Both the position numbers and the translations under genes were made by a program. Source: Beijerinckia indica subsp. indica ATCC 9039 (GTDB lineage: Bacteria > Pseudomonadota > Alphaproteobacteria > Rhizobiales > Beijerinckiaceae). Taken from it: DNA of 64,000 bases. Numbering within the stretch: the stretch's first letter is position 1; every line of letters starts with the position of its first letter. The notes beneath the pieces are model-generated. The model saw only the letters and a program-made list of their open reading frames with translations, did no database searches and had not been told where the DNA came from. Shown here piece by piece: positions 1-64,000 of this stretch. The stretch is from NCBI RefSeq assembly GCF_000019845.1, contig NC_010581.1, forward strand, positions 3,348,501 through 3,412,500. Reading direction: 5' to 3'.

Positions 1-943
1 CGTGGATCAAGCCCTCGATGCCGGGCTCCAGCTCGACGAACGCGCCGTAATCGGTGATATTCGTCACGCGGCCATGGAAGCGCGCATTGATCGGATATTT
101 GGCCTCGATCCCCTGCCAGGGATCATCCAGCAATTGCTTCATACCGAGCGAGATGCGGTGCGTCTCGTGGTTGATCTTGATGATCTTGACACGAACCGTC
201 TGGCCGATGGTCAGAACCTCGGTCGGATGATTGACGCGGCGCCAGGCAATATCGGTGACATGCAACAAACCGTCGATGCCGCCGAGATCGACGAAGGCAC
301 CGTAATCGGTGATGTTCTTCACCATACCTTCGATCACCTGACCTTCCTCGAGGTTGGCGACGATCTCATGGCGCTGCTCGGCGCGGGATTCCTCAAGAAC
401 CGTACGGCGCGAAACGACAATATTGCCACGGCGACGATCCATTTTCAGGATCTGGAAGGGCTGCGGCACCTGCATCAAGGGCGCGACATCGCGGATGGGC
501 CGAATATCGACCTGGCTGCGCGGCAGGAAGGCCACGGCGCCGTCGAGATCAACGGTAAAGCCACCCTTAACTTGATTGAAGATGATGCCTTCAACCTTTT
601 CCTGGTTCTCGAAAGCCTTTTCGAGCTTGACCCAGCTCTCTTCGCGCCGAGCCTTGTCGCGCGAGATCACCGCCTCGCCGAGCGCATTCTCGATCCGTTC
701 GAGATAGACTTCGACCTCGTCGCCGACCTGCAGCGAACCTTCCCGGCCGGGGCCCTGAAATTCCTTGAGCGCGACGCGCCCCTCGGTCTTCAAACCGATA
801 TCGATAACGGCGACGTCTTTCTCGATGGCGACGACCCGGCCCTTAATGACCGAACCTTCAAGAGCTTCATTTTGGCCATAGCTCTCGTCAAGAAGCGCCG
901 CGAAATCCTCGCGCGAGGGCGCGTAGGTGGAAGTTGATGCCAT
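1..943 (-). CDS. rpsA: 30S ribosomal protein S1 (3' end outside window)
   Basis: Binds mRNA and delivers it to the 30S ribosomal subunit. The reverse strand encodes the first 314 residues from an ATG at 943-941, starting MASTSTYAPSREDF. Successive S1 (OB-fold) repeats are visible: one near residues 30-100, a diverged second one, then two with the typical ITDYGAFV motif. The last is cut by the window edge. AGGAG lies about 7 bases before the ATG and fixes the start. In related genomes rpsA directly follows cmk; here a TonB-like gene lies between them on the same strand. The long forward-strand open frame over this region is its antisense. Confidence 0.97.
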   Translation of the reverse strand, partial: MASTSTYAPSREDFAALLDESYGQNEALEGSVIKGRVVAIEKDVAVIDIGLKTEGRVALKEFQGPGREGSLQVGDEVEVYLERIENALGEAVISRDKARREESWVKLEKAFENQEKVEGIIFNQVKGGFTVDLDGAVAFLPRSQVDIRPIRDVAPLMQVPQPFQILKMDRRRGNIVVSRRTVLEESRAEQRHEIVANLEEGQVIEGMVKNITDYGAFVDLGGIDGLLHVTDIAWRRVNHPTEVLTIGQTVRVKIIKINHETHRISLGMKQLLDDPWQGIEAKYPINARFHGRVTNITDYGAFVELEPGIEGLIH

Positions 944-1215
944 TGGGTCTCCTGGGTGCCTGAAAGTCAGGCGGCGCCGGCGGTGTCAAGGTTGCTGGGC
1001 TTGTCGACCGCCGGGAATCTTGTCGCTTCCGACAAGATCGCCGCATAGAGCGGGCCGGCGCATGGACGGCGGCAACAAGCAGGTGAAGATCACAATTTAG
1101 CAAGACGGGCTTGTGCCGACAAGGGGGCGGCCAAGGACTTTAGGCAGCACGGCGCCGCTAAATTCCGATCATCCATTTGCGATTCGTACCGCTTTGCGGC
1201 GCAATGACGAATGGT

Positions 1216-2451
1216 TCATTCGTCATCATTGCTGACGCCAAACCCGATTTCCGCCGCAAATGTCCTCTGTGCGCCGGGTGGCGGCACTGGAAACGGGCTT
1301 GCCCGATCGACAAGGGCGAGGCTTTCGACATCAAGATCGGCCTCGCCGCTGGATTGCAGCAATTCGAGATTGATCACCCGCCCCGCGTCGTCAAGGCTGA
1401 ACCCCACCACGGCGCGGCCCCGCGCACCGCGCTGCAAGGCCGTTTCTGGATAATGTTTGGCTCGTTCCAGGAGACCGAAGACGATCACCTTATAGCTCAT
1501 CAATTCGTCGCCATCCTCGCTCGGCATAGGCACGGCGACAGCGCGGAAACGATCGGGATCGAAGCCATAACCTGGATGCGCCAGGGCCTGGTCCCAAACG
1601 CTTTCCGACGAGCCTTGCGGCGACTGACCTCCCCGTTGAGGAGCGGGCATGGAACGCGCGGGGGCGCCATTCGTCCCGCCCGCCCGCCCGCCATTGGGCG
1701 CCATGGCATAGCGCGGCGGAGTCTGCGTCGGGGCTTCCTCTCGCTCGGCACGTGCGTGTTCCCGCTGCGTGGCGGCCGCGGTTTTATTCGCGTCAGACGC
1801 TTTCGGCTGAGGCTTCGCCGCTTGTGACTTGGCAGTTTGTGACTTGGCCGCATGAGATTGAGTGGCCGGCCTGGCCAGCTCTGACTTAGCTGTTTCGGCC
1901 TTGGTCGTCTCCGGCTTGGATGCTTCCTGTTTAGGCGGCTCCATTTTAGCCAAATTCGATTTGGATTGCTCAGGTTTGTCCTGCTCGGACTTAAGAGAGT
2001 CCGCCTTGGCCGTTTCAGACTTGGTTGGATCCTTCCCTTCCTCTCCACCCCCAGTTGCGTTTTTAGCCGCGTCAGCGTCTGAGGCCTGCTCTTCCTTCTG
2101 CTTGGCTGCAGCAAGGGCCGCGGACGTTCCCTCCCCAGTCGGCGTGCTCAGGGGCGTCTCAGGCTTTTGCTCCAGGACCACTTCCACGGGAATTTCCTCA
2201 TGGGCCTTTTGCGGATCGGACGTTACATCTGGCCATAGAGCGATAAGCGCCAAAATGAGGCACAGATGAATCACGGCCGAAGCCGCGAGCAGGACTTCCC
2301 ATCCCAAACGCGACCGCATCGCATTGCGCGTTTCCGCCTCGGCCAACGCCAGACGTTCTTCCTCCTGCGCCGTCAGCACGTCGCGCGCTGGAAGGGTTTC
2401 CGCCGAATTCTGACTGTCCTGCTCCGAATCGGCTGTCGCGGCGAGTTCCAA
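1216..2451 (-). CDS. TonB-family energy-transducer-like protein
   Basis: About 411 residues: a cytoplasmic N-terminus, one membrane segment near residues 52-74 (LLAASAVIHLCLILALIAL), a long low-complexity Lys/Ala/Glu/Pro periplasmic linker (about 85-260), and a C-terminal TonB-like domain (about 320-405) with RGRAVVGFSLDDAGRV. This is the architecture of TonB/TolA proteins, which span the periplasm and pass proton-motive energy to outer-membrane receptors. No exbB or exbD is nearby. The start is uncertain: the longest frame begins at a TTG (2451), while an internal ATG (MRSRLGWEV, residue 45-46) directly precedes the membrane segment. It sits between cmk and rpsA on the same strand, an unusual position. 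Confidence 0.85.
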   Translation of the reverse strand: MELAATADSEQDSQNSAETLPARDVLTAQEEERLALAEAETRNAMRSRLGWEVLLAASAVIHLCLILALIALWPDVTSDPQKAHEEIPVEVVLEQKPETPLSTPTGEGTSAALAAAKQKEEQASDADAAKNATGGGEEGKDPTKSETAKADSLKSEQDKPEQSKSNLAKMEPPKQEASKPETTKAETAKSELARPATQSHAAKSQTAKSQAAKPQPKASDANKTAAATQREHARAEREEAPTQTPPRYAMAPNGGRAGGTNGAPARSMPAPQRGGQSPQGSSESVWDQALAHPGYGFDPDRFRAVAVPMPSEDGDELMSYKVIVFGLLERAKHYPETALQRGARGRAVVGFSLDDAGRVINLELLQSSGEADLDVESLALVDRASPFPVPPPGAQRTFAAEIGFGVSNDDE

Positions 2452-2781
2452 TCCGTTGCCTTTGCTCGAAAACCGCCGTGAAGGCGAAAAGACACCATAA
2501 TGTAGACGATTATTCAGAACTATTCTTGAATCCTTTCCCGAATATCCATCTGTTCAAGAAAACATGTGGAAATTCGGGACCATCGCCAAGAGCATCGTAT
2601 GGGAATACATTTGTTCTGCCCTTTTTCCGCCTTCCCTACAAGCTTTGCGGTAATCGCTCCTTATACCAAAGGTCGTGAAGAACGGCCTTTGGTTCCTTTC
2701 TTGAATTTTCGCTTTTTCAAAGCGAGAGCGAAAGTTCAGGAGCGGTCCAACGGCCATCTATTATGACCCGTCGGTATTATT
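2452..2781. other. Intergenic region between cmk and TonB-like gene
   Basis: No gene is recognised in these 330 bases. They contain a hairpin with 10-bp arms (2666-2675 and 2683-2692, one G-T pair, loop of 7) flanked on the right by a T-rich stretch, and a shorter 7-bp hairpin around 2707-2725. Either could end transcription leaving cmk or lie in the leader of the TonB-like gene. No clear promoter could be chosen. Confidence 0.5.
2666..2692. terminator. Hairpin downstream of cmk
   Basis: Inverted repeat with arms CCAAAGGTCG and CGGCCTTTGG around a 7-base loop. It is followed on the forward strand by TTCCTTTCTTG. Read in the direction of cmk (reverse strand) there is no good U-run, so a terminator role is tentative. 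Confidence 0.35.
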
Positions 2782-3417
2782 TCAGGAGGCCAGCTTTCGA
2801 ATCCGATTGTCGACAATGGCCAAGGCAGCCTCGAACGCCGCTTCTATATCGAGATCGGTCGTATCGAGGAAGGTCGCATCAGCGGCCGCCCGAAACGGCG
2901 CAACGGGACGATTGGCGTCACGTTCGTCTCTTTGCCTGATCTCTTCCTGCACCACGGCCAGATCGCCCGGCTCACCGCGCCCTTGTAATTCCGCCGCACG
3001 CCGGGCCGCCCGTGCCTGCAAACTGGCGGTCACGAAGATTTTGACATCGGCATCAGGGCAGATCACTGTTCCGATATCACGTCCATCCAGCACAGCGCCG
3101 CCCGGTGTGCCAGCAAAACGGCGTTGCAGATCCTTCAGAGCCGCGCGGACATCCGGGATTGCGGCCACGATGGAGGCCGCCTGACCAATCTCATCACTTC
3201 GCAAGTTCGCGGCTTCAAGAGACGCGACATCGAGACCGCGCGCGGCAGCGGTTGCCTCAGCATGATTCTGGAGATCGCCCCCCGACACCAGCAAGGCCCG
3301 CGCGGTCGCGCGATACAGAAGACCGGTGTCGAGATGCGGCAAATTGAAATGCTGTGCCAGCCGGCGCGCCAAGGTTCCTTTGCCAGAAGCGGCGGGTCCA
3401 TCAATGGCGATGATCAT
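2782..3417 (-). CDS. cmk: Cytidylate kinase
   Basis: Phosphorylates CMP and dCMP with ATP in pyrimidine nucleotide recycling (cytosol). The protein opens with [15 protein letters not shown], the P-loop, followed by the CMP-binding region ([17 protein letters not shown]) and the lid ([14 protein letters not shown]). Length of about 211 residues is normal. I prefer the ATG at 3417, which begins the conserved core, over the one 21 bases upstream; GGAG lies 11 bases before it. aroA, which usually precedes cmk in this order, is absent: the next gene upstream is the divergent TIGR02300 gene. Confidence 0.95.
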
Positions 3418-3840
3418 AAAAAAACTAGCTCCAGACATTCGCTCGCAATCTCTTTTCCATTTTGCCCGGGAAGATCAAGCGCGGCAATATCAGCGCGCCC
3501 TCCCTCTGCAAAGAGGGCTGCGGTAGAGAGAAAAGTTCGTGAAGCCAAGCTTGCGAACATTTCGCGGCGGTTCGGCATTCTCTCTAAGAAAGAGAGTTTC
3601 GAAGAGAAATTTTTTAAAGGAGCCTGGAACGAATGACCGGCACCGGATTTATTCGAGCCGCAAACTCCTCACAAAGAGAGAAAATCGCTTGGCTTATCGC
3701 TCATTTACCGTTTCCATTTGACAGAAAGGTTTTGCATCACTAACCGGAGCCCCCAAGTTTGCGCGCCCTGAGAGTCGGGCGGCCCCTGCTTGGTGAAATC
3801 CATCCTTGGCGAAGGCCATCGTCCCTATTGAGGTATGCCT
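3418..3840. other. Intergenic region between cmk and TIGR02300 gene
   Basis: About 420 bases with no convincing coding frame on either strand. It takes the place where related genomes carry the start of aroA, but I see no aroA remnant. It must hold the divergent promoters of cmk and the TIGR02300 gene. It contains short purine-rich repeats (AGAGAGAAAA, AAAGAGAG) around 3525-3600. Confidence 0.5.
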
Positions 3841-4206
3841 GTGGCGAAACCAGAACTCGGCGGTAAGCACCAGTGCCAGAATTGCGGCACACGTTTTTTC
3901 GATTTGAACAGGTCGCCCATCGTCTGTCCGAAATGCGGGACTCTGTTCCAATCGCCAGCCCTGGCGCGGACAGCGCAACGAGCCACCACGGCGGCTGATG
4001 ATGACGAGTTGGAACTCCCCGCGGGAGCCGAACTCATTTCTCTGGAAGATGCGGAAGCCGGCGACGACAAGGTCGTCATCGACGCCGATGCCGACGATGT
4101 GGAGATCGAGGTCGCCGACGATACGTTCCTCGAGGAAGAAGAAGAGGATAACGACGACGTCGCTGATTTGATCGACGGCGATTTAGAAGATGACGAAGAA
4201 CGGTAA
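3841..4206 (+). CDS. TIGR02300 (FYDLN acid domain) zinc-ribbon protein
   Basis: Small acidic alphaproteobacterial protein of unknown function. The N-terminus VAKPELGGKHQCQNC and the second CPKC pair form a probable zinc ribbon; FFDLN corresponds to the FYDLN signature. The C-terminal two-thirds is almost entirely Asp/Glu. I choose the GTG at 3841: family members begin with (M/V)AKPELG, and AGG is spaced 7 bases before it, whereas an ATG at 3835 would be only 1 base from that site. The family is typically found beside aroA-cmk-rpsA, as here minus aroA. Confidence 0.88.
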   Translation: MAKPELGGKHQCQNCGTRFFDLNRSPIVCPKCGTLFQSPALARTAQRATTAADDDELELPAGAELISLEDAEAGDDKVVIDADADDVEIEVADDTFLEEEEEDNDDVADLIDGDLEDDEER

Positions 4207-4314
4207 GGTTTAGCTTGTGGAGCGCGCGCGTTACGGCTATACAGCGGCCGTAACGAAGCCGTCACATCGGTTCGTACCGCTCACCGACCCAAACGGCGAG
4301 CTGTTCAAAAGGTC

Positions 4315-4390
4315 GGGGTCATAGCTCAGTTGGGAGAGCGCTTCAATGGCATTGAAGAGGTCGGCGGTTCGATTCCGCCTGGCTCCACCA
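4315..4390 (+). tRNA. tRNA-Ala (anticodon GGC)
   Basis: 76 bases with encoded CCA. Acceptor stem GGGGTCA pairs with TGGCTCC, the D-arm is TAGCTCAGTTGGGAGAGC, the anticodon stem CTTCA/TGAAG encloses loop ATGGCAT (anticodon GGC), and the T-loop is GGTTCGATTCC. The variable loop is short. No neighbouring rRNA is seen. Confidence 0.96.
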
Positions 4391-4885
4391 ACCTAAAACA
4401 TTGTTTTAGCTAGATTTTCTCCATTCCGCCAAGCTCGATAAGTTCGAGGCTTGCGAAGGCCAAGCATGTCTCTTGTGACCTGTTCTTGTTTCAGACTAGA
4501 CGCTTGATCTCACTCTTTGCGCTGCCTGTCCCCTGACGCTCGAATTGATTTCCGAAGCAGAGTCGCGAGTGCCTGAAGAGACCAGTTTGCGGTAGCCCCA
4601 ACAAGAATCACCGCTCAAGACATGAACAAACGGTCGCTTTTTGCGTGCTGAAGTCGGCGGTGATCAGCGCTGATTCGTTCGGAAGGAAAGCTACGGCCGA
4701 ATCTTGGGAATTCTGGCGCCCGATCGAGACCACGGTCTTTCAGGTTGAGCCGCCATCAACGAACGATCCTTCACCAGACGCGGCCACTTCCGTCATCCTT
4801 CGGCGTTCAATCTCCTGGTTCCAGCTCTTCAGCAGTCCCCGCGGACAGTCCAGCGGTGGTAAGACACTCATCCGATGTCACAGTC
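4391..4885. other. Non-coding or unrecognised stretch after tRNA-Ala
   Basis: About 500 bases downstream of the tRNA with only short overlapping frames, none resembling a known protein. There is no visible copy of the tRNA 3' end that would mark an integration site, and no integrase. Confidence 0.4.
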
Positions 4886-5458
4886 CTATTCAGCCCTGTT
4901 CTGACTGAGTATCTTGCGCATAATGTGCCGACGCGCTCTCTTTCGGCCGACCAGCGCATATCCTGCCTGCTCGAAAGCGGACACATAACCCCCAAAACGG
5001 TAGCTCGGAGAACCCAGATCAACGGGATACCCTTCAAGCAGCGTCGCTCCGTTTTTGGCTGCGTGCTCTTCCGCAGCCGCAAGCAACTTCCAAAACATCC
5101 CTTGTCCTCGGAAGGGTCTCAACACGAAGAAACAGACAATCGACCAGATTCTGTGCGTCTCATCACTCGGCATCCTATCGCTCATTGAAGCACGGTATGT
5201 GTCACGAGGAGCAATCGAGCACCAGGCGACAGGCTCCGAGTCCAGGTAGCCGAGCAGCCCAACGGGCTCTCCAGATGATATGCGTCTCTTCATCTCAAGC
5301 TTTTTGGCGGCGGCCGGTCGCTCCTCGGTCGGGAAAGCCTCCACTGTTCGCCATATTGTACACCAGCACGATTTTGGGCCTCCCCGGCTCTCGAAAAGTC
5401 TTTCGAAGTCGTGCCAATTATCCGAAGTAACGGGCCGAAATGTCATTTTATCAACCAT
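4886..5458 (-). CDS. GNAT-family N-acetyltransferase
   Basis: 190 residues with the acetyl-CoA-binding core: WSIVCFFVLRPFRGQGMFWKLLAAAEEHA is a GNAT motif A in which RGQGM matches the R/Q-x-x-G-x-G/A loop. The N-terminal SCWCTIWR segment is typical of a GNAT subgroup with a conserved Cys-Trp-Cys start. It would transfer an acetyl group from acetyl-CoA to an unknown amine. GAGGT about 9 bases before the ATG supports the start. It is a stand-alone gene, followed on the same strand by nothing until the tRNA. Confidence 0.85.
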   Translation of the reverse strand: MVDKMTFRPVTSDNWHDFERLFESRGGPKSCWCTIWRTVEAFPTEERPAAAKKLEMKRRISSGEPVGLLGYLDSEPVAWCSIAPRDTYRASMSDRMPSDETHRIWSIVCFFVLRPFRGQGMFWKLLAAAEEHAAKNGATLLEGYPVDLGSPSYRFGGYVSAFEQAGYALVGRKRARRHIMRKILSQNRAE

Positions 5459-5602
5459 CGCAACAACACCTCACTTGGCAAATATCTTAGTTCGATCCTG
5501 TTTCGGGTTGACGGCATCATGCCGTCAAACGGACCAAGGATCAGCGCAATGAAGCGCAGGAGGCGTCTGTTGCAGCGAAGCCAGTCGTATGCGAGATCGA
5601 TG

Positions 5603-6223
5603 TCAGGCGGCTGATCGTACCGGCTGACGAAGAATGGTTTTCAGCTTCGCGACAGAAGTTTTGCGCGGATCGGAGAGATAGATTTCGTGATGGTGCCCGG
5701 CTTCAACGAGGCCCCTGGCAGGCAGGACGTCGTCATGCAGTTTCTTAAGGACCGGGCCCTCATCATCGTAAGAGCCTATGTGAAGTGTCTGCACGACCTG
5801 ACCTTCCTCAAGATGGACAAGACGCAACTTCGACAGCGCAGGCAATCGCTTCTTCTCCTGGGCACGTGTGATAGCCGCTTTTGCCATGGCTTCCCCAATG
5901 AAATTTGGGATGAGAATCATCATCCGCCAGCGCCAACGGTCCTTTCGGCGCGCCGTGAAGTCAGCCATGTCGTCGGCCCACCAGAGCCCTTCAAGTGGTG
6001 GCACAACATAGTCGCGCTCCAGGATCTCTTTGCTCATGAACTTGAGTGTGTAAGAGGCAGCATAGAGCGCCTCGACAGCCGCCATGTATTCTGGCACAGC
6101 GTTCGGGTCTCCCGCACCATCAAACGAGAAATATGTGAGGGGTGGTAGGTCGAGAACGATAAATTCGCCAACCCGGCCGCTGTACAATGCCTTGTACTGC
6201 TTTTTGATATCAATCTTTTCCAC
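5603..6223 (-). CDS. GyrI-like small-molecule-binding protein
   Basis: About 206 residues resembling stand-alone GyrI-like (SOUL/effector-binding fold) proteins: KKQYKALYSGRVGEF, then LDLPPLTYFSFDGAGDPN near the N-terminus, EGLWWADD in the middle and HHHEIYLSDPRKT near the end. Such proteins bind or hydrolyse small hydrophobic compounds; the substrate is unknown. The start is taken as the GTG at 6223 (VEKIDIKKQYK), which has GGAG 6 bases upstream; a longer open frame reaches 6268 but lacks a ribosome site. It lies convergent to nothing and next to an AraC gene on the same strand. Confidence 0.8.
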   Translation of the reverse strand: MEKIDIKKQYKALYSGRVGEFIVLDLPPLTYFSFDGAGDPNAVPEYMAAVEALYAASYTLKFMSKEILERDYVVPPLEGLWWADDMADFTARRKDRWRWRMMILIPNFIGEAMAKAAITRAQEKKRLPALSKLRLVHLEEGQVVQTLHIGSYDDEGPVLKKLHDDVLPARGLVEAGHHHEIYLSDPRKTSVAKLKTILRQPVRSAA

Positions 6224-6387
6224 CGGAGACTCCGAGAGCAGCGAAACAACGATGACGATGGGAAGCAATCACTGCCGGCTTCATGCTAATGTCACGGTGG
6301 TAGCTCCATTTAAGCATGAAATTGTTCCCTCAATCGCATGTTGGTGACACGAGAGGAAGACTATGCGGCCATACCGGTCAGATGCTG

Positions 6388-7194
6388 TCAGGTATGGCTG
6401 GCATTCGGAGAGGATGACTGACTTCGACGATATTGCGATGGAGCAACGCCGAAGAGCCGACGGAAATCTTGCGCCAGATGCGCCTGGTCGAAATATCCGA
6501 GTTCAGCAGCCAGCGTGGCAAGCGGCACACTGGAACCTGAAGCGAGAAGAACGGCCGCATCCTGCAGCCGATAACGCTGGATGACCCACTTGGGTGAAAC
6601 CCCGACATAATCACAGAAGAGCCTCTGCAACGCGCGCAGGCTCATCCCGAACTCCCTCGCCAAGGCCTCGGTCCGCCTTGCACCATCTTCACGACGAATT
6701 GCCGCGATGATCGAGCAAACGAGATCCACAGTATCGTCGGGATCGGGGAGTCGAGGCTCGAGCAAAGCCTCGGCTGCGCTCACAATGCTCCCGTGGGAGC
6801 CATGCGCCAGAAGGCTGGCTTCAACGGCAGGCGAGCTCCAGCCGGTCAATGTATCGATGACGATCCTCCGTCCTGTGAGTGCCGACACCGGATGATTCAG
6901 GAACGGGCGAAGACCGCCCGCGCGAAACCTCATCCCATAGGCTCGACCTTGCCCCTGCAGCTTTCGCTCTTCCAGGCCGCGCACGACCCCGAACAGCGCG
7001 GTTTCCCCAGGGGAGACCACCAAATGCGCGTGTGGAGATGGAATGACGCGTTGAACCTCCCCTGCCAAGCCACGCAGATCCCATTCGATGATCCAGTGAT
7101 GGTCGATGAAGAGCTGAAATTGGGCCGATGGCACATATCGCCGGACGCGGATGCGCTGTGCCGAGCTATGAGGGTCGATGATGCCCCGCGGCAA
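6388..7194 (-). CDS. AraC-family transcriptional regulator
   Basis: About 269 residues. The N-terminal half (VPSAQFQLFIDHHWIIEWDL) matches the sensory domain of AraC proteins of the DUF6597 type; the C-terminal half carries two helix-turn-helix motifs (TEALAREFGMSLRALQRLF and PLATLAAELGYFDQAHLAQDFRRLFG). I choose the TTG at 7194 because GGAGAG sits 6 bases before it and conserved sequence begins directly after. The frame stays open to 7512, but an ATG at 7317 would overlap the start codon of the divergent GDPD gene. It may regulate that gene. Confidence 0.82.
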   Translation of the reverse strand: MPRGIIDPHSSAQRIRVRRYVPSAQFQLFIDHHWIIEWDLRGLAGEVQRVIPSPHAHLVVSPGETALFGVVRGLEERKLQGQGRAYGMRFRAGGLRPFLNHPVSALTGRRIVIDTLTGWSSPAVEASLLAHGSHGSIVSAAEALLEPRLPDPDDTVDLVCSIIAAIRREDGARRTEALAREFGMSLRALQRLFCDYVGVSPKWVIQRYRLQDAAVLLASGSSVPLATLAAELGYFDQAHLAQDFRRLFGVAPSQYRRSQSSSPNASHT

Positions 7195-7315
7195 GGCTTG
7201 CTCTCCGAGCGCAGCGCCGTCGCATTTTTCCAAGTCGCCTCCCGTCAGGCATCGTAGTCTAAGCGCCTCGGGGCTGTTCACCCTTCGGTCAACGTCATTC
7301 AGGTTATCTCTTTCC

Positions 7316-8299
7316 ATGCGAAAATTATGGCCATGGATCGTCAGCGCTGTGTTCAGCTGGGCTGCGTTCGTTTTCGTAAACAATTCCAATCTTCTTACGA
7401 GAAGCGAGTCGGGGGCTCCGACATTATTGGCGCATCGTGGCATTTCGCAGGATTTCGACAGGACTGGGTTGCAGAACGACACTTGCACGGCCACTCGCAT
7501 GTTGCCGCCCACACATGCCTATCTCGAAAATACAATTGCCTCCTTGCGGGCGGGTTTCGAGGCCGGCGCCGCCATCATCGAGTTCGACGTTCATCCCACT
7601 ACAGATGGTCAGTTCGCAGTCTTTCATGACTGGACCCTGGATTGCCGTACCGATGGCCACGGCGTGACCCGGGAGCATTCGATGGCGCGGTTGAAAGCTC
7701 TCGATATCGGTTACGGTTACACGGCCGATGGCGGGCGAACCTTTCCCTTCCGGGGAAAGGGCGTCGGACTCATGCCCTCGCTGGACGAGGTGCTGATGAC
7801 CTTTCCGGATGGTCGTTTCCTCATCAATATCAAGAGCAATGATCCAAACGAAGGACGTCTCCTTGCGACCACCTTGCGGAGCCGGCTCGCCGAAGATGTC
7901 AGCCGGCTCATGATTTATGGTGGAGATGCGCCGATTGCCGTCCTGAGAGCGGTAATGCCCAACATGCGCACGATGTCTCGCGGCACGCTGAAAGCATGCC
8001 TCTATTCTTATATTGGCTATGGCTGGACCGGAATGGTGCCATCCACCTGTCACAACAGCATCGTCTTCGTTCCGATCAACATTGCGCCATGGCTATGGGG
8101 ATGGCCCAATCGCTTCCTCGACCGCATGGACAAAGCGGGAAGCGCTGTCTTCGTCATTGGTCCCTACAGCGGTGGTGATTTCTCATCCGGCATCGACACC
8201 CCTGATGACATTCGCCGCCTGCCGAATGATTACACAGGCGGCATTCTGACGAACGAACTCCAGCGTGTCGCGCCAGATCTCACACATTCGAGCAGGTAA
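7316..8299 (+). CDS. Glycerophosphodiester phosphodiesterase family protein
   Basis: 327 residues starting MRKLWPWIVSAVFSWAAFVF, a signal or membrane anchor, so it acts in the periplasm or at the inner membrane. GDPD motifs are present: LLAHRG, ENTIASLRAGFEAGA followed by EFDVHPTTDGQFAVFHD (metal-binding Glu, Asp and catalytic His). It would release glycerol-3-phosphate from phosphodiesters. The C-terminal half is divergent (TGGILTNELQRV end). It is divergent from the AraC gene, with about 120 bases between the chosen starts. Confidence 0.85.
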   Translation: MRKLWPWIVSAVFSWAAFVFVNNSNLLTRSESGAPTLLAHRGISQDFDRTGLQNDTCTATRMLPPTHAYLENTIASLRAGFEAGAAIIEFDVHPTTDGQFAVFHDWTLDCRTDGHGVTREHSMARLKALDIGYGYTADGGRTFPFRGKGVGLMPSLDEVLMTFPDGRFLINIKSNDPNEGRLLATTLRSRLAEDVSRLMIYGGDAPIAVLRAVMPNMRTMSRGTLKACLYSYIGYGWTGMVPSTCHNSIVFVPINIAPWLWGWPNRFLDRMDKAGSAVFVIGPYSGGDFSSGIDTPDDIRRLPNDYTGGILTNELQRVAPDLTHSSR

Positions 8300-8316
8300 C
8301 ATGTGGCAGAACAGGA

Positions 8317-9291
8317 TCAGGAGCGCGGCTCGCGATAGGACCGCGCCATGTCGCTTGTGATCTCTGCCATCTTGTCGCGAAGTTCAGGCGGCTCGAGCAC
8401 CTCGGCCTCCGCTCCGAGACGCAACAGGTCGGCAACGGCTTGCCACATCTTTCCGACAGGCAGTGTCGCGATACGCCAACCTTCACTGTCTGCTTCTTGA
8501 TCCAGCTTCGTCCTATCCCGGACGTAGGGCGGGCTGAGCGCGGCCAGAAGTTTCACGCCGGTTGGAGAGAGACGAAGCTTCGCGGTGATCGGATGGAGCT
8601 CTGCTTCCAACTGCTCGGTGGCTTTGCGCCAATAGATGGGAAGGTCGAACGCTTCGGGCCGTTCGAACTGTTCCTCGAGCACAGTGAGTTCGAGTATGCG
8701 GGAGATCCTGTAGGTTCGGGCACTGTCACCGACCTGGCCGACGAGATACCAGGACCCGCCCTTCAACACGATCCCGAGCGGTGCAACCCGGCGGTTCTTT
8801 TCGGCTTTCCAGCTTTGATAGCGCATCTGGATGGCTGCCTGACGCCACACGGCATCGGCGATTGTCGCCAAATGAGCTGGCTGTTCGGCTTCGGAGAACC
8901 AAGCCGGCGCGTCGAGATGGAAGCGGCTGCGCATCCGTTCCGCGCTCGATCGCAAATCCTGCGGCAGAGCCGCGAGGAGCTTGGTCTGTGCCGCGGCCAT
9001 GACGCCACCGAGCCCAAGATCGGCTGCGGGGCCAGACAGTCCCGCAAGAAACAGCGACTCCGCTTCCCGGGGCGAAAGGCCATTCAACCGAACACGATAG
9101 CCGTCGAGCAATCGATACCCACCCTCCGATCCTCGCTCGCTATAGACCGGGATACCGGCGGCGCTCAGGGCATCGATATCGCGGTAGATCGTCCGGAGCG
9201 ACACCTCGCATTCGTCAGCAAGCGCCTGCGCGGTCACCCGTCCCCGGGCCTGTAGCGTTGTGAGAATGGAAAGAAGCCGGCTTGCTCGCAT
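8317..9291 (-). CDS. YafY-type regulator (HTH-11 plus WYL domain)
   Basis: 324 residues. N-terminal winged helix (MRASRLLSILTTLQARGRVTAQ, then LADECEVSLRTIYRDIDAL), a linker, and a WYL sensor domain around residues 140-225 containing GIVLKGGSWYLVGQVGDSARTYRISRI. WYL proteins bind ligands such as nucleotides or ssDNA and act as repressors or activators. It is transcribed divergently from the cupin gene starting 94 bases away, its probable target. Confidence 0.9.
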   Translation of the reverse strand: MRASRLLSILTTLQARGRVTAQALADECEVSLRTIYRDIDALSAAGIPVYSERGSEGGYRLLDGYRVRLNGLSPREAESLFLAGLSGPAADLGLGGVMAAAQTKLLAALPQDLRSSAERMRSRFHLDAPAWFSEAEQPAHLATIADAVWRQAAIQMRYQSWKAEKNRRVAPLGIVLKGGSWYLVGQVGDSARTYRISRILELTVLEEQFERPEAFDLPIYWRKATEQLEAELHPITAKLRLSPTGVKLLAALSPPYVRDRTKLDQEADSEGWRIATLPVGKMWQAVADLLRLGAEAEVLEPPELRDKMAEITSDMARSYREPRS

Positions 9292-9384
9292 GATGCGATC
9301 ATCCTAAACCAACCTGACAGAATCTGACAGGTATAGCGCGATAGATTGAGCGTCATCGTGAAATCAGCAGCAAGCGAGAGCCAC

Positions 9385-9900
9385 ATGACAAAGCCGATCC
9401 TCAATATCGCCGACGTCGACCTCCAACCCCGGCCGCCGCAATACGCCCCGACTGGCGCGGCAGCAGAAATCATCGACGCAAGGGTCGCTTTCGTGTCCCG
9501 GCAGTTCGGCACGAGCAAGCTCGCTTACAACGTGACCGCGATACCGCCCGGCAAGCGCGCCTTCCCGTTCCACAATCATCAAACCAATGACGAAATGTTC
9601 TTGATCCTGTCAGGCAACGGGGAAATCCGGATCGGCCAAGACAGCCATGCCATCCGGCCTGGGGATATCATCTCCTGCCCGGCCGGCGGGCCAGAGACGG
9701 CACACCAGATGGTCAACACCGGATCGGAAGAACTACGCTTTCTTGCCGTAAGTTCGATGTATTCGCCCGATATCGTCGAATATCCCGACAGTGGCCGTTT
9801 CGGCATTCTTGCCGATTTCGCGCCCACACCGGATGGTCAGCCACGAAGGCTGATGTATGTCGGGCGCGAGAATGATAGCTTACCCTATTGGGACAGCTGA
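9385..9900 (+). CDS. Cupin-domain protein
   Basis: 171 residues with one cupin barrel: PFHNHQTNDEMFLILSGNGE (motif 1, with His-x-His and Glu metal ligands) and a second His in GPETAHQMVNTG. The function may be metal-dependent isomerase, dioxygenase or sensor; the sequence does not say which. Start at the ATG of MTKPILNIAD (9385), with GAGAG just upstream; an earlier ATG at 9346 lies in the regulator-cupin intergenic region. The next gene (MGMT) begins about 35-50 bases downstream, so co-transcription is likely. Confidence 0.85.
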   Translation: MTKPILNIADVDLQPRPPQYAPTGAAAEIIDARVAFVSRQFGTSKLAYNVTAIPPGKRAFPFHNHQTNDEMFLILSGNGEIRIGQDSHAIRPGDIISCPAGGPETAHQMVNTGSEELRFLAVSSMYSPDIVEYPDSGRFGILADFAPTPDGQPRRLMYVGRENDSLPYWDS

Positions 9901-9935
9901 TCGCGGAACACCCAAAGCCTCAACAACGCCCCTTC

Positions 9936-10484
9936 ATGATCTCGCCAATGGCTTGGACATATCTCTTTGAAACGCCGTGGGGTCTCTGCGCCCTGCAATG
10001 GTCTGATCTCGGCGTGGTCGGCGTGCGTTTACCATCGCACGAGGCTCCGATTGACCACGATTTTCGCCGCGCGAACCGCCATCCGACCGCCGAGGTCGTA
10101 CAATGGGGTGACATGCTGCGCAGCTACTTTGCCGGCGATACTGTCAATTTCCGCACGGTGCCACTCGATCAGATGGGCGTCTCGGAGACAAAACAAGCGA
10201 TCTATGCTGCCCTGCGCGAAGTGGAATATGGACAAACGACAAGCTATGGCGCGCTTGCGATCCGCGCCGGGCATCCGGGCGCCGCGCGTGCCGTAGGAAC
10301 TGCCATGGCACGTAACCGATGGCCGATCATCGTGCCGTGCCATCGGGTCTTGGCGAAGAACGGTGCTCTTGGCGGATTTTCAGCGCCCGGCGGCGTGAAC
10401 ACCAAGCGTCGTCTCCTTGAGCTTGAAGGTGCCGTGGCTGACAGCGACAAGCCTCTTCCGCCGGGGCTCTTCGACAAGACCTAA
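9936..10484 (+). CDS. ogt: Methylated-DNA-[protein]-cysteine S-methyltransferase
   Basis: Suicide repair enzyme that moves the alkyl group from O6-alkylguanine to its own cysteine. The active-site motif PCHRV (in WPIIVPCHRVL) and the helix-turn-helix segment with YGQTTSYGALA and GAARAVGTAMARN are intact, as is the GGFSAPGG...KRRLLELEG end. About 182 residues from the ATG at 9936 (MISPMAWTYLF); the ATG at 9948 (MAWTY) is an alternative. It follows the cupin gene on the same strand. Confidence 0.93.
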   Translation: MISPMAWTYLFETPWGLCALQWSDLGVVGVRLPSHEAPIDHDFRRANRHPTAEVVQWGDMLRSYFAGDTVNFRTVPLDQMGVSETKQAIYAALREVEYGQTTSYGALAIRAGHPGAARAVGTAMARNRWPIIVPCHRVLAKNGALGGFSAPGGVNTKRRLLELEGAVADSDKPLPPGLFDKT

Positions 10485-10529
10485 AGCGCCATATTCGCCG
10501 ACAAGGGCAAGACCAAACGGCAGACTCGC

Positions 10530-10934
10530 ATGGCAACGATCCAAAAAGAAATCCTGACCCGTGCCTCCGTCGATCAGGTATGGGACGCGGTCCGGGACAT
10601 CGGCGCACTTCACACACGTCTCGTGCCGGGCTTTGTTCTCGACACGCGCCTCGAGCCCGGTACACGCATCGTTACTTTCTTCAATGGCGTCACGGTACGA
10701 GAACGCATCGTCACGCTCGATGAGGAAAGGAAGCGCCTGGTCTGGGCCGCCGAGGGCTCCTTCCTGAAGCATCATAACGGCTCGGCCCAGGTTCTTGCGC
10801 GCGGAGCTCTCACCTGCGTCATCTGGACGGCGGATTTTCTCCCCGATGATGCCGCCGCAGCGATCGGCCCTTTAATGGAAGCTGGGGCCGAGGCGATGAA
10901 AACCGCGTTGGACAAGCTCGCCGGAAAATCGTGA
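10530..10934 (+). CDS. SRPBCC-family protein
   Basis: 134 residues with the START/Bet v1-like pattern: an amphipathic first strand (MATIQKEILTRASVDQVWDAVRD), a central region with TFFNGVTVRERIVTLDEERKRLVWAAEG and a long C-terminal helix (DAAAAIGPLMEAGAEAMKTALDKLAGK). These proteins bind small lipophilic ligands or act as cyclases; no substrate can be inferred. It begins 45 bases after the MGMT gene, probably in the same transcript. Confidence 0.8.
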   Translation: MATIQKEILTRASVDQVWDAVRDIGALHTRLVPGFVLDTRLEPGTRIVTFFNGVTVRERIVTLDEERKRLVWAAEGSFLKHHNGSAQVLARGALTCVIWTADFLPDDAAAAIGPLMEAGAEAMKTALDKLAGKS

Positions 10935-11199
10935 CGGGCAACCTGTGGAACCCGGGACAGTGATTTCAGCAGGATTAATGAACTTGAGGCTCAAAGGTCA
11001 CTTCTCATTTGATCCGCTTGACAAGGCCTGAGAAAGGCGGCATCCACGCTGGTGGTCGGCAGTTCACCAAGGCGTCGCTGCTCCGGAAGGAGAGCTAAAC
11101 CTGCCAGTATTTGATTGATGACAGACACTCGTTCTGTGCCTCGTCGAAAGTCAGCGACCATCGACCCATTCACTTGGAAAGGCACTAGCAGGATGAGTT

Positions 11200-11772
11200 A
11201 TGTCACGATCCGTTTTTACCTTCATTGCCCATGATGTTTCTGCATTCGCGCGTTTGCTGAACCGCGAACTGGAAGCCTGCGACGGCAAGCCCGGCCATGT
11301 CCAGCTTCTGAATATGCTGACCCGCTCCGCAGGCTATCGAAACTATCAACATTTCCGGGCTCAATTCGAGGCCGAAGATCGGCTCCGGTTGCCCACCCCG
11401 GTGCCGGAACTGATTGATCATCTGCGCGTCGAGCGAGTCATCCGGCATTTCGATGAAGCTGGAGCGCTTATCCGCTGGCCCTCGAAGACGAATCAGCAAG
11501 AATTGTGTCTCTGGGCACTCTGGTCCCGGATTCCGGCCGCCCAGAGTTTCAAGGAAATGCAGATCAACGAGATCCTGCAAGCCCATCACCAGTTCGGCGA
11601 TCACGCCCTGTTGAGACGTGAACTGGTCAACTACAAGCTCATTTGGCGCACACCAGACTGCAGGACATATCGGCGTATCGAGCGCCGCCCTCCGCCTGAC
11701 GCTCTCGCAATCATCCGGCATCTGAACGCCAGATGGACAGATCCGGCCGTTCGTCCATCGAATGTGCGCTGA
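11200..11772 (+). CDS. DUF2087-domain protein
   Basis: 190 residues. The C-terminal half (VERVIRHFDEAGALIRWPSKTNQQELCLWALWSRIP, then the Asn-Glu-Ile motif in MQINEILQAHHQFGDHALLRRELVN) is the DUF2087 fold, a winged-helix-like module common in MarR/ArsR-type regulators. The N-terminal part (HVQLLNMLTRSAGYRNYQHFRAQ) also looks nucleic-acid related. A regulator is plausible but no target is evident. The 265 bases upstream hold no recognised gene. Confidence 0.8.
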   Translation: MSRSVFTFIAHDVSAFARLLNRELEACDGKPGHVQLLNMLTRSAGYRNYQHFRAQFEAEDRLRLPTPVPELIDHLRVERVIRHFDEAGALIRWPSKTNQQELCLWALWSRIPAAQSFKEMQINEILQAHHQFGDHALLRRELVNYKLIWRTPDCRTYRRIERRPPPDALAIIRHLNARWTDPAVRPSNVR

Positions 11773-11888
11773 GCAGCGAAGACCGACACTCGCAGAGCTA
11801 CCATTGTTGGGTTTCGCCCCCTAGCTAGAGCATCGAAGCCTGATGCCATGGCAATGCGCCGCGGATATATAAACAGATAAACTGATTA

Positions 11889-11908
11889 GTTAGACTTTGC
11901 AGTTTAAC
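11889..11908. promoter_or_regulatory. Candidate MarR operator
   Basis: Imperfect inverted repeat GTTAGAC-N6-GTTTAAC (6 of 7 positions paired), nested in a wider repeat TAAACTG (11878-11884) / CAGTTTA (11900-11906). It lies 25-45 bases before the MarR start codon, where autorepression would act. Confidence 0.5.
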
Positions 11909-11932
11909 TGAATATATGGTAGATACCGAGGC

Positions 11933-12385
11933 ATGAGCATCGGATCGGACCACCATCAAACCGCACGCGCCTCAGCCTTGGCGCAGGACCTGCGGGCTTT
12001 CGTAGGCAAGATGAAGCGCCGCCTGCGCGACCAGGGGCATGTTGGAGACCTGACGCCATCCCAGGTGTCGGTGCTGCTTCGCCTTGAGAAGGATGGCTCC
12101 GCCACGGCCTCCACCCTCGCCCGGGCGGAAGGCATGCGTCCGCAGTCAATGGCGCCGGTCATCGCCGCGCTGGAGAAAGCCGGCCTTGTGAGTGGCGCGC
12201 CGGATCCGGCGGATGGGCGACAGACGCTCATCTCGCTCACGGACGCCTGTCGGAAATGGATCGAGGAAGGGCGTGCAGCGCGTCAGGACTGGCTGACACG
12301 CACGCTTCAGGCACGGCTCTCACCCAAGGAACTGGACGAGGTTGCGAAGGCTGTCGAGCACCTCATGCGGCTCGTCGACGATTGA
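11933..12385 (+). CDS. MarR-family transcriptional regulator
   Basis: 150 residues with the MarR winged helix: LTPSQVSVLLRLEKDGSAT, the recognition helix ARAEGMRPQSMAPVIAALEKAG and the wing DPADGRQTLISLT. It heads a run of four same-strand genes (hydrolase, small membrane protein, MFS exporter), so it probably represses this operon until an inducer, likely an exported compound, binds. The palindrome upstream fits autoregulation. Confidence 0.9.
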   Translation: MSIGSDHHQTARASALAQDLRAFVGKMKRRLRDQGHVGDLTPSQVSVLLRLEKDGSATASTLARAEGMRPQSMAPVIAALEKAGLVSGAPDPADGRQTLISLTDACRKWIEEGRAARQDWLTRTLQARLSPKELDEVAKAVEHLMRLVDD

Positions 12386-12443
12386 TTGCGGCTCGAAGGG
12401 CTCACGCCCACTTGAATCGACCGAATTCTTAAAAGGACATTCC

Positions 12444-13010
12444 ATGGCCTTGACCACCCTTGACCCCAAAACCGCGCTGCTGGTCGTTGACCTTCAGAAG
12501 GGCATCATCGGCGCGCCCTTCATCCGTCCCATCGGCGACGTCTTGGAGCACGCCCGCGCGCTGACGGATGCCTTCCGCAGGCTGGACCTGCCGGTTGTGC
12601 TGATCAATGTGGCCGGTGGCGCGCCGGGTCGCACGGAGCAACCTCGGCGCCATGACGGTCCATTTCCCGCAGACTTCACGGACTTTGTGCCCGAACTTGG
12701 TCATCAGCCAAACGACATCGTCGTGACCAAGCGGACGTGGGGCGCTTTCGCCAGCACCGATCTCGAAAATCAGTTGAAAGAACGGGATGTCACCCAGGTG
12801 GTGATTGCAGGCGTTGCGACCGGGACCGGCGTCGAGTCGACGGCGCGGCAAGCTTATGAGTCAGGATTCAACGTCACGCTCGCCCTCGACGCAATGACCG
12901 ATGTGCGCCCTGAGGCACATGATTATAGCATCAGGAATGTCTTCCCGCGGCTCGGCGAGACCGGCACAGCCAAGGAAATCATTGACCTCTTGCCTATAGG
13001 GGGAGTTTGA
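12444..13010 (+). CDS. Isochorismatase-like hydrolase lacking the catalytic Cys
   Basis: 188 residues of the cysteine-hydrolase (isochorismatase) fold: ALLVVDLQKGI carries the catalytic Asp, VTKRTWGAF the Lys. The cysteine position is changed: family members read G-V-x-T-D-x-C-V, here GVATGTGVEST. It may therefore be a non-classical member with another activity or a binding protein; Cys-less members are known in the family. Start at ATG 12444 with AAAAGGAC upstream. Second gene of the MarR operon. Confidence 0.85.
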   Translation: MALTTLDPKTALLVVDLQKGIIGAPFIRPIGDVLEHARALTDAFRRLDLPVVLINVAGGAPGRTEQPRRHDGPFPADFTDFVPELGHQPNDIVVTKRTWGAFASTDLENQLKERDVTQVVIAGVATGTGVESTARQAYESGFNVTLALDAMTDVRPEAHDYSIRNVFPRLGETGTAKEIIDLLPIGGV

Positions 13011-13011
13011 G

Positions 13012-13341
13012 ATGCACTGGCTCCCGCTCCTGTCCTATTTCTTCGGTGGCGTCTTTCTGGCGAATGCCGTCCCACACCTCGTCAGTGGCATGATGGGCAG
13101 ACCGTTCCAGAGCCCCTTCGCCAAGCCAGCCGGAGAAGGGCTCTCCTCATCGACCATCAACGTGCTGTGGGGCTTCTTCAACATCCTCGTCGGCTATCTG
13201 CTCGTCTGCCGTGTCGGCGATTTCGCACTGAAAGAGACCTCAGATGTCGCCGCGTTCGGCACTGGCGCATTCCTGATCGCGCTTTTTTGCGCCCGGCACT
13301 TCGGCCGCTTCCATGGCGGCAATCAGCCGGAGCGTCCATGA
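13012..13341 (+). CDS. Small membrane protein of MarR operon
   Basis: 109 residues with about three hydrophobic segments (LLSYFFGGVFLANAV, INVLWGFFNILVGYLLV, AFGTGAFLIALFC). I do not recognise a named family. It begins 1 base after the hydrolase stop codon, with GGGGGAG upstream, and its stop overlaps the MFS start as ATGA, so translation is coupled and it is likely functionally linked to the exporter. Confidence 0.8.
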   Translation: MHWLPLLSYFFGGVFLANAVPHLVSGMMGRPFQSPFAKPAGEGLSSSTINVLWGFFNILVGYLLVCRVGDFALKETSDVAAFGTGAFLIALFCARHFGRFHGGNQPERP

Positions 13342-14555
13342 AGACTTCTATCCCGGGCGCTTTTCGGTCTTTTCGCAGTTTCAATTATCGGATCTGGGCT
13401 GGCGGCGCATTCGTCTCCAATATCGGCACGTGGGTGCAGCGAACCGCCCAGGACTGGCTAGTGCTCACCGAACTCACCCATCACGACGCATCCGCCGTCG
13501 GGCTGGTCATGGGGCTGCAATTCGCTCCGCAGCTTCTCTTGCTGCCCTGGACCGGCTTCGCCGCCGACCACTTCGATCAGCGCAAACTGTTGATTGCCAC
13601 GCAGGCGACAATGGGCGGCTTTGCTCTGGCGCTGGGGATTCTCACCCTCGCAGGCGTCGTCGAGCTTTGGCACGTATGCGTCTTCGCTTTCCTGTTCGGC
13701 AGCGCCGCGGCATTCGATGCACCGGTGCGTCAAACCTTCGTCGCGGAACTGGTTGGGGATGATGACCTGCACAATGCGGTGGCGCTCAACTCGACCTCGT
13801 TCAATGCCGCCCGAATGATCGGGCCAGCGGTCTCCGGCGCAATCATCGCCGCGACCGGCACAGGCTGGGCCTTCCTGCTCAACGGCGCCTCGTTCATTGC
13901 GGTGCTGGTCTCTCTCATGTTTCTCCGCGTCGGCGAGCTTCATAGGAGTGCGAAGGCAGATCGTAGCAAGGGTAGCTTCACCCAGGGGATCCGCTATGTG
14001 CGGGGGCGTCCAGATATCAAGGCGATTCTGGTCATGCTGTTCCTGATCGGAACCTTCGGGCTGAACTTTCCGATCTTTGTTTCGACGATGGCGGTCAGCG
14101 TTTTCCACGCCGATGCGCGCGGCTATGGCCTATTGTCCTCTATCATGGCTATCGGCACCGTGGCTGGAGCGCTGCTGAGCGCTCATCAGAAGAAGCCCCA
14201 GTTCAGCCTGCTCCTGGTTGGTTCCGGGGTTTTTGGGCTCGGCTGCACGCTGGCCGCCATCGCTCCGGGTTACTGGTTCTTTGCCGCGGCCCTTATCGTC
14301 ATCGGCGCGGCAGCACTGATCTTCACCAATACGACAAATAGCCTGCTGCAACTTTCCACGGAGCCCGCGATGCGCGGGCGGGTGATGGCGCTGCGTGTTG
14401 GTGTCGCGCTCGGGGGCACGCCGATTGGGGCGCCCATCGTGGGATGGGTCGCCGACCATTTCGGGCCGCCCTGGGCGCTCGGCGTCGGCGCAGCTTCAGG
14501 TTTTGCTGCGGCGATCGTGGCCGTTTTCGCCATAGCCAACCGGACGCCACAATGA
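13338..14555 (+). CDS. MFS transporter (MFS_3 / DHA3 type)
   Basis: 405 residues with about 12 membrane segments. The N-terminus (FRSFNYRIWAGGAFVSNIGTWVQ) is the signature of the enterobactin-exporter-like MFS_3 group, with loop motifs such as GFAADHFDQRK. It would export a small molecule by proton antiport in the inner membrane. Start at ATG 13338, overlapping the previous stop by 4 bases. Last gene of the MarR operon; exporter plus MarR suggests drug or organic-compound efflux. Confidence 0.9.
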   Translation: MKTSIPGAFRSFRSFNYRIWAGGAFVSNIGTWVQRTAQDWLVLTELTHHDASAVGLVMGLQFAPQLLLLPWTGFAADHFDQRKLLIATQATMGGFALALGILTLAGVVELWHVCVFAFLFGSAAAFDAPVRQTFVAELVGDDDLHNAVALNSTSFNAARMIGPAVSGAIIAATGTGWAFLLNGASFIAVLVSLMFLRVGELHRSAKADRSKGSFTQGIRYVRGRPDIKAILVMLFLIGTFGLNFPIFVSTMAVSVFHADARGYGLLSSIMAIGTVAGALLSAHQKKPQFSLLLVGSGVFGLGCTLAAIAPGYWFFAAALIVIGAAALIFTNTTNSLLQLSTEPAMRGRVMALRVGVALGGTPIGAPIVGWVADHFGPPWALGVGAASGFAAAIVAVFAIANRTPQ

Positions 14556-14578
14556 TCCCTTAAGCTCCCGTTTGCACT

Positions 14579-14824
14579 TCAATGATCTGAGACTTGAAGC
14601 CGTTCGAGATCGGCGATCAGCCCCGGCCCGGTCGGCTTCCACCCCAGCTTTTTCCGCGTCTTTTCGCTTGAGGCCAGAAGATCGAGGCCGGCGAACATGC
14701 CCAGCGGACCCAAATAGGCGGATGCTTCTTCCGCCGATATGGATTTCACGGGCACATTCAGACTGCGGCCGACGGCCTCGGCAATATCGCGCATCATTTG
14801 CGAACACGGCATAGCCACGTGCTA
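14579..14824 (-). pseudogene. 3' fragment of an NAD-dependent epimerase/SDR gene cut by IS
   Basis: About 80 C-terminal residues (RDIAEAVGRSLNVPVKSIS, then SSEKTRKKLGWKPTGPGLIADLE) resemble the end of extended SDR (NAD-dependent epimerase/dehydratase) proteins. The 5' end stops exactly at the IS at 14825; no N-terminal half is found on the other side of the IS. The rest was therefore lost by deletion or rearrangement after insertion. Confidence 0.7.
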
Positions 14825-14834
14825 GGGCGTCGAC

Positions 14835-15251
14835 TCATAAACTTTGGCACCAAATTCTTATCGCGACGAGTTTGATAGCGGCGAGGAAGTTGGCGGGGTC
14901 TTTGTCGTAGCGTGTTGCGATGCCGCGGAACTGCTTGATCCGGTTAAAGAACCGTTCCACGAGGTTGCGTTGCCGATAGACCCAACGCGAGAAGGAGAAG
15001 CTCCCCTTGCGATTGTCTTTTGGTGGGATGTTGGCCCAGGCTTTCCGCTCCGCCGCCTTGGCTCGGATAGCGTTGCTATCATAACCCTTGTCGGCCAGCA
15101 GGATGTCTCCTTCGCCGAGACCATCGGTCAACGCATCGGCTTCGGTGCAGTCCGCGACCTGACCGCCGGTTAAGCGGAGGGTGACGGGGCGCCCTTCGGC
15201 ATCGACGAGAGCATGGATTTTGCTGGTGAGCCCGCCGCGGGAACGTCCCAT
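14835..15251 (-). CDS. IS427-type transposase, OrfB (DDE domain)
   Basis: 138 residues from MGRSRGGLTSKIHALVD to WCQSL. It carries the second Asp (LLADKGYDSNAIR) and the Glu (RQRNLVERFFNRIKQFR) of the DDE catalytic triad. The frame is open upstream through KKGDGDDGG, consistent with production as an OrfAB fusion by -1 frameshifting rather than from its own start. Confidence 0.9.
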   Translation of the reverse strand: MGRSRGGLTSKIHALVDAEGRPVTLRLTGGQVADCTEADALTDGLGEGDILLADKGYDSNAIRAKAAERKAWANIPPKDNRKGSFSFSRWVYRQRNLVERFFNRIKQFRGIATRYDKDPANFLAAIKLVAIRIWCQSL

Positions 15252-15598
15252 GCCGCCATCGTCTCCATCCCCTTTTTTCCCGTAGCCGCGTGCTGGTGAA
15301 CGCGAACACAGGTCGAGTCAATCATGACGATGTCACCGTCGTAAGCCTCTGAAACCGCGTCGAGAAGCCGATCCCAGACCCCGGCTTTCCGCCACCGCAC
15401 AAAGCGGTTGTAGCAAGTGGTCGGTGGGCCGTAGCGCTCTGGAATCTCTGCCCAAGGCGAGCCCGTTCGGAACCGCCAAAGAATGCCATTCAGCACCCGC
15501 CGATCATCGACGCGAGCAACGCCACGCGGTTTGTTGGGCAATAGAGGCGACAGGATCCACCATTCATGGTCGGTGAGTTCGTAGCGGCGGCGCGTCAT
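15170..15598 (-). CDS. IS427-type transposase, OrfA
   Basis: 142 residues, MTRRRYELTDHEWWILSPLLP start and GPPTTCYNRFVRWRKAGVW, the N-terminal DUF4096 domain, ending just after the first catalytic Asp region (DIVMIDSTCVRVHQHAA). Full transposase needs a -1 frameshift at the slippery heptamer A-AAA-AAG (15278-15272 on the reverse strand) to join the frame of OrfB. Confidence 0.92.
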   Translation of the reverse strand: MTRRRYELTDHEWWILSPLLPNKPRGVARVDDRRVLNGILWRFRTGSPWAEIPERYGPPTTCYNRFVRWRKAGVWDRLLDAVSEAYDGDIVMIDSTCVRVHQHAATGKKGMETMAAWDVPAAGSPAKSMLSSMPKGAPSPSA

Positions 15599-15670
15599 CT
15601 GGCTTCCTCTTTTGGAAGCCTTGAATCATGCAAACTGACAATCGCAAAGCGAATTTATGAGTTTACGACC

Positions 15671-15910
15671 TAATGGAGTGAGGCTGCCCTCGGTATTGAT
15701 AGAACTTCCGGCGACGTCCGAAATGAACCCGCAGTGCTGCCTCCGCCCAGCATGAAGGCCTTGCCATTCCAGCTCGTCGACAAGCCGACATTGATCCGAG
15801 CCGGCGAGACGGTCAGGCTGGTCAACGCTGTGCAGGTTTCAGCATTCAAAGCTGCCCCTTGGGCATGAACAGAGGACGCACTGCCCCATTGGCCAACCCA
15901 ATAAATCCGT
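15671..15910 (-). pseudogene. Possible tannase/feruloyl-esterase-like remnant
   Basis: Reverse-strand frame ending at the IS reads CTALTSLTVSPARINVG and WNGKAFMLGGGSTAGSF. The first resembles the start of mature tannase-family esterases, the second their conserved W-N-G-K...G-G-G motif, but the 60-80 residues normally between them are missing and no start codon is intact. Similarity is by eye and short. Alternatively this is non-coding sequence. Confidence 0.3.
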
Positions 15911-16118
15911 CGCTCTGGTCAAGAGCACGTGCATGAGCGAAATCTCCGAAATTACGGAGACAAAATTGACCTAATAATTATTCTGGTAAAGCAGTGATAT
16001 CATCATGGTATAATTACGGTTCCTGTGGCGACAGGCATTGTCATGGCCCGTTTGAAGCTCGATGGGGCGGCGATGGCCCCGACACCCCGGAAGCCAGCCC
16101 TCGACCGTTGCGTCTGAA

Positions 16119-17129
16119 ATGACATATAAGCGGCAAAAAATGACACGCTTCGAGGCTTCCGACATGCGTCACATCGGCTTTATTCTGGAAGACGGCTTCC
16201 AAGTCATGGGGCTCGCCGCCCTGTCCGCCTTCGAACTGGTCAATTTCGATCTCGGCCATGAGGCCTATCGACTGAGCGTCATGTCCGAACGCGGAGGCGC
16301 AATCCTCTCGTCGCTCGGCATCCGGATCGAGACGCAGCCGCTTGGCGATTTCCCGGATACGCTGATGGTGGTGGGAGAACTGGTTCCACGCCCGCTCACG
16401 CCGGAGCTGCGCGACTATATCGCCCAGGCGGGACAGGAATCCCGTCGTGTCGCCGGGGTCTGCACGGGCGCTTTCGCGGTCGCCGAGGCGGGGCTGCTCG
16501 ACGGGCGCGTCGCGACCACCCATTGGGCTCATGCGCATACATTGCAGAAGCGATTTCCGCTCATCAAGGTGGACGCGGACCGGATCTTTACACGCGACGG
16601 CAACATCTGGACATCGGCAGGAATGAGTTCGGCGATCGATCTCACTCTGGCTCTGATCGAAGATGATCACGGCGCCGAACTGTCGCGCGCCGTCGCCCGC
16701 AATCTCGTAGTCTATCACCGCCGTCCGGGCGGGCAGTCGCAATTCTCGGCCTTGCTCGAATTTGAGCCGCGTTCGGACCGCGTCCGCCGCGCGCTCATTT
16801 ATGCCAAGGAGCATCTGCGTAATCTGCTGACCGCGGAGGAACTGGCGGAGGCCACGAACCTCAGCCCACGTCAGTTCAGCCGCATCTTTTCGGACGAAAC
16901 GGGACAGTCTCCCACCAAGGCGGTCGAGCGTCTCCGGTTGGAGGCGGCGAAGGCGATGCTGGAAGATGGCCGGCACGCCCTGGATGTCATCGCCCGCGAC
17001 ACGGGCTTTGCCGACCGCGACCGCATGCGCCGTGCCTTTCTTCGCTTTTACGGCCAACCGCCGCAAAGTCTGCGCCGCAATCTACGCACGGCCCAGGAGG
17101 ATGAATCCGGGGACGCCATGGTTGAATGA
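16119..17129 (+). CDS. GlxA-type regulator (DJ-1/PfpI plus AraC HTH)
   Basis: About 337 residues. N-terminal DJ-1/PfpI-like domain (FILEDGFQVMGLAALSAFELVN, then RVAGVCTGAFAVAEAGLLDG with the nucleophile-elbow Cys) and C-terminal AraC DNA-binding domain (TAEELAEATNLSPRQFSRIFSDE and ALDVIARDTGFADRDRMRRAFLRFYG). GlxA-type proteins sense metabolites and activate catabolic genes. Start at ATG 16119 or 16140. It precedes an SDR and a carboxymuconolactone-decarboxylase-like gene on the same strand, plausible targets. Confidence 0.92.
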   Translation: MTYKRQKMTRFEASDMRHIGFILEDGFQVMGLAALSAFELVNFDLGHEAYRLSVMSERGGAILSSLGIRIETQPLGDFPDTLMVVGELVPRPLTPELRDYIAQAGQESRRVAGVCTGAFAVAEAGLLDGRVATTHWAHAHTLQKRFPLIKVDADRIFTRDGNIWTSAGMSSAIDLTLALIEDDHGAELSRAVARNLVVYHRRPGGQSQFSALLEFEPRSDRVRRALIYAKEHLRNLLTAEELAEATNLSPRQFSRIFSDETGQSPTKAVERLRLEAAKAMLEDGRHALDVIARDTGFADRDRMRRAFLRFYGQPPQSLRRNLRTAQEDESGDAMVE

Positions 17130-17344
17130 GAAAGCCTGCATTCTCTCCTGACACCGGCGACGCCTTCCATCAAGGAAGCTGCAGCCTTCACCGTTGAAAT
17201 CGACCCCTGTCCTTGCCTGCATAGGTTGCGTCCTGAATCGCCGGCTTAATGTCATTTGAGCCATGACCTTTCAGCGTCAATGTCGGGCCGGATGAAAACC
17301 GGCTCCGCATCATGCGGCGGCCGCCAACCTGGGATTGACGCCCC

Positions 17345-18103
17345 ATGCAGATGACAGGCAACACGATCTTCATTACCGGGGGAGCCTCCGGCATTGGCCG
17401 CGGGCTCGCGGAAGCTTTTCACAAAATCGGCAACAAGGTCATTGTCGCTGGCCGGCGCAAATCGCTGATCGATGAGGTTACAGCCGCCAATCCCGGCATC
17501 GAGGGTATCGAACTGGACGTCGCCGACCCCGCAAGCCTCGCTCAGGTGGCCGCAGCCCTCGTGCGTGACTATCCGGCGCTGAACGTGCTCATCAACAATG
17601 CCGGCGTCATGCCCTTCGACGATGCAGGCGGCGCAATCGACGATGCCGCAATACGCCGGGTCATCGACACCAACCTGCTGGGTCCGATCCGCCTGACTTC
17701 CGCTTTGATCGACCATCTGAAACGGCAACAGCAAGCCGTTGTCATCTACAACACCTCGATTCTTGCCTATGTGCCGCTGGCGACGGCGGCGGTCTATTCG
17801 GCGAGCAAGGCGGCGCTGCACTCCTATGCGCTGTCGCAGCGTTTCATGCTGCGCGATACCAATGTGCGCGTGCAGGAGATCGCGCCCCCCTGGGTCGATA
17901 CCGACCTCGTCAAGAAAAGCGGCGACCCGCGCGCCATGCCGCTCGACCCTTTCATCGCGGAGACCATGAAGGGCCTTGCGACCGAAGCGGAAGAAGTGAT
18001 CGTCGAGGCGATCCGGCCCCTGCGCGACAATCCCGGCAGTGGCGAACACAAATTCGTCAATGGCTTCAACGCCAGCCTCATCGCCAATCCGATTCCCGCC
18101 TGA
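17345..18103 (+). CDS. SDR-family oxidoreductase (DltE-like)
   Basis: 252 residues of a classical short-chain dehydrogenase: nucleotide motif TGGASGIGRG, NNAG at about residue 83, active Tyr-Lys in YSASKAALHSY. It uses NAD(P)H on an unknown carbonyl or alcohol. The C-terminal segment (GEHKFVNGFNASLIANPIPA) is typical of DltE-like members. About 215 bases separate it from the GlxA-type gene; a 140-base gap leads to the next gene. Confidence 0.92.
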   Translation: MQMTGNTIFITGGASGIGRGLAEAFHKIGNKVIVAGRRKSLIDEVTAANPGIEGIELDVADPASLAQVAAALVRDYPALNVLINNAGVMPFDDAGGAIDDAAIRRVIDTNLLGPIRLTSALIDHLKRQQQAVVIYNTSILAYVPLATAAVYSASKAALHSYALSQRFMLRDTNVRVQEIAPPWVDTDLVKKSGDPRAMPLDPFIAETMKGLATEAEEVIVEAIRPLRDNPGSGEHKFVNGFNASLIANPIPA

Positions 18104-18245
18104 ACGGCGGATTGATCGAAACCATGCGCGCAACTTTCTTGCGTGGCGGCAACCACGATTGATTCTGTTTTTTCAGAACAGGCTCAATGCGTCGCGCATG
18201 AGCACGATCTCGCAGCGATGTTCTGGTGAGGGAAGGAGATCACCC

Positions 18246-18593
18246 ATGTCCATGATGGATTGGAATGTTTATCGTCAACAGGTCTTATCGGGGGTGAGTG
18301 ACATCGGCAAGCTCAGCCCGGAGACAGTGCGTGGCTATGTGCAACTTGGCAGCGCGGGCGCCAAGACGAACCATCTCGATGCCAAGACACGCGAACTCAT
18401 CGCACTCGCTTGCGCCGTCACTTTGCGTTGCGATGGCTGTATCACCGTTCACAGCGAGCAGGCGCGAAAACTCGGCGCGACCCGCGAAGAGGTCGCCGAA
18501 GCGCTTGGCGTGGCTATAGCACTGAATGCGGGGGCCGCTCTCGTTTATTCCACACGCACTCTGGACGCCTTCACGGCGGCTGGCGACATCTGA
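18246..18593 (+). CDS. Carboxymuconolactone-decarboxylase-family protein (AhpD-like)
   Basis: 115 residues with the CMD core: LDAKTRELIALACAVTLRCDGCITVHSEQARKLG contains the redox C-x-x-C and downstream His of AhpD-like alkylhydroperoxidases, followed by ATREEVAEALGVAIALNAGAALVYST. Likely a small helical peroxidase or thiol-disulfide protein. Start at ATG 18246 (MSMMDWNVYR), with GGAAGGAGAT 6 bases upstream; the frame is open further upstream without a ribosome site. Confidence 0.9.
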   Translation: MSMMDWNVYRQQVLSGVSDIGKLSPETVRGYVQLGSAGAKTNHLDAKTRELIALACAVTLRCDGCITVHSEQARKLGATREEVAEALGVAIALNAGAALVYSTRTLDAFTAAGDI

Positions 18594-18773
18594 GCAGGCC
18601 CGACGCGCAAATCAAAACGACTCAACCGATCCTTGCATCCCGCGCTTTCAAGAACCGTATCCTATTGATGATACGTGTTTCTTTATTTCCGCACCTTGCC
18701 GATGAGACTTGATCGCCTCCCAAACTCTGAGCGGATTCCACGGCGCGTGGCTCTTTCGAGATGGAGAATGACA

Positions 18774-19014
18774 ATGGCCTATCAGACCATTAATCCCTAT
18801 ACGGGCGAAACCGTCGCCACCTTTCCCGACGCCACGGACGCGGATGTTCGCATCGCGCTCGACAAGGCCCAGGCAGCCTTTCTACGCTGGAAGGAAACCG
18901 GTTTCGCTGACCGCGGCCGCATCCTACAGAAGGCGGCTGATCTGCTGCGCGCCAATGCCGATGGCTATGCCAGGCTGCTCACGCTTGAAATGGGCAAGCT
19001 CTTCGCGGAGGCCC
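18774..19014 (+). pseudogene. 5' fragment of a succinate-semialdehyde dehydrogenase-like gene
   Basis: Encodes about 80 N-terminal residues of an NAD(P)-dependent aldehyde dehydrogenase (MAYQTINPYTGETVATFPD, RGRILQKAADLLRA, LTLEMGKLFAEA), closest by eye to GabD-type enzymes. Homology ends at about 19014, where sequence from an SpvB-like gene in the opposite orientation begins. The catalytic domain is missing, so the product is inactive. Confidence 0.8.
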
Positions 19015-19359
19015 CTTGTCGGTCTTGCGCGTGATCGCGGGCAGCGAGAGCCTCCAGCCAAAGCCGAAGGGGCCGTTCCCCGCGCCGGAATCATAGGCAA
19101 GCGAGAGATTGGGACCGAAGCCGGAGCGCCCCCGGCTAGTGGTGATGGGCACTGCCATCCATCCCGTGCCGGCGACGGGATTGGCAGAGAATTTCTCGCC
19201 CATGCCACGAATGGCGCCGCCGCCCTTGGGCAGATTGACAACCGGTAGAGGGGACTCACGCGTAGACGCCGGCGCCGACGATGCACTGGCTGGCCCTTCC
19301 CGAGCCTGCCCCTCGCCTCCCCCCGTCCGACCGATCAAGACACCGTCCCATCGGCGCAA
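19005..19359 (-). pseudogene. 5' fragment of an SpvB/TcaC-like toxin gene
   Basis: Reverse-strand frame contains LPKGGGAIRGMGEKFSANP, then GRSGFGPNLSLAYDSGAGN and FGFGWRLSLPAITRKTDKG, the highly conserved start of the Salmonella SpvB / insecticidal Tc-toxin B-component family. It ends within 5 residues of KTDKG at the junction with the aldehyde dehydrogenase fragment. A full member would be over 1000 residues. It marks the former presence of a Tc/SpvB-type toxin locus. Confidence 0.75.
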
Positions 19360-19921
19360 ACACAGCGCCGCTCGCCAGGTCTGTTTTGTCGCTCGTGACC
19401 CGTGTAAGCGAGAGTCGAATTATGGTCTTGGCATCAGACATCCTCAAAGAGAGGAAGGCATCTCAAGCAATTCATTCGTCTACCTATTTTCTAGCATTGG
19501 TACGCAGCCCAATCAACCGCCACGGAGCCCGGTTCACCGCAATCCTGCCCCATCCCACCGGACAAAACAGGGCATCATTCCGGGCGCGTCCTTTTCCATA
19601 GAAATAGCCAAGAGGCATGTCGGGATCAGCTACAATCGGGAGAACCGGACATCCGAGCAAGTGGCGAAAGGGACATGATAGAGGCTCTGCCGGAATGGGC
19701 ATCGATGGGAGCGCCTTTCTTTACGAGCGTAACGAGCAATATTCTCCCGCTTGCAATGCCCGTTACCTCGGAGAGACACCGCGCCCGTCGCATATCACGA
19801 CGACTTCCTTGAGGTCCCGAGGAAGCTCTTGCTTGTTCGACGTATGGTGTCGGCAACTTCGTTTTGTATGCCCATGCCATCGTCACTGGCGGGCAGGCGG
19901 AGTTGGTGAACACCGCTTATA
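19360..19921. other. Unrecognised stretch after SpvB fragment
   Basis: About 560 bases with only short overlapping frames. A reverse-strand frame at 19626-19913 is open for 95 codons but resembles no family I know. The region lies between two gene fragments and an intact alcohol dehydrogenase gene and is probably decayed sequence. Confidence 0.4.
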
Positions 19922-20947
19922 TCACGTAACCACGACAAGTTTCCCCTTATGCGCTCTGCTTTTCAAGTCGGTAAGGGTAAGCGGAAGTGCATCGAAGGAG
20001 CGAACTTCGATAGGCGGCAATTGAAGTGCGCCAGTTTCAAGCATCTGGAACAACTCCGCACCAGCAAAGCGCCATTCTTGCCAGTCTTCGTCCGTGGCGT
20101 TTAGATGGACGCTGTTGAGAGCCACTTCATGCAGCGAAACGGCGGTGGTAAAGGCCGGCAGCGGATTTTCCTCGATCCGATCCTGAATGCAGATCAGATG
20201 TCCATTATAGCCGAGCATCGGGGCGAGCGTCTGGGCGTGCTCGCCGCTTACGGTGTCGAAGATCGCGTAAAGGCGACGTGGCCCCAAACTCTCCACGAGT
20301 CTGTCGCACCAGTTTGGATCGCGATAGTCGAAGACTCCCGTGATGCCGAGCGCCAGAAGCTTATCCCGATGGGCTGAAGCAGCCGTCACCCAAACGCGCC
20401 AGCCGCAGCGCGCGGCGAGTTGCGCGAGGATGGAGCCGACCGATCCGCCAGCGCCGGTTACGAGAACATCCCGCACCATCCGCCGAGGCACTTTCCGGAG
20501 GGCTTGCCAAGCCGTCAAACCGGGGCATGGCAATGCCGCCGCAACCACGTCTGCGACGCTGGCCGGAATCGGAAGGATGCTCCTGGCGTCGATTATGGTG
20601 AACTCTGCGAAGCTGCCATCGCGTGCAAGCGACTGGTGATAAGCGCCCCTCAAACCGATGGGCAGGCGTACGCCATCACCCGTCGCGGCGATGACGCCGA
20701 CCCCATCGACACCAGGGACATGGCCGGCCGACCATGCCGCATGACCCCATTCGATCATTTTCCAATCGACTGGATTGAGGCCAATGGCACTATTGGCAAC
20801 CAGAACCTCACCGGGAGTCGGAATTGGGCGGGTGCGTATCTCCAACCGCAGGCTCTGCGGTTCACCTTTATCAGGCCAAGCCCATACCTGATGCTTCTCG
20901 GGAAGCGATTGGATCACGAAAACCTCTTGAGAATGGCGAACTTTCAC
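19922..20947 (-). CDS. Zinc-binding-type alcohol dehydrogenase / quinone-oxidoreductase-like (MDR)
   Basis: Medium-chain dehydrogenase/reductase of the NADPH:quinone reductase type: GEVLVANSAIGLNPVDWKMI near the N-terminus, GVDGVGVI, nucleotide motif VLVTGAGGSVGSILAQLA, and a closing HKGKLVVVT. Structural zinc cysteines are not seen. The frame is open to 21007, but that longer start would overlap the palindrome at 20970-20993, so I suggest the GTG at 20947; the exact start is uncertain. Divergent from a LysR gene. Confidence 0.85.
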   Translation of the reverse strand: MKVRHSQEVFVIQSLPEKHQVWAWPDKGEPQSLRLEIRTRPIPTPGEVLVANSAIGLNPVDWKMIEWGHAAWSAGHVPGVDGVGVIAATGDGVRLPIGLRGAYHQSLARDGSFAEFTIIDARSILPIPASVADVVAAALPCPGLTAWQALRKVPRRMVRDVLVTGAGGSVGSILAQLAARCGWRVWVTAASAHRDKLLALGITGVFDYRDPNWCDRLVESLGPRRLYAIFDTVSGEHAQTLAPMLGYNGHLICIQDRIEENPLPAFTTAVSLHEVALNSVHLNATDEDWQEWRFAGAELFQMLETGALQLPPIEVRSFDALPLTLTDLKSRAHKGKLVVVT

Positions 20948-20969
20948 TTTCAAGAGATAGCGTCCACTA

Positions 20970-20993
20970 AGATATGATGGTAGGATCATATCT
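20970..20993. promoter_or_regulatory. Perfect 9-bp inverted repeat, probable LysR operator
   Basis: AGATATGAT - 6 bases - ATCATATCT, in the space between the divergent MDR and LysR genes, 24 bases before the LysR start. Size and position fit a LysR-type binding site. Confidence 0.6.
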
Positions 20994-21016
20994 CTGAAAT
21001 CAGACATCAGGTTTAC

Positions 21017-21892
21017 ATGATATCCAATGCTCTCGATCCTGATTTGCTGCGCGCCTATGTGTCAGTCTGCCGGCATGGCAGCCTCAGCCGTGCCGCCGAA
21101 CAGGCGGGACGCGCGCAATCGGCACTCAGCATGCAAATGCGCCGGCTGGAGGATTTGCTGGGGAAGCGCCTGCTGCGACGCACCGGCCGGGGTGTGATCC
21201 CAACCACGGAAGGCGAACTCTTCCTCGGCTATGCGACGCGCATCCTCTCGCTCGGAGAGGAAGTCGTCGCCCGGCTTGGCGAGCAGTCCACCAGTGATCC
21301 GATCCGCATTGGGCTTGCCGAGGAGATCGCTATCATCGTGCTTCCGGAAGCGTTGGGACAGCTCCGCCGCGCTTGGCCCGATCTGCACCTCGATATCGTC
21401 GTGGACCACAGCATTGCCATCTCCGACCGTTGGCGAGAGGGAGAACTCGATCTGGCGGTTGCGACCTGTTTGGCCTTTGCCGGTGACGCTGTCAGAAGCT
21501 GGGATGTCGAACTTCTCTGGATCGGGGGCATCGACTGCGAGCCTGATCCTGCACACCCCCTGGACATTATCGTTTATGCCGAGCCCTGTATTTGGCGCCG
21601 CCGAATGCTGGAAGCGCTGACTGAAATCGGTCGCGACCATCGGCTCACGTTGACCAGCCAAAGCATCAGCGCCATCCGCGCTGGAGTAGAGAGTGGACTC
21701 GGCGTAGCCCTGATGACCGCTGAATGTGTGCGGCCAGAGAAGATGCGTGTGCTGCCCACCTCGGCTGGTGTGCCGCCGCCTCTCATCGTTCAGTATGGGC
21801 TCTATGCTCCCGACCGACCCAATGTGGTGACGAAGGCCGCCATCGAATTGTTGGCGCGAAGTCTCCAAGCGCGATGGAGCAACTTTCCATAG
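21017..21892 (+). CDS. LysR-family transcriptional regulator
   Basis: 291 residues. N-terminal winged helix (LRAYVSVCRHGSLSRAAEQ, then QSALSMQMRRLEDLLGKRLLRRTGRG) and a LysR substrate-binding domain. It is divergent from the quinone-oxidoreductase-like gene and probably controls it through the palindrome at 20970-20993. Confidence 0.92.
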   Translation: MISNALDPDLLRAYVSVCRHGSLSRAAEQAGRAQSALSMQMRRLEDLLGKRLLRRTGRGVIPTTEGELFLGYATRILSLGEEVVARLGEQSTSDPIRIGLAEEIAIIVLPEALGQLRRAWPDLHLDIVVDHSIAISDRWREGELDLAVATCLAFAGDAVRSWDVELLWIGGIDCEPDPAHPLDIIVYAEPCIWRRRMLEALTEIGRDHRLTLTSQSISAIRAGVESGLGVALMTAECVRPEKMRVLPTSAGVPPPLIVQYGLYAPDRPNVVTKAAIELLARSLQARWSNFP

Positions 21893-21950
21893 TCCCCTAA
21901 CAGAATTCATCAAGACAGATTGCATTCCCATCGGGGACACCAAAATCTGT

Positions 21951-22952
21951 TCACTCGAATCCGGTGACAGGATGCGGCACATAGTCCGCCTCCAGCACCG
22001 CGATCTCGTCGTCGGTCAACACAGTCTCCAGCGCGGCTATGGCGTCGTCGAGGTGATGAGGTTTGGACGCGCCCACGATCGGTGCCGACACCTCGGGCTT
22101 GGCTAGCACCCAGGCAAGCGCCACCTGTGCCATCGGCACGCCACGCGAACGAGCCACGCGCTCGACCGCGCCGATCACCGCATTGTCCGCGTCTTCCGTT
22201 GCTGCATAGAGCGACCTGCCGAAAGCATCGCTCTCACTGCGTTTTGTCTGCTCGCCAGCGGGGCGTGTCAGCCGGCCACGGGCCATAGGACTCCATGGTA
22301 TGAGTCCCACGCCTTGGTCCTTACAGAGAGGGATCATCTCGCGTTCTTCCTCGCGGTAGAGCAGGTTGATGTAGTTTTGCATCGTGACGAAATGTGTCCA
22401 GCCATTTGCCCGCGCAATTTCCTGCGCCTTGGCGAACTGCCATGCGAACATTGAGGAGGCGCCGATATACCGTGCCTTCCCGGTCTTCACGATGTCGTGA
22501 AGGGCCTCCATCGTCTCTTCGATCGGGGTGCCATAGTCCCAACGATGAATCTGGTAGAGGTCAACGTAATCGGTTCCAAGACGTGTCAGGCTCGCGTCGA
22601 TCTCGGTCATGATCGCCTTGCGTGAGAGTCCCTTGCGGTTGGGAGCGGCGCCGCCCTCCAGCATACGTTCCGGGAAGAAGACCTTGGTCGCGATGACAAC
22701 CTCTTCGCGGCGGGTGAACTCTTTAAGGAGCTTGCCGACGATCGTCTCGGAGGTGCCTGCTGAATAGCTGTTTGCGGTGTCGAAGAAATTGATCCCCTGT
22801 TCGACCGCCCGCTTGATAATCGGTCGACTGTCAGCCTCTCCGAGGGTCCAACTGTGGACGCCCGCGTCTGGAACACCGAAGGTCATGCACCCCAAGCAGA
22901 GACGGGAGACATCGAGACCAGTCGAACCAAGTTTTACATAATCCATGGTCAT
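21951..22952 (-). CDS. Aldo/keto reductase
   Basis: 333 residues, NADPH-dependent carbonyl reductase of the AKR barrel fold. Catalytic residues are visible: FFDTANSYSAG (Asp, Tyr), IATKVFF (Lys) and YQIHRWD (His). The cofactor end PIVGASKPHHLDDAI is intact. It lies on the same strand as the MBL-tautomerase-DUF set upstream, separated by about 220 bases, so it may have its own promoter. Confidence 0.93.
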   Translation of the reverse strand: MTMDYVKLGSTGLDVSRLCLGCMTFGVPDAGVHSWTLGEADSRPIIKRAVEQGINFFDTANSYSAGTSETIVGKLLKEFTRREEVVIATKVFFPERMLEGGAAPNRKGLSRKAIMTEIDASLTRLGTDYVDLYQIHRWDYGTPIEETMEALHDIVKTGKARYIGASSMFAWQFAKAQEIARANGWTHFVTMQNYINLLYREEEREMIPLCKDQGVGLIPWSPMARGRLTRPAGEQTKRSESDAFGRSLYAATEDADNAVIGAVERVARSRGVPMAQVALAWVLAKPEVSAPIVGASKPHHLDDAIAALETVLTDDEIAVLEADYVPHPVTGFE

Positions 22953-23173
22953 TCCTTAGTGAGTGTCGCCAGCTTCGGCCCGCGAATAGATAAAACAGAT
23001 CAGTTGGATCGCGTTGATTTTCTCATCTCGGTGGCGAGGTCGAGGAGATTTTTCAGGGCCGCACTGCGATTGTGCAGCGACCATATAGCACTGAACCACG
23101 CCTATTCCGTGCCCCATTGCATCACGCCTACCGTTCCTTCGCCCTGCCTCAGCAAGTGGCGAACGCGCCGCGC

Positions 23174-24013
23174 TCATTCCTCATAAGCGACGCCATAGTT
23201 TCCGCCCGTTCGCTCAATGCGTGCGAAGCCGAGTTCACTAAGATGCATACCGGCGATCAGCAGCCGCTCCGAACTGACGAGATCCAGCAACCTCGACCGT
23301 GTCGCGGCTGCGAGATGTGAGTCCTGGTCGAACGCGATCGACACATCCGGGCGCGGAATCTGGATCTGAGGGAAATGGACAATATCTCCCCAGACCAGCA
23401 GATTCCGACCGCCGGATTCAAGACGATAGCCGGTGTGTCCGTCCGTGTGGCCCGGAAGCGGCACCGCTGTCATGCCGGGAAGCACCTCACCGGCATCGAA
23501 AGTGCGCAGTCTGTCGCGATACCCGTCGAACGCCTGACGCGCCACGAGGAAGTTGCCACGGGCACGCTCGGGCGCGCGGCTCAGATTACCGTCATCCTGC
23601 CAGAACGCGACTTCCCGATGATGGACGACAAGCTCGGCATTCAGAAAGACGGCTTCTCCTGAAGCGTCCATCAGCCCTCCGACATGATCGGGATGGGCAT
23701 GTGTCAGCAGGATTGCGTCGACCTCGGAAGGCTGGACGCCAGCCAGCAGCAAATTGGTCTTCAGGTGACCGCCCCATTGCTTGAAACCACCCGCTCCTGC
23801 GTCGATCAGGACCGCGCGACCGCCGCCACGCACCAGGTAGCAGTTGATATGGATCGAGGAATAATCCTTCACCCCCGCATTCTCTTGCATTCGGGAGGCG
23901 TCGGCCGGATCGATATTCGAGAGGAAGTCGAGGCTGGCGTGAAGATAGCCATCACTGATCGCGGTGATCGTCAAATCGCCGACCTGTTGGCTGGGAAATG
24001 TAAAACTGGACAT
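23174..24013 (-). CDS. MBL-fold metallo-hydrolase
   Basis: 279 residues with the metallo-beta-lactamase signature LLTHAHPDHVGG (HxHxDH), further metal ligands in PLPGHTDGHTGY and GDIVHFPQ. Such stand-alone enzymes often hydrolyse lactones or thioesters (AHL lactonase-like or alkyl-sulfatase-like); the substrate is open. It starts 20 bases after the tautomerase gene and is the third gene of an operon divergent from the LysR at 25083. Confidence 0.9.
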   Translation of the reverse strand: MSSFTFPSQQVGDLTITAISDGYLHASLDFLSNIDPADASRMQENAGVKDYSSIHINCYLVRGGGRAVLIDAGAGGFKQWGGHLKTNLLLAGVQPSEVDAILLTHAHPDHVGGLMDASGEAVFLNAELVVHHREVAFWQDDGNLSRAPERARGNFLVARQAFDGYRDRLRTFDAGEVLPGMTAVPLPGHTDGHTGYRLESGGRNLLVWGDIVHFPQIQIPRPDVSIAFDQDSHLAAATRSRLLDLVSSERLLIAGMHLSELGFARIERTGGNYGVAYEE

Positions 24014-24033
24014 CGTTTTCTCCAGACATCAGA

Positions 24034-24360
24034 TCAATTGCGTGCGTAAATGCTCGGCGCTGCATAGCCAAAGCAACGGATGCGGGCGGTGAGGCCGGTG
24101 TTACGCCTTATGGCGTCATCCAGCCCTTCCATGAATCGCTCCATGACCGGCGGCGTCCGAAATGGCTCAAGACGATATTGGATTTCCGCGAAGACAGGGT
24201 GCCCCCGACCGTGCCGAACAGCGACATAGATGACATGCACATTCACCAATGCGGCTTGGAGGATGCCCGTGCAGAGTTCGGCGCATTGCTCCGTGAGTTC
24301 GGCGAGTCCTTCGTCCGGCGGCATCCTGTCTGCGGGGATGAAGATCGTGACATTCGGCAT
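24034..24360 (-). CDS. Tautomerase-family protein
   Basis: 108 residues beginning MPNVTIFIPADRM. Pro-2, the catalytic base of 4-oxalocrotonate tautomerase-like enzymes once Met is removed, is present. The body (LTEQCAELCTGILQAALVNVHVIYVAVRHGRGHPVFAEIQYR) fits the beta-alpha-beta repeat of the fold. Substrate unknown. The upstream gene ends 6 bases away, so the two are co-translated. Confidence 0.75.
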   Translation of the reverse strand: MPNVTIFIPADRMPPDEGLAELTEQCAELCTGILQAALVNVHVIYVAVRHGRGHPVFAEIQYRLEPFRTPPVMERFMEGLDDAIRRNTGLTARIRCFGYAAPSIYARN

Positions 24361-24366
24361 CGGGAC

Positions 24367-24912
24367 CTACCGTGCCTTCTCGAAGGCAGCGTCATCGTCA
24401 CTCGTCAATTGTGTCGTCATCGGCGCATAGACATGGACATCTTCCGGTAGGTGCTCGATGTCAGGCGTCTTGGTGCGCTCCAGCTTGGCGAGCCAACGGT
24501 ATTCCGGAAATTTCTCCATAGCGACCGCGTGCATCGCGTATGGGGTGAGGCCCAGCCGGATCAGAGGCTCGGGGCCTTTTGCGCTCGATGCTAGATATTC
24601 GCCCTCACCAATTGCTGGCGCTCGATCGACGCCGCCATAGAGGTTTCGATGCCAGTCAGTGATGTGCTGCTGCCAGCGTGCGAAATTGCCCCCACCCTTT
24701 TGGCGATATTCTTCACCCGTCAGGACGTCGAGGCCATCGATCGAATGAATGGCGAGATAGACGGGACAGCCACGGCTCAACGCCTTGAAACGCTGCGAGG
24801 TGTGGAAGCCGTTCACCGAAATGAGGGCTGGCAGTTTGTCCAGGCTGTAGAAGTCGTTCCACTCTGCTTCGCTGCCTGGATCGGCAAAGCTGCATTCTAC
24901 CGTATAGATCAT
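24367..24912 (-). CDS. Unassigned protein, possible dimeric alpha-beta barrel
   Basis: About 181 residues from the ATG at 24912 (MIYTVECSFADPGSEAEWN). The opening, an initial strand then WNDFYSLDKLPALISVNGFHTSQRF, resembles EthD/DUF4286-type ferredoxin-like barrels that act on small organics; the family call is tentative. It is the first gene of a probable operon (this gene, tautomerase, MBL hydrolase) opposite a LysR regulator, which suggests breakdown of a small organic acid or lactone. Confidence 0.6.
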   Translation of the reverse strand: MIYTVECSFADPGSEAEWNDFYSLDKLPALISVNGFHTSQRFKALSRGCPVYLAIHSIDGLDVLTGEEYRQKGGGNFARWQQHITDWHRNLYGGVDRAPAIGEGEYLASSAKGPEPLIRLGLTPYAMHAVAMEKFPEYRWLAKLERTKTPDIEHLPEDVHVYAPMTTQLTSDDDAAFEKAR

Positions 24913-25004
24913 CGCACCGCCTTCGGCCGCAAGCACGGGGGCTTGCGGCCGTGTTCATCATTGATATTTAGTCACGATAAACTGCAGATATCTGCCTATA
25001 TATC

Positions 25005-25036
25005 GATATTTGATCATGCTTCAGTGATCTAATATC
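25005..25036. promoter_or_regulatory. 32-bp near-perfect palindrome, probable LysR operator
   Basis: Arms GATATTTGATCA and TGATCTAATATC pair at 11 of 12 positions around an 8-base spacer. It lies between the divergent LysR (25083) and the operon starting at 24912, with a further TTGATATTTA half-site at 24961. Typical place for a LysR regulator to control both. Confidence 0.65.
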
Positions 25037-25082
25037 AATATGACGGTGATCGAATGCCGAACCATCATGTCGGGAGCCACCC

Positions 25083-25961
25083 ATGCGCCGCAAGATTCCC
25101 AGCAATTCCGCACTCATGGCGTTCGAGGTGTCGGCTCGTCATGGAAGCTTCGCCCGCGCGGCCGACGAACTAGCCCTGACCGAAGGAGCGATCAGCCGCC
25201 AGATAGGCCGGCTGGAAGCCTTCCTCGGCATCACGCTGTTCGAGCGGGTCGGTAATCGTGTCCGGCTCTTGCCGAATGGAGAGCGCTATGCCGTTCAGGT
25301 TCGCGAGTCACTCGACCGGCTTGAGCGTGATAGTCAATATCTGATGGGGCAGCCCAGCGACGGCGCAAGCCTCGACATCGCCACCATCCCGACCTTCGCC
25401 GTGCGCTGGCTCATCCCCCGTTTGGCGCGGTTTCAGGAGAAGCACCCGAACATTACCGTGCATCTCGCCGAACGGATGGAGCCTTTTGTCCTTGCCGGAA
25501 GCGGTTTCGACGCTGCGATCCATTTCGAGCATCCTGCGTGGTCGGGAATGAGAACGCACCGTCTGTTGCACGAGACGTTGGTTCCGGTTTGCCATCCGGC
25601 ACTCCTCGGTGAAGAAGGGGCGAAATCCCTGGATGAATTGCCGCGCCTTCATCGACGCCAGAACCCGGACGCCTGGCAACGCTATGCACAGGAAACCGGG
25701 ATCGCGTTGACCAATCCTGCGATTGGTGCCCGCTACGATCTGCACTCCATGCTCATCGAAGCTGCTTTGGCTAGGCTTGGAGTGGCGCTGGTGCCGCGTC
25801 TCTACATCGAAGCAGAGCTGGCGGATGGCCGCCTAGTCGCTCCCTGGCCAGATGGCGTGTCGATCTCCAAAACCTTCTGCCTCATCCTGCCGGAGCCGAT
25901 CCAGTTGAGTGACGGTCCAATACAGGTTTTTGCAAATTGGCTTCTCAAGGAAACGCGGTGA
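25083..25961 (+). CDS. LysR-family regulator (GcvA-like)
   Basis: 292 residues. N-terminal HTH (LMAFEVSARHGSFARAADELALTEGAISRQIGRLEAFLG) and a substrate-binding domain with AVRWLIPRLARFQEKHP, typical of the GcvA/AmpR subgroup. It faces the DUF-tautomerase-MBL operon and probably regulates it through the palindrome at 25005-25036. Confidence 0.92.
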   Translation: MRRKIPSNSALMAFEVSARHGSFARAADELALTEGAISRQIGRLEAFLGITLFERVGNRVRLLPNGERYAVQVRESLDRLERDSQYLMGQPSDGASLDIATIPTFAVRWLIPRLARFQEKHPNITVHLAERMEPFVLAGSGFDAAIHFEHPAWSGMRTHRLLHETLVPVCHPALLGEEGAKSLDELPRLHRRQNPDAWQRYAQETGIALTNPAIGARYDLHSMLIEAALARLGVALVPRLYIEAELADGRLVAPWPDGVSISKTFCLILPEPIQLSDGPIQVFANWLLKETR

Positions 25962-26118
25962 GAAGCAACTTGCGGGCCTCGCTCAAGAGGACGAAGGCCG
26001 GTCGCCCTGTTTCCATTAAGACTTGCCTTATAAGCATGGGCAAAGCTGATAGCAGAGGCCCCTGCCCATATCGATGTAAAGATTTTATCGCAATCGTGAT
26101 GGCATCGAATGCAGGGGT

Positions 26119-26442
26119 TCAGAGAGGCTCTTCTTCTGCCGGCTTCGTCTGCAAGAGAGGCGAAACCGAATAGTTTTTCGGCGCCAATGCCAGAGCCAGG
26201 AAGGCACTGGCTTCACTCGTCGGCGGTTGCTTGAACCAAAGCATCTCGATCGCTCGGTTGACGCCATTTATTTCGACATCTTCCAAATGCCCGATCGTTT
26301 CGATCTGCATTGTCGGAATGTCTATCCAAGACTGCCCGCGTACGTTGTTGCAGAAAGCAAGCGCCGATGCGCTGCTCTTCTCTTTATCTACAAGTCCTAA
26401 GAGCGGCTTGTCTCCAAGATTACTCTTGGCCTGAATTCTCAA
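26119..26442 (-). CDS. Hypothetical protein
   Basis: 107 residues, no recognised family. The stretch SWIDIPTMQIETIGHLEDVEI and AIEMLWFKQPPTSEASAFLALALAP looks like a folded protein rather than an antisense frame, but no signal peptide, motif or good ribosome site is seen. It lies between LysR and the uptake module, transcribed away from the latter. Confidence 0.4.
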   Translation of the reverse strand: MRIQAKSNLGDKPLLGLVDKEKSSASALAFCNNVRGQSWIDIPTMQIETIGHLEDVEINGVNRAIEMLWFKQPPTSEASAFLALALAPKNYSVSPLLQTKPAEEEPL

Positions 26443-26529
26443 TGCAGGGTTGTAAATTCATGTGCTGTTCAACGCGCCGCAACCGTTCTACCAATTCGCT
26501 GATCAGGACACCATGGCCGAGTTGTTTCC

Positions 26530-26553
26530 AGTTATATTGACAAATATATAACT
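26530..26553. promoter_or_regulatory. 8-8-8 inverted repeat upstream of uptake module
   Basis: AGTTATAT - 8 bases - ATATAACT, ending 17 bases before the ATG of the binding-protein gene and enclosing a TTGACA. Position and symmetry suggest a repressor operator over the promoter. The GTTATA/TATAAC halves recall Fur/Zur-family sites, but the 10-base spacing between them does not match the usual consensus. Confidence 0.5.
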
Positions 26554-26570
26554 TTATCTACAACACGGCA

Positions 26571-27908
26571 ATGGCTTACTCTCTCCTCAATCTTCAATTG
26601 TCCCAGACCGTCTTAAGATTCCGGCCGCTTTTGGCTCAGGTGTTTTGCCTCTTTCTGTTTGTAGGGCAGATCTCATCTTCTGCCATGGCAGAAGACCTGA
26701 CGGTGGTGACGAGCTATCCCGAGGAAGTCTCCGGCCTGTTTCTCAAGGCTTTTGAAACGGCTCATCCCGAGATTTCCGTTCATCTTCTCTGGCAACAAGG
26801 CCGCGACGCATACAAATTGCTTTCGCGGGAAGATCATGGCGGCGTCGATGTCTATTGGGCGACCTCGAGCGATAATTTCCCACGGCTACGCCGGGAAGGC
26901 GCCTTTCAAAAACTAGACATCGATCGCACCGGCCTGCCTGGCGCGATCGGTGCCGATCGCCTTTCCGATCCCGACAATTATTATGAAGCCTTCGAGGTCG
27001 CGGGCTATGGTCTGGCCTATGGTCCAAAGGCGCTTTGGCAGGATAAAGCGCCTCCCGGGGATTGGCATGCTGCTGCGAATCCCGCGTTGACCGGCAAGGT
27101 CATTCTGCCTCGCGCGGAAAAAGTGGGGTTCGCTCCTTCCCTCTACGAAATCATCCTGCAAGGCGAAGGATGGGAAAACGGCTGGGCGCTCCTCTCCGAA
27201 ATTGGCGGTAATGGCGTTCTTTCTGCTCAAGGGCATACTATGGAGCCTCTCGTCGAGGGCAGCGCCGCCCTGGCGCTCACCATCGATTTTATCCCCCTCG
27301 CCGCTGCGGCGAATGGGGAACAGGTCGCCATCGCCTATCCAGAGAAAACCGCTTTTCTGCCGGCTCATGTCGCGCAATTGCAGGGCAGCCATCACCCGCA
27401 AGCAGCCAAAACCTTCATAGAGTTCCTGCTTTCAGCGGAAGGTCAAAAGCTCCTGCTACAACCCGATGTCGGCCGGCATCCGATACGGCCGGATGTTTAT
27501 CCAAAGGAAGGGGCATTCGAAAACCCGTTCCGCCTGCCTCCTTCCACACTCATCGCCTTCGATCATAAGCTCGGCGGCGCACGGCGCACACTCATCGCCC
27601 GGCTTTTCGAAATCGCGATCACGGAACGGCACGAAGCGCTGGTCAGTCTATGGCGTGGCATACAACAGGCCGAAGCTGCGCTGCGCAATCGGCCCGATGA
27701 CATAAAGGCAAAACAAGTCGCCGAGGCACGCCGCCTCGCGGGTTTTGTTCCCGTCTCAGCCGCACAAGCCCAGGATTTCGATTTTCTGGCGCGCATGGAT
27801 CGCCGGCCAAGCCTCGTGCCAGCGGAAGTCTCCGCCCAATGGGCGCAGGCCATAGATGAAGCCCGCACCAGAGCCACTGCCCTGCTCACGAATTCGACCA
27901 AGCCATGA
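26571..27908 (+). CDS. Periplasmic substrate-binding protein (Fe3+-type ABC family)
   Basis: 445 residues. A long signal peptide ends at SSSAMA (about residue 41); the mature part begins EDLTVVTSYPEEVSGLFLKAFE, typical of SBP_bac_6 / iron(III)-type binding proteins, with YGLAYGPKALW and AKTFIEFLLSAEGQKLL further on. A C-terminal extension of about 100 mostly helical residues follows the usual family end. No permease or ATPase gene is adjacent. Its stop overlaps the start of the di-haem protein gene (ATGA), so the two are coupled. Confidence 0.85.
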   Translation: MAYSLLNLQLSQTVLRFRPLLAQVFCLFLFVGQISSSAMAEDLTVVTSYPEEVSGLFLKAFETAHPEISVHLLWQQGRDAYKLLSREDHGGVDVYWATSSDNFPRLRREGAFQKLDIDRTGLPGAIGADRLSDPDNYYEAFEVAGYGLAYGPKALWQDKAPPGDWHAAANPALTGKVILPRAEKVGFAPSLYEIILQGEGWENGWALLSEIGGNGVLSAQGHTMEPLVEGSAALALTIDFIPLAAAANGEQVAIAYPEKTAFLPAHVAQLQGSHHPQAAKTFIEFLLSAEGQKLLLQPDVGRHPIRPDVYPKEGAFENPFRLPPSTLIAFDHKLGGARRTLIARLFEIAITERHEALVSLWRGIQQAEAALRNRPDDIKAKQVAEARRLAGFVPVSAAQAQDFDFLARMDRRPSLVPAEVSAQWAQAIDEARTRATALLTNSTKP

Positions 27909-29275
27909 AACACAGATTTTTGCGGGGACTTGCCGGGCTCTTTGCCGGGCAAGGCCTGCTCGTCGCACTGGCTGCCGCGGCCAGTGGTTCCTTGCCTTAT
28001 GAAACGCCATCTCACGGGCGTGCACCCTATTCCCATCCCTTGCCAGGGCTGACACAGGAAGAAAAAGCGCGTTTCGCGCGCGGCGACCTTCTGTTTCACA
28101 TGGCCTGGGTTCCATCGCCCTCGGACGACCAGCCGGACTTTCAGGGGCTCGGCCCCCTTTTCAACCAGCTTTCCTGCATCGCCTGCCACGTCAAAAATGG
28201 ACGCGGGGCGCCGCCCGAGGGTATGGAGCCCTTGCGCAGCATGATCGTGCGCCTGAGCCGTTCGGGGCAGGATGCGCATGGCGGCCCCCTGCCCCATGAA
28301 GCCTATGGACTCCAACTCAATCCAAGAGCCCTGCCCGGCGTGCTCGCCGAAGGCGAGGCTAGCCTGCATTGGGAAACGCGGCGCGTCCGCTTCAACGATG
28401 ACACCGAGGTGGAATTGCGCCGCCCGATCCTGCATTGGCAGGCTCTGAACCTCGGGCCGATCGATGCCGAAACCCTGGTCTCCCTGCGCAATGCGCAACC
28501 CTTAGTGGGCTTGGGGCTCCTTGAAGCAGTGCCAGAGACGGAAATTCTTCACCTGGCCGAGGCGCAAAAGCAGGCCGGAGGTCCAGTCCACGGCATGCCC
28601 AACCAAGTGTGGGACTTTGCGAGCGGGCGCCTGCAACTCGGCCGTTTCGGACAAAAAGCCAATCAGCCAAGCCTGCAACAGCAGATCGCTTCCGCCTTCG
28701 CCGAGGATCTCGGCGTAACCTCCATGCTTCAGCCACGTGAGAGTTGCACGCCGGCGGAAACAGCCTGTCTCGACCGGCTCAGCCCGAGCCCGGAACTATC
28801 CGATGCCGATCTCGACGCCATCACGACCTTTCTGCGCGAGGCGGCGGTACCGGCCCGGCGCAATCAGGATGATGCCGATGTCATCGAGGGCACGCATCTT
28901 TTTGAAACCATCGGCTGCGGCCAATGTCATACGGACACATTGCATCTTGGCCCTGCGGCCCCTCTGCCCAATCTCAAGGGCGCCGCAATCCATCCCTTCA
29001 CCGATCTCCTGCTGCATGACATGGGTGAGGGCCTGGCGGACGGCCGGCCCGATTTCGCCGCCAACGGACGGCAATGGCGCACCCCGCCGCTCTGGGGCCT
29101 CGGCGTCCTGCGCCAGACCGGGCAAACTGAAAACTATTTGCATGACGGACGGGCCAGAACACTGAGCGAGGCCATTCTTTGGCACGGGGGCGAAGCCGAG
29201 ACAGCGCGCGAAGCCTTCAGAATGCTTCCCGCCTCCGAACGTCAGGCCCTTCTGACCTTTCTCAATTCGCTTTAA
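27905..29275 (+). CDS. Di-haem cytochrome c oxidoreductase (DHOR family)
   Basis: 456 residues with a signal peptide (LLVALAAAASG) and two c-type haem sites, CIACH at residues 91-95 and CGQCH at 338-342. The layout (FNQLSCIACHVKNGRG, then near the end LWGLG...YLHDGRARTLSEAILWHGGEA) is that of the di-haem/thiol-oxidoreductase family related to MauG/cytochrome c peroxidases. It acts in the periplasm; redox chemistry on the imported metal or ligand is an inference from its position between a binding protein and an outer-membrane receptor. Confidence 0.88.
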   Translation: MKHRFLRGLAGLFAGQGLLVALAAAASGSLPYETPSHGRAPYSHPLPGLTQEEKARFARGDLLFHMAWVPSPSDDQPDFQGLGPLFNQLSCIACHVKNGRGAPPEGMEPLRSMIVRLSRSGQDAHGGPLPHEAYGLQLNPRALPGVLAEGEASLHWETRRVRFNDDTEVELRRPILHWQALNLGPIDAETLVSLRNAQPLVGLGLLEAVPETEILHLAEAQKQAGGPVHGMPNQVWDFASGRLQLGRFGQKANQPSLQQQIASAFAEDLGVTSMLQPRESCTPAETACLDRLSPSPELSDADLDAITTFLREAAVPARRNQDDADVIEGTHLFETIGCGQCHTDTLHLGPAAPLPNLKGAAIHPFTDLLLHDMGEGLADGRPDFAANGRQWRTPPLWGLGVLRQTGQTENYLHDGRARTLSEAILWHGGEAETAREAFRMLPASERQALLTFLNSL

Positions 29276-29309
29276 CGGCGATCAAACGGCTTCAAGGGGG
29301 ACAGCCGCC

Positions 29310-31466
29310 ATGATCTATATACATAAAGATATTGATGTGGAGCAAAAACGCTCGAGCCGGGGAGCATCAAAAAGAAGATCTTCCACGCCTCGTATCGGCG
29401 ACATGACGAAGAGCATGACATTTGCGGGCCTCCTGCTGACGGGCAGCCCCCTCAGTGCCGAGGAAGCCGGCGTCTTCACACTCGGCGAAATCAATATTTC
29501 CTCGGCGAAGAACAGCAAGGATCAAACGAGCGGTTATGGTGGCAGCGTCATCAGTAATGAAGACGCCTGGAAATTTGCGCGCGACACGCTCGACCAGGCG
29601 GTCACGCTTGCACCCGGCGTCACCGCCTCCAATTCTGGCGGCCCGCGCAACGAACGCCTGATCTATGTGCGAGGCTTCGACCGTTTTCAGACCCCTCTCT
29701 CGATCGATGGCATCAGGGTCTATCTGCCCGCCGATAATCGTCTCGACTTCGGCCGTTTTCTCACCGCCGACGTCTCCGAGATTCAGATTGCCAAGGGTTA
29801 TGATTCCGTTCTCGATGGTCCTGGTGGCATGGGCGGCGCCATCAATCTCGTGACGCGCAAGGCACAAAAGGAGGTCGATGGAGAGATCCGCGCCGGAATG
29901 CTATGGGGCCAGGACGGTACGTTCGAAGGCGGCTCCACTTATATGTTTCTCGGCACGAAACAGCCGACCTATTACGCCCAGGGCAGCTTCAGTTTTCTCG
30001 GCACCAAAGGTTGGATGCTATCGCACGAATTTACACCGACAACGATTCAAAGCAGCGGCTTTCGCGATCATTCCGATACGACGGATGGGCGCGGCATGGT
30101 CAAGATCGGCCTGACCCCCAATGCCACGGATGAATATTCCATCAACTATATCAAGCAATTCGGCCGCAAAGGTGCACCCCTCCATGTCAGTGATCCAATC
30201 GTCGCATCGAGCAGATATTGGGATTGGCCCTATTGGAATATTCAGAATATCTATTTTCTTTCCAATACTGCGCTTGGCGACAATGCCTATCTGAAGAGCC
30301 GGATTTTCTACAATACGTTCGACAACAGCCTTTATTCCTATGACGACAAGAATCTGTCGACGCAGAGTTTGCCCAAATCGTTCCAGAGCGCCTATCATGA
30401 TTTCGCCCTTGGCGGTTCATTCGAAGCCGGCATCAATTTCGGCACAGTGGACACGCTGAAAGGCACCTTCCAATATCGCCGGGACAACCATGTCGAATGG
30501 CAGGGAACATTTTCGACAAAAGCCCCCTGCGTCGCCAACATCATCTGTTTTCGTGAACCAAACCAGACAACGACGGAAGACACTTATACGGTTGCCATAG
30601 AAAACACATGGCATGTGACAAATGAATTCGATTTCGTGCAAGGCTTCGCCTATAATTGGCGTCATATGTTGCGCGCGCAGGATTTCAACACCACCGATGG
30701 CTTCATCAACTATCCCTTGAAGGATATTGGCGCACCGGATGCGCAAGGCGCCCTCATCTGGCGCTATAGAGAAGATGCCAAACTCTTCGCCAATATTTCC
30801 TCGCGTGTGCGTTTTCCAACGATCTTCGACCGTTTCAGTTCTCGCTTTGGTGGCGCCGTCTCCAATCCCGGTCTACAGCCGGAACGCGCGACCAATTATC
30901 AGATCGGCTGGGCAACGACATTCGACGGCAAGGCCGAATTTTCAACGGCGGCCTTCGTCAGCGATGTCAAAAATCTCATTCAATCGGTGCCGTTCATCTA
31001 TAACAATACCGCGCTTTCGCAGAGTCAGAATATCGGCAACGGCTATTTCGTCGGCATCGAGGCTGCAGGAACTTATTCCATCCTCGAAAATCTCATGATC
31101 GGCGGCAATCTGACCTTCATCCGGCGCTCGATCACCAGCCCCACATCCCCCTATGTTCAACCCACGGGCGTCCCGTTCGCGCAAGGCTTTCTCTATGCGA
31201 CCTACCGGCCGGAGGCAGTACCCGGTCTGAGCTTCACGCCTAATCTTGAACTTGCCGACAGCCGCTGGACTTCGAATTCCGCCGGCACTTACTATTACAA
31301 GACCGGCTCCTACCAATTGCTGAATTTCCAGACGACTTATCAAGTCGGGCCCAATTTCGAAGTCCAAGCGGGCCTGCGCAATATTCTGGACCAGAATTAT
31401 CAGCTTTGGGATGGTTTTCCTGAACCCGGCCGCTCGATTTTCGCCAATATGCGCGTGACGTTTTAG
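29310..31466 (+). CDS. TonB-dependent outer-membrane receptor
   Basis: 718 residues. Plug domain: LIYVRGFDRFQTPLSIDGIRVY and GPGGMGGAINLVTRKA; a 22-strand barrel follows, ending in the canonical aromatic ANMRVTF. Transports a metal chelate or similar ligand with TonB energy. ATG 29310 has a GGGGGAC site; ATG 29403 (MTKSMTFAGLLLTGSPLSA) would give a cleaner signal peptide, so the N-terminus is uncertain. The stop TAG (31464-31466) uses the first base of the IS inserted there: TA is the IS target and G its first base. Confidence 0.92.
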   Translation: MIYIHKDIDVEQKRSSRGASKRRSSTPRIGDMTKSMTFAGLLLTGSPLSAEEAGVFTLGEINISSAKNSKDQTSGYGGSVISNEDAWKFARDTLDQAVTLAPGVTASNSGGPRNERLIYVRGFDRFQTPLSIDGIRVYLPADNRLDFGRFLTADVSEIQIAKGYDSVLDGPGGMGGAINLVTRKAQKEVDGEIRAGMLWGQDGTFEGGSTYMFLGTKQPTYYAQGSFSFLGTKGWMLSHEFTPTTIQSSGFRDHSDTTDGRGMVKIGLTPNATDEYSINYIKQFGRKGAPLHVSDPIVASSRYWDWPYWNIQNIYFLSNTALGDNAYLKSRIFYNTFDNSLYSYDDKNLSTQSLPKSFQSAYHDFALGGSFEAGINFGTVDTLKGTFQYRRDNHVEWQGTFSTKAPCVANIICFREPNQTTTEDTYTVAIENTWHVTNEFDFVQGFAYNWRHMLRAQDFNTTDGFINYPLKDIGAPDAQGALIWRYREDAKLFANISSRVRFPTIFDRFSSRFGGAVSNPGLQPERATNYQIGWATTFDGKAEFSTAAFVSDVKNLIQSVPFIYNNTALSQSQNIGNGYFVGIEAAGTYSILENLMIGGNLTFIRRSITSPTSPYVQPTGVPFAQGFLYATYRPEAVPGLSFTPNLELADSRWTSNSAGTYYYKTGSYQLLNFQTTYQVGPNFEVQAGLRNILDQNYQLWDGFPEPGRSIFANMRVTF

Positions 31467-31537
31467 GTCGTAAACTCATAAATTCGCTTTGCGATTGTCA
31501 GTTTGCATGATTCAAGGCTTCCAAAAGAGGAAGCCAG

Positions 31538-31966
31538 ATGACGCGCCGCCGCTACGAACTCACCGACCATGAATGGTGGATCCTGTCGCCTCTATTGCCC
31601 AACAAACCGCGTGGCGTTGCTCGCGTCGATGATCGGCGGGTGCTGAATGGCATTCTTTGGCGGTTCCGAACGGGCTCGCCTTGGGCAGAGATTCCAGAGC
31701 GCTACGGCCCACCGACCACTTGCTACAACCGCTTTGTGCGGTGGCGGAAAGCCGGGGTCTGGGATCGGCTTCTCGACGCGGTTTCAGAGGCTTACGACGG
31801 TGACATCGTCATGATTGACTCGACCTGTGTTCGCGTTCACCAGCACGCGGCTACGGGAAAAAAGGGGATGGAGACGATGGCGGCATGGGACGTTCCCGCG
31901 GCGGGCTCACCAGCAAAATCCATGCTCTCGTCGATGCCGAAGGGCGCCCCGTCACCCTCCGCTTAA
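31538..31966 (+). CDS. IS427-type transposase, OrfA
   Basis: 142 residues, identical in sequence to the OrfA of the copy at 14825-15670. The slippery heptamer A-AAA-AAG at 31858-31864 allows a -1 shift into the downstream frame, which from that point reads KKGDGDDGGMGRSRGG and continues as OrfB. Confidence 0.92.
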   Translation: MTRRRYELTDHEWWILSPLLPNKPRGVARVDDRRVLNGILWRFRTGSPWAEIPERYGPPTTCYNRFVRWRKAGVWDRLLDAVSEAYDGDIVMIDSTCVRVHQHAATGKKGMETMAAWDVPAAGSPAKSMLSSMPKGAPSPSA

Positions 31967-32301
31967 CCGGCGGTCAGGTCGCGGACTGCACCGAAGCCGA
32001 TGCGTTGACCGATGGTCTCGGCGAAGGAGACATCCTGCTGGCCGACAAGGGTTATGATAGCAACGCTATCCGAGCCAAGGCGGCGGAGCGGAAAGCCTGG
32101 GCCAACATCCCACCAAAAGACAATCGCAAGGGGAGCTTCTCCTTCTCGCGTTGGGTCTATCGGCAACGCAACCTCGTGGAACGGTTCTTTAACCGGATCA
32201 AGCAGTTCCGCGGCATCGCAACACGCTACGACAAAGACCCCGCCAACTTCCTCGCCGCTATCAAACTCGTCGCGATAAGAATTTGGTGCCAAAGTTTATG
32301 A
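31885..32301 (+). CDS. IS427-type transposase, OrfB (DDE domain)
   Basis: 138 residues, identical to OrfB of copy 1, with the second catalytic Asp in LLADKGYDS and the Glu in NLVERFFNRIKQ. Expected to be made mainly as an OrfAB fusion through the -1 frameshift. Confidence 0.9.
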   Translation: MGRSRGGLTSKIHALVDAEGRPVTLRLTGGQVADCTEADALTDGLGEGDILLADKGYDSNAIRAKAAERKAWANIPPKDNRKGSFSFSRWVYRQRNLVERFFNRIKQFRGIATRYDKDPANFLAAIKLVAIRIWCQSL

Positions 32302-32311
32302 GTCGACGCCC

Positions 32312-32795
32312 TAGAGTATCAAACTCAAAAGTGGGCCCCACTTTGGGATGAATTTCACGCGTTTTCAAATAATAGAGAGCATCGGAAGCGATTCGATTTG
32401 AACGTCCGATGCTCAAGTCTTTCTCTCCCCAGGTTGGCCCTGCCCTCATCATGCTGCAATACCAGCAAAAGGGACCGGCAATGAACCGGTCCCAGACTGC
32501 TGATAAACCCCTAGCGTAATTGGGGTGGTGAGGGATGCTTCGTCCGGCCGAAGGCTTGTGGCAAAGTTTGCCTGGGGTCGTTTCAGCTAAGAGCGAGATG
32601 ACACTCTGAGCGATTACAGCCGCTGGCTGGTAGGACTTCAGGCGGACAGACTCGTAAAAGCGCGGGTAGCGGCGTAATTTTCATCGGGTTTAGACGCGGC
32701 AATCGTCTTCACCGCCAAGAAACCAGTGGCGCGATCAAGAGGAACGACAGGCAAAAAGTTTCGCGTGGTCGCGATGCAGCGCTCGGCGCCTCGAT
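32312..32795. other. Non-coding stretch with hairpins after IS copy 2
   Basis: No intact gene in about 480 bases. It contains three strong inverted repeats: 32328-32344 (8-bp arms, AAAGTGGG/CCCACTTT), 32378-32413 (AGCATCGGA ... TCCGATGCT, 9-bp arms, 18-base loop) and 32471-32493 (GGGACCGG ... CCGGTCCC, 8-bp arms). A 3' protein fragment may end on the reverse strand near 32638. Confidence 0.5.
32471..32493. terminator. GC-rich hairpin
   Basis: Perfect 8-bp arms GGGACCGG and CCGGTCCC with loop CAATGAA; no U-run follows on either side, so termination would have to be weak or Rho-assisted. It may equally be part of a mobile-element remnant. Confidence 0.35.
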
Positions 32796-33126
32796 GACCC
32801 CCGCTGGCGGCAATGGATGGGAGAAGAAAAGCTCTTCGTGCTGTTGCAGGAAAGCCTTGCCAGCGCGACAAAACCCGCCGACTTCACCAAAGTGATCATC
32901 GACACGACCGTATAGCCGAAGGCGGTGGCCTATCCGACCGACGCCAGGCTCATGCACCGCACCCGTGAGCGGCTGGTTCGGCTCGCCAAGAAACAGGGCG
33001 TTGTCCAGCACCAGAGTTACGAACGCGTCAGCAAATATGCGCTGATCAAACAGCGCTATGCCCATGCCAAACAGTTCAAACGCGCAAGACGCTCGCTGAA
33101 GCCACTCAAGACTTATCTCGGCCGGG
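32796..33126 (+). pseudogene. IS5-like transposase remnant
   Basis: About 110 codons of an IS5-type transposase (WRQWMGEEKLFVLLQESLAS, KVIIDTTV-stop-PKAVAYPTDARLMHRTRERL, AKQFKRARRSLKPLKTYLGRV). The stop is an amber codon where related proteins have Gln (TTVQPK), a single C-to-T change. Both ends are missing. It belongs to a different IS from the two intact copies. Confidence 0.8.
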
Positions 33127-33293
33127 TTGACCGGGGACGGTGGCAACAATGTCATCGATGGATCGGCCGGCAACGATCTCATCGACGGGGCCTCGGCAAC
33201 GACACGCTGATCGGCGGAGCCGGCGTGGACACGGTGAGCTATGCCTCGGCGACCTCCGGGGTCACGGTGAGCCTGGCCCTGCCCACAACACCC
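33125..33293 (+). pseudogene. RTX (haemolysin-type calcium-binding repeat) fragment
   Basis: The forward strand reads LTGDGGNNVIDGSAGNDLIDG, then after a one-base frame change GLGNDTLIGGAGVDTVSYAS and SGVTVSL. These are glycine-rich nonapeptide calcium-binding repeats from a secreted RTX protein, fused to the end of the transposase remnant. Too short and frameshifted to function. Confidence 0.8.
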
Positions 33294-33474
33294 AAGCCAA
33301 TCAAGCACGCAAATTGGAACTGACCCCGGTTATTGACTATCCGACAATTGGACCAGATCTCAGCCTGAGTGTCCGGCCAAAAAGTCAGATCAAAACTGGA
33401 TATTATGTTCCCTTGTGGTTCGATAACTTGGCATGATCCCCTTCAAGAGCAGATAATTTCCCCATATCGAAACA

Positions 33475-33497
33475 CTCCTTGCCACCTTTGCAAGGAG
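33475..33497 (+). promoter_or_regulatory. Hairpin enclosing the luxR ribosome-binding site
   Basis: Perfect 8-bp arms CTCCTTGC (33475-33482) and GCAAGGAG (33490-33497) with a 7-base loop. The second arm contains the AGGAG Shine-Dalgarno 6 bases before the luxR ATG at 33504, so the folded mRNA would hide it. A temperature-, ligand- or protein-dependent switch is possible; DNA operator function is an alternative. Confidence 0.55.
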
Positions 33498-33503
33498 AAT
33501 GAC

Positions 33504-34277
33504 ATGCAAATCAACGATTCTGAGTTTCAAACATATGTAAAAAACTTACAACGAGCCAAAAATTTTTCAGAAATACACGACTGCGTCCTACTCGTTTCTT
33601 GTCAAATGGGATTTTCTTATTTTGCGATAACAGAACACTTCAATACGCAGCCTAAACGTCCAGTACCAATGTCAATTGTTCACTATCCAAAGGATTGGGA
33701 AAGCCTTTTCCGAAGAAAAAGGCTCTTCGGCGTAGATCCTGTTCAACGAGCTAGTAATAATCGTTTACGTGGTTTCTTTTGGTCAGAAGTACCACGAATG
33801 ATACCTATGAGCAGACAAGACCATATGATCCTTGAACTTGCTCGCAAAAATGGTCTGGGTGATGGTTACACAGTGCCAGCGAACATACCAGGTCGATACA
33901 ATGGATCATGTTCATTTGGGATGAAGGTTAGTGAAGAGGTAAGACTCGAATTTAAGCATCTTCCACTTCTCGATTATATCGGGACCGCAGCCTTTGAAAT
34001 AGCACAGTCCCTCCATCATGGCAGTGCACCGGGAGAGCTTGATCGCCCCAGGTTGACGGACCGCCAACTCGACTGTGTGGCATTGTTGGCGCAGGGATTG
34101 TCGACTGTTGAAATCGGTCACGCCTTGAATATCCGATATGAAACAGCAGTTCAGCATATAAAGGATGCTAGCCAACGCTATGGTGTCAATAGGCGCACAC
34201 CCTTGGCTGTTCGAGCCTTGCTCGACGGATCTCTATCTTTTTCGGATGTGATACCGAGAATATCCCCCCATTCCTAG
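33504..34277 (+). CDS. LuxR-family autoinducer-binding regulator
   Basis: 257 residues. N-terminal autoinducer-binding domain (FSYFAITEHFNTQ, YPKDWESLFRRKRLFGVDPVQRASN, GLGDGYTVPANIPGR) and C-terminal LuxR HTH (LTDRQLDCVALLAQGLSTVEIGHALNI...AVQHIKDASQRYGV). It would bind the acyl-homoserine lactone made by the adjacent luxI. Start at ATG 33504 with AGGAG in a hairpin; the frame is open further upstream in non-coding sequence. Base composition is AT-richer than the flanks. Confidence 0.92.
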   Translation: MQINDSEFQTYVKNLQRAKNFSEIHDCVLLVSCQMGFSYFAITEHFNTQPKRPVPMSIVHYPKDWESLFRRKRLFGVDPVQRASNNRLRGFFWSEVPRMIPMSRQDHMILELARKNGLGDGYTVPANIPGRYNGSCSFGMKVSEEVRLEFKHLPLLDYIGTAAFEIAQSLHHGSAPGELDRPRLTDRQLDCVALLAQGLSTVEIGHALNIRYETAVQHIKDASQRYGVNRRTPLAVRALLDGSLSFSDVIPRISPHS

Positions 34278-34310
34278 GGATAGTAGAAACGAACTTCTTC
34301 GGACAACTTC

Positions 34311-34334
34311 GGACGGTCTCTAATGGAGCCGTCC
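34311..34334 (+). promoter_or_regulatory. Hairpin over the luxI ribosome-binding site
   Basis: Arms GGACGG-t-CTC and GAG-CCGTCC (9 pairs, one bulged T) with loop TAATG. GGAG, 8 bases before the luxI ATG at 34337, lies in the loop-proximal stem. Just upstream, CTTCGGAC occurs twice, 10 bases apart. Parallels the luxR leader. Confidence 0.45.
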
Positions 34335-34336
34335 AT

Positions 34337-35008
34337 ATGGTTTGGATCGTAAAATGTTTATCAATCTCCCAATGCCTTGGGCCTCTTCCGCACGAAATGT
34401 TCGAAGATAGGAAGCGCGTATTCGTCGATCTTCTACGCTGGAACGTGCCAGTTTCGGAAGGCCGATACGAAATAGATCAATTCGATGACGAATACGCTAT
34501 CTATTTAATAGTCGAAGACGGGAATGGCCGGCATCTTGGTTCTGCCCGTCTTCTCCAGACGTCGCGTCCACATATCCTAGGCTCACTTTATCCACATCTA
34601 TGCGATACTGAGGTGCCTCACGGTGATTCTACAGTCGAGATCACGCGCTTTTGTCTCTCACCAAGAATTACCGCACAAGAACGAAAGCGAGTACGTCAAT
34701 CTCTCGTATCGGCATTTGTCGTATATGCCATAATGACTGGAATTAAGACTTATACTGGGGTCGCGAATAATCAATGGTTTAAACAAATCGTCAATTTTGG
34801 TTGGGATTGTGAGCCATTGTCATGCCAAAATTCCACAGCTTATACTGACCTCATCGCATTCAAGATCGCGATAACGGAGCAAACGATTCATCTTCTTCAA
34901 CAATCAGGGATGTTTACAGAAGACACGCTTCAAATGCTTCAATCGGGGCCCCAGGCCGAACAGAAGCACGTATCCAATGTCGCGCAGGAGTGTGAACATG
35001 CGATATGA
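34337..35008 (+). CDS. luxI: Acyl-homoserine-lactone synthase
   Basis: 223 residues of the LuxI family. Conserved residues are recognisable: EMFEDRKRVFVDLLRW (Arg, Phe, Trp), EIDQFDDEYAIYLIV (Asp), GSARLLQTSRPHILG (Arg) and VEITRFCLSPR (Glu, Arg). Makes an acyl-homoserine lactone from SAM and acyl-ACP or acyl-CoA; the acyl group cannot be predicted. The 3' end overlaps the dioxygenase gene by 11 bases, so the two are co-translated. luxI is used here as the family name. Confidence 0.92.
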   Translation: MVWIVKCLSISQCLGPLPHEMFEDRKRVFVDLLRWNVPVSEGRYEIDQFDDEYAIYLIVEDGNGRHLGSARLLQTSRPHILGSLYPHLCDTEVPHGDSTVEITRFCLSPRITAQERKRVRQSLVSAFVVYAIMTGIKTYTGVANNQWFKQIVNFGWDCEPLSCQNSTAYTDLIAFKIAITEQTIHLLQQSGMFTEDTLQMLQSGPQAEQKHVSNVAQECEHAI

Positions 35009-35894
35009 TGATCTTGCAATAAATTCACTCGTCGATACTGCTTATGAAAATATGATGTCCGTAGGCTACACTATTTTACCTAAACTGATCCAAACAGAAG
35101 TCATTTCACAGTTGAACGAGACGTTTGATCCAATCTTCGAAACAACGCCTTTCTGTGTTGGTGGTTTCTATGGTGAACGAACAAAACGCTTCGGGAGCCT
35201 TCTTCGCCGTTCAATAACCACTGCCGACCTAATCCAGCATCCTGTTATAATAGGACTTGCACAGAAAATACTTGGCCAGTGGTGTGACAACATTCAGCTT
35301 AATCTTGGACAAGCGATCGAGATTCACTCAGGCGCTTTGCAACAATTTCCGCATCGCGATCAGGATATGTGGAGAACAACACCAGGGCAGGAATATCTCA
35401 TCAACGTGATGTGGCCTCTGTCGCCATTCCATGCAGCCAATGGCGCTACCCTGATCTGGCCTCACTCTCATGGAAAATATGCAGCAGAAGGGGCCACCCT
35501 TTGCGAACCCATCGTTGCTGAATGCAATCCGACAGATGCCATTGTCTTTTTGGGGTCGACGCTTCATGGTGGCGGATCTAATATCACAGCAAGCCCCCGT
35601 CGAGGCATCATCATCAGCTATTGTCTCGGTTGGTTAAAACCGTACGAGAACCAATGGCTGGTCTATCCCCCAGAAATCGCAAGAAACTTCCCTCATCAAT
35701 TGGCGCAACTTGTTGGCTATCGTCAACATCGTCCCAATCTAGGAAATGTTGAAGGTCGCTGCCCGTCCACTCTCCTATGGCAACAGGAGAACGATAATCT
35801 TGCCGCCACAGATGCCCTTCGACCCGATCAGGAAATGGCTGTAGCCGATTTTATCTCCAGTCAACATGCGGCCGAAAAGCATAGTATAGCCTAG
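34998..35894 (+). CDS. Phytanoyl-CoA-dioxygenase-family (PhyH) protein
   Basis: 298 residues of a non-haem Fe(II)/2-oxoglutarate oxygenase. The metal triad is visible: PHRD (H-x-D) and the distal His in GSTLHGGGSN, with the 2OG-binding Arg in SPRRGIIISY. Start at ATG 34998, which has AGGAG 7 bases upstream; an in-frame ATG at 34977 lies further inside luxI. Coupling to luxI suggests it modifies the signal (for example hydroxylation of the acyl chain) or a product under the same control; this is inference. A strong terminator follows. Confidence 0.88.
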   Translation: MRYDDLAINSLVDTAYENMMSVGYTILPKLIQTEVISQLNETFDPIFETTPFCVGGFYGERTKRFGSLLRRSITTADLIQHPVIIGLAQKILGQWCDNIQLNLGQAIEIHSGALQQFPHRDQDMWRTTPGQEYLINVMWPLSPFHAANGATLIWPHSHGKYAAEGATLCEPIVAECNPTDAIVFLGSTLHGGGSNITASPRRGIIISYCLGWLKPYENQWLVYPPEIARNFPHQLAQLVGYRQHRPNLGNVEGRCPSTLLWQQENDNLAATDALRPDQEMAVADFISSQHAAEKHSIA

Positions 35895-35907
35895 CATATC
35901 TAAGCCT

Positions 35908-35939
35908 AAAAACCCGCGATTTTAGCATCGCGGGTTTTT
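35908..35939. terminator. Strong intrinsic terminator (bidirectional)
   Basis: AAAAACCCGCGAT - TTTAGC - ATCGCGGGTTTTT: 13-bp perfect arms with A- and T-tracts on the two sides. Serves the luxR-luxI-phyH transcript and the convergent second luxR gene. Confidence 0.93.
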
Positions 35940-35960
35940 GCTTCTAATTGAAAATGAGCG

Positions 35961-36728
35961 TCACCGCCGTTGTGACGAAATATCATCGAGATCCAAATAG
36001 CCATCGCGAACCGCCAGAATAGCAAGCTGAAATCGTCGCTTGACACCATAACTGCGGCGTGCCTTTGTTATATATTCTCGCACGGTTTCCGGACTGATGC
36101 CCAGCTGCCTAGCAATTTCAAAATCGCTATACCCCTTAGCAAGTAGTGCGACGCAGTCTACTTGGCGAGGACTCAGATGAACGGGTGTAAATATCCCCGC
36201 ATCTGCTGTAACAAGCGCATGCGCCCGTGCAAATGTGACGCTGCCCACGAGACACGCCAACAGCCTTTCTTCCGAAGTGATGACATTGGCCTTTCTCTTG
36301 GCCATGCTGAACATCGCATTCTCAAAACCGTCAAGCCTCAGTGGAATTGTGAAGCCGGTGTTTAAGCCGTGCCTGCGGGCGCTCTCTAAAGTTTCGATCT
36401 GCCGTGAGTTTAAAGTCACATATTGGCCGATCTCATTCCAACTCAACCCATTGACCAATCGGGATGCGGCGAAGTGCACCGGATCATCAAGATGGCGTTT
36501 TTCCTTTAATACGTGATCAACCCAATCCTGCGGATAGCTAGTCAAAAGGATGGAACGATCATCACGCTTCGCCAGCTGCTTTCCTCTTATCAAGGTGAAC
36601 CAAGGAAATCCAAGAGAAAGGCACATCTCTTCAGTTAGGTGCGATAGCGCGCATAGACTATCAGCAGAGTCGATTCGCCTCTGATATTCAACAACATGAG
36701 CTAACGAATATTTACCAAGTTCAACCAT
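35961..36728 (-). CDS. Second LuxR-family autoinducer-binding regulator
   Basis: About 255 residues from the ATG at 36728 (MVELGKYSLAHVV). Autoinducer domain (GFPWFTLIRGKQ, YPQDWVDHVLKEKRHLDDPVHFAASR, GLNTGFTIPLRLDG) and HTH (LSPRQVDCVALLAKGYSDFEIARQLGISPETVREYITKARRSYGV). It shares layout with the first LuxR and is convergent with it across the terminator. It may act as a second receptor or antagonist of the same signal. No clear Shine-Dalgarno is seen. Confidence 0.9.
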   Translation of the reverse strand: MVELGKYSLAHVVEYQRRIDSADSLCALSHLTEEMCLSLGFPWFTLIRGKQLAKRDDRSILLTSYPQDWVDHVLKEKRHLDDPVHFAASRLVNGLSWNEIGQYVTLNSRQIETLESARRHGLNTGFTIPLRLDGFENAMFSMAKRKANVITSEERLLACLVGSVTFARAHALVTADAGIFTPVHLSPRQVDCVALLAKGYSDFEIARQLGISPETVREYITKARRSYGVKRRFQLAILAVRDGYLDLDDISSQRR

Positions 36729-36737
36729 GAAGGGCAA

Positions 36738-37260
36738 TATGTAGATTTATTACATTTAAATCAAGTCTTTTGTGGTTGAACGCTCCCCCGTTTTAGGGGG
36801 AATGGCAACGGCAACGCTAACGGTTAATCTATCTAACAATACCCAACCGCGCTTAAAGAAGACTTGTTCTTTTATTCGAGAGAAGCTGCAGAGTAATTGA
36901 TAAAAAGGAAACGCGCCCTCACAATACTGCTTGTTTCGATTCAAATATCGTCATTCATGTCGACAGTAATTCCAGCTGTTTCATCTTTAGTGAGACACAA
37001 AGCCAAGATCGCATTCGTATCATGGAAAAGAGACGCGATCTCTCCTTTAACCACTATCATGCATTGTGTCCGTCACCAGATAGATGACCGCTTCAGCTTT
37101 GGCCACTTCAGTTCCAGCCGCTGCGAGCCAGGTGCATCGACAGCTATATTTAGCTTCGACAGCAGCGACGGCATATCTGCATTCGTTCATCTCGCAAACT
37201 CATCGATACCAACGGCACTGAAATCTATCACAGCACGTGCCAGCCTGAGGAGCAATGAAT
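36738..37260. other. Regulatory/intergenic region between luxR-2 and 2OG oxygenase
   Basis: About 520 AT-rich bases between divergent genes. A forward frame is open from 36897 to 37304 but has no ribosome site and resembles nothing. The palindrome at 36784-36801 lies 56 bases from the luxR-2 start. The rest shows no recognised feature. Confidence 0.4.
36784..36801. promoter_or_regulatory. 18-bp palindrome, possible lux-type box
   Basis: TCCCCC - GTTTTA - GGGGGA. The length (18 bp), symmetry and place between the second luxR and the oxygenase gene fit a LuxR-type binding site, but sequence alone does not prove it. Confidence 0.4.
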
Positions 37261-38169
37261 ATGGTCCTTCAGTCATTCCTGCCGGCAAGGGCGAAGTTTC
37301 ATGATGGCCAGCTCACATTTGTCGTTGGCGATCTTGGCACTGCTCTGCGTCAGGGATGCTTCGCGCTTCGCATCCCGGATGAGCTGGATCTTGCGCCAGG
37401 CATCCGGCTCGCACAGGAGTTCTATCTAGCAGGTCGAGGGGTCCAAGACCGGGAGGGAATTTACTTCGATCAGGAGCTTTTCCAGACCGATCATGTGTTG
37501 ATTGATGGCCCAAGGCGCCGCAAGGACTTTCCACAGGCAGTTAATCTCATGTGTGAGAAGATGTGTGCTCTTGCACGCTTTCTGTTAAGGATAATTCTAA
37601 CTGAAGCAGGCATCAGCGAAAGCCTATGGGCTGACGCGACCGATGACTGCGTTACCGATGGCGGCGTACAATGGTTTGCTCTCGGCCATTACCAATCAGA
37701 CAGGAATTTGCCGGGAGCTCCAGCACATAAGGATCCAGGCTTCATCACTGTGCTCTATTATGACAAGCCGGGACTCGAGGCGTATATCGATGGGGAATGG
37801 CGCAACATTCCTCCCGTCGGTGGATATTTTCTCATTAATTTTGGAGGCGCCCTCGAAATTTTAACGGCAAAGTGCAGCGTACCAGTCAAGGCCGTACTAC
37901 ACCGCGTCCGCCAGTGCCTTCCAGCGTCCAAAACTGGTGATCATTTTTCCTTTGCTGTCTTCCTCAATCCAGCAGCGGATGGCGATGTAATCCAAGCCTC
38001 CGCCGATGGGAAAACACTTGTATCACTTGGTTCTGTAGATGAGTATCTTCGCACACTCAATAAAATGACGTGGCACGACGGATACGCGGCGTTTGGGATC
38101 ACGCGCAAATCTCATGATATGGTGTTGGTGCCCCAAACGTGCGATCATCCCGTCAAAGGCCCAAGATAG
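37261..38169 (+). CDS. 2OG-Fe(II) oxygenase, isopenicillin-N-synthase-like
   Basis: About 302 residues. Core fold of IPNS-type oxygenases: metal ligands in GAPAHKDPGFITVL (His-156, Asp-158) and AVLHRVRQ (His-214). The usual R-x-S that binds 2-oxoglutarate is H-F-S (His-228) before FAVFLNP, so co-substrate use may differ. Start at ATG 37261, 8 bases after GAGGAG; an ATG at 37255 is too close. The second oxygenase of the quorum-sensing island; target unknown. Confidence 0.85.
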   Translation: MVLQSFLPARAKFHDGQLTFVVGDLGTALRQGCFALRIPDELDLAPGIRLAQEFYLAGRGVQDREGIYFDQELFQTDHVLIDGPRRRKDFPQAVNLMCEKMCALARFLLRIILTEAGISESLWADATDDCVTDGGVQWFALGHYQSDRNLPGAPAHKDPGFITVLYYDKPGLEAYIDGEWRNIPPVGGYFLINFGGALEILTAKCSVPVKAVLHRVRQCLPASKTGDHFSFAVFLNPAADGDVIQASADGKTLVSLGSVDEYLRTLNKMTWHDGYAAFGITRKSHDMVLVPQTCDHPVKGPR

Positions 38170-38265
38170 GCGTCTTCGCACCGCCGGTGTCAGGCACCTA
38201 TGGGAAGTGTTGCCTCATCGGCGAAGGCGGCACGCGTCACGATGATCGTCTTGCCTGCCCAGAAT

Positions 38266-38592
38266 TCACGCATGGATGATTCCTCCATCGATCACGAGAG
38301 TATGGCCGGTCATGAAGGAGGACATAGGGCTGACCAGATAGAGGACGCCCAAAGCGATTTCCTCGGGCTCGCCGAGTCGGCGCAGCGGGGTCCTCTGCAG
38401 ATATTCTGCCTTGAGGGTGGGATCGCCGTGCATCCAGCCGCTCATCCGGGTGTCGATGTAGCCCGGCGCGATGGCGTTCACCCGCACCCCCAGCGGCCCG
38501 AGCTCGATGTCGAACCACTCCAGTGCGTTGCCGGCGGCTGCGGCATGGAGGGACCTCCGCCGCCCCTGCTGGGACGTCGTTGAAATATTCAT
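38266..38592 (-). pseudogene. Chimeric ORF: MFS N-terminus fused to SDR C-terminus
   Basis: The first ~30 residues (RRSLHAAAAGNALEWFDIE) are the start of a metabolite:H+ symporter-type MFS protein; from LGPLGVRVNAIAPGYIDTRM to the end (FMTGHTLVIDGGIIHA) it is the C-terminal third of a short-chain dehydrogenase. The two were joined by deletion, probably at the shared IEL/EL codons. Neither function can survive. It lies just downstream of the hydrolase gene on the same strand. Confidence 0.8.
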
Positions 38593-38617
38593 GGATTTCC
38601 TCCCGGATATTGTGCGT

Positions 38618-39520
38618 TTATTTCAGATGCGACGCGAACCATTCGGCTGCGGCTGAACTCGTCTTGTCGAAATGCTCCTGGTAGACGGCATAGTGTCCAC
38701 CCTCGACCTCGAGCAGCGCCTTTTCCGTCGCCAACGAGGCGAAGGCTTCGCGCTGCAAGTCGGTCGGGGTGATGGTGTCGCGATCGGCGACGATCATCAG
38801 AAGCGGCACATCGGTGATACGACGGAGGTAACTGCCCGGTTCGTAGCCGCGGGCTAGTTCGATCGAGGCGAGCGTGGTGTGGTTGCGCCACTCGGGGCAG
38901 CGCTGCCCCTCGCCCGACATGTACCGGTAGGACTCCTCACCCCGGTAGGCGACCGATGCGGCTGGATCCGCGCTGACCGATTGGATCGTTGCCGGCTCGG
39001 CCCCGGCGAATACGGCCTCCCGGTCGGCGATGAAGGCCGCTTGTTGCGCGTTCCAGGCCGCCGCATCCAGGCGTGCGCGTGCGGCCCGCCAGCTGTTGAT
39101 CGTGGGAACTTGGCTGACTGCGCAGCGCACACGGGGATCGATCGCCGTCACCGTCAGGGCATGGCCGCCGCCATAGCTCGATCCCCAGATGCCGATGCGT
39201 TCGCCGTCGACCTCCCGCTGGCTACGCACGAAGCTGATGCCGGCACGAAAATCCTCGACCTGCTTCCAGGGATCGATGTGCTGGCGCGGCATGCCGCCGC
39301 TCTTGCCAAGGTTGCGGTAATCGAAAGTCAGCGCTGCCAGGCCGCATTCGACGATCGCTCTTGCATAGTCCTCGAGGTCGCCGCCGGCCACCATGCCCCA
39401 GCCGTGTCCGAGCACGACGCAACCAACACGCCGCGGACCGTTGTCCTCCGGCAGATAAAACGTGCCGACGATGTCATCGCTGCCAACCGTATAATGAACA
39501 TTCCGGCTTGTGAAAGCCAT
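38618..39520 (-). CDS. Alpha/beta hydrolase
   Basis: 300 residues. VVLGHGWGMVAGGDLEDYA (oxyanion region), nucleophile elbow GSSYGGGH, late Asp in IVADRDTITP and His in EGGHYAVYQEHF complete the catalytic triad. Resembles dienelactone-hydrolase/xylanase-esterase-type cytosolic enzymes. Divergent from the LysR at 39658, which probably controls it together with the (now broken) SDR and MFS genes downstream. Confidence 0.88.
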   Translation of the reverse strand: MAFTSRNVHYTVGSDDIVGTFYLPEDNGPRRVGCVVLGHGWGMVAGGDLEDYARAIVECGLAALTFDYRNLGKSGGMPRQHIDPWKQVEDFRAGISFVRSQREVDGERIGIWGSSYGGGHALTVTAIDPRVRCAVSQVPTINSWRAARARLDAAAWNAQQAAFIADREAVFAGAEPATIQSVSADPAASVAYRGEESYRYMSGEGQRCPEWRNHTTLASIELARGYEPGSYLRRITDVPLLMIVADRDTITPTDLQREAFASLATEKALLEVEGGHYAVYQEHFDKTSSAAAEWFASHLK

Positions 39521-39613
39521 TCGGTGATCCCTTCAGGCTGGCTTTCCAGCCGGCTTGTCAAAAAGGATGTCACCGCCATGACAATCGATCAAATTGATAT
39601 ATCTGCCTTATTA

Positions 39614-39628
39614 ATCGTATTATACGAT
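39614..39628. promoter_or_regulatory. LysR-type operator (T-N11-A)
   Basis: ATCGTAT-T-ATACGAT, a perfect 15-bp palindrome containing T-N11-A, between the hydrolase and LysR starts and 30 bases before the LysR ATG. Confidence 0.65.
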
Positions 39629-39657
39629 CAATGCGAAGACTCGCGAAAGGAGGGCGC

Positions 39658-40557
39658 ATGGATATTCGTTCCCTGGAGGTCTTCCTGGCGCTCAGCGAGG
39701 CATTGCATTTCGGCAGGGCGGCCGAACGGCTCAGCATGAGCCAGTCCTCGGTATCCGAACATGTGCGCCGGCTGGAGGCCCGGCTTGGCCGGAACCTGTT
39801 CGACCGGACGAGCCGGCGAGTGACGATGACGGCGACAGGGGAAATCCTCGCCCATCGCCTCCGCGATCCGATAAAGGCGATCCGCCTCGCCTTGCGAGAG
39901 GCAGAGCGCGGCGGCAGGACGACTGTGGAAACCCTGCGGGTGGGATTTCTGGGCGGAGGCTTCTACGAACTCTACGAACCCCTGGTGCAAGCGCACAAGT
40001 TGGATCATCCTGGCGTGGCGTTGGAATTCGTCGAGCTCAACTACGACACCCAGTTCTCCGCCATCTTGCAGGGCGAGGTGGACATCGCCTTCTGCCGACT
40101 CCCCGTCGGCCTCGACGGCCTGGAGGCGGGTCCCATTGTCATGTCCGACCCGCGCGTCGTTTGCGTCAATGTCGCCCACCGCCTGGCTGGGCGCGACTAT
40201 ATCGACGCAGAGGAACTGCGCGGCGAGACAATGCTGCGGGTGCCGGCATCGCAAGCCGGCACGAAATGGTCCGAGTATCATTTTCCGCTGGCGACCCCCC
40301 AGCGATATCCCCTTGCACCCGGCCCGATGATCCGCACGGTGCGCGAAGGCATAGCGGCCGTGGTCGCGGGACATGGCGTCTTCTTCCTCACCAAACGGGC
40401 GGCCCATTACTATGCGACGCCACGGATGACATTCGTGGAAGTTAACCTGCCGCCCATCCAGTCGGCGCTCGTCTGGCGGCGTGGCGACGCTCGCGGCTCA
40501 ATCGCAGCTTTCAATAGAATCTTGATGCGCGTGGCTCGCGAAGCGAAGATCGCATGA
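39658..40557 (+). CDS. LysR-family transcriptional regulator
   Basis: 299 residues. Winged helix (MDIRSLEVFLALSEALHFG, RAAERLSMSQSSVSEHVRRLEARLGRNLFDRTSRR) and a substrate-binding domain. Start ATG 39658, preceded by GAAAGGAGG. Divergent from the alpha/beta hydrolase; a perfect LysR palindrome lies between them. Confidence 0.92.
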   Translation: MDIRSLEVFLALSEALHFGRAAERLSMSQSSVSEHVRRLEARLGRNLFDRTSRRVTMTATGEILAHRLRDPIKAIRLALREAERGGRTTVETLRVGFLGGGFYELYEPLVQAHKLDHPGVALEFVELNYDTQFSAILQGEVDIAFCRLPVGLDGLEAGPIVMSDPRVVCVNVAHRLAGRDYIDAEELRGETMLRVPASQAGTKWSEYHFPLATPQRYPLAPGPMIRTVREGIAAVVAGHGVFFLTKRAAHYYATPRMTFVEVNLPPIQSALVWRRGDARGSIAAFNRILMRVAREAKIA

Positions 40558-40756
40558 CACCTCAGGCTGCTGCCGGGATGTTGTTAAACAAAGACCGGAG
40601 AGACGACATGAGGCTCCACAGCGGCAGTCTTCATGCGTTAATGGGGTCGGCTCCGGCCCTCTATCATGTCGCCTATGGCGTTGCGCGAATGGCTGAAACG
40701 TGGGGATGACGAAAGCTCGCCTGGGAGGCAGATGACGGGTAACATTGCAACGAGTG

Positions 40757-41299
40757 CTATGGCCAACGCAGGATCATGGGCCGATTCAAGGCCATGCTCT
40801 CCAGATGGGTTTGCAGCCAATCTTCCGATCCGCTCATCAGTTCCCCGATCAGCGCATAATAGACGAGCCGAGCGCGGGCCTGCGCGGCGTCGGAGGGCAC
40901 CCCAGCGCTTTCGATGATCGACCGAAGATAGGCGCAACGCGCAAGATCAATCCGCTGGAGTACACGGCGGACATCTGAGTCGGTGGCAGCCCAGCCTCGC
41001 ATGGCCACTTCGAGCTGCATGTCGAGTTGCGTTAGTGCGATGGAAAGGTGTTCCAAGCGCTCGTGGGATGGTCCGCCTTCCGCCTCGACCAGCGCGATGA
41101 TCTCAGTCGTCTGGTTATTCTCCCATGTCTCGATCATCGCCGAGAGCAGCTCCCGGCGGTCAGCGAAATGCCAGTAGAAGCTACCTTTGGTAATCTTCAA
41201 CTGCTTGGCGAGCAGTTCGACGCGAACGGCCGCCAGGCCATTCTCTGCGAGCGCGGCGAGCCCAGCCTTTATCCAAACCTGTCGATCAAGACGCTCCAT
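40757..41299 (-). CDS. TetR-family transcriptional regulator
   Basis: About 180 residues from the ATG at 41299 (MERLDRQVWIKAGLAALAENG). HTH region VRVELLAKQLKITKGSFYWHFADRRELL is typical TetR; the C-terminal ligand domain is unassigned. Divergent from the DUF3995-like membrane gene, with two palindromes between. The longer frame to 41356 would cover these operators. Confidence 0.9.
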   Translation of the reverse strand: MERLDRQVWIKAGLAALAENGLAAVRVELLAKQLKITKGSFYWHFADRRELLSAMIETWENNQTTEIIALVEAEGGPSHERLEHLSIALTQLDMQLEVAMRGWAATDSDVRRVLQRIDLARCAYLRSIIESAGVPSDAAQARARLVYYALIGELMSGSEDWLQTHLESMALNRPMILRWP

Positions 41300-41307
41300 G
41301 GCAAACC

Positions 41308-41371
41308 ATACGATACCGTATTGATTGCGGCAAGCTTTTGAGATTATATGAACCATACTTTACCGTATGGT
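41308..41371. promoter_or_regulatory. Two related palindromes, probable TetR operators
   Basis: ATACG-ATAC-CGTAT (41308-41321) and ACCATAC-TTTACC-GTATGGT (41352-41371). Both carry CATAC/GTATG-like half-sites and lie between the divergent TetR and membrane-protein starts. Confidence 0.6.
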
Positions 41372-41377
41372 GTTGTC

Positions 41378-42202
41378 ATGGATTGGCATCTACTCCTCGC
41401 CTCTGTTGTGGCCGCCTTCATCGCGGCGGCACATTCTACGCTCGGCGAACGACGGCTGCTGCGTCCCCTGCTTAGAGAGAACCTTGACAACGGATCGGCC
41501 AAGAAGGCTGAATTTATGCGGCTGACGCTGCGTTTCGCTTGGCATCTCACCTCCGCCTTCATGCTTGGTTGCGCCGTCATCTTATTTGTTCTGGCGTTCT
41601 TCCCTCTCGATCTTGTCTCAATTCTTGTTGTGGAGATCCTCGGTGCCCTATTCATCGCATCCGCGGCGATTACCGGCTCCTATTCACGGTGGCGCCATGT
41701 CGCCTGGCCACTTTTCACTCTCGTCGGGGCATTATGCTGGTGGACCGCAGCATGGCATGACGGAGCAGCCCGCTTTGAAGCAACGAGACCGGTCATCGGT
41801 ATCGGTGTGTCCTCGATCCTCATGCTGATCGCGGCGACCCATCTCTATTGGGCGATCACTGGCACAAACAATCTAGAGGCACTGATGCCCGAGAAGAACG
41901 GAAAGCCGCTATTCAGACCGCGACGGACAGGAATGGCCGGCGTCGCTCTTGCCCTGTGTGCCGCGAGCTTGCTCATTGCCGAACAGGGCCTCGGTGTATT
42001 TGGGATTGGTCACTCGGAGATTATCTCGCGCGGTTGCTGGCTGCTTGGAGCCTTGCTGATTGCGCGGGCCGTGGGCGATTTCCAGTATCTGGGGCTCTTC
42101 AAAGCCGTCAGAACAACCATGTTCAGCTATTGGGATACGGCAGTTTACACGCCCCTTTGCCTGTTACTAGGCATCTCCATCTGCGTGATTGCGGCACGAT
42201 AA
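41378..42202 (+). CDS. Integral membrane protein with DUF3995-like C-terminus
   Basis: About 274 residues and seven or eight hydrophobic segments. The second half (MLIAATHLYWAITGTNNLEALMPEKNGKPLFRPRRTGMAGVAL) matches the DUF3995 pattern. Function unknown. Start at ATG 41378 (MDWHLLLASVV); an upstream ATG at 41348 lies inside a TetR operator. Likely repressed by the divergent TetR, so it may respond to a toxic compound. Confidence 0.78.
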   Translation: MDWHLLLASVVAAFIAAAHSTLGERRLLRPLLRENLDNGSAKKAEFMRLTLRFAWHLTSAFMLGCAVILFVLAFFPLDLVSILVVEILGALFIASAAITGSYSRWRHVAWPLFTLVGALCWWTAAWHDGAARFEATRPVIGIGVSSILMLIAATHLYWAITGTNNLEALMPEKNGKPLFRPRRTGMAGVALALCAASLLIAEQGLGVFGIGHSEIISRGCWLLGALLIARAVGDFQYLGLFKAVRTTMFSYWDTAVYTPLCLLLGISICVIAAR

Positions 42203-42895
42203 GGATGGCCTTTGGCGGTGAGTCCTTCGATCAAGAAGGCGGGCCTCGCGGGCTGGGCTCAGCTACCGTTGCAGTAGGACTCGATGAGGTTTTGACCTTG
42301 GCCATCCTCGGCCCCAAGCGTCTTGCCGATCACCAAGACATTCACGGCTCGGATCAGTCATCATCTTGTAAGAACGGAGTTCTTGAGCCTGAACGACCGA
42401 ACATGAAGTGGGTCAAAGCAATTTTACCGCATTCTGGCATCACATCTTACCATGGCCTGGGAATTGCTTGATAAGTAGCTGCCAAGGCTTATGGCCAGTG
42501 TCCTTAAACACAATGTAGCTTAGCATATCAAGATTAAGCCTTAGCTTAAGGTAAAGACTAAAATCATTCTGTTTGCCCCAACCGTAACGTCACTTTGCGA
42601 CCCTCTCAAAGCGTAGACAGCCAGTATTTTGACTTGGCGTCTCCCCACTGAAATGGTCCCCGATAAGCCGAGTGCGTATATGTTCGGCTGAAGATTGCTC
42701 AATATCAATGATATCTTACCCCGAACCGATCTCGACGCGGGCGAGAGAGTCCCACCATGTATGACGGTCGCACGTGCGATCGTTCTGTATGTCGTGGGGA
42801 TCGAAAACGGCTTGTCACGTATTGGGGAGGCTTCCCCAAAAGCGGCCATTCTTTGATCATCGAAATTTGAACCAGGAAAAACAAGAATATACGAC
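42203..42895. other. Intergenic region, no recognised gene
   Basis: About 690 bases with several overlapping open frames (the longest on the reverse strand, 42541-43035), none resembling a known protein or having a good ribosome site. Base composition shifts to AT-richer here, at the start of the stress island. Confidence 0.4.
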
Positions 42896-43255
42896 ATGAG
42901 CAGACTGACAGATCTTCTGGCGCTCGCAACGCCAGGCCTTTGGTTCGTCGAACCAGGCCAGAAACTGATGGCTGATAATACGCTCCTGCCGATAGGCCGG
43001 ATCAAATCAGGGGACAATCTGAGCTGCATCGGCAACGCTCACCCCATCGGCCCCAGTGAGGCCGACCAGCAGTGCAGTTATGCTAATGCCCTGCTGTTCT
43101 CTGCGAGCCGCGAGATGGCGCTTTTGCTGGAAGAAGCGCTTACTGTCCATGATAACGAATTTGAAAATGACCTTGAGATTTCCGGGACGGATTTTCTCGA
43201 TTGGTTCTTCAACTGGCGCCTGCGTGTCAAGCGGCTCGCCAACGAACTATGCTGA
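42896..43255 (+). CDS. Hypothetical protein
   Basis: 119 residues, no recognised family. The C-terminal part (REMALLLEEALTVHDNEFEND, DFLDWFFNWRLRVKRLANEL) is a plausible helical domain, so I believe it is real. A weak AGGAAAA lies 14 bases before the ATG. No neighbours are close enough to suggest an operon. Confidence 0.5.
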   Translation: MSRLTDLLALATPGLWFVEPGQKLMADNTLLPIGRIKSGDNLSCIGNAHPIGPSEADQQCSYANALLFSASREMALLLEEALTVHDNEFENDLEISGTDFLDWFFNWRLRVKRLANELC

Positions 43256-43891
43256 GACTTTCTAGACCAGATGTCCGTTTGAGGGATGAGATGCTCGTCC
43301 TGAACTGTGCAGAATATTCCGAGGTGCGTCGGCTTTTCCGGCATGGGCTCTCAGCACAGGAGACGGACCATGAACGAGAATATCAGTTTTGTTGGCTTTG
43401 ACCTGGTGTATATCGCATTACAACATCACTTAATGCGCCACAGAGTTCGTAATCTGTGTCAGGTTAGCTGCTAACCTGACACAGATCTGAGGCTGCTCAA
43501 ACAGAGCCGCACTGATCGTAGTCGGCAATGCCGCGAGGACAAAGGAGATCGTCGCCCTCCCCTCTTGCGTGGCGGTTTCGGAAAAAGTCCTCAGCCATCC
43601 CAGCGGATCCTGATTGAACCGATGCACGGTCGCCAGCAATGCCAGACATTTGAAGGGATTTGTCGTTCGGCATGCGCTCGTGGAATCGTGTGCAGCCTGC
43701 CGTAGGCCGCATGGGAGGCTTCCGGGATTATCAGCCTGAAACCAACATTGCAGTCTTTTGCGCTTTGGATCGGCGCCGATGCCAATTTAGCGCCTATTCC
43801 AGTAATGGCGCTCTGAAACCGTGCCTACAAATGCAAGCCGAGCAAGATTGGTGTTAGGATCATCACTCCGTAGTCATCTCTTCAGCAAATA
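43256..43891. other. Intergenic region with a 35-bp hairpin
   Basis: No gene recognised. It contains the perfect inverted repeat at 43452-43486, listed separately; the remaining frames are short and unconvincing. Confidence 0.4.
43452..43486. repeat. Perfect 16-bp inverted repeat, 3-base loop
   Basis: Arms ATCTGTGTCAGGTTAG and CTAACCTGACACAGAT around CTG. No T-run follows on either strand, so it is not a standard intrinsic terminator. Candidates are a Rho-assisted terminator, a dyad operator or a trace of a mobile element. Confidence 0.75.
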
Positions 43892-44386
43892 TCAAGCTGC
43901 CTGCTCATTGAGACTAACCATCGCAATTTTGGTGAGGATCTCATCCATTCTCTTTTCCTCAACAAGTGTCGCGTCAAGGAGCTGTGCTGCTTCGGTGAGC
44001 CCTAACTGCTCTGCCCATGCCTTTAATGTTCCATAGCGACTGATCTCGTAATGCTCGACACTTTGTGCCGCAGCGAGAAGACCGGGATCGAGCGCTTCGG
44101 TGTCCGCAAACTCTTCCATGATCTCCTTGCCTTCATCAAGGAGGCCGATGATGGCGTCACAGGTTTTGCCGCGCGGCAATTGACCGATGCTTTCAAAGAC
44201 GCGATCAAGGCGTTCTATTTGCTGTTCCGTTTCATCGGCGTGAGTTTCAAAAGCATGCTGAAGCTCACTCGATTGTGCGTTGCGTGCCATCTTTGGCAGA
44301 GCGCGTAAAATCTGTTTTTCCGCGAAATAAATATCTTTCAATTCCCTATGGAAGAGATCCCGCAAATTTCCTCCAGAATGGACCAT
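43892..44386 (-). CDS. DUF892 (YciE-like) ferritin-like protein
   Basis: 164 residues of the YciE/DUF892 ferritin-like four-helix family: NLRDLFHRELKDIYFAEKQILRALPKMA at the start, VEHYEISRYGTLKAWAEQLG in the third helix with Glu/His metal-ligand positions. Stress-induced in enterobacteria and rhizobia. Start at ATG 44386 (MVHSGGNLRD), 8 bases after GGGAGG; an ATG 6 bases upstream is too close to the site. A perfect EcfG-type promoter lies 54-78 bases upstream. Confidence 0.92.
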   Translation of the reverse strand: MVHSGGNLRDLFHRELKDIYFAEKQILRALPKMARNAQSSELQHAFETHADETEQQIERLDRVFESIGQLPRGKTCDAIIGLLDEGKEIMEEFADTEALDPGLLAAAQSVEHYEISRYGTLKAWAEQLGLTEAAQLLDATLVEEKRMDEILTKIAMVSLNEQAA

Positions 44387-44439
44387 TGTCATATCCTCCC
44401 GTTTATCATCCAGAAAAGCTATCTTATCGGTCTTCGTTA

Positions 44440-44464
44440 AACGAGCGGAACAAGCTCTCGTTCC
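44440..44464 (-). promoter_or_regulatory. EcfG (general stress response) promoter of DUF892 gene
   Basis: On the reverse strand: GGAAC (44464-44460), 16 bases, CGTT (44443-44440). This is the exact consensus of alphaproteobacterial general-stress sigma factors of the EcfG/SigT family, correctly placed before the DUF892 start at 44386. Confidence 0.8.
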
Positions 44465-45048
44465 TTCTGTCAAGCCGGTCTCTTCTGGACCTTGAGCGCG
44501 AGTGACGACTGACATGCACCTTCGTTTTACAATGGACAATGCCTGTCTTGAGGAATCAGGCTCCAAGGCGTGCAACTTGTTCTTTCCTGATTGATTTAGC
44601 AAATATCTTCGTGACGATAATATCGAAAGCGCCGGATACGAACTCCTGGTAGAGTTCGAGGCAGATCGGTGATGAGGGCGCACTTCGTCAAGGCGTGATC
44701 CCTCAAACATACACGGCAGTGCTTGTGACAATCTTGCGGTACAGCTTGTATGTCAGACGCTTTCTGTATTTGCCGACCCCTAGACACTTTCGTTTCAGCT
44801 ACAACAGATTATCTGAAGTGAAGATGGAACACATCAGTGATGATGATGGTTGGCTAAGCACTGTGTGCTGTTGAAGGTTATCAATAACGTGAAGCTGCAC
44901 GAAAGATTCCCTTCAAGCAGACTAGCTCCTTTAACTTGAGTTGATCAGTCTCATCTAAAAAGTGAGTAGTCAGAAAGCGCTCAATGAACGAAACGAATAT
45001 ATGTGTCAATTATCTCCCCTCTTCAATCTATTCGAATGGAAATTCAGC
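44465..45048. other. Intergenic region upstream of small membrane peptide
   Basis: About 580 AT-rich bases. No protein-coding frame is convincing. A GGAAC-N17-GGTT at 44825-44850 resembles an EcfG promoter with one mismatch and points towards the small membrane genes, but is over 190 bases from the nearest start. Confidence 0.4.
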
Positions 45049-45123
45049 ATGAATGGAATTATCTATATTGTAGGACTAATTGTCGTCATCATGTTTATAT
45101 TATCGGTTCTTGGGCTTCGGTAA
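45049..45123 (+). CDS. 24-residue membrane peptide
   Basis: MNGIIYIVGLIVVIMFILSV followed by LGLR: a single hydrophobic helix with a short charged end. I recall similar ~24-residue peptides (GIIY...GLIVV...LSxLGLR) in rhizobial genomes, with no known function. It lies 51 bases before the 274-residue membrane protein, on the same strand. No strong ribosome site. Confidence 0.6.
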   Translation: MNGIIYIVGLIVVIMFILSVLGLR

Positions 45124-45174
45124 TATATAATGAGATGATCTTTAGATTATATAACAAATCGAAAGGAGGAACGA

Positions 45175-45999
45175 ATGGACGATGCTAATTTAAGACCTGT
45201 TGCCGCTGTTCCCATGACGGAAGTCCTGGCATCAAGCTACATTGGATGGCCGGCGGTCATTGCTGGTGCTCTTGTCGGAACCGCAATCTTCGTGACTTTG
45301 ACAGCGTTTGGGTCAGCAATTGGCCTAGCGATTACCTCTCCCTATTTAGGACAAGGTCTATCAGCAAAAGCAACGGTGATAGCCATTACGATCTGGACGC
45401 TCTGGGTCGTCGTCTCCAGCTATATTGCTTCCGGTTACATCGCAGGCCGGATGCGTCATATGACACCGGACGTTAGTATCCACGAAAGCGAAATACGTGA
45501 TGGTGCACACGGACTCATAGCTTGGGCGCTGACAACTTTGCTCGTCGGTATGATAGTTTCAACAGCATTGAGTGGTATTGTGCGTGAAGCGCAATCAAAA
45601 ACACCCGAGCAGACTGACCATTCACTCTATATGGCTGATGCTTTGTTACGAGGCGAACGCCTTGAGACCCCCTACAATGAAGGTCTTCGTCGCGAAGTTG
45701 CGGCTATTCTTCAATCCGGTGTTTACAATGGCGCTGTCACTGCATCGGACAGAGACTATCTCGTCCGCTTAGTAACGGATCGGGGCCTCACTCCTGTGGA
45801 TGCCCAAAAGCGCGTCGATTATGCAATCACGGATGTTCGAGATACAGCGAACGCGAAGCGCAAGGTGGGAATTTTAGCCGCCTTTCTATCGGCAGCCGCT
45901 TCGGCGATTGGTGCTGCTGCTGCTTGGTGGGCGGCGACTATTGGCGGCCAACATCGCAAAGACTATGCGGGCGTAAGTATCTTTACCCGTTGGCGTTAA
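45175..45999 (+). CDS. Membrane protein of stress island, unknown function
   Basis: 274 residues. Two N-terminal membrane helices (WPAVIAGALVGTAIFVTLTAFG, VIAITIWTLWVVVSSYIASGYIAGRM), a third near residue 115-135, a soluble segment (TASDRDYLVRLVTDRGLTPVDAQKRVD), and a fourth helix before the end. AAGGAGGA 4 bases before the ATG is a strong ribosome site. The arrangement, with small membrane peptides on both sides, is seen in rhizobia; function unknown. Confidence 0.8.
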   Translation: MDDANLRPVAAVPMTEVLASSYIGWPAVIAGALVGTAIFVTLTAFGSAIGLAITSPYLGQGLSAKATVIAITIWTLWVVVSSYIASGYIAGRMRHMTPDVSIHESEIRDGAHGLIAWALTTLLVGMIVSTALSGIVREAQSKTPEQTDHSLYMADALLRGERLETPYNEGLRREVAAILQSGVYNGAVTASDRDYLVRLVTDRGLTPVDAQKRVDYAITDVRDTANAKRKVGILAAFLSAAASAIGAAAAWWAATIGGQHRKDYAGVSIFTRWR

Positions 46000-46014
46000 A
46001 CAAGAGGTGATGAA

Positions 46015-46092
46015 ATGGGACGCGGAATATTATTATGGATGCTGGGAGTTCCAATCCCGATCATCATTCTGCTGATGCTCTTTCATTATTAA
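46015..46092 (+). CDS. 25-residue membrane peptide
   Basis: MGRGILLWMLGVPIPIIILL then MLFHY: one membrane helix with a conserved Gly-Val-Pro-Ile-Pro kink. It starts 15 bases after the previous stop, with AGAGGTGA upstream, so it is the last gene of this small operon. Short peptides of this pattern are widespread in proteobacteria; function unknown. Confidence 0.7.
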   Translation: MGRGILLWMLGVPIPIIILLMLFHY

Positions 46093-46140
46093 GGATCGCG
46101 GCTTTGGCACACTTGGCCGTCGTGGTAACGGCACAGCGAC

Positions 46141-46755
46141 TCACTTCCAACTCTCAAGGATGATATTGGTCGTTACCACTTCGACTTGTTGGCTGTAACG
46201 ATTCTCGTAGACCCTGATCGCCGCATCATGCGCCTCATCCGAAGAACTGCAGAGTGCATCGGAGGCGAGTACCACACGATAGCCTCTGTCGACCGCGCCC
46301 AGGACGGTACTCAAAACGCAGACGTCGGTCTCGCCGCCTGAGATGATCAAGGTATCGACAGATTGGTGTTGTAGTCGCGCATGCAAGTCCGACTCGAACC
46401 AAGGCGAGTAGACGTGCTTGTCAAGGACCTCCGCGGGCGGCATAAAAGCCGCGAGTTCGGCAACAAGATCGATCATCGCTATGCCAAGTGCTTCGATTGT
46501 CATAGACGACCAACGTTCATAATACCGCCGCCATGTCCCAATCCCTTGGCCCGCGTGTTCCGCTGGGATGAAACGAGTAAAGATTGTCTGGCTGGGATGA
46601 CGAGCGACCAGCTGGTACACAGAGGGAAGGACGCGATCCATCCAAGGTGTCCTCCAATCCGTCTCCTCAGCAAATAGTTTCTGCATATCGACGCAGATAT
46701 GGCGAGATGAGCAAGAGAGACGACCAAAGCGGAGTTCATTTCGGTTCATTGCCAT
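46141..46755 (-). CDS. Cysteine hydrolase (isochorismatase family)
   Basis: 204 residues with a complete triad pattern: CVDMQKLF (Asp), DKHVYSPW (Lys), and GGETDVCVLST (Cys). Unlike the paralogue at 12444-13010 the nucleophile is present. Hydrolyses amides or related bonds of an unknown small molecule. Same strand as the pyrophosphatase upstream, 24 bases apart, so probably co-transcribed. Confidence 0.88.
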   Translation of the reverse strand: MAMNRNELRFGRLSCSSRHICVDMQKLFAEETDWRTPWMDRVLPSVYQLVARHPSQTIFTRFIPAEHAGQGIGTWRRYYERWSSMTIEALGIAMIDLVAELAAFMPPAEVLDKHVYSPWFESDLHARLQHQSVDTLIISGGETDVCVLSTVLGAVDRGYRVVLASDALCSSSDEAHDAAIRVYENRYSQQVEVVTTNIILESWK

Positions 46756-46779
46756 AGTTGATCCAAAGCTCGAATAATC

Positions 46780-47379
46780 TCAACCATCTTTCTCAGCTGA
46801 AAGGAGTGTTTGCGAACACGTCGCAGTTGGATTTTTAGCCCAGCGCTGCGCTCCGGCCTCCAGCAGCTTTTGGGCAGACTTTGGCCCGCACCGGCCGACG
46901 ATACGGAAATCCTTTCCGCTCAGCTTTTCATATTGGATGAAGAATTCTTCGATCTCTTGAATAAGTCGTGGATTAATTTCCTTCAAGGATTCGACCTCAC
47001 CGTGAAGGTGGGCGTGGCTGGCAATGGCTATCAATCGATCATTGCGAATCCATTCCTTGCCATGTTTACGTTGTTCAGCTTCGATGGCGCCAATGAGGCG
47101 CACGGTGATTGCACAGCCCACTGGTATTTCCTCATCAAGAAGGACGAGCACATCCACAGGATCATCATCATCGGCTTTCGTTGAAGGGATAAATCCGAAG
47201 TCATAAGGAAAGACGCTGCCTTTCGGCAACACATTCTTTAACCGAAAGGTATGAAAAGCGGGGTCATAGGCGTATTTGTTACGACTGCCACGCGGGGTCT
47301 CGATGATAGCAAGCAGGTCGCCGGTTTCAGGATCGCGGCTTGGCAACGACGAAAGATCAGCGGGAACCCGGCTCAGCAT
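46780..47379 (-). CDS. ppa: Inorganic diphosphatase
   Basis: 199 residues of the family I pyrophosphatase fold: ETPRGSRNKYAYDP (substrate Lys/Arg/Tyr), PYDFGFIPSTKADDDDPVDVLVL (metal-binding Asp cluster) and IASHAHLHG, EIEEFFIQYEKLSGKDF. Cleaves pyrophosphate to phosphate. The C-terminal extension is slightly longer than in housekeeping Ppa, and its place in a stress island suggests an accessory copy. The gene symbol is by family. Confidence 0.85.
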   Translation of the reverse strand: MLSRVPADLSSLPSRDPETGDLLAIIETPRGSRNKYAYDPAFHTFRLKNVLPKGSVFPYDFGFIPSTKADDDDPVDVLVLLDEEIPVGCAITVRLIGAIEAEQRKHGKEWIRNDRLIAIASHAHLHGEVESLKEINPRLIQEIEEFFIQYEKLSGKDFRIVGRCGPKSAQKLLEAGAQRWAKNPTATCSQTLLSAEKDG

Positions 47380-47603
47380 CTGAACTCTTTCATTTATGAC
47401 TTGATAAAGTATGATAAGTCATTCTTCCTTTCGACCGAGAAAACGTGTCTCGCGCGTTGTAGATCCCTGCCGGACGACATATATTTGTTACACGCTACTA
47501 ATCGCGGCAAAGCGCTCGGAAAAGCGTCCCTCAGCGGGAGAAGCAGGACGCTAATCGATGTGATCCCGGCACGCGCCGTCGTCTCCTTCTTTCATGCTCC
47601 ACC

Positions 47604-47850
47604 ATGCAAATAGGCCGCTGTATGAGGCTTGGTGTGCTCGTCCTGCTTCATGCCGGATCGCAGCATCGTTTCGCCTTTGCATGGAATGGCAATTCGGAGA
47701 ACGAATTTGTCGCCGCGATCGCGAACGTCGGCATCTGCCCCAGTTCCCCGACAACGGTGCTCTCGGATGGCGATATAGGCTTGTGGAAATTGCAGCGACG
47801 GGTCGTCCCTCAGGCGGCCGACGTCCTCAACTGGTGGCAATTAAACCTTC
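47604..47850 (+). pseudogene. Transposase remnant, ISKra4-like
   Basis: The frame contains RFAFAWNGNSENEFVAAIANVG and VLSDGDIGLWKLQRRVVPQA, VLNWWQ, which match the central DDE region (...LSDG..GLW.LQRR...DWWH...) of a transposase group I associate with ISKra4. Both ends are missing; the next 180 bases come from another IS. Family name tentative. Confidence 0.6.
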
Positions 47851-48031
47851 GCGGGTTCCGATGCTGGTGGACGCCATGCCACCCCCATCTAAGCAGCAAG
47901 TTAAACGAAGTCATCCACAAGCTTGGCTTACCGATGTTCTTGCGCGCTTGCCGGGTCATCCAGTCAAGCGCATTGACGAACTTCTGCCCGGGACCTGGAA
48001 AACTGCGAATCCAACCAATCCTGAAATGTAG
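47851..48031 (+). pseudogene. IS66-family transposase 3' remnant
   Basis: Short matches spread over more than one frame: GSDAGGRHA, then HPQAWLTDVLARLPGHPVKRIDELLP. These are the final conserved motifs of IS66 TnpC (FAGSDAGG..A..., P..WL.DVL.R...H...RIDELLPW). Frameshifts separate them. It abuts the ISKra4-like relic. Confidence 0.7.
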
Positions 48032-48102
48032 GTGTGACTCAATCTGCCAGGCTGTGGTCTTTAGCGGCTGCATATGCTTTTCTTCAATAGGCCGTTAACC
48101 TA

Positions 48103-49122
48103 TTATTTTTGGAACAACCGCGCGGGTTCGGAAATTCCCTCATTCTTGCCGTGTCCTATTGCGGACAAATCCTTTGCGATGTTATCAACCGCCTCTGTTA
48201 TCAGTAGCGGGGCTGTATAATGAACCATATGACCCGCCCCTTTTACGATTTGCAGCACACTGTTTGGGAGGCAGGCTGCAAGGTGTTCGCTCGCTTGTTT
48301 AAAGACAATTTTATCGCTGTCTCCTGCAATGAGAGCGACAGGTAAAGTCATATCCTTATAGGACCTACGCAAGGCTATAGCCGCAGGAATCATGAGCACA
48401 TCATCTTCAGAGGTGGCCCGAATCTGCGACGGTCGCAAGGCCATCGCAGTCGAATATTCAGCCTGGAATCTTTTAGGGATCTGAGTAGGAGAAAACATCA
48501 GCCATTTGAGTAGGGGCATCTCGAGCCAACCAAGCAAGGGAGAAATGGTATAATTCAGTATGTCGCCTAGCAGAGGGAGCGCTCCTACCGCGGCCAATAC
48601 GACCTCTAGCCGCAGAGTCCAAAAATAGTAACCAGACACAAGCACAAGGCCGCCTAGATCGGCCTTATGGCGCGCCGCGAGCGCGAGCGCCACAAGCGTG
48701 CCCGAAGAGTGGGCCACGATGATCGGGCGCTCAATGTTGAGCTTACGCATAGCTTTATGGAGCAATTCGGCTTGTTTTTCGGGTGTCCAAATATGCCCAC
48801 GAGGGCGATCGCTATGCCCGAAACCAGGGCGGTCAAAGATGATAACTCTGTGGGTTTGTAACAAACGATCAGCTACACCACTGGTGTTCCAATCATCACC
48901 TGTTACGGCGTTACCGTGAATGAGCACGGCCGGATCACCTTCACCCCGATCGCTGTAATGCAGCCTAACCCCCTCTACGGTCAGGAAGGAACCCTTTGAT
49001 GGGTGTCGACGCTCCGTGCGGCGCGCTATGAAGTAGTTGGCGATGGCAAGCGTACTTAAGATTGCCGCGCCGATGAGCCCTGCTATCCCAAAGGATCGGG
49101 TCTTGGAGAGGCGAAGGAACAT
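48103..49122 (-). CDS. Membrane-anchored alpha/beta hydrolase
   Basis: 339 residues. N-terminal membrane helix (FGIAGLIGAAILSTLAIANYFIA), then a hydrolase domain: AVLIHGNAVTGDDW (oxyanion loop), nucleophile elbow VAHSSGTLVAL, Asp in LIAGDSDKIV and His in VKGAGHMVHYT. Periplasmic-facing orientation likely. Substrate unknown. It lies in the stress island, but I found no EcfG consensus before it. Confidence 0.88.
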   Translation of the reverse strand: MFLRLSKTRSFGIAGLIGAAILSTLAIANYFIARRTERRHPSKGSFLTVEGVRLHYSDRGEGDPAVLIHGNAVTGDDWNTSGVADRLLQTHRVIIFDRPGFGHSDRPRGHIWTPEKQAELLHKAMRKLNIERPIIVAHSSGTLVALALAARHKADLGGLVLVSGYYFWTLRLEVVLAAVGALPLLGDILNYTISPLLGWLEMPLLKWLMFSPTQIPKRFQAEYSTAMALRPSQIRATSEDDVLMIPAAIALRRSYKDMTLPVALIAGDSDKIVFKQASEHLAACLPNSVLQIVKGAGHMVHYTAPLLITEAVDNIAKDLSAIGHGKNEGISEPARLFQK

Positions 49123-49375
49123 AATAAAAGCCCTTTATGTATGCCGCAGAATATTGGAGGCCGTGGAAGTGAAAAATCATGGCGCCCCCTTCATTCGCCA
49201 CAACTGAATCACATCAACGCCAATTGAAAACCTCAAGGAGTCAACCTTCCAAGGACTTGGTATAAGCTTGGTTATTGACGTCACTGACCTGCAGTCAGGC
49301 GGAACCGCACGGGCCGTTTCTGACCGCCACAGAGGATGGAGTTTTGAGCTTACTAGGTTTCGATTACTTTCCTAA

Positions 49376-50374
49376 TTAATGTCTACGTATTGTCCGTCCT
49401 AAAAGCATGGCTGTTGCTCCAGCGAGGAGCACATTTGTGAGGGCTGGATGAAGGCTCGCTTTTGTGTAAGTACTATGCATGACGTGGTGGGGTGTTTTTC
49501 CGTGAATTTCACCGTCATGGCCGGGCTTATAGAGGGCATTTTCATCAATGGCTCCATAGCCATCTATATCCTGCGTTTTTGTCAAAAGATGTGTACCCAT
49601 CCAATCCGTAGCAGCGGGAATTTGCTTATGGAGTGAACTTATCAATTTACTGCTGCCTCCTACGTAAATATCACGTGGTCCATGTACTGCAGCGTGCAGG
49701 ATAGCGTCAGCGACATCTTCAACGGCATAGATGGGCGGAGGCAGCTTAGGCCGCCGATCCATATAGTTTTTGGCGTGATCAGGAAAAGGCGTATTAATCG
49801 AAGCGGGCTTGATCAATGTAACAGAAACAGGCGCATTTTCCGCTTCCAGCTCCATTCGCAGTGCGTCTGTAAAGCCTTTAATGGCATGTTTTGACGCACA
49901 ATACATGCCTTGGAGCGGTATAGCTACATCAGACGCCATTGAGCCCATATTAATCAGTCGACCACCATGATGTTTTAAATGCTGAATTGCTATTGTCGAG
50001 CCATAGACGGTTCCCCAGAAATTGGTTTCAAAAAGCCGGTGGTGATCTTCATCTGAAACGTCTTCGATACGGCCGAAGATAGAGATGCCGGCATTATTGA
50101 CCCAGGTATCAAACGCGCCAAACACTTTCAGTGTTTCTGCTGCAAGATATTCCAAATCTTCCCGGCGTGTGACGTCCGTGACCAGTTCCAAAGCTTGTCC
50201 GCCATTTTTTCGTATATCATCTGCGATCTTAGCCAGGATTGCGTCGTTGCGCGAAGCGAGCACAACTTTGGCTCCTTGCTTGGCAGCGGAAAGCGCGGTG
50301 GCAAGGCCAATGCCGCTTGAAGCTCCGGTAATGACGATGACTTGTTCAGATAAGGGCTTCTTCCGTATTTTCAT
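49376..50374 (-). CDS. SDR-family oxidoreductase
   Basis: About 332 residues from MKIRKKPLSEQVIVITGASSGIG. Nucleotide site TGASSGIG, NNAG, catalytic MYCASKHAIKGF (Tyr, Lys). A 60-residue C-terminal extension ends with a hydrophobic segment (ALTNVLLAGATAMLLG), so it may be membrane-attached. Start at ATG 50374 among several nearby ATGs. Ends of this type are common in stress-induced rhizobial SDRs. Confidence 0.88.
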   Translation of the reverse strand: MKIRKKPLSEQVIVITGASSGIGLATALSAAKQGAKVVLASRNDAILAKIADDIRKNGGQALELVTDVTRREDLEYLAAETLKVFGAFDTWVNNAGISIFGRIEDVSDEDHHRLFETNFWGTVYGSTIAIQHLKHHGGRLINMGSMASDVAIPLQGMYCASKHAIKGFTDALRMELEAENAPVSVTLIKPASINTPFPDHAKNYMDRRPKLPPPIYAVEDVADAILHAAVHGPRDIYVGGSSKLISSLHKQIPAATDWMGTHLLTKTQDIDGYGAIDENALYKPGHDGEIHGKTPHHVMHSTYTKASLHPALTNVLLAGATAMLLGRTIRRH

Positions 50375-50443
50375 CATCAACCCCATAGCTTTATGTTTAA
50401 GGCAGCAGGGCTTGCCCAAGTGGCAACGCAATATCTCTGTAGG

Positions 50444-50698
50444 TCAGGTAAAAAATGACCGGTAGGTGTTCTGATCATAAATACCGAGTGCGCGCTCGCC
50501 CATCTTGGAGCCGGGCACGACAATCACCACTTCCTGCCCGTCGCGAATGGCGTTGGATGCGGCCGCAACCGCCACCTCAAAGGCGGCCTCCTTACTAGCA
50601 TAGGACATCCCCGGCTGATTGTTGATCTCTACATGCCAATTCGCCTCGCAGCCACGAATAAGATAGATGATCTGCCCGTGTGACTCCACTGTTTGCAT
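50444..50698 (-). CDS. DUF2188-type protein
   Basis: 84 residues from ATG 50698 (MQTVESHGQIIYLIRGCEANWHVEI), with GGAGG 9 bases upstream. The pattern W-H-V ... SKEAAFEVAVAAASNAIRDGQEVVIV fits DUF2188, a small domain often seen in stress islands and sometimes termed a KH/dsRNA-like fold. Function unknown. It precedes the SDR gene by about 70 bases on the same strand. Confidence 0.78.
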   Translation of the reverse strand: MQTVESHGQIIYLIRGCEANWHVEINNQPGMSYASKEAAFEVAVAAASNAIRDGQEVVIVVPGSKMGERALGIYDQNTYRSFFT

Positions 50699-50903
50699 TG
50701 TTTTTCCTCCCATCCATTCTTGAGGATAAGTATTTTCGACCATTGACCAGACAAAACAAATACTTCCAAGTATTTCTTGAACATCCCGCCATTTATTCTA
50801 GGCTTCTTTCATTATCAATATTCAGACGTAATCCTCTCAAGTGATGATAAGACGCACTTATGGGTTCGAATTGTCCGTTAATTCGACTCCAATCTTTCCT
50901 ATT

Positions 50904-51761
50904 TCAAAGAAAGGGCTTACCACCAGTAACGGCAATCGTCGCACCGGACACAAAGCTCGACAATGGATCTGCGAGCATGACATATGCTGTTGCCAACTCT
51001 GCAGGCTGCCCTGGCCGTTTCATCGGTACGGATTCACCAAAATGTTCAACAGCCTCCTCAGGCATGGTTGAAGGAATGAGTGGCGTCCAGATTGGTCCCG
51101 GCGCGACAGCGTTGGCGCGTATACCCTTATCAGCCAGCAATTGCGCAAGGCCTGCGGTAAAATTCTGGATTGCTCCTTTCGTCGTCGCATAAGGCAGCAA
51201 GGTTGGATTTGGGAAATCAGCATTGATAGAAGCGGTGTTGATGATGGCGCTTCCCGGAAGCATATGCGGCACAGCCGCCTTCACAAGATAAAACATTGCA
51301 TGTAGATTGACCTTGAATGTCAATTCCCATTCCTCATCGAGAATATCCTCAATCGCCGTGAAGGTCATCTGATGTGCTGCGTTATTGACTAAAATATCGA
51401 TGCCACCCAATTCTGACATTGCTGTGGCCACTATGCCGCGACAATGGCTGGCATACTGAACATCCCCCGCGACAAGAACTGCCTTGCGGCCCGCCTTAGC
51501 CACCCAGGACTTTGTTTCCTCGGCATCTTCTCCTTCATTCAAATAAGAGAGCACAAGATCAGCGCCCTCACGCGCATAAGCGATTGCGATCGCCCGACCT
51601 ATCCCACTGTCTGCACCAGTAATGATCGCACGCTTTCCTGCTAGTCTGCCGGAACCATGATAAGTTATTTCGCCATGATCAGGCAAAGGCTGCATTAATT
51701 TGGTTATACCCGGCATCTCCTGATGTTGCCTTGGAAAGGGTGGCTTTGGATAAGCGTCCAT
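50904..51761 (-). CDS. SDR-family oxidoreductase (YghA-like)
   Basis: 285 residues. N-terminal extension (PPFPRQHQEMPGITKLMQPLPDHGE), typical of YghA/YhdF-type SDRs, then ITGADSGIGRA, NNAAHQ, catalytic LPYATTKGAIQNF and closing TIAVTGGKPFL. Uses NADP(H); linked to stress resistance in several bacteria. Stand-alone gene. Confidence 0.92.
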   Translation of the reverse strand: MDAYPKPPFPRQHQEMPGITKLMQPLPDHGEITYHGSGRLAGKRAIITGADSGIGRAIAIAYAREGADLVLSYLNEGEDAEETKSWVAKAGRKAVLVAGDVQYASHCRGIVATAMSELGGIDILVNNAAHQMTFTAIEDILDEEWELTFKVNLHAMFYLVKAAVPHMLPGSAIINTASINADFPNPTLLPYATTKGAIQNFTAGLAQLLADKGIRANAVAPGPIWTPLIPSTMPEEAVEHFGESVPMKRPGQPAELATAYVMLADPLSSFVSGATIAVTGGKPFL

Positions 51762-52277
51762 GACGAATCCTTAGGAAATCATATAACCTGCGCAAGAGCC
51801 CAAACGATTAGGTCACCAAACAGCTACAGCAAGGCGTTGAACGTGACCTTTCAGATGAAGCAGGCCCGTGCTGAAGCTCCGTTGCTTCCCATCCTTTTTA
51901 GACCGCAAGGTTAACTACGAAGGAAGCGTAAGCCATGCATTGGTTACGCAAGGGGTTCAGCTTCGTGTGCGTGAATAGAATGACCTGCAGCCGCCTATTT
52001 CAGGACAGCCTATCCTTTGCGTAATACACGCGCAATTTTGATATCATGCCGATTGCACAGGCACTTCGCGGACAGTCGTGTAGGTCGACCACAAGCAGAA
52101 CGATCCATTCTTTGAATCGTGTGCGATAGTCCACCTCTTTGTCGAGCGCGCCAAGTTTTCCAACTTAGCGCGCTTCTCTGCCGCCAAAAATGATCGGCGT
52201 GGCTTCCGCTATTTGCTCACAGGGAAGGGAGTCATGTTTGGCTTTTCAGCGATAATAGGTCCCAGCTTTAATGGGGT
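51762..52277. other. Intergenic region with one terminator-like hairpin
   Basis: No convincing gene in about 515 bases. It holds the hairpin 52146-52173, listed separately. Confidence 0.4.
52146..52173 (+). terminator. Hairpin, terminator-like
   Basis: GCGCGCCAAGTT and AACTTAGCGCGC pair at 11 of 12 positions around loop TTCC, followed by TTCTCT. GC-rich stem and pyrimidine tail suggest a terminator, but no gene ends directly before it. Confidence 0.45.
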
Positions 52278-52499
52278 TTATTTTCTGCCAGCTTGGTCGG
52301 CTTCGCCATAGGCCTTCATGACATCAGCCATATTGCCATAGTCGACTTCTGGCAAACTCTCGATTACCTCAAGCACATCTTGTCCGGCGTTGTTGTTTTT
52401 AGCACGTTGTATGAGATCGTCCTTTTTTGCAGGAAAATCGATTCCTTTCAGATGCTGCGTAATGTTTGCAGGCGAATGCCCACCTACACCTCGTGTCAT
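52278..52499 (-). CDS. DUF2795-domain protein
   Basis: 73 residues from the ATG at 52499: a compact helical domain with ANITQHLKGIDFPAKKDDLIQRAKNN, then ESLPEVDYGNMADVMKAYGE. This is the DUF2795 pattern (helix-(P/A)-K-x-L...A...I..LP...Y.s..DV). Such proteins are often stress- or desiccation-associated; no mechanism is known. Downstream neighbour on the same strand of the KGG-repeat gene. Confidence 0.8.
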   Translation of the reverse strand: MTRGVGGHSPANITQHLKGIDFPAKKDDLIQRAKNNNAGQDVLEVIESLPEVDYGNMADVMKAYGEADQAGRK

Positions 52500-52616
52500 G
52501 AGCGTCATCCCTTCAATTTCTGGTATCGGCCGGCCCGTTGCAGTTACTCTGTGCTAAGTCAGGCACATCTCTTGTGACAAAAAGGGCATAAGACTTTCGC
52601 TGTTCCAAAGCGCTTG

Positions 52617-53828
52617 TCACTTTTCATCACGAGGCCTTACTTGCTCGTCTTCATTTCCACGGCGTTGACGTTCATTACTCGGCTCCTCAAGGTCATGCCG
52701 CGCGCTCATCGCGCGCTCGTGACGGATCTGACCGCCACGTCGGCCGATCTCGGAATGGCCTTCGGTGTCGCCAAAGTAGCCACCCTGCCCGACGTCCTCG
52801 GCGTGACCTTCCTCATCCCGCGGCGCGCGCATCGCGCGCTCGTGACGGACCTGACCGCCACGTCTGCCGATCTCGGAATGACCTTCGGTGTCGCCAAAGT
52901 AGCCACCCTGCCCGACGTCCTCGGCATGACCTTCCTCGTCTCGCCGTGCACTCATCGCGCGCTCGTGACGGACCTGACCGCCACGTCTGCCGATCTCGGA
53001 ATGACCTTCGGTGTCGCCAAAGTAGCCACCCTGCCCGACGTCCTCGGCATGACCTTCCTCGTCTCGCCGTGCACTCATCGCGCGCTCGTGACGGACCTGA
53101 CCGCCACGTCTGCCGATCTCGGAATGACCTTCGGTGTCGCCAAAGTAGCCACCCTGCCCGACGTCCTCGGCGTGACCTTCCTCGTCTCGCCGTGCACGCA
53201 TCGCACGCTCATGACGGACCTGACCGCCACGCCTGCCGATCTCCGAATGGCCTTCGGTGTCGCCAAAATAGCCACCCTGTCCGACGTCCTCGGCATAACC
53301 TTGGCGGCGCCCGTAGTCCTCTCTCCTTCCGTAGCCTTCGTTTCTATCGGAGCGGAAACGGCTACGATCACCTTCGTACTCGTCCCGCGCAGACGGGCCC
53401 CGCTCGTAGTCCTCCCTTCTTCCGTAGCCTTCGTTTCTATCGGAGCGGAAACGGCTACGATCACCCTCGTACTCGTCCCGCGCAGACGGGCCCCGCTCAC
53501 GACCACCCTCATAATAGCCACCCTGCCCGCCCTCGGCATAGCCTTGGCGACGCCCGTACTCCTCTCGTCTTCCGTAGCCTTCGTTTCTATCGGAGCGGAA
53601 ACGGCTACGATCACTTTCGTACTCGTCCCGCGCAGATGGGCCCCGCTCACGACCACTCTCATAATAGCCACCCTGCCCGCCCTCGGCATAGCCTTGGCGA
53701 CGCCCGTACTCCTCTCGTCTTCCGTAGCCTTCGTTTCTATCGGAGCGGAAACGGCTACGATCACTTTCGTACTCGTCCCGCGCAGACGGGCGCCGCTCGC
53801 GATCACTTTCATAGAACTGCCGTGCCAT
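52617..53828 (-). CDS. KGG-repeat hydrophilic stress protein
   Basis: 403 residues from ATG 53828 (MARQFYESDRERR), 5 bases after GGAGG. Two repeat blocks. N-terminal: four copies of a Glu/Arg/Tyr-rich unit with RFRSDRNEGYGRREEYGRR. C-terminal: five copies of a 41-residue unit GYFGDTEGHSEIGRRGGQVRH..., in which SEIGRRGGQ corresponds to the KGG/Con-10 motif ((S/E)xxGRKGG). Almost no hydrophobic residues, so it is intrinsically disordered, resembling desiccation protectants. A near-consensus EcfG promoter lies upstream. Confidence 0.85.
   Translation of the reverse strand: MARQFYESDRERRPSARDEYESDRSRFRSDRNEGYGRREEYGRRQGYAEGGQGGYYESGRERGPSARDEYESDRSRFRSDRNEGYGRREEYGRRQGYAEGGQGGYYEGGRERGPSARDEYEGDRSRFRSDRNEGYGRREDYERGPSARDEYEGDRSRFRSDRNEGYGRREDYGRRQGYAEDVGQGGYFGDTEGHSEIGRRGGQVRHERAMRARRDEEGHAEDVGQGGYFGDTEGHSEIGRRGGQVRHERAMSARRDEEGHAEDVGQGGYFGDTEGHSEIGRRGGQVRHERAMSARRDEEGHAEDVGQGGYFGDTEGHSEIGRRGGQVRHERAMRAPRDEEGHAEDVGQGGYFGDTEGHSEIGRRGGQIRHERAMSARHDLEEPSNERQRRGNEDEQVRPRDEK
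52695..53305. repeat. Five tandem 123-bp repeats
   Basis: A marker sequence (GCCAAAGTAGCC or one variant) recurs at 52770, 52893, 53016, 53139 and 53262, exactly 123 bp apart, encoding 41-residue KGG units on the reverse strand. The middle three units are nearly identical, so recent expansion or conversion is likely. Confidence 0.92.
53306..53815. repeat. Four tandem 93/150-bp repeats
   Basis: GGAGCGGAAACGGCTACGAT recurs at 53349, 53442, 53592 and 53742. Spacings of 93, 150 and 150 bp are all multiples of three: one unit lacks 19 codons. They encode the N-terminal repeat block of the KGG protein. Confidence 0.9.
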
Positions 53829-54649
53829 CGTATCCTCCATTTCTTGTCGTACAGACCGCAGTTTCCGCCCTAACAAGTCTTCTTGTAGAAGGTTCCTTTT
53901 GACAGGCTTCCTAATCGAGTTGTCGTGCAGCCGCTAACCAGAAAGATCGCCTAAACAGCGAAGTTATGCGGCTTTGAGCAGCGCGTCGTTTATCGAGGTC
54001 AATTCTGTAGGTTGTAGCTCAAGGTAGCCGTTGAGGTTGACGATGTGAACATGCAGCATCAACTGAGCATCCCAGCAAGATCATCGCATCTGTGCTCCTT
54101 ATATATACATATATACAGAGATGATGCGCTGGCTGACGCTCCCTATGACGCCAAGCGCAGGCATAACCCATCAATGAATGATATCTGCGCGGGCATAATG
54201 CGTGAGGTCCAGGAACAGAGGGCTCCCCGGCACAACTGAGTTTCGGTCTCGTGGCAGCAAGCCGAGCATCGCAGCCGGGCTCTGGGCAATGACACGCCGA
54301 TCACAACCGACAATCTTTGGAAATGCGTAACCAAAGACATGGCGGATAAATTTTACAAGCCTCTGGCGCTCGATCTCGTCGAACAGAACGCCAGGGCCGC
54401 CAAGGATTTTCTCAGGCAAAGCCTGAAGATCGAGACATGGGCGGCGGAAGGTCGCGCCGTCGGGCGCACAGGAAGGCTGGATAAAAAGATTTCGGCTTCA
54501 CGCGCCATTGGACCGTCCGTCACCAGAATGATCTGCTTGCCGTCTGCTTCGGAATCCGAATGGCTAATGAAGTCTGCAAAAGTCGGGGCCCCGGTCCTTC
54601 TTGCATCCTCTCGCAGAGCTTGAGACAGGCCCGGATTATGTCACAAAGT
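53829..54649. other. Intergenic region with decayed frames
   Basis: About 820 bases with no intact gene. Fragmentary frames: forward 54339-54623 (MADKFYKPLALDLVEQNARA...), and reverse 54171-54419; I recognise neither. The candidate EcfG promoter of the KGG gene is at its left edge. Confidence 0.4.
53872..53896 (-). promoter_or_regulatory. Near-consensus EcfG promoter of KGG gene
   Basis: Reverse strand GGAAC (53896-53892), 16 bases, TGTT (53875-53872): one mismatch to CGTT. It lies 44-68 bases before the KGG start codon. Confidence 0.55.
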
Positions 54650-55792
54650 TCAAGGCGAATCTCCTTCCAAAAAATGCCCGACAGCGTTGAGAGGCTTGAT
54701 TCCATCGCAAATAATCTTCGTCATCGCGAGCAAAGGCACCGAAAGGATCGCGCCAAGAACACCCCACATCCAAAACCAGAAGATGAGGGACACAATCACC
54801 AAAACGGGATTAAGCGTAAAGCGGCGCGCAAGCAGCATGGGAGTAATCAACTCCCCTTCCATAATATGGATGAGCAAATAAAGCCCCGCCGGCAAAAGCG
54901 CGAGCCATAATTGCGGAATGGTCAACAAGCCTGCGACAAGAAACACTCCAACGCCGAAGAATGGCCCCATGATCGGCAGGAAATTCAAAAGAAACGCGAT
55001 GAGTCCCCATAAAATCGGATCTCCGACACCACAGGCCCACATAACGATCGCCGTCGCAAGGCCGACGGCAGCATTCATGATTGTGATGGTCAGCAGATAA
55101 GCAGAAATATTGCTTTCGATCTGCTGGGAAAGATCGACGACCTGCCGCTTGTCCTTGAAACGCGGCAAGATTTCTACGAGTCGCCGGAGGAACATGTCAC
55201 CAAAGACAAGGAGAAAGAAAAGGATCAGGATCATTTCGAAGAGACCGCTGGCAAAATGGCGTGTTGTCCTCAATAAGGTCTCTTGCAGGCTTTCGCTTAG
55301 GCTTTTGGCAAGGCTGACACTAAGCTGCCCGGAATGCCCCATGCCATCCATCTTGTTCCGCAACGTGTCGAGTAATTCAAACGGATGGCTGAGAAAAAGT
55401 AACCTTTCCCGCAAGAGCGGGAGTCCTTCAGAAAGATGCTCGAACCAAGCCTTCGACGGGCCCGACACAGCAGCTCCAATGCCCAGAATTGCGCCAAGCA
55501 CCGCAAGGATAAGAAAGAATGCAGCCAGATGCCGAGGAATATAGTATCGCTCTAAAAATCTCATGCCAGGTTGCAGAAGTAATTTCAAGACGATCGCAAA
55601 AATGAGGGGGAGGACGACCTCGGCGGCAACATACGCGCCGCTTAGAGCAGCAATCAGAAAAAGACCTGCCAACAAGACCGTATTTGGATCCTGTGCGGGC
55701 AATATATTTTGGTCTGCCGTATCCGGCAATTCTTTGGCACCCGCTTGCGCATTGGGTGTTACTCCCTCCCTGGAAGATGTCATTTGGTCCAC
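54650..55792 (-). CDS. AI-2E-family transporter
   Basis: 380 residues, seven or eight membrane helices in the usual arrangement of the AI-2E (PerM/TqsA/YdiK) family: two N-terminal hairpins, a long soluble helix segment (WFEHLSEGLPLLRERLLFLS), then FNFLPIMGPFFG-like LLNFLPIMGPFFGVGVFLVAG and GELITPMLLARRFTLNPVLVIVSLIFWFWMWGVLGAIL. Substrate unknown; homologues export signalling molecules or act as ion antiporters. A perfect EcfG promoter lies 105-129 bases upstream. Confidence 0.93.
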   Translation of the reverse strand: MDQMTSSREGVTPNAQAGAKELPDTADQNILPAQDPNTVLLAGLFLIAALSGAYVAAEVVLPLIFAIVLKLLLQPGMRFLERYYIPRHLAAFFLILAVLGAILGIGAAVSGPSKAWFEHLSEGLPLLRERLLFLSHPFELLDTLRNKMDGMGHSGQLSVSLAKSLSESLQETLLRTTRHFASGLFEMILILFFLLVFGDMFLRRLVEILPRFKDKRQVVDLSQQIESNISAYLLTITIMNAAVGLATAIVMWACGVGDPILWGLIAFLLNFLPIMGPFFGVGVFLVAGLLTIPQLWLALLPAGLYLLIHIMEGELITPMLLARRFTLNPVLVIVSLIFWFWMWGVLGAILSVPLLAMTKIICDGIKPLNAVGHFLEGDSP

Positions 55793-55896
55793 CCATCCAA
55801 CCCGAGCGAACTTACCAATGCTGGACCTCTGGCGGAAAGCCTCCGCCCCGCAGTCGCGAGGCCAAATCTCAATGCGTTATACTCAACACACAGGAC

Positions 55897-55921
55897 AACG
55901 GTCCCTCCCGGTGTTCGTTCC
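55897..55921 (-). promoter_or_regulatory. EcfG (general stress response) promoter of AI-2E gene
   Basis: Reverse strand GGAAC (55921-55917), 16 bases, CGTT (55900-55897): exact consensus. It implies a leader of about 95 bases before the ATG at 55792. Confidence 0.75.
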
Positions 55922-55975
55922 CTTACCGTTCAGCTTCACTCTATCGGATTGACACAGCTAAAGGACGCCGACACT

Positions 55976-56129
55976 GATCATAGATCAGCTTGCGGTTGCA
56001 CGGGGGCGGAAGCTTCCGAAAGAACTCGAGAACCTGTGAGCGACGCGCAACAACGGCACCGGCTTCGTCGATCGCATGAACCTAAGAAATGGACTTCGCT
56101 AAATCCAGACCAATTGTTGCTACGGGCAT
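55976..56129 (-). pseudogene. IS110-family transposase 5' remnant
   Basis: About 50 codons: MPVATIGLDLAKS, stop, VHAIDEAGAVVARR, SQVLEFFRKLPP. This is the RuvC-like start of IS110 transposases, with the first catalytic Asp (GLDLAK). The F-Q preceding VHA is replaced by Ser-stop, an amber codon, and homology ends near 55976. Confidence 0.8.
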
Positions 56130-57463
56130 CGAATGATCCTTTTCTGCTGTCGCGGCTGATAGCAATGCTAAACGCCACAGGTTCCAGATCAATCGACCGT
56201 TTCAACACATCACTTTGCGTGCTTATGACATATATTCCAATCGGAAGAAGGTCTTGAAACTATAAATAAATATGCTGCTGGTCTTCGCTCATTTTCCGTC
56301 GAAACATAAATAAAATAGGATCGGTCATTTCCGATATGACGCCGCATTTTTTAGCACGCAAAGTGAGACAGACCCTCACTTACAACAGTCCGACAACCTG
56401 CTCTCTGTCTGTTTCTGACCTCTATTGGTTAACAAAGCATAACAATCACAGTCTCAAACGTCTTCCTGTATCCGTATACATAATTTGCAACGCACCCGCG
56501 CACGGTGATGATTGGAAAAGGATCAATGCTTCTCCGGCTCTTGAACACTTTCTCCACCAAGAGCCCAAGCGGGCGATATCAACGTGAGCCATGCGTCATG
56601 GAGGATCGCGGCGGCGAGAGTGGGTGGGAAGGTGCTGGCCTCGCCGAACACCACAGATTGCCAACGGTTGAGAGCATCCGCCTGGTCGTTGTCGATCGCG
56701 GGCAAGGGCATTCTCGCCTTGATATGATCGAGCCTGTGTGTGGAGCGTTGCAGCACGGCATCGAGGGCCGCAAGAGCCGTGTGCCATTCGTCTTCGGCCC
56801 CAGGACCCGCATCCTGTTCTTCCAGGCCCTCTTCAGCTTGAAAGGATCGGGCCAGCTCGCCTTTCGTTTTGGATTGCCAACGATTTGACGGGCCTCCTCG
56901 GCTTCTCCGTGCAAGCATAATTGCATAGCTACGTTCCTTACCAGCGACGGGTCGTTGTAGATTTACCTGTTTGATCCAGCTCCGGACTAATAGCGAAACG
57001 TCAGGAAGCGAACTTTCCGAGGTTGGGAATGGACCGACATCAACTGTCCGAAACAAGGCAATCGAACACCCACCCTTTTCATGACCCTTCCCATTGCCGC
57101 CGTTTGAGCAGCACGGGCGGAGATTTCCCGGCCAAATAGGGGAGGATCGAGAGGCGAAGCACAAACCTACCCGCACGATTATTATAGTGCTTTGGCGGAC
57201 TGGATCGCGCTTCCGGCCGGGCGGGTGGTTACGGGGAGGCGCAGCATTCGATCCTTACGATTGGGCGAGCGGGCTATTCCCCGACTGGCAGCATTGTAAA
57301 GCCGCCGCCGCCCTCCGAGGGATAATCGCCCTTACACGCGCTCTCAGCGGCTGCCGGCAGCCACTACCATTGCGTCTGCCCTTTATTGCGCATGAACTGT
57401 CTTGATTCCGGACACTATCGAGTTATTTGATCATGGATAGGAAAGGCACGGTTGTAGAGTTCT
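56130..57463. other. Long intergenic region upstream of the histidine kinase gene
   Basis: About 1.3 kb with no intact gene. Its left part (56230-56500) is AT-rich. A reverse-strand frame at 56523-56890 is listed separately. The forward frame 57094-57405 resembles nothing. No clear promoter for the kinase could be fixed. Confidence 0.4.
56523..56890 (-). pseudogene. Possible fragment of a rhizobial DUF1612-like protein
   Basis: The reverse frame reads HTALAALDAVLQRSTHRLDH, ADALNRWQSVVFGEASTFPPTLAAAILHDAWLTL. The pattern of a Trp-containing helix followed by (L/F)PP-LAAA-hx-DAW resembles the DUF1612/HTH-type proteins common on rhizobial plasmids. The match is short and by eye; the gene would be truncated at both ends. 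Confidence 0.25.
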
Positions 57464-58936
57464 ATGGTTCGATCGCTACGAGGCCGCCTCATTATTCTGC
57501 TCTTCTTGCTGGTTGCCGCCGCGGGAGCAGCCGGCGGGCTCATGGTCGGCCTGTTCAGGCAGTCGGCGACAGCCCAGGCTGGCCAAGCTGAAGCGGAAAT
57601 CGGCCGCGCCTGCGACGCGATTGGTAATGCGTACCGCTTCTACAGCAGCGGCTGGCACGGGCCGCCTGCTGGGGTCAACGACGATGTCTTACGTCAAGGT
57701 CTGACCACGGTCGTGCAAACAGCGCTTCGGGATCGGCCAGGCATCGAAGGGGGGATTTGGCAGAGCGATGCCGGCTCTCTCGCCTACGCATTCCCAACCT
57801 ACCAAGGATCAGGTCCTAAAACCGATGTGCCTCAAGCGGAGCTTCCCCACATTCAAGCCGTCAATCAAGCAGCGCTAGCTGCGGGCGATCGGCAGGCGGT
57901 CAGCCGTTACGACGCATCGTCGCAGATCTTGCTCTTGACCGCGTGCCCGCTGCCCGGACCGATCCCAAGCTTGACGGCGTGGACCATGACACGCGTTGTG
58001 ACGCTCGCTGGGAGCGGTTATCGCCTGCTGATGATGGGTCTTAGTGTCTTGTTCGCTGCCGTGCTCGCAGCGGCGGTTCTGCTGACTCGGCTCACGATGA
58101 CTTGGTCGAGGCATGTTGCGCGCATCGAGACCGCGCTCCAGGCCCACGACATCGCCGAACTGCCCACATTGCCTCCGACGGGCGAGCGCGAACTCGATCG
58201 CATCGTCATGGCGCTGAACGATGCGGGACAGCGACTTGCTGAAGCTAGACGCCGAGCCGATCAACTAGCACGACAGGTCGAGACTGGAGAACGCCTGGCG
58301 GCGATCGGACGCGTCGCCGCTGGCGTGGCACATGAGATTCGAAATCCGATCGCCGCCATGAGGCTCAAGGCAGAGAACGCCATGGCTGGCGATTCGGAGC
58401 GCAAGAACCTGGCTCTCACCATGATGCTCGGGCAAATCGAACGGCTCGATGCGCTGGTCCGCCGTCTTCTTAGCGTGACTGAACGAGAGACGCTCAATCG
58501 CGCTCCCGTCGCCCTGAAGCCCTTTCTCGAATCCTGCCTGTCGACGCATCTCGAACTCGCTCGATCGAAGGCCATTGCGCTGGACTGCGCGGCCGACAGT
58601 GAGGAGCCGAGCTTCGATTCCGATCAAATGAGGCGTGCGCTCGATAACCTCGTTCTCAACGCCATCGAAGCGGCACCTGCGGAGACAGCCATTGTTATCG
58701 CCGCACGACATGACCATGAGAATCTCGTCGTCTCGGTTTGCGATGGAGGTTCAGGACCGCCGGCGGAAATCCGGGATCATCTGTTCGAGCCATTCGTCAC
58801 CAGCCGCGCTGATGGAACCGGACTTGGTTTGTCGATCGTGCGCGAAGTTGCGGCCGCGCATGGCGGGATCGCACGCCTGAGTTGTTCTCGGACAGGAACA
58901 GTTTTTGAGATCGTGGTGCCATGGCGTCTATCCTAA
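57464..58936 (+). CDS. Membrane sensor histidine kinase
   Basis: 490 residues. Membrane helices near 8-30 and 186-208 enclose a ~155-residue periplasmic sensor with no recognised domain. A HAMP-like linker follows, then HisKA with phospho-acceptor His-290 (GVAHEIRNPIAAMRL), and the ATPase with N box DNLVLNAIEAAP, G1 VCDGGSG and G2 GTGLGLSIVREVAAAHGG. It would phosphorylate the response regulator whose gene overlaps its last 16 bases. NtrB/AtoS/ZraS-type systems are organised this way. Confidence 0.93.
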   Translation: MVRSLRGRLIILLFLLVAAAGAAGGLMVGLFRQSATAQAGQAEAEIGRACDAIGNAYRFYSSGWHGPPAGVNDDVLRQGLTTVVQTALRDRPGIEGGIWQSDAGSLAYAFPTYQGSGPKTDVPQAELPHIQAVNQAALAAGDRQAVSRYDASSQILLLTACPLPGPIPSLTAWTMTRVVTLAGSGYRLLMMGLSVLFAAVLAAAVLLTRLTMTWSRHVARIETALQAHDIAELPTLPPTGERELDRIVMALNDAGQRLAEARRRADQLARQVETGERLAAIGRVAAGVAHEIRNPIAAMRLKAENAMAGDSERKNLALTMMLGQIERLDALVRRLLSVTERETLNRAPVALKPFLESCLSTHLELARSKAIALDCAADSEEPSFDSDQMRRALDNLVLNAIEAAPAETAIVIAARHDHENLVVSVCDGGSGPPAEIRDHLFEPFVTSRADGTGLGLSIVREVAAAHGGIARLSCSRTGTVFEIVVPWRLS

Positions 58937-60303
58937 TTGTCGATGATGATGATGCGATGCGTGACGCGCTGAGCGAAGCTGCGCGCGATCTCGGCTATGA
59001 TGCACACTTGGCGGCGTCGGGAGCGGAGGCGATAAGCCTCCTCCATGCGCAGGCGATCGACGCCGCGCTGCTCGATCTTCGCATGCCCGGCATGGAAGGG
59101 ATCGAGGTTCTGAAGCGTCTCCGCGCGCTCCCAAATCCGCCTCCCGTGACGGTATTGACCGCCCACGCGACTGCCGCGAACACGATCGAAGCGATGCGGC
59201 TCGGCGCGTTCGATCATCTGACGAAGCCAATCGGACGAGAGGAAGTGTCGCGCATATTGGCGGGAATGCTTGCGGCTAGAGCGGCGCCACGTGCATTCCG
59301 GTCGGAGCCAGAACCAGGCGGGTTGATCGGGTCGAGCGAGCCGATGCGAACCGTCCAGAAGACCATCGGCATGCTCGCCGACAGCAATGCGACCGTGCTC
59401 ATCTCAGGTGAGACGGGGACCGGCAAGGAGCTGGTGGCGCGTGCCATTCACGAGCACGGCCATCGGAGCAGCAGGCCGTTCATTCCCGTCAATTGCGCCG
59501 CGATTCCGGCCGAGCTCATGGAGAGCGAGCTGTTCGGTCATGTCCGCGGCGCGTTTACGGGCGCCGTAACCGATCGGAAAGGCGCGTTTCGCGAAGCCGA
59601 GCGGGGTACTCTGTTTCTCGACGAGATCGGCGACATGGAAATTGCCCTGCAAGCGAAGATCTTGCGGGCGCTACAGGAGCGTGTTGTTACACCCGTCGGC
59701 GGCAAGGCCATTCCCGTCGATGTTCGCGTGATCGCAGCGACCCATCGGGATCTAAAGCAGCGCGTGCGAGATGGCAGTTTCAGGGAGGATTTGTTCTATC
59801 GGTTGCACGTCGTGCCGATCCATTTGCCAGCTCTACGAGAGCGCATCGCCGACATCGTTCCTCTCGCCGAGTATTTCTTGGCGCGCGCCGGCGGCGCCAA
59901 GCAACTTGCGCCGGAGGCCGCGGCGCGGCTCGTCCGCCATGCCTGGCCCGGAAATGTGCGCGAATTGAAGAATGCGATGGAGCGCGCTGCGGCGCTAGTG
60001 CGCAGTGATGCGGTCAACTCCGTCGATCTCGACTTTATCGATGAGACTCGCTCGGCAACCGATCGAGCAATTGATTGGCCGGATGAAGATCTGCCGTCGG
60101 CCACCTCTCGGCTCGAGGAGATGCTGATTCGCCGCGCTCTAGCAAGGAGTGAAGGCAATCGGGCGGAAGCGGCGCGCCTGCTCGGCATCCACCGGCAGCT
60201 TCTCTATACGAAGATGAAGCGCTATGGCCTCGACGCGTCCGAAGACCGGACGCAACGTGTCGGGGAAGCGGACATTCCGACGGGCCAGCCGTCTAAAAAA
60301 TAA
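58921..60303 (+). CDS. NtrC-type sigma-54 response regulator
   Basis: 460 residues. Receiver domain (IVDDDDAMR, phosphorylation site Asp-52 in ALLDLRMPGMEG, Lys in HLTKP), AAA+ domain with Walker A GETGTGKE, the sigma-54 contact loop GAFTGA (in GHVRGAFTGAVTD), LFLDEIGDM, and a Fis-type HTH at the end (RAEAARLLGIHRQLLYTKMKRYGL). It activates sigma-54 promoters; one lies 25 bases downstream of its own gene. Confidence 0.95.
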   Translation: MASILIVDDDDAMRDALSEAARDLGYDAHLAASGAEAISLLHAQAIDAALLDLRMPGMEGIEVLKRLRALPNPPPVTVLTAHATAANTIEAMRLGAFDHLTKPIGREEVSRILAGMLAARAAPRAFRSEPEPGGLIGSSEPMRTVQKTIGMLADSNATVLISGETGTGKELVARAIHEHGHRSSRPFIPVNCAAIPAELMESELFGHVRGAFTGAVTDRKGAFREAERGTLFLDEIGDMEIALQAKILRALQERVVTPVGGKAIPVDVRVIAATHRDLKQRVRDGSFREDLFYRLHVVPIHLPALRERIADIVPLAEYFLARAGGAKQLAPEAAARLVRHAWPGNVRELKNAMERAAALVRSDAVNSVDLDFIDETRSATDRAIDWPDEDLPSATSRLEEMLIRRALARSEGNRAEAARLLGIHRQLLYTKMKRYGLDASEDRTQRVGEADIPTGQPSKK

Positions 60304-60327
60304 CAATAACTTCAATAGCATAATCAC

Positions 60328-60342
60328 TGGCGCACGGCTTGC
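60328..60342 (+). promoter_or_regulatory. Sigma-54 promoter
   Basis: TGGCGCACGGCTTGC: GG at -24 and GC at -12 with the invariant 10-base separation, close to TGGCACG-N4-TTGC. It lies between the NtrC-type gene and the first paralogue (start 60382), so the downstream operon is the likely direct target of the two-component system. Confidence 0.8.
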
Positions 60343-60381
60343 CCTTCATCCTTCAGGCAGTGCTCTTGAGGAATGAATCAC

Positions 60382-61176
60382 ATGCGACCCCCAGTGGAAG
60401 GCCGTCTTCGTCGGTGGATCGACCCTATTGGCGCTGAGCGCCAACGCGCTTGCGCAGAATCAGGCGCAGCCGTTTGCAAATCAACTGCCCCCGCCTGCCG
60501 GGCAAGCGCCGCTCTATGACCCACAACAGCTTCCGGCTCAACGCGGGCAAGTCCAGCAGTTCACGTTGACGCCGCGCGGCGACATAGACGGGCTGATCCT
60601 GACCGACGGCACCGAGGTCAAGACCCCTCCGCACCTCTCGACTCAGATCGCCTATGCGATCAAGCCGGGGGACATTGTTACGATCACGGACTGCATGCCG
60701 CGGCATTGCCGCTGGTGCAGGCTGTCTCCATCACGAACGACGCGACCGGGCGGAAAGTCATCGACAATGGACCGCCTGGACCTGGTCGCGGACCTGCCGC
60801 ACCGCCACCGCCGGTCGCTTTCGCTCCGGGCGCGGACGGACCGCTTCCCAGGCGCACAGAATTGCAAAGCCGCGTGCGGATTGCACTGCACGGCCCACGG
60901 GGCGACATCAACGGCGCACTACTGGACGACGGTACGATTCTGCTCCTGCCGCCGTCGGAGGCCTATCGCTTTGCGAGCTTACTGCAGCCGGGACAGCCAC
61001 TCGTCGCCGAAGGCACGGCAACTGTCACCGCGCTCGGCAAGGTTATTGAGGCGCAGCAGATCGGCGCGTCGCGTGACCAATTGAGCCTCGTCGAAACGGT
61101 ACCCCGTCCAAGTCCGGGACGGCGCCCGCCGGCGCCTATTCCTGGCTTCGAACCGCCAGGGGCGCCACGCCCCTAG
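60382..61176 (+). pseudogene. Exported paralogue A of unknown family (two frameshifts)
   Basis: Read with two one-base corrections this is a single protein of about 264 residues: signal peptide MRPQWKAVFVGGSTLLALSA ending ALAQ, then two related modules, FTLTPRGDIDGLILTDGTEV and RIALHGPRGDINGALLDDGT, the second followed by LLQPGQPLVAEGTATVTALG. The frame breaks in a C5 run near 60390 (one C too many) and near 60687 (one C too few). Family unrecognised; it is homologous to the gene at 61231. Could be a sequencing artefact rather than a dead gene. Confidence 0.7.
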
Positions 61177-61230
61177 GCAATTGGCTTCGCGCAACAGCTT
61201 TCGATTCCCGACCTGGAAAAGAGACACGAC

Positions 61231-61878
61231 ATGCACTGGCTTGACCCCGATTATTTGCCCGAAGTCTTGGGCACTTTTGAACGCTTCCTCCTCAATCCGC
61301 ATGGCGACGCTGACGGGATGATTCTGAGTGAGGGGCTGGAGATCCATTTCCCACCGCACATGTCGGTCGAGCTTTGCGCCACGATTCGTTCAAGCGAGAC
61401 GCCGAAGATCAAGGTTCGCGGTGTGTGGCCACGTGGCGGCGCGGTGATCGTGGCCGTGGCGATCGAAACGATGGACGGCAAGCGTATCGTCGATAATGGA
61501 CCGCCGAAAGAGCACGACGAGCACGAGAAGCCGGATGGGCGCGCGACGAAATCCAAGCATGAGCCCATGCACGCCGAAGGCATAGTGCGGCGTGTTCTCC
61601 ATGGTCCGAAGGGCGAAGCGCGCGGCGCGCTGCTCGAAGACGGAAGGATCATCTGCGTCCCCGCGAAAGAGGCCAAGCACATCGCGCAGTTTCTCTCGCG
61701 GGGGCAGCGGTTGGCGGCGCGCGGTCAGGGACTGACATCGGAATTCGGCACCGTCATCGACGCGCGAGAGGTTGGTCCCTCCGCAGACGACCTGCATCCG
61801 CTGAAGCCCAAAGAACCCAAGCCCCAGAAGCACCCTCGAAAGGGTGACGCCGAGGTGAATGCCGCGACGGCTGTCTGA
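61231..61878 (+). CDS. Paralogue B of unknown family (no signal peptide)
   Basis: 215 residues, two modules: FLLNPHGDADGMILSEGLEIHFPPHMS (residues about 18-45) and VLHGPKGEARGALLEDGRIICVPAKEA (about 120-147), each followed by a strand-rich segment (GQRLAARGQGLTSEFGTVIDAREVG). Between them lies IETMDGKRIVDNGPP, which is also in paralogue A. The repeated G-D/E-x-x-G-hh-L-x-D/E-G pattern suggests small beta-barrels (OB-like), an inference. The end is Lys/Pro-rich. It follows paralogue A by 54 bases. Confidence 0.8.
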   Translation: MHWLDPDYLPEVLGTFERFLLNPHGDADGMILSEGLEIHFPPHMSVELCATIRSSETPKIKVRGVWPRGGAVIVAVAIETMDGKRIVDNGPPKEHDEHEKPDGRATKSKHEPMHAEGIVRRVLHGPKGEARGALLEDGRIICVPAKEAKHIAQFLSRGQRLAARGQGLTSEFGTVIDAREVGPSADDLHPLKPKEPKPQKHPRKGDAEVNAATAV

Positions 61879-61941
61879 GCTGCCCCCGGGGAGGCCGTCG
61901 TCCAGTCGGTCTCCCTCCATTTTGTCGCGATGGAGACGACG

Positions 61942-62265
61942 ATGCCGGACACAAAGACCGTCCTGAGCTGGGTGCATTTCGGCAAACGGATTGCACTCGC
62001 CCCTGATCCGAACGATCCCTCACCCTGGCAAACGATCAAAGATATCCGCACGTTGTCCGACGGGCGCCATGCGCTCATGGTCGAGGCGCGCGAGAGCGCT
62101 GGCGACACCGGGCATGACACGATCACCGTTTGCGTAGCCCGGAACGGACGCTACATGCCGTCGCCGATAGGCGACGGTAGCGATCGCGACACCGTCGGCG
62201 CTTGGCCAGAAAAGAGCATCCTCGGCACCCAACTCGGCCCCAAGCGCAATGGACGCAAGTGGTGA
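61942..62265 (+). CDS. Small protein of unknown function
   Basis: 107 residues from ATG 61942 (MPDTKTVLSWVHFGKRIALAPDP), with GGAG 7 bases upstream. No domain recognised; it contains DGRHALMVEARESAG and RNGRYMPSPIGDG, and ends KRNGRKW. Its stop overlaps the start of the transporter gene (GTGA), so it is translationally coupled to it. Confidence 0.7.
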   Translation: MPDTKTVLSWVHFGKRIALAPDPNDPSPWQTIKDIRTLSDGRHALMVEARESAGDTGHDTITVCVARNGRYMPSPIGDGSDRDTVGAWPEKSILGTQLGPKRNGRKW

Positions 62266-63506
62266 GCGCGCTTGCGGCAACATGGGGCATCGTAGCCCTG
62301 GCAACGGGGGGCGTGATCCTACGTCCTTGGCGTCTGCCGGAAGCCATTTGGGCGGTGACTGGCGCCGCGATTCTAGTCCTTGCCGGCCTGCTCTCGCTCG
62401 CCGACGCGTGGCGCGGTGTGCTGAAAGGAACGGATGTCTACCTCTTCCTGATCGGCATGATGCTGCTTGCGGAGGTCGCGCGACGAGAAGGTTTGTTCGA
62501 CTGGCTGGCGGCTCGCGCCGCCAATCTGGCGAATGGCTCTGCAACGCGGCTGTTCACGTTGGTTTATGTGGTTGGAACCGTCGTAACGACGTTTATGTCG
62601 AACGACGCGACGGCTGTCGTTCTGACGCCAGCGGTTGCAGCGGTCGCGCGTGCCGCGAAGGCCGAGAAGCCGCTCCCCTATTTGCTCATCTGTGCGTTCA
62701 TCGCAAACGCGGCCTCCTTCGTCCTGCCGATAAGCAATCCCGCCAATCTGGTGATCTATGGCAGTCATACGCCGTCCTTGCTCGAATGGCTGCCGCGCTA
62801 TGCTGCGCCGTCGCTGCTGTCGATCGCTGCAACTTATGTGGTGCTCCGCCTGACGCAGCGCCGAATGCTGAACCAAACGATTGCCGCAGAAGTCGAAGTC
62901 CCCGCGCTATCGCTTTCCGGACGCGCGGCAGGAATCGGTATCGTCGTCACAGCCGTCGTCTTGATGATGGCTTCGGCGTTGGGCTGGCAACTGGGGTTGC
63001 CGACCTGCATCGCCGGCCTCGCGACTGCGGCGTCGGTTGTGCTGCTCGAACGCCGTGCCCCGTGGGACATCCTGCGCGATATCTCTTGGGGCGTACTGCC
63101 GCTGGTGGCTGGCCTCTTCGTGCTAGTCGAAGCGCTGGATCGCACCGGCGTGATCGGGCTCTTAAGTACCGCCCTGCGTGCCGGTGCGTCCTGGTCACTA
63201 CTGGACACCGCCTGGGCCAACGGCGTCGTCATCGCCTTCGCCTCGAATATCATGAACAATCTGCCCGCTGGATTGATCGCGGGAACGGCAATCCAAGGGG
63301 CTCAGAGCCCTCCACTGGTAACCGGCGCTGCGCTCATTGGCGTCGATCTAGGACCAAATCTCAGTGTTACGGGCTCGCTCCTCTGGCTCGCGGCGCTGCG
63401 CCGCGAGGGTCTCCGGGTGAGCGGGATGTCGTTCCTTAAGATCGGCTTGCTGGTGATGCCACCGGCTTTGGTGCTGGCGATCGCCGCGCTGGTTCTTGGC
63501 GGCTGA
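62262..63506 (+). CDS. ArsB/NhaD-type membrane ion transporter
   Basis: About 414 residues and 11-12 membrane helices of the ion-transporter superfamily that includes ArsB and NhaD: FLIGMMLLAEVARREGLFDWLA, TTFMSNDATAVVLTPAVAA (the conserved N-D-A motif), LPISNPANLVIYG, and the matching second-half motif SNIMNNLPAGLIAG. Candidate substrates are arsenite or another oxyanion, or Na+. GTG start at 62262 overlaps the preceding stop. No arsR or arsC is nearby, so arsenite is only one option. Confidence 0.9.
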   Translation: MSALAATWGIVALATGGVILRPWRLPEAIWAVTGAAILVLAGLLSLADAWRGVLKGTDVYLFLIGMMLLAEVARREGLFDWLAARAANLANGSATRLFTLVYVVGTVVTTFMSNDATAVVLTPAVAAVARAAKAEKPLPYLLICAFIANAASFVLPISNPANLVIYGSHTPSLLEWLPRYAAPSLLSIAATYVVLRLTQRRMLNQTIAAEVEVPALSLSGRAAGIGIVVTAVVLMMASALGWQLGLPTCIAGLATAASVVLLERRAPWDILRDISWGVLPLVAGLFVLVEALDRTGVIGLLSTALRAGASWSLLDTAWANGVVIAFASNIMNNLPAGLIAGTAIQGAQSPPLVTGAALIGVDLGPNLSVTGSLLWLAALRREGLRVSGMSFLKIGLLVMPPALVLAIAALVLGG

Positions 63507-63533
63507 TCCGTGCACCATTCTCGGAGAGAACCG

Positions 63534-63978
63534 ATGGATTCCGCCTGGCTCTATCCTCTCATTCTTGCGGCCGGAGCGTTGCAGGCGTGGGGACCGCCAA
63601 TGAACGGCGCTCTGCGCATCGCGTTGACGAATCCTTGGCTTGCCAGCCTGGTCTCATTCTTACAGATCGTGGCCCTCTTGATCGTGGTCTTCGTCTGCAT
63701 GCCGCGACCGCTGCCGACCATCGAAGGACTGACCGTGATGCATTGGTGGTCGCCTCACGGCGGGCTGATCGGCGCCTTTGCCGTCGTTGCGGGCTTGCTG
63801 TTCGTCGATCGCGTGGGCGCAGGCGCCTTCGCCGATCTCACGATTACGGCGAACATTGATGTCGCTGGCCATCGAGCACTTCGGTTTGCTGCGCATGGAG
63901 GTGCATTCCGTGAACCTCGGGTGCCCGATCGGGGCAGCGCTCATAGTGGCGGGAATTGCCCTGATCTCCTGGTTCTGA
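63534..63978 (+). pseudogene. YdcZ/DUF606-type DMT membrane protein, frameshifted
   Basis: Start MDSAWLYPLILAAGALQAWG at 63534. Reading continues through LVSFLQIVALLIVVFVCMP and GGLIGAFAVVAGLLFVDRVGAGAFADLTITANI, then one extra base near 63860 breaks the frame; the next frame continues MSLAIEHFGLLRMEVHSVNLG and IGAALIVAGIALISWF to a stop at 63978. Corrected, it is a typical ~148-residue five-helix DUF606 protein. Such proteins usually come in pairs, and a second ATG at 63993 may start the partner. Confidence 0.75.
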
Positions 63979-64000
63979 GGATCGCTCGTCATGGATGACA

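Follow-up and report, generated by a model that had tools for sequence, protein, structure and literature searches.

Closest described systems

In the ZraSR-ZraP (HydHG) system a kinase/regulator pair of NtrC type is combined with a sigma-54 promoter and an enhancer, and the exported accessory protein ZraP is a target of this pair. Members of the YgiW/SipA family, defined by the BOF domain, are OB-fold proteins. Passages of two reports (PMC5636140, PMC6370654) describe YgiW/SipA proteins as exported and subject to two-component control. The locus considered here, which lies in a window of 64,000 nucleotides (the whole stretch of Beijerinckia DNA analysed), shares with ZraSR-ZraP the NtrC-type pair, the sigma-54 promoter with its enhancer and an exported accessory protein among the targets. 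It differs in that a double OB-fold is predicted for this accessory protein, and in that exporters and a calcineurin-like metallophosphoesterase (MPE) are targets as well. Furthermore, the NCBIfam cut-offs are missed for both ZraS (146.3 versus 479 bits) and ZraR (353 versus 760 bits). With YgiW/SipA it has in common an exported protein, predicted to be of OB-fold type, under two-component control. In contrast to that family, however, BOF is unmatched here (Pfam, E ≤ 0.1), two OB modules are predicted, a paralogous partner free of a signal peptide occurs and the regulator of the main group is of NtrC type. The titles and abstract openings of the papers found in the open-licence PMC literature contain no description of the gene set, the fold family or the enhancer. 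Since all control parts are of the standard NtrC/sigma-54 kind, we rejected the idea of a wholly new type of system.

Kinase, activator and sigma-54 promoter

The membrane histidine kinase (57464..58936, + strand), recognised by its HisKA/HATPase domains, and the sigma-54 activator (58921..60303, + strand; receiver, sigma-54 and Fis domains) overlap by 16 bases, in agreement with the earlier note. A receiver, an AAA+ domain with GAFTGA and a Fis-type HTH in the regulator, together with the adjoining kinase, place the pair in the NtrC class; the conserved motifs HEIRN, DLRMPG, GETGTGKE, GAFTGA and LDEIGD are all present in it, and the same genome contains an RpoN gene. According to a structure model, residues 30 to 180 (approximately) of the kinase form a predicted extracytoplasmic PAS/Cache sensor resembling the domains of CitA and DcuS.

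The -24/-12 site which had been proposed to follow the activator was located at 60328..60342 (+ strand; TGGCGC-ACGGC-TTGC) and is conserved in relatives. It matches 9 of 11 bases and carries a G at a position where most relatives have an A; at the equivalent place most relatives show a better match to the consensus than the window does. Within 1.30 Mb of strand (36 loci plus the window) TGGCAY-N5-TTGC is found 18 times, and 15 of these matches directly precede a gene for a paralogue or an MPE. The genome scan with the strict pattern TGGCAC-N5-TTGCW gave no match (backwards control: two) because this pattern is too strict for the local promoter.

The activator gene harbours, within its 3' end, a double palindromic enhancer, YGTC-N9-GACR, N5, YGTC-N9-GACR (60236..60274, no strand assigned), an element absent from the earlier note. 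Across 55 loci and the window it occurs at 28 places, and according to the locus maps every one of these precedes a gene for a paralogue, an MPE or an MFS protein; four altered patterns yielded no match in the same loci and window. Addition of the site in locus L106 raises the total to 29 sites, 28 of which are followed by a -24/-12 element with at least 8 of 11 bases, the gap amounting to 51-53 bp in 25 sites and to 63 bp in three. A score of at least 9 of 11 is reached by 24 of the 29 real sites versus 1.6% of shuffled 150-mers, while 15% of the latter attain a score of 8. Locus L093 falls below the -24/-12 threshold, and genome G181 possesses the enhancer with an unmatched -24/-12 (6 of 11). 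Among loci bearing the activator the enhancer is present in 22 of 26, the pattern being unmatched in L014, L057, L058 and L059.

Enhancer and promoter searched as a joint pattern gave five matches in eight genomes, all at target promoters, and none for the control. The exact double enhancer with its 5-base middle spacer has a single place in the Beijerinckia genome, where the form with a 4-base middle spacer is found with one mismatch only (five places versus two for the control). Across genomes the bare enhancer pattern with fixed spacer is unspecific on its own, since its backwards control occurs in more genomes (47, counted from the table) than the pattern itself (14 of 398, 11 of them without an activator orthologue). 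In genome G285 a second enhancer pointed to a further operon, MPE-MFS-permease-YdcZ, which is unlinked and sits on a different contig. The double palindromic enhancer is a new element. Rfam, searched for RNA elements across 56000-64000, returned nothing at the gathering score.

Output genes and the state of the local copy

Paralogue 1 (60382..61176, + strand), whose relatives form an exported double-OB family, is frame-broken twice: the part coding for the signal peptide lies in another frame than the ATG at 60382, and a second frame change is located near 60690, so that a whole relative aligns in two adjoining pieces with 89% and 83% identity. Hence, the exported protein that had been proposed is not whole in this copy. 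Paralogue 2 (61231..61878, + strand) is an open frame in which no signal peptide is seen. Pfam is blank at E ≤ 0.1, BOF included, for paralogue 2 and for the pieces of paralogue 1, as is NCBIfam at E ≤ 0.1 for paralogue 2, which bears out the description of the latter as a member of a nameless family; it is also two-module, and the motif said to be repeated in the paralogues is indeed repeated in it. No solved structure was matched by sequence for paralogue 2 or for the A2 profile. Structure models predict the paralogues to be double OB-folds; the BOF structure is absent from the fold lists, an absence which carries no evidential weight.

The stretch 61930..62265 (+ strand), previously taken for a small coupled protein, retains only the very beginning and the last part of a calcineurin-like phosphoesterase. 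Comparison with full-length relatives reveals an MPE whose middle is deleted, and we therefore dropped the former assignment. The whole relatives share the Metallophos domain and weak model matches with the cyclic-nucleotide phosphodiesterases SpdA and CpdA; they differ from these in score (25-43 bits versus cut-offs of 400 and 225) and length (368-382 amino acids versus models of 264 and 275), while the window copy is gutted. By sequence, no solved structure was matched for a whole MPE relative.

The permease (62262..63506, + strand) is whole and, as had been suggested, may start with a GTG at 62262 overlapping the preceding stop. It exceeds both Pfam cut-offs and is thus of the CitMHS/ArsB type, its CitMHS score being higher than its ArsB score; the NCBIfam cut-off for the ArsB arsenite permease is missed (174.4 versus 457 bits). 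The last gene (63534..63978, + strand) matches DMT_YdcZ and hence belongs to the proposed DUF606 family of small exporters, but a frame change near 63855 had been overlooked.

The preference for CitMHS, taken with the likeness of the sensor to CitA and DcuS, would fit organic-acid uptake or exchange in which a carboxylate is sensed by the Cache-type kinase and imported by the permease, and the Caballeronia SBC2 copy is indeed followed by aromatic-degradation genes. We nevertheless consider this quite improbable: inspection by eye of the neighbour clusters common to at least three loci reveals no recurrent catabolic gene, and the MFS protein matches efflux and multidrug models, albeit with scores below the cut-offs. 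The same inspection revealed no recognisable arsenic-detoxification gene. The formerly assumed role in ion export stays conjectural, as the permease favours CitMHS over ArsB and the commonest partner is an MFS exporter, present near 21 of the 26 activator-bearing loci.

The switch with outputs that had been envisaged stands as regards kinase, activator, -24/-12 site and paralogue pair, yet the damage to three of the five output genes had escaped notice. Since paralogue 1, MPE and YdcZ are broken while the control parts, paralogue 2 and the permease are whole, output in the Beijerinckia copy appears reduced; from its reading frames, the local copy is one which has kept its control parts and whose outputs are eroding. 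The broken genes would also be expected if the copy were a functionless, dying remnant, or if the breaks were assembly errors in a whole locus, which we regard as a possible, though less probable, explanation. Decay is favoured over assembly error in that, within the protein collection, the entry identical to the MPE remnant represents 12 contigs and a 104-amino-acid piece of paralogue 1 represents seven, although these contigs may not be independent assemblies of the breaks. Full decay, in turn, would not predict a whole kinase, activator, enhancer, promoter, paralogue 2 and permease. The GC content is 62.6% for the locus versus 55.9% for positions 1-57000 of the window. Any genes beyond the window end are hidden, because the sequence right past it consists of N.

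Recurrence and probable mobility

Among 398 genomes sampled evenly from the phylum, the paralogue family is found in nine, an activator orthologue in seven and both in six (hypergeometric, 1.1e-10, genomes treated as independent). Out of 49 paralogue loci examined, the 45 with at least 1.5 kb upstream were counted: 26 of them have an activator of 50% identity or more no farther than 6 kb away, invariably with the kinase, and 19 lack it. Conversely, G181 displays kinase-activator-MPE-permease-YdcZ and no paralogue. The paralogue pair hence represents a frequent but optional output. Accordingly, the co-occurrence of kinase, regulator, paralogues and transporter foreseen by the earlier note is largely borne out by six of the seven activator genomes, though not by the 19 loci without an activator; the tie of a sigma-54 switch to paralogues and transporters stands by virtue of the 26 loci and the conserved promoter and enhancer, whereas the pair as a fixed output does not. 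The regulon is wider than was then proposed and comprises the MPE and the MFS exporter too. Paralogues, MPE, MFS exporter, CitMHS/ArsB-type permease and YdcZ occur in differing subsets from locus to locus, and the gene set recurs with altered order in Alpha- and Betaproteobacteria, numerous soil bacteria among its carriers. Related sets also reside on plasmids, of which one has been typed as mobilizable and another as conjugative.

Chryseobacterium loci contain two paralogues together with a kinase and an OmpR-type regulator (Pfam evidence from L036); MFS, permease, MPE and YdcZ were not found there. This arrangement, as well as the adjacency of exported paralogue and activator seen in many loci, is compatible with an envelope-stress chaperone like ZraPSR or YgiW/SipA. 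In that case the exported OB protein would be the main effector, which binds a harmful periplasmic peptide or metal and dampens the kinase, with the transporters as secondary passengers. A periplasmic OB-fold protein which binds antimicrobial peptides under two-component control is, moreover, described in passages of PMC6370654 and PMC5636140. G181, however, retains kinase, activator and transporters without a paralogue, an MFS gene accompanies most activator-bearing loci, the same enhancer precedes unlinked transporter operons and paralogue 2 is devoid of a signal peptide, and we judge a chaperone role to be unlikely.

Proposed mechanism

The locus is probably one copy of a mobile sigma-54 regulon which is induced by a signal and has variable outputs, and whose likeliest job would be toxic-solute export; the most likely reading is that of an efflux regulon broadly similar to ZraSR, responsive to a signal and spreading horizontally. 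The PAS/Cache domain of the membrane kinase would read a small-molecule or envelope signal on the extracytoplasmic side, whereupon the kinase, as its domains suggest, would phosphorylate the activator. Judging by the conserved element and its geometry, the activator would bind the double enhancer, whose centre lies about 74 bp ahead of the -24 element, and would start transcription together with the sigma-54 polymerase. Outputs would comprise one or two double-OB-fold proteins, the first exported and the second lacking a signal peptide, an MPE distantly like cyclic-nucleotide phosphodiesterases, an MFS exporter, a CitMHS/ArsB-type permease and YdcZ. A toxic small solute might thereby be exported, and the OB proteins might perhaps serve as ligand-binding or feedback accessories.

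It is conceivable, though doubtful, that the set acts as an undescribed, horizontally moving stress cassette. Its exported and cytosolic double-OB proteins would bind one toxic small molecule on either side of the membrane, thus buffering it and tuning the kinase, and the MPE and exporters induced alongside would remove the toxin; its signature would be two YGTC-N9-GACR palindromes 52 or 63 bp from -24. If so, the enhancer-to--24 spacing would find further regulon members in any genome.

Implications

Given its damaged copy, the window should not be treated as a working system. The analysis puts a name to a recurrent regulon, to the element that controls it and to the genes likely to belong to it, and a protein family nameless in Pfam and NCBIfam has obtained a first predicted fold. 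The enhancer rule is predictive, as the unlinked operon found in another genome illustrates, and signal and substrate therefore become testable by reporters in relatives with whole copies.

State of the genes in the window

Both the kinase (57464-58936) and the NtrC-type activator (58921-60303) are intact and share the 16-base overlap described in the earlier note, and the -24/-12 site claimed to follow them is found at 60328 (TGGCGC-ACGGC-TTGC). Of the exported and non-exported pair reported there, two-module proteins with a predicted double OB-fold, paralogue 2 is open, as is the CitMHS/ArsB-type permease, while paralogue 1 is broken twice: its signal peptide lies in another frame than the ATG at 60382, and a second frame change occurs near 60690. 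P0126, an intact relative of 264 residues, aligns to it as two consecutive segments (4-101 and 102-264), and the DUF606-type YdcZ is also alignable in two pieces only. The supposed small coupled protein of 111 residues proved to be the remnant of a calcineurin-like metallophosphoesterase (MPE), matching only the end of this 368-382-residue protein and retaining the LSWVHFG tip of its start, so that the metal-binding middle is missing.

The MPE remnant (P0121) represents 12 contigs in the protein collection and a 104-residue C-terminal piece of paralogue 1 (P0153) represents 7, and the best intact copy of paralogue 1 among the 120 top matches listed (of 302) shows 85% identity over 83% of the query, which favours true decay in the species over assembly error. 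A second, different short MPE form of 181 residues (P0124) is found on another contig; the MPE middle may thus have been lost more than once. In P0008, encoded on a contig of 4437 bases, the start of paralogue 1 is fused to paralogue 2 as if the middle had been deleted through recombination between the paralogues. Elsewhere in the window, an ORF at 18675-19034 which by eye resembles just the start of an aldehyde dehydrogenase suggests further broken genes. Two ORFs at 14835-15251 (minus strand) and 31885-32301 (plus strand), which we take from their sequence type to be transposase-like, start and end alike and are equally long, which probably reflects two copies of one insertion element. The window copy is partly decayed and, compared with fuller relatives, a poor one for testing.

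Candidate promoter and enhancer

In 1.30 Mb of strand the sequence TGGCAY-N5-TTGC has 18 matches, of which 15 lie immediately upstream of a paralogue gene or, in locus L016, of an MPE gene, and three elsewhere. Gapped palindromes are common to nine of 17 promoter-upstream regions (at most five in 30 shuffles), and the candidate enhancer reads YGTC-N9-GACR, N3-5, YGTC-N9-GACR. This double palindrome is present at 28 places in 55 loci and the window, every one upstream of a paralogue, MPE or exporter (MFS) gene, while four altered patterns have no match in the same set. Two enhancers each are found in L095, at the paralogue and MFS promoters, and in L016, at the paralogue and MPE promoters.

When these 28 places and a site in L106 are taken together, 28 of the 29 enhancers precede a -24/-12 element with 8 or more of 11 bases matching, at a distance of 51-53 bp in 25 and of 63 bp, about one helical turn more, in three. 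At least 8 matching bases are reached by 15% of shuffled 150-mers, at least 9 by 1.6% of them versus 24 of the 29 real sites. The exception is genome G181 (L093), whose enhancer precedes the MPE gene without a recognisable element (6/11). Four loci (L014, L057, L058 and L059) bear the activator, yet have no match to the enhancer pattern. In L029 an enhancer (9753-9790) and a -24/-12 element (9854) precede a paralogue gene, and no activator gene was found within 6 kb; this paralogue is possibly controlled from elsewhere.

With a 5-base spacer the enhancer has a single place in the B. indica genome, and no second one at one mismatch. It occurs in 14 of 398 genomes, three of them with an activator orthologue, versus 47 (our count) for a backwards control pattern; the enhancer alone therefore has a chance background across genomes. 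One of the three, G285, carries a second enhancer on a contig lacking the kinase, where MPE, MFS, permease and YdcZ genes are directed away from it and CGGCATACGACTTGC lies 52 bp from it. Enhancer and promoter combined give five matches in eight activator genomes, all at target promoters (control: none in these eight); the combined pattern was not found in G181, G243, G261 and G423.

Composition and co-occurrence

The phylum sample contributed eight and plasmids six of the 49 loci; the genome contig scan yielded 34 and G013, a genome of the same family, one (L040). In 45 of them the sequence extends 1.5 kb or more beyond the first paralogue on its upstream side; 26 of these have the activator (at least 50% identity within 6 kb), and all 26 possess the kinase. 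The MFS exporter (at least 35% identity within 8 kb) accompanies 21 of these 26 versus two of the 19 loci without activator; the presence of permease, MPE and YdcZ varies. G013 holds kinase, activator, paralogue, MFS, MPE, permease and a doubled YdcZ in a single run, and G181 kinase, activator, MPE, permease and two YdcZ genes without a paralogue. On plasmid pSBC2-3 of Caballeronia sp. SBC2, kinase, activator and two hypothetical (paralogue) genes stand divergent to genes annotated as metallophosphoesterase, MFS and "arsenic transporter". In L032 the place of kinase and activator is taken by a divergent OmpR-type regulator adjoining paralogue, MFS, permease and YdcZ. When mechanically chosen neighbouring ORFs of 35 loci were clustered, the clusters common to at least three loci corresponded to the cassette genes, to an OmpR-type regulator, to a further MFS family and, in one case, probably to an antisense artefact. 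On one Bradyrhizobium plasmid a gene annotated as nhaA directly follows the regulon (L094:10954-12294).

In the 398-genome phylum sample, nine genomes match the paralogue profile at E <= 1e-8, and six besides B. indica match the activator at 57-65% identity; the next matches by score are 46% identical and the remaining listed ones 40-48%. Both occur together in six genomes (hypergeometric 1.1e-10, genomes being taken as independent although some are related); this co-occurrence largely supports the proposed tie of two-component pair and paralogues. G181 is the only activator genome of the sample without paralogues. The three paralogue genomes without activator (G077, G399 and G331) are small and belong to one genus; their loci (L060-L062) carry a lone exported-looking paralogue beside ATP synthase-like genes, and neither a two-component pair nor the enhancer was found there. 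Among B. indica and 40 relatives, paralogue 2 is matched in two genomes, B. indica itself and G013.

Origin and biological role

The locus has a GC content of 62.6% versus 55.9% for window positions 1-57000. Of the plasmids with related sets, one from Bradyrhizobium is typed as mobilizable, one from Acidiphilium as conjugative and the others as non-mobilizable; an ORF adjoining the G013 copy is integrase-like by its sequence. Chryseobacterium loci carry two paralogues, the second with what we read as a lipoprotein-like start, and behind them a response regulator; for L036, Pfam confirms an OmpR-type regulator and kinase. Paralogues are thus linked to two-component systems with more than one type of regulator. 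As judged from sequence, control of the cassette by a two-component sigma-54 switch is well supported. The likeliest function of the regulon, held with moderate to low confidence, is efflux of a small toxic solute.
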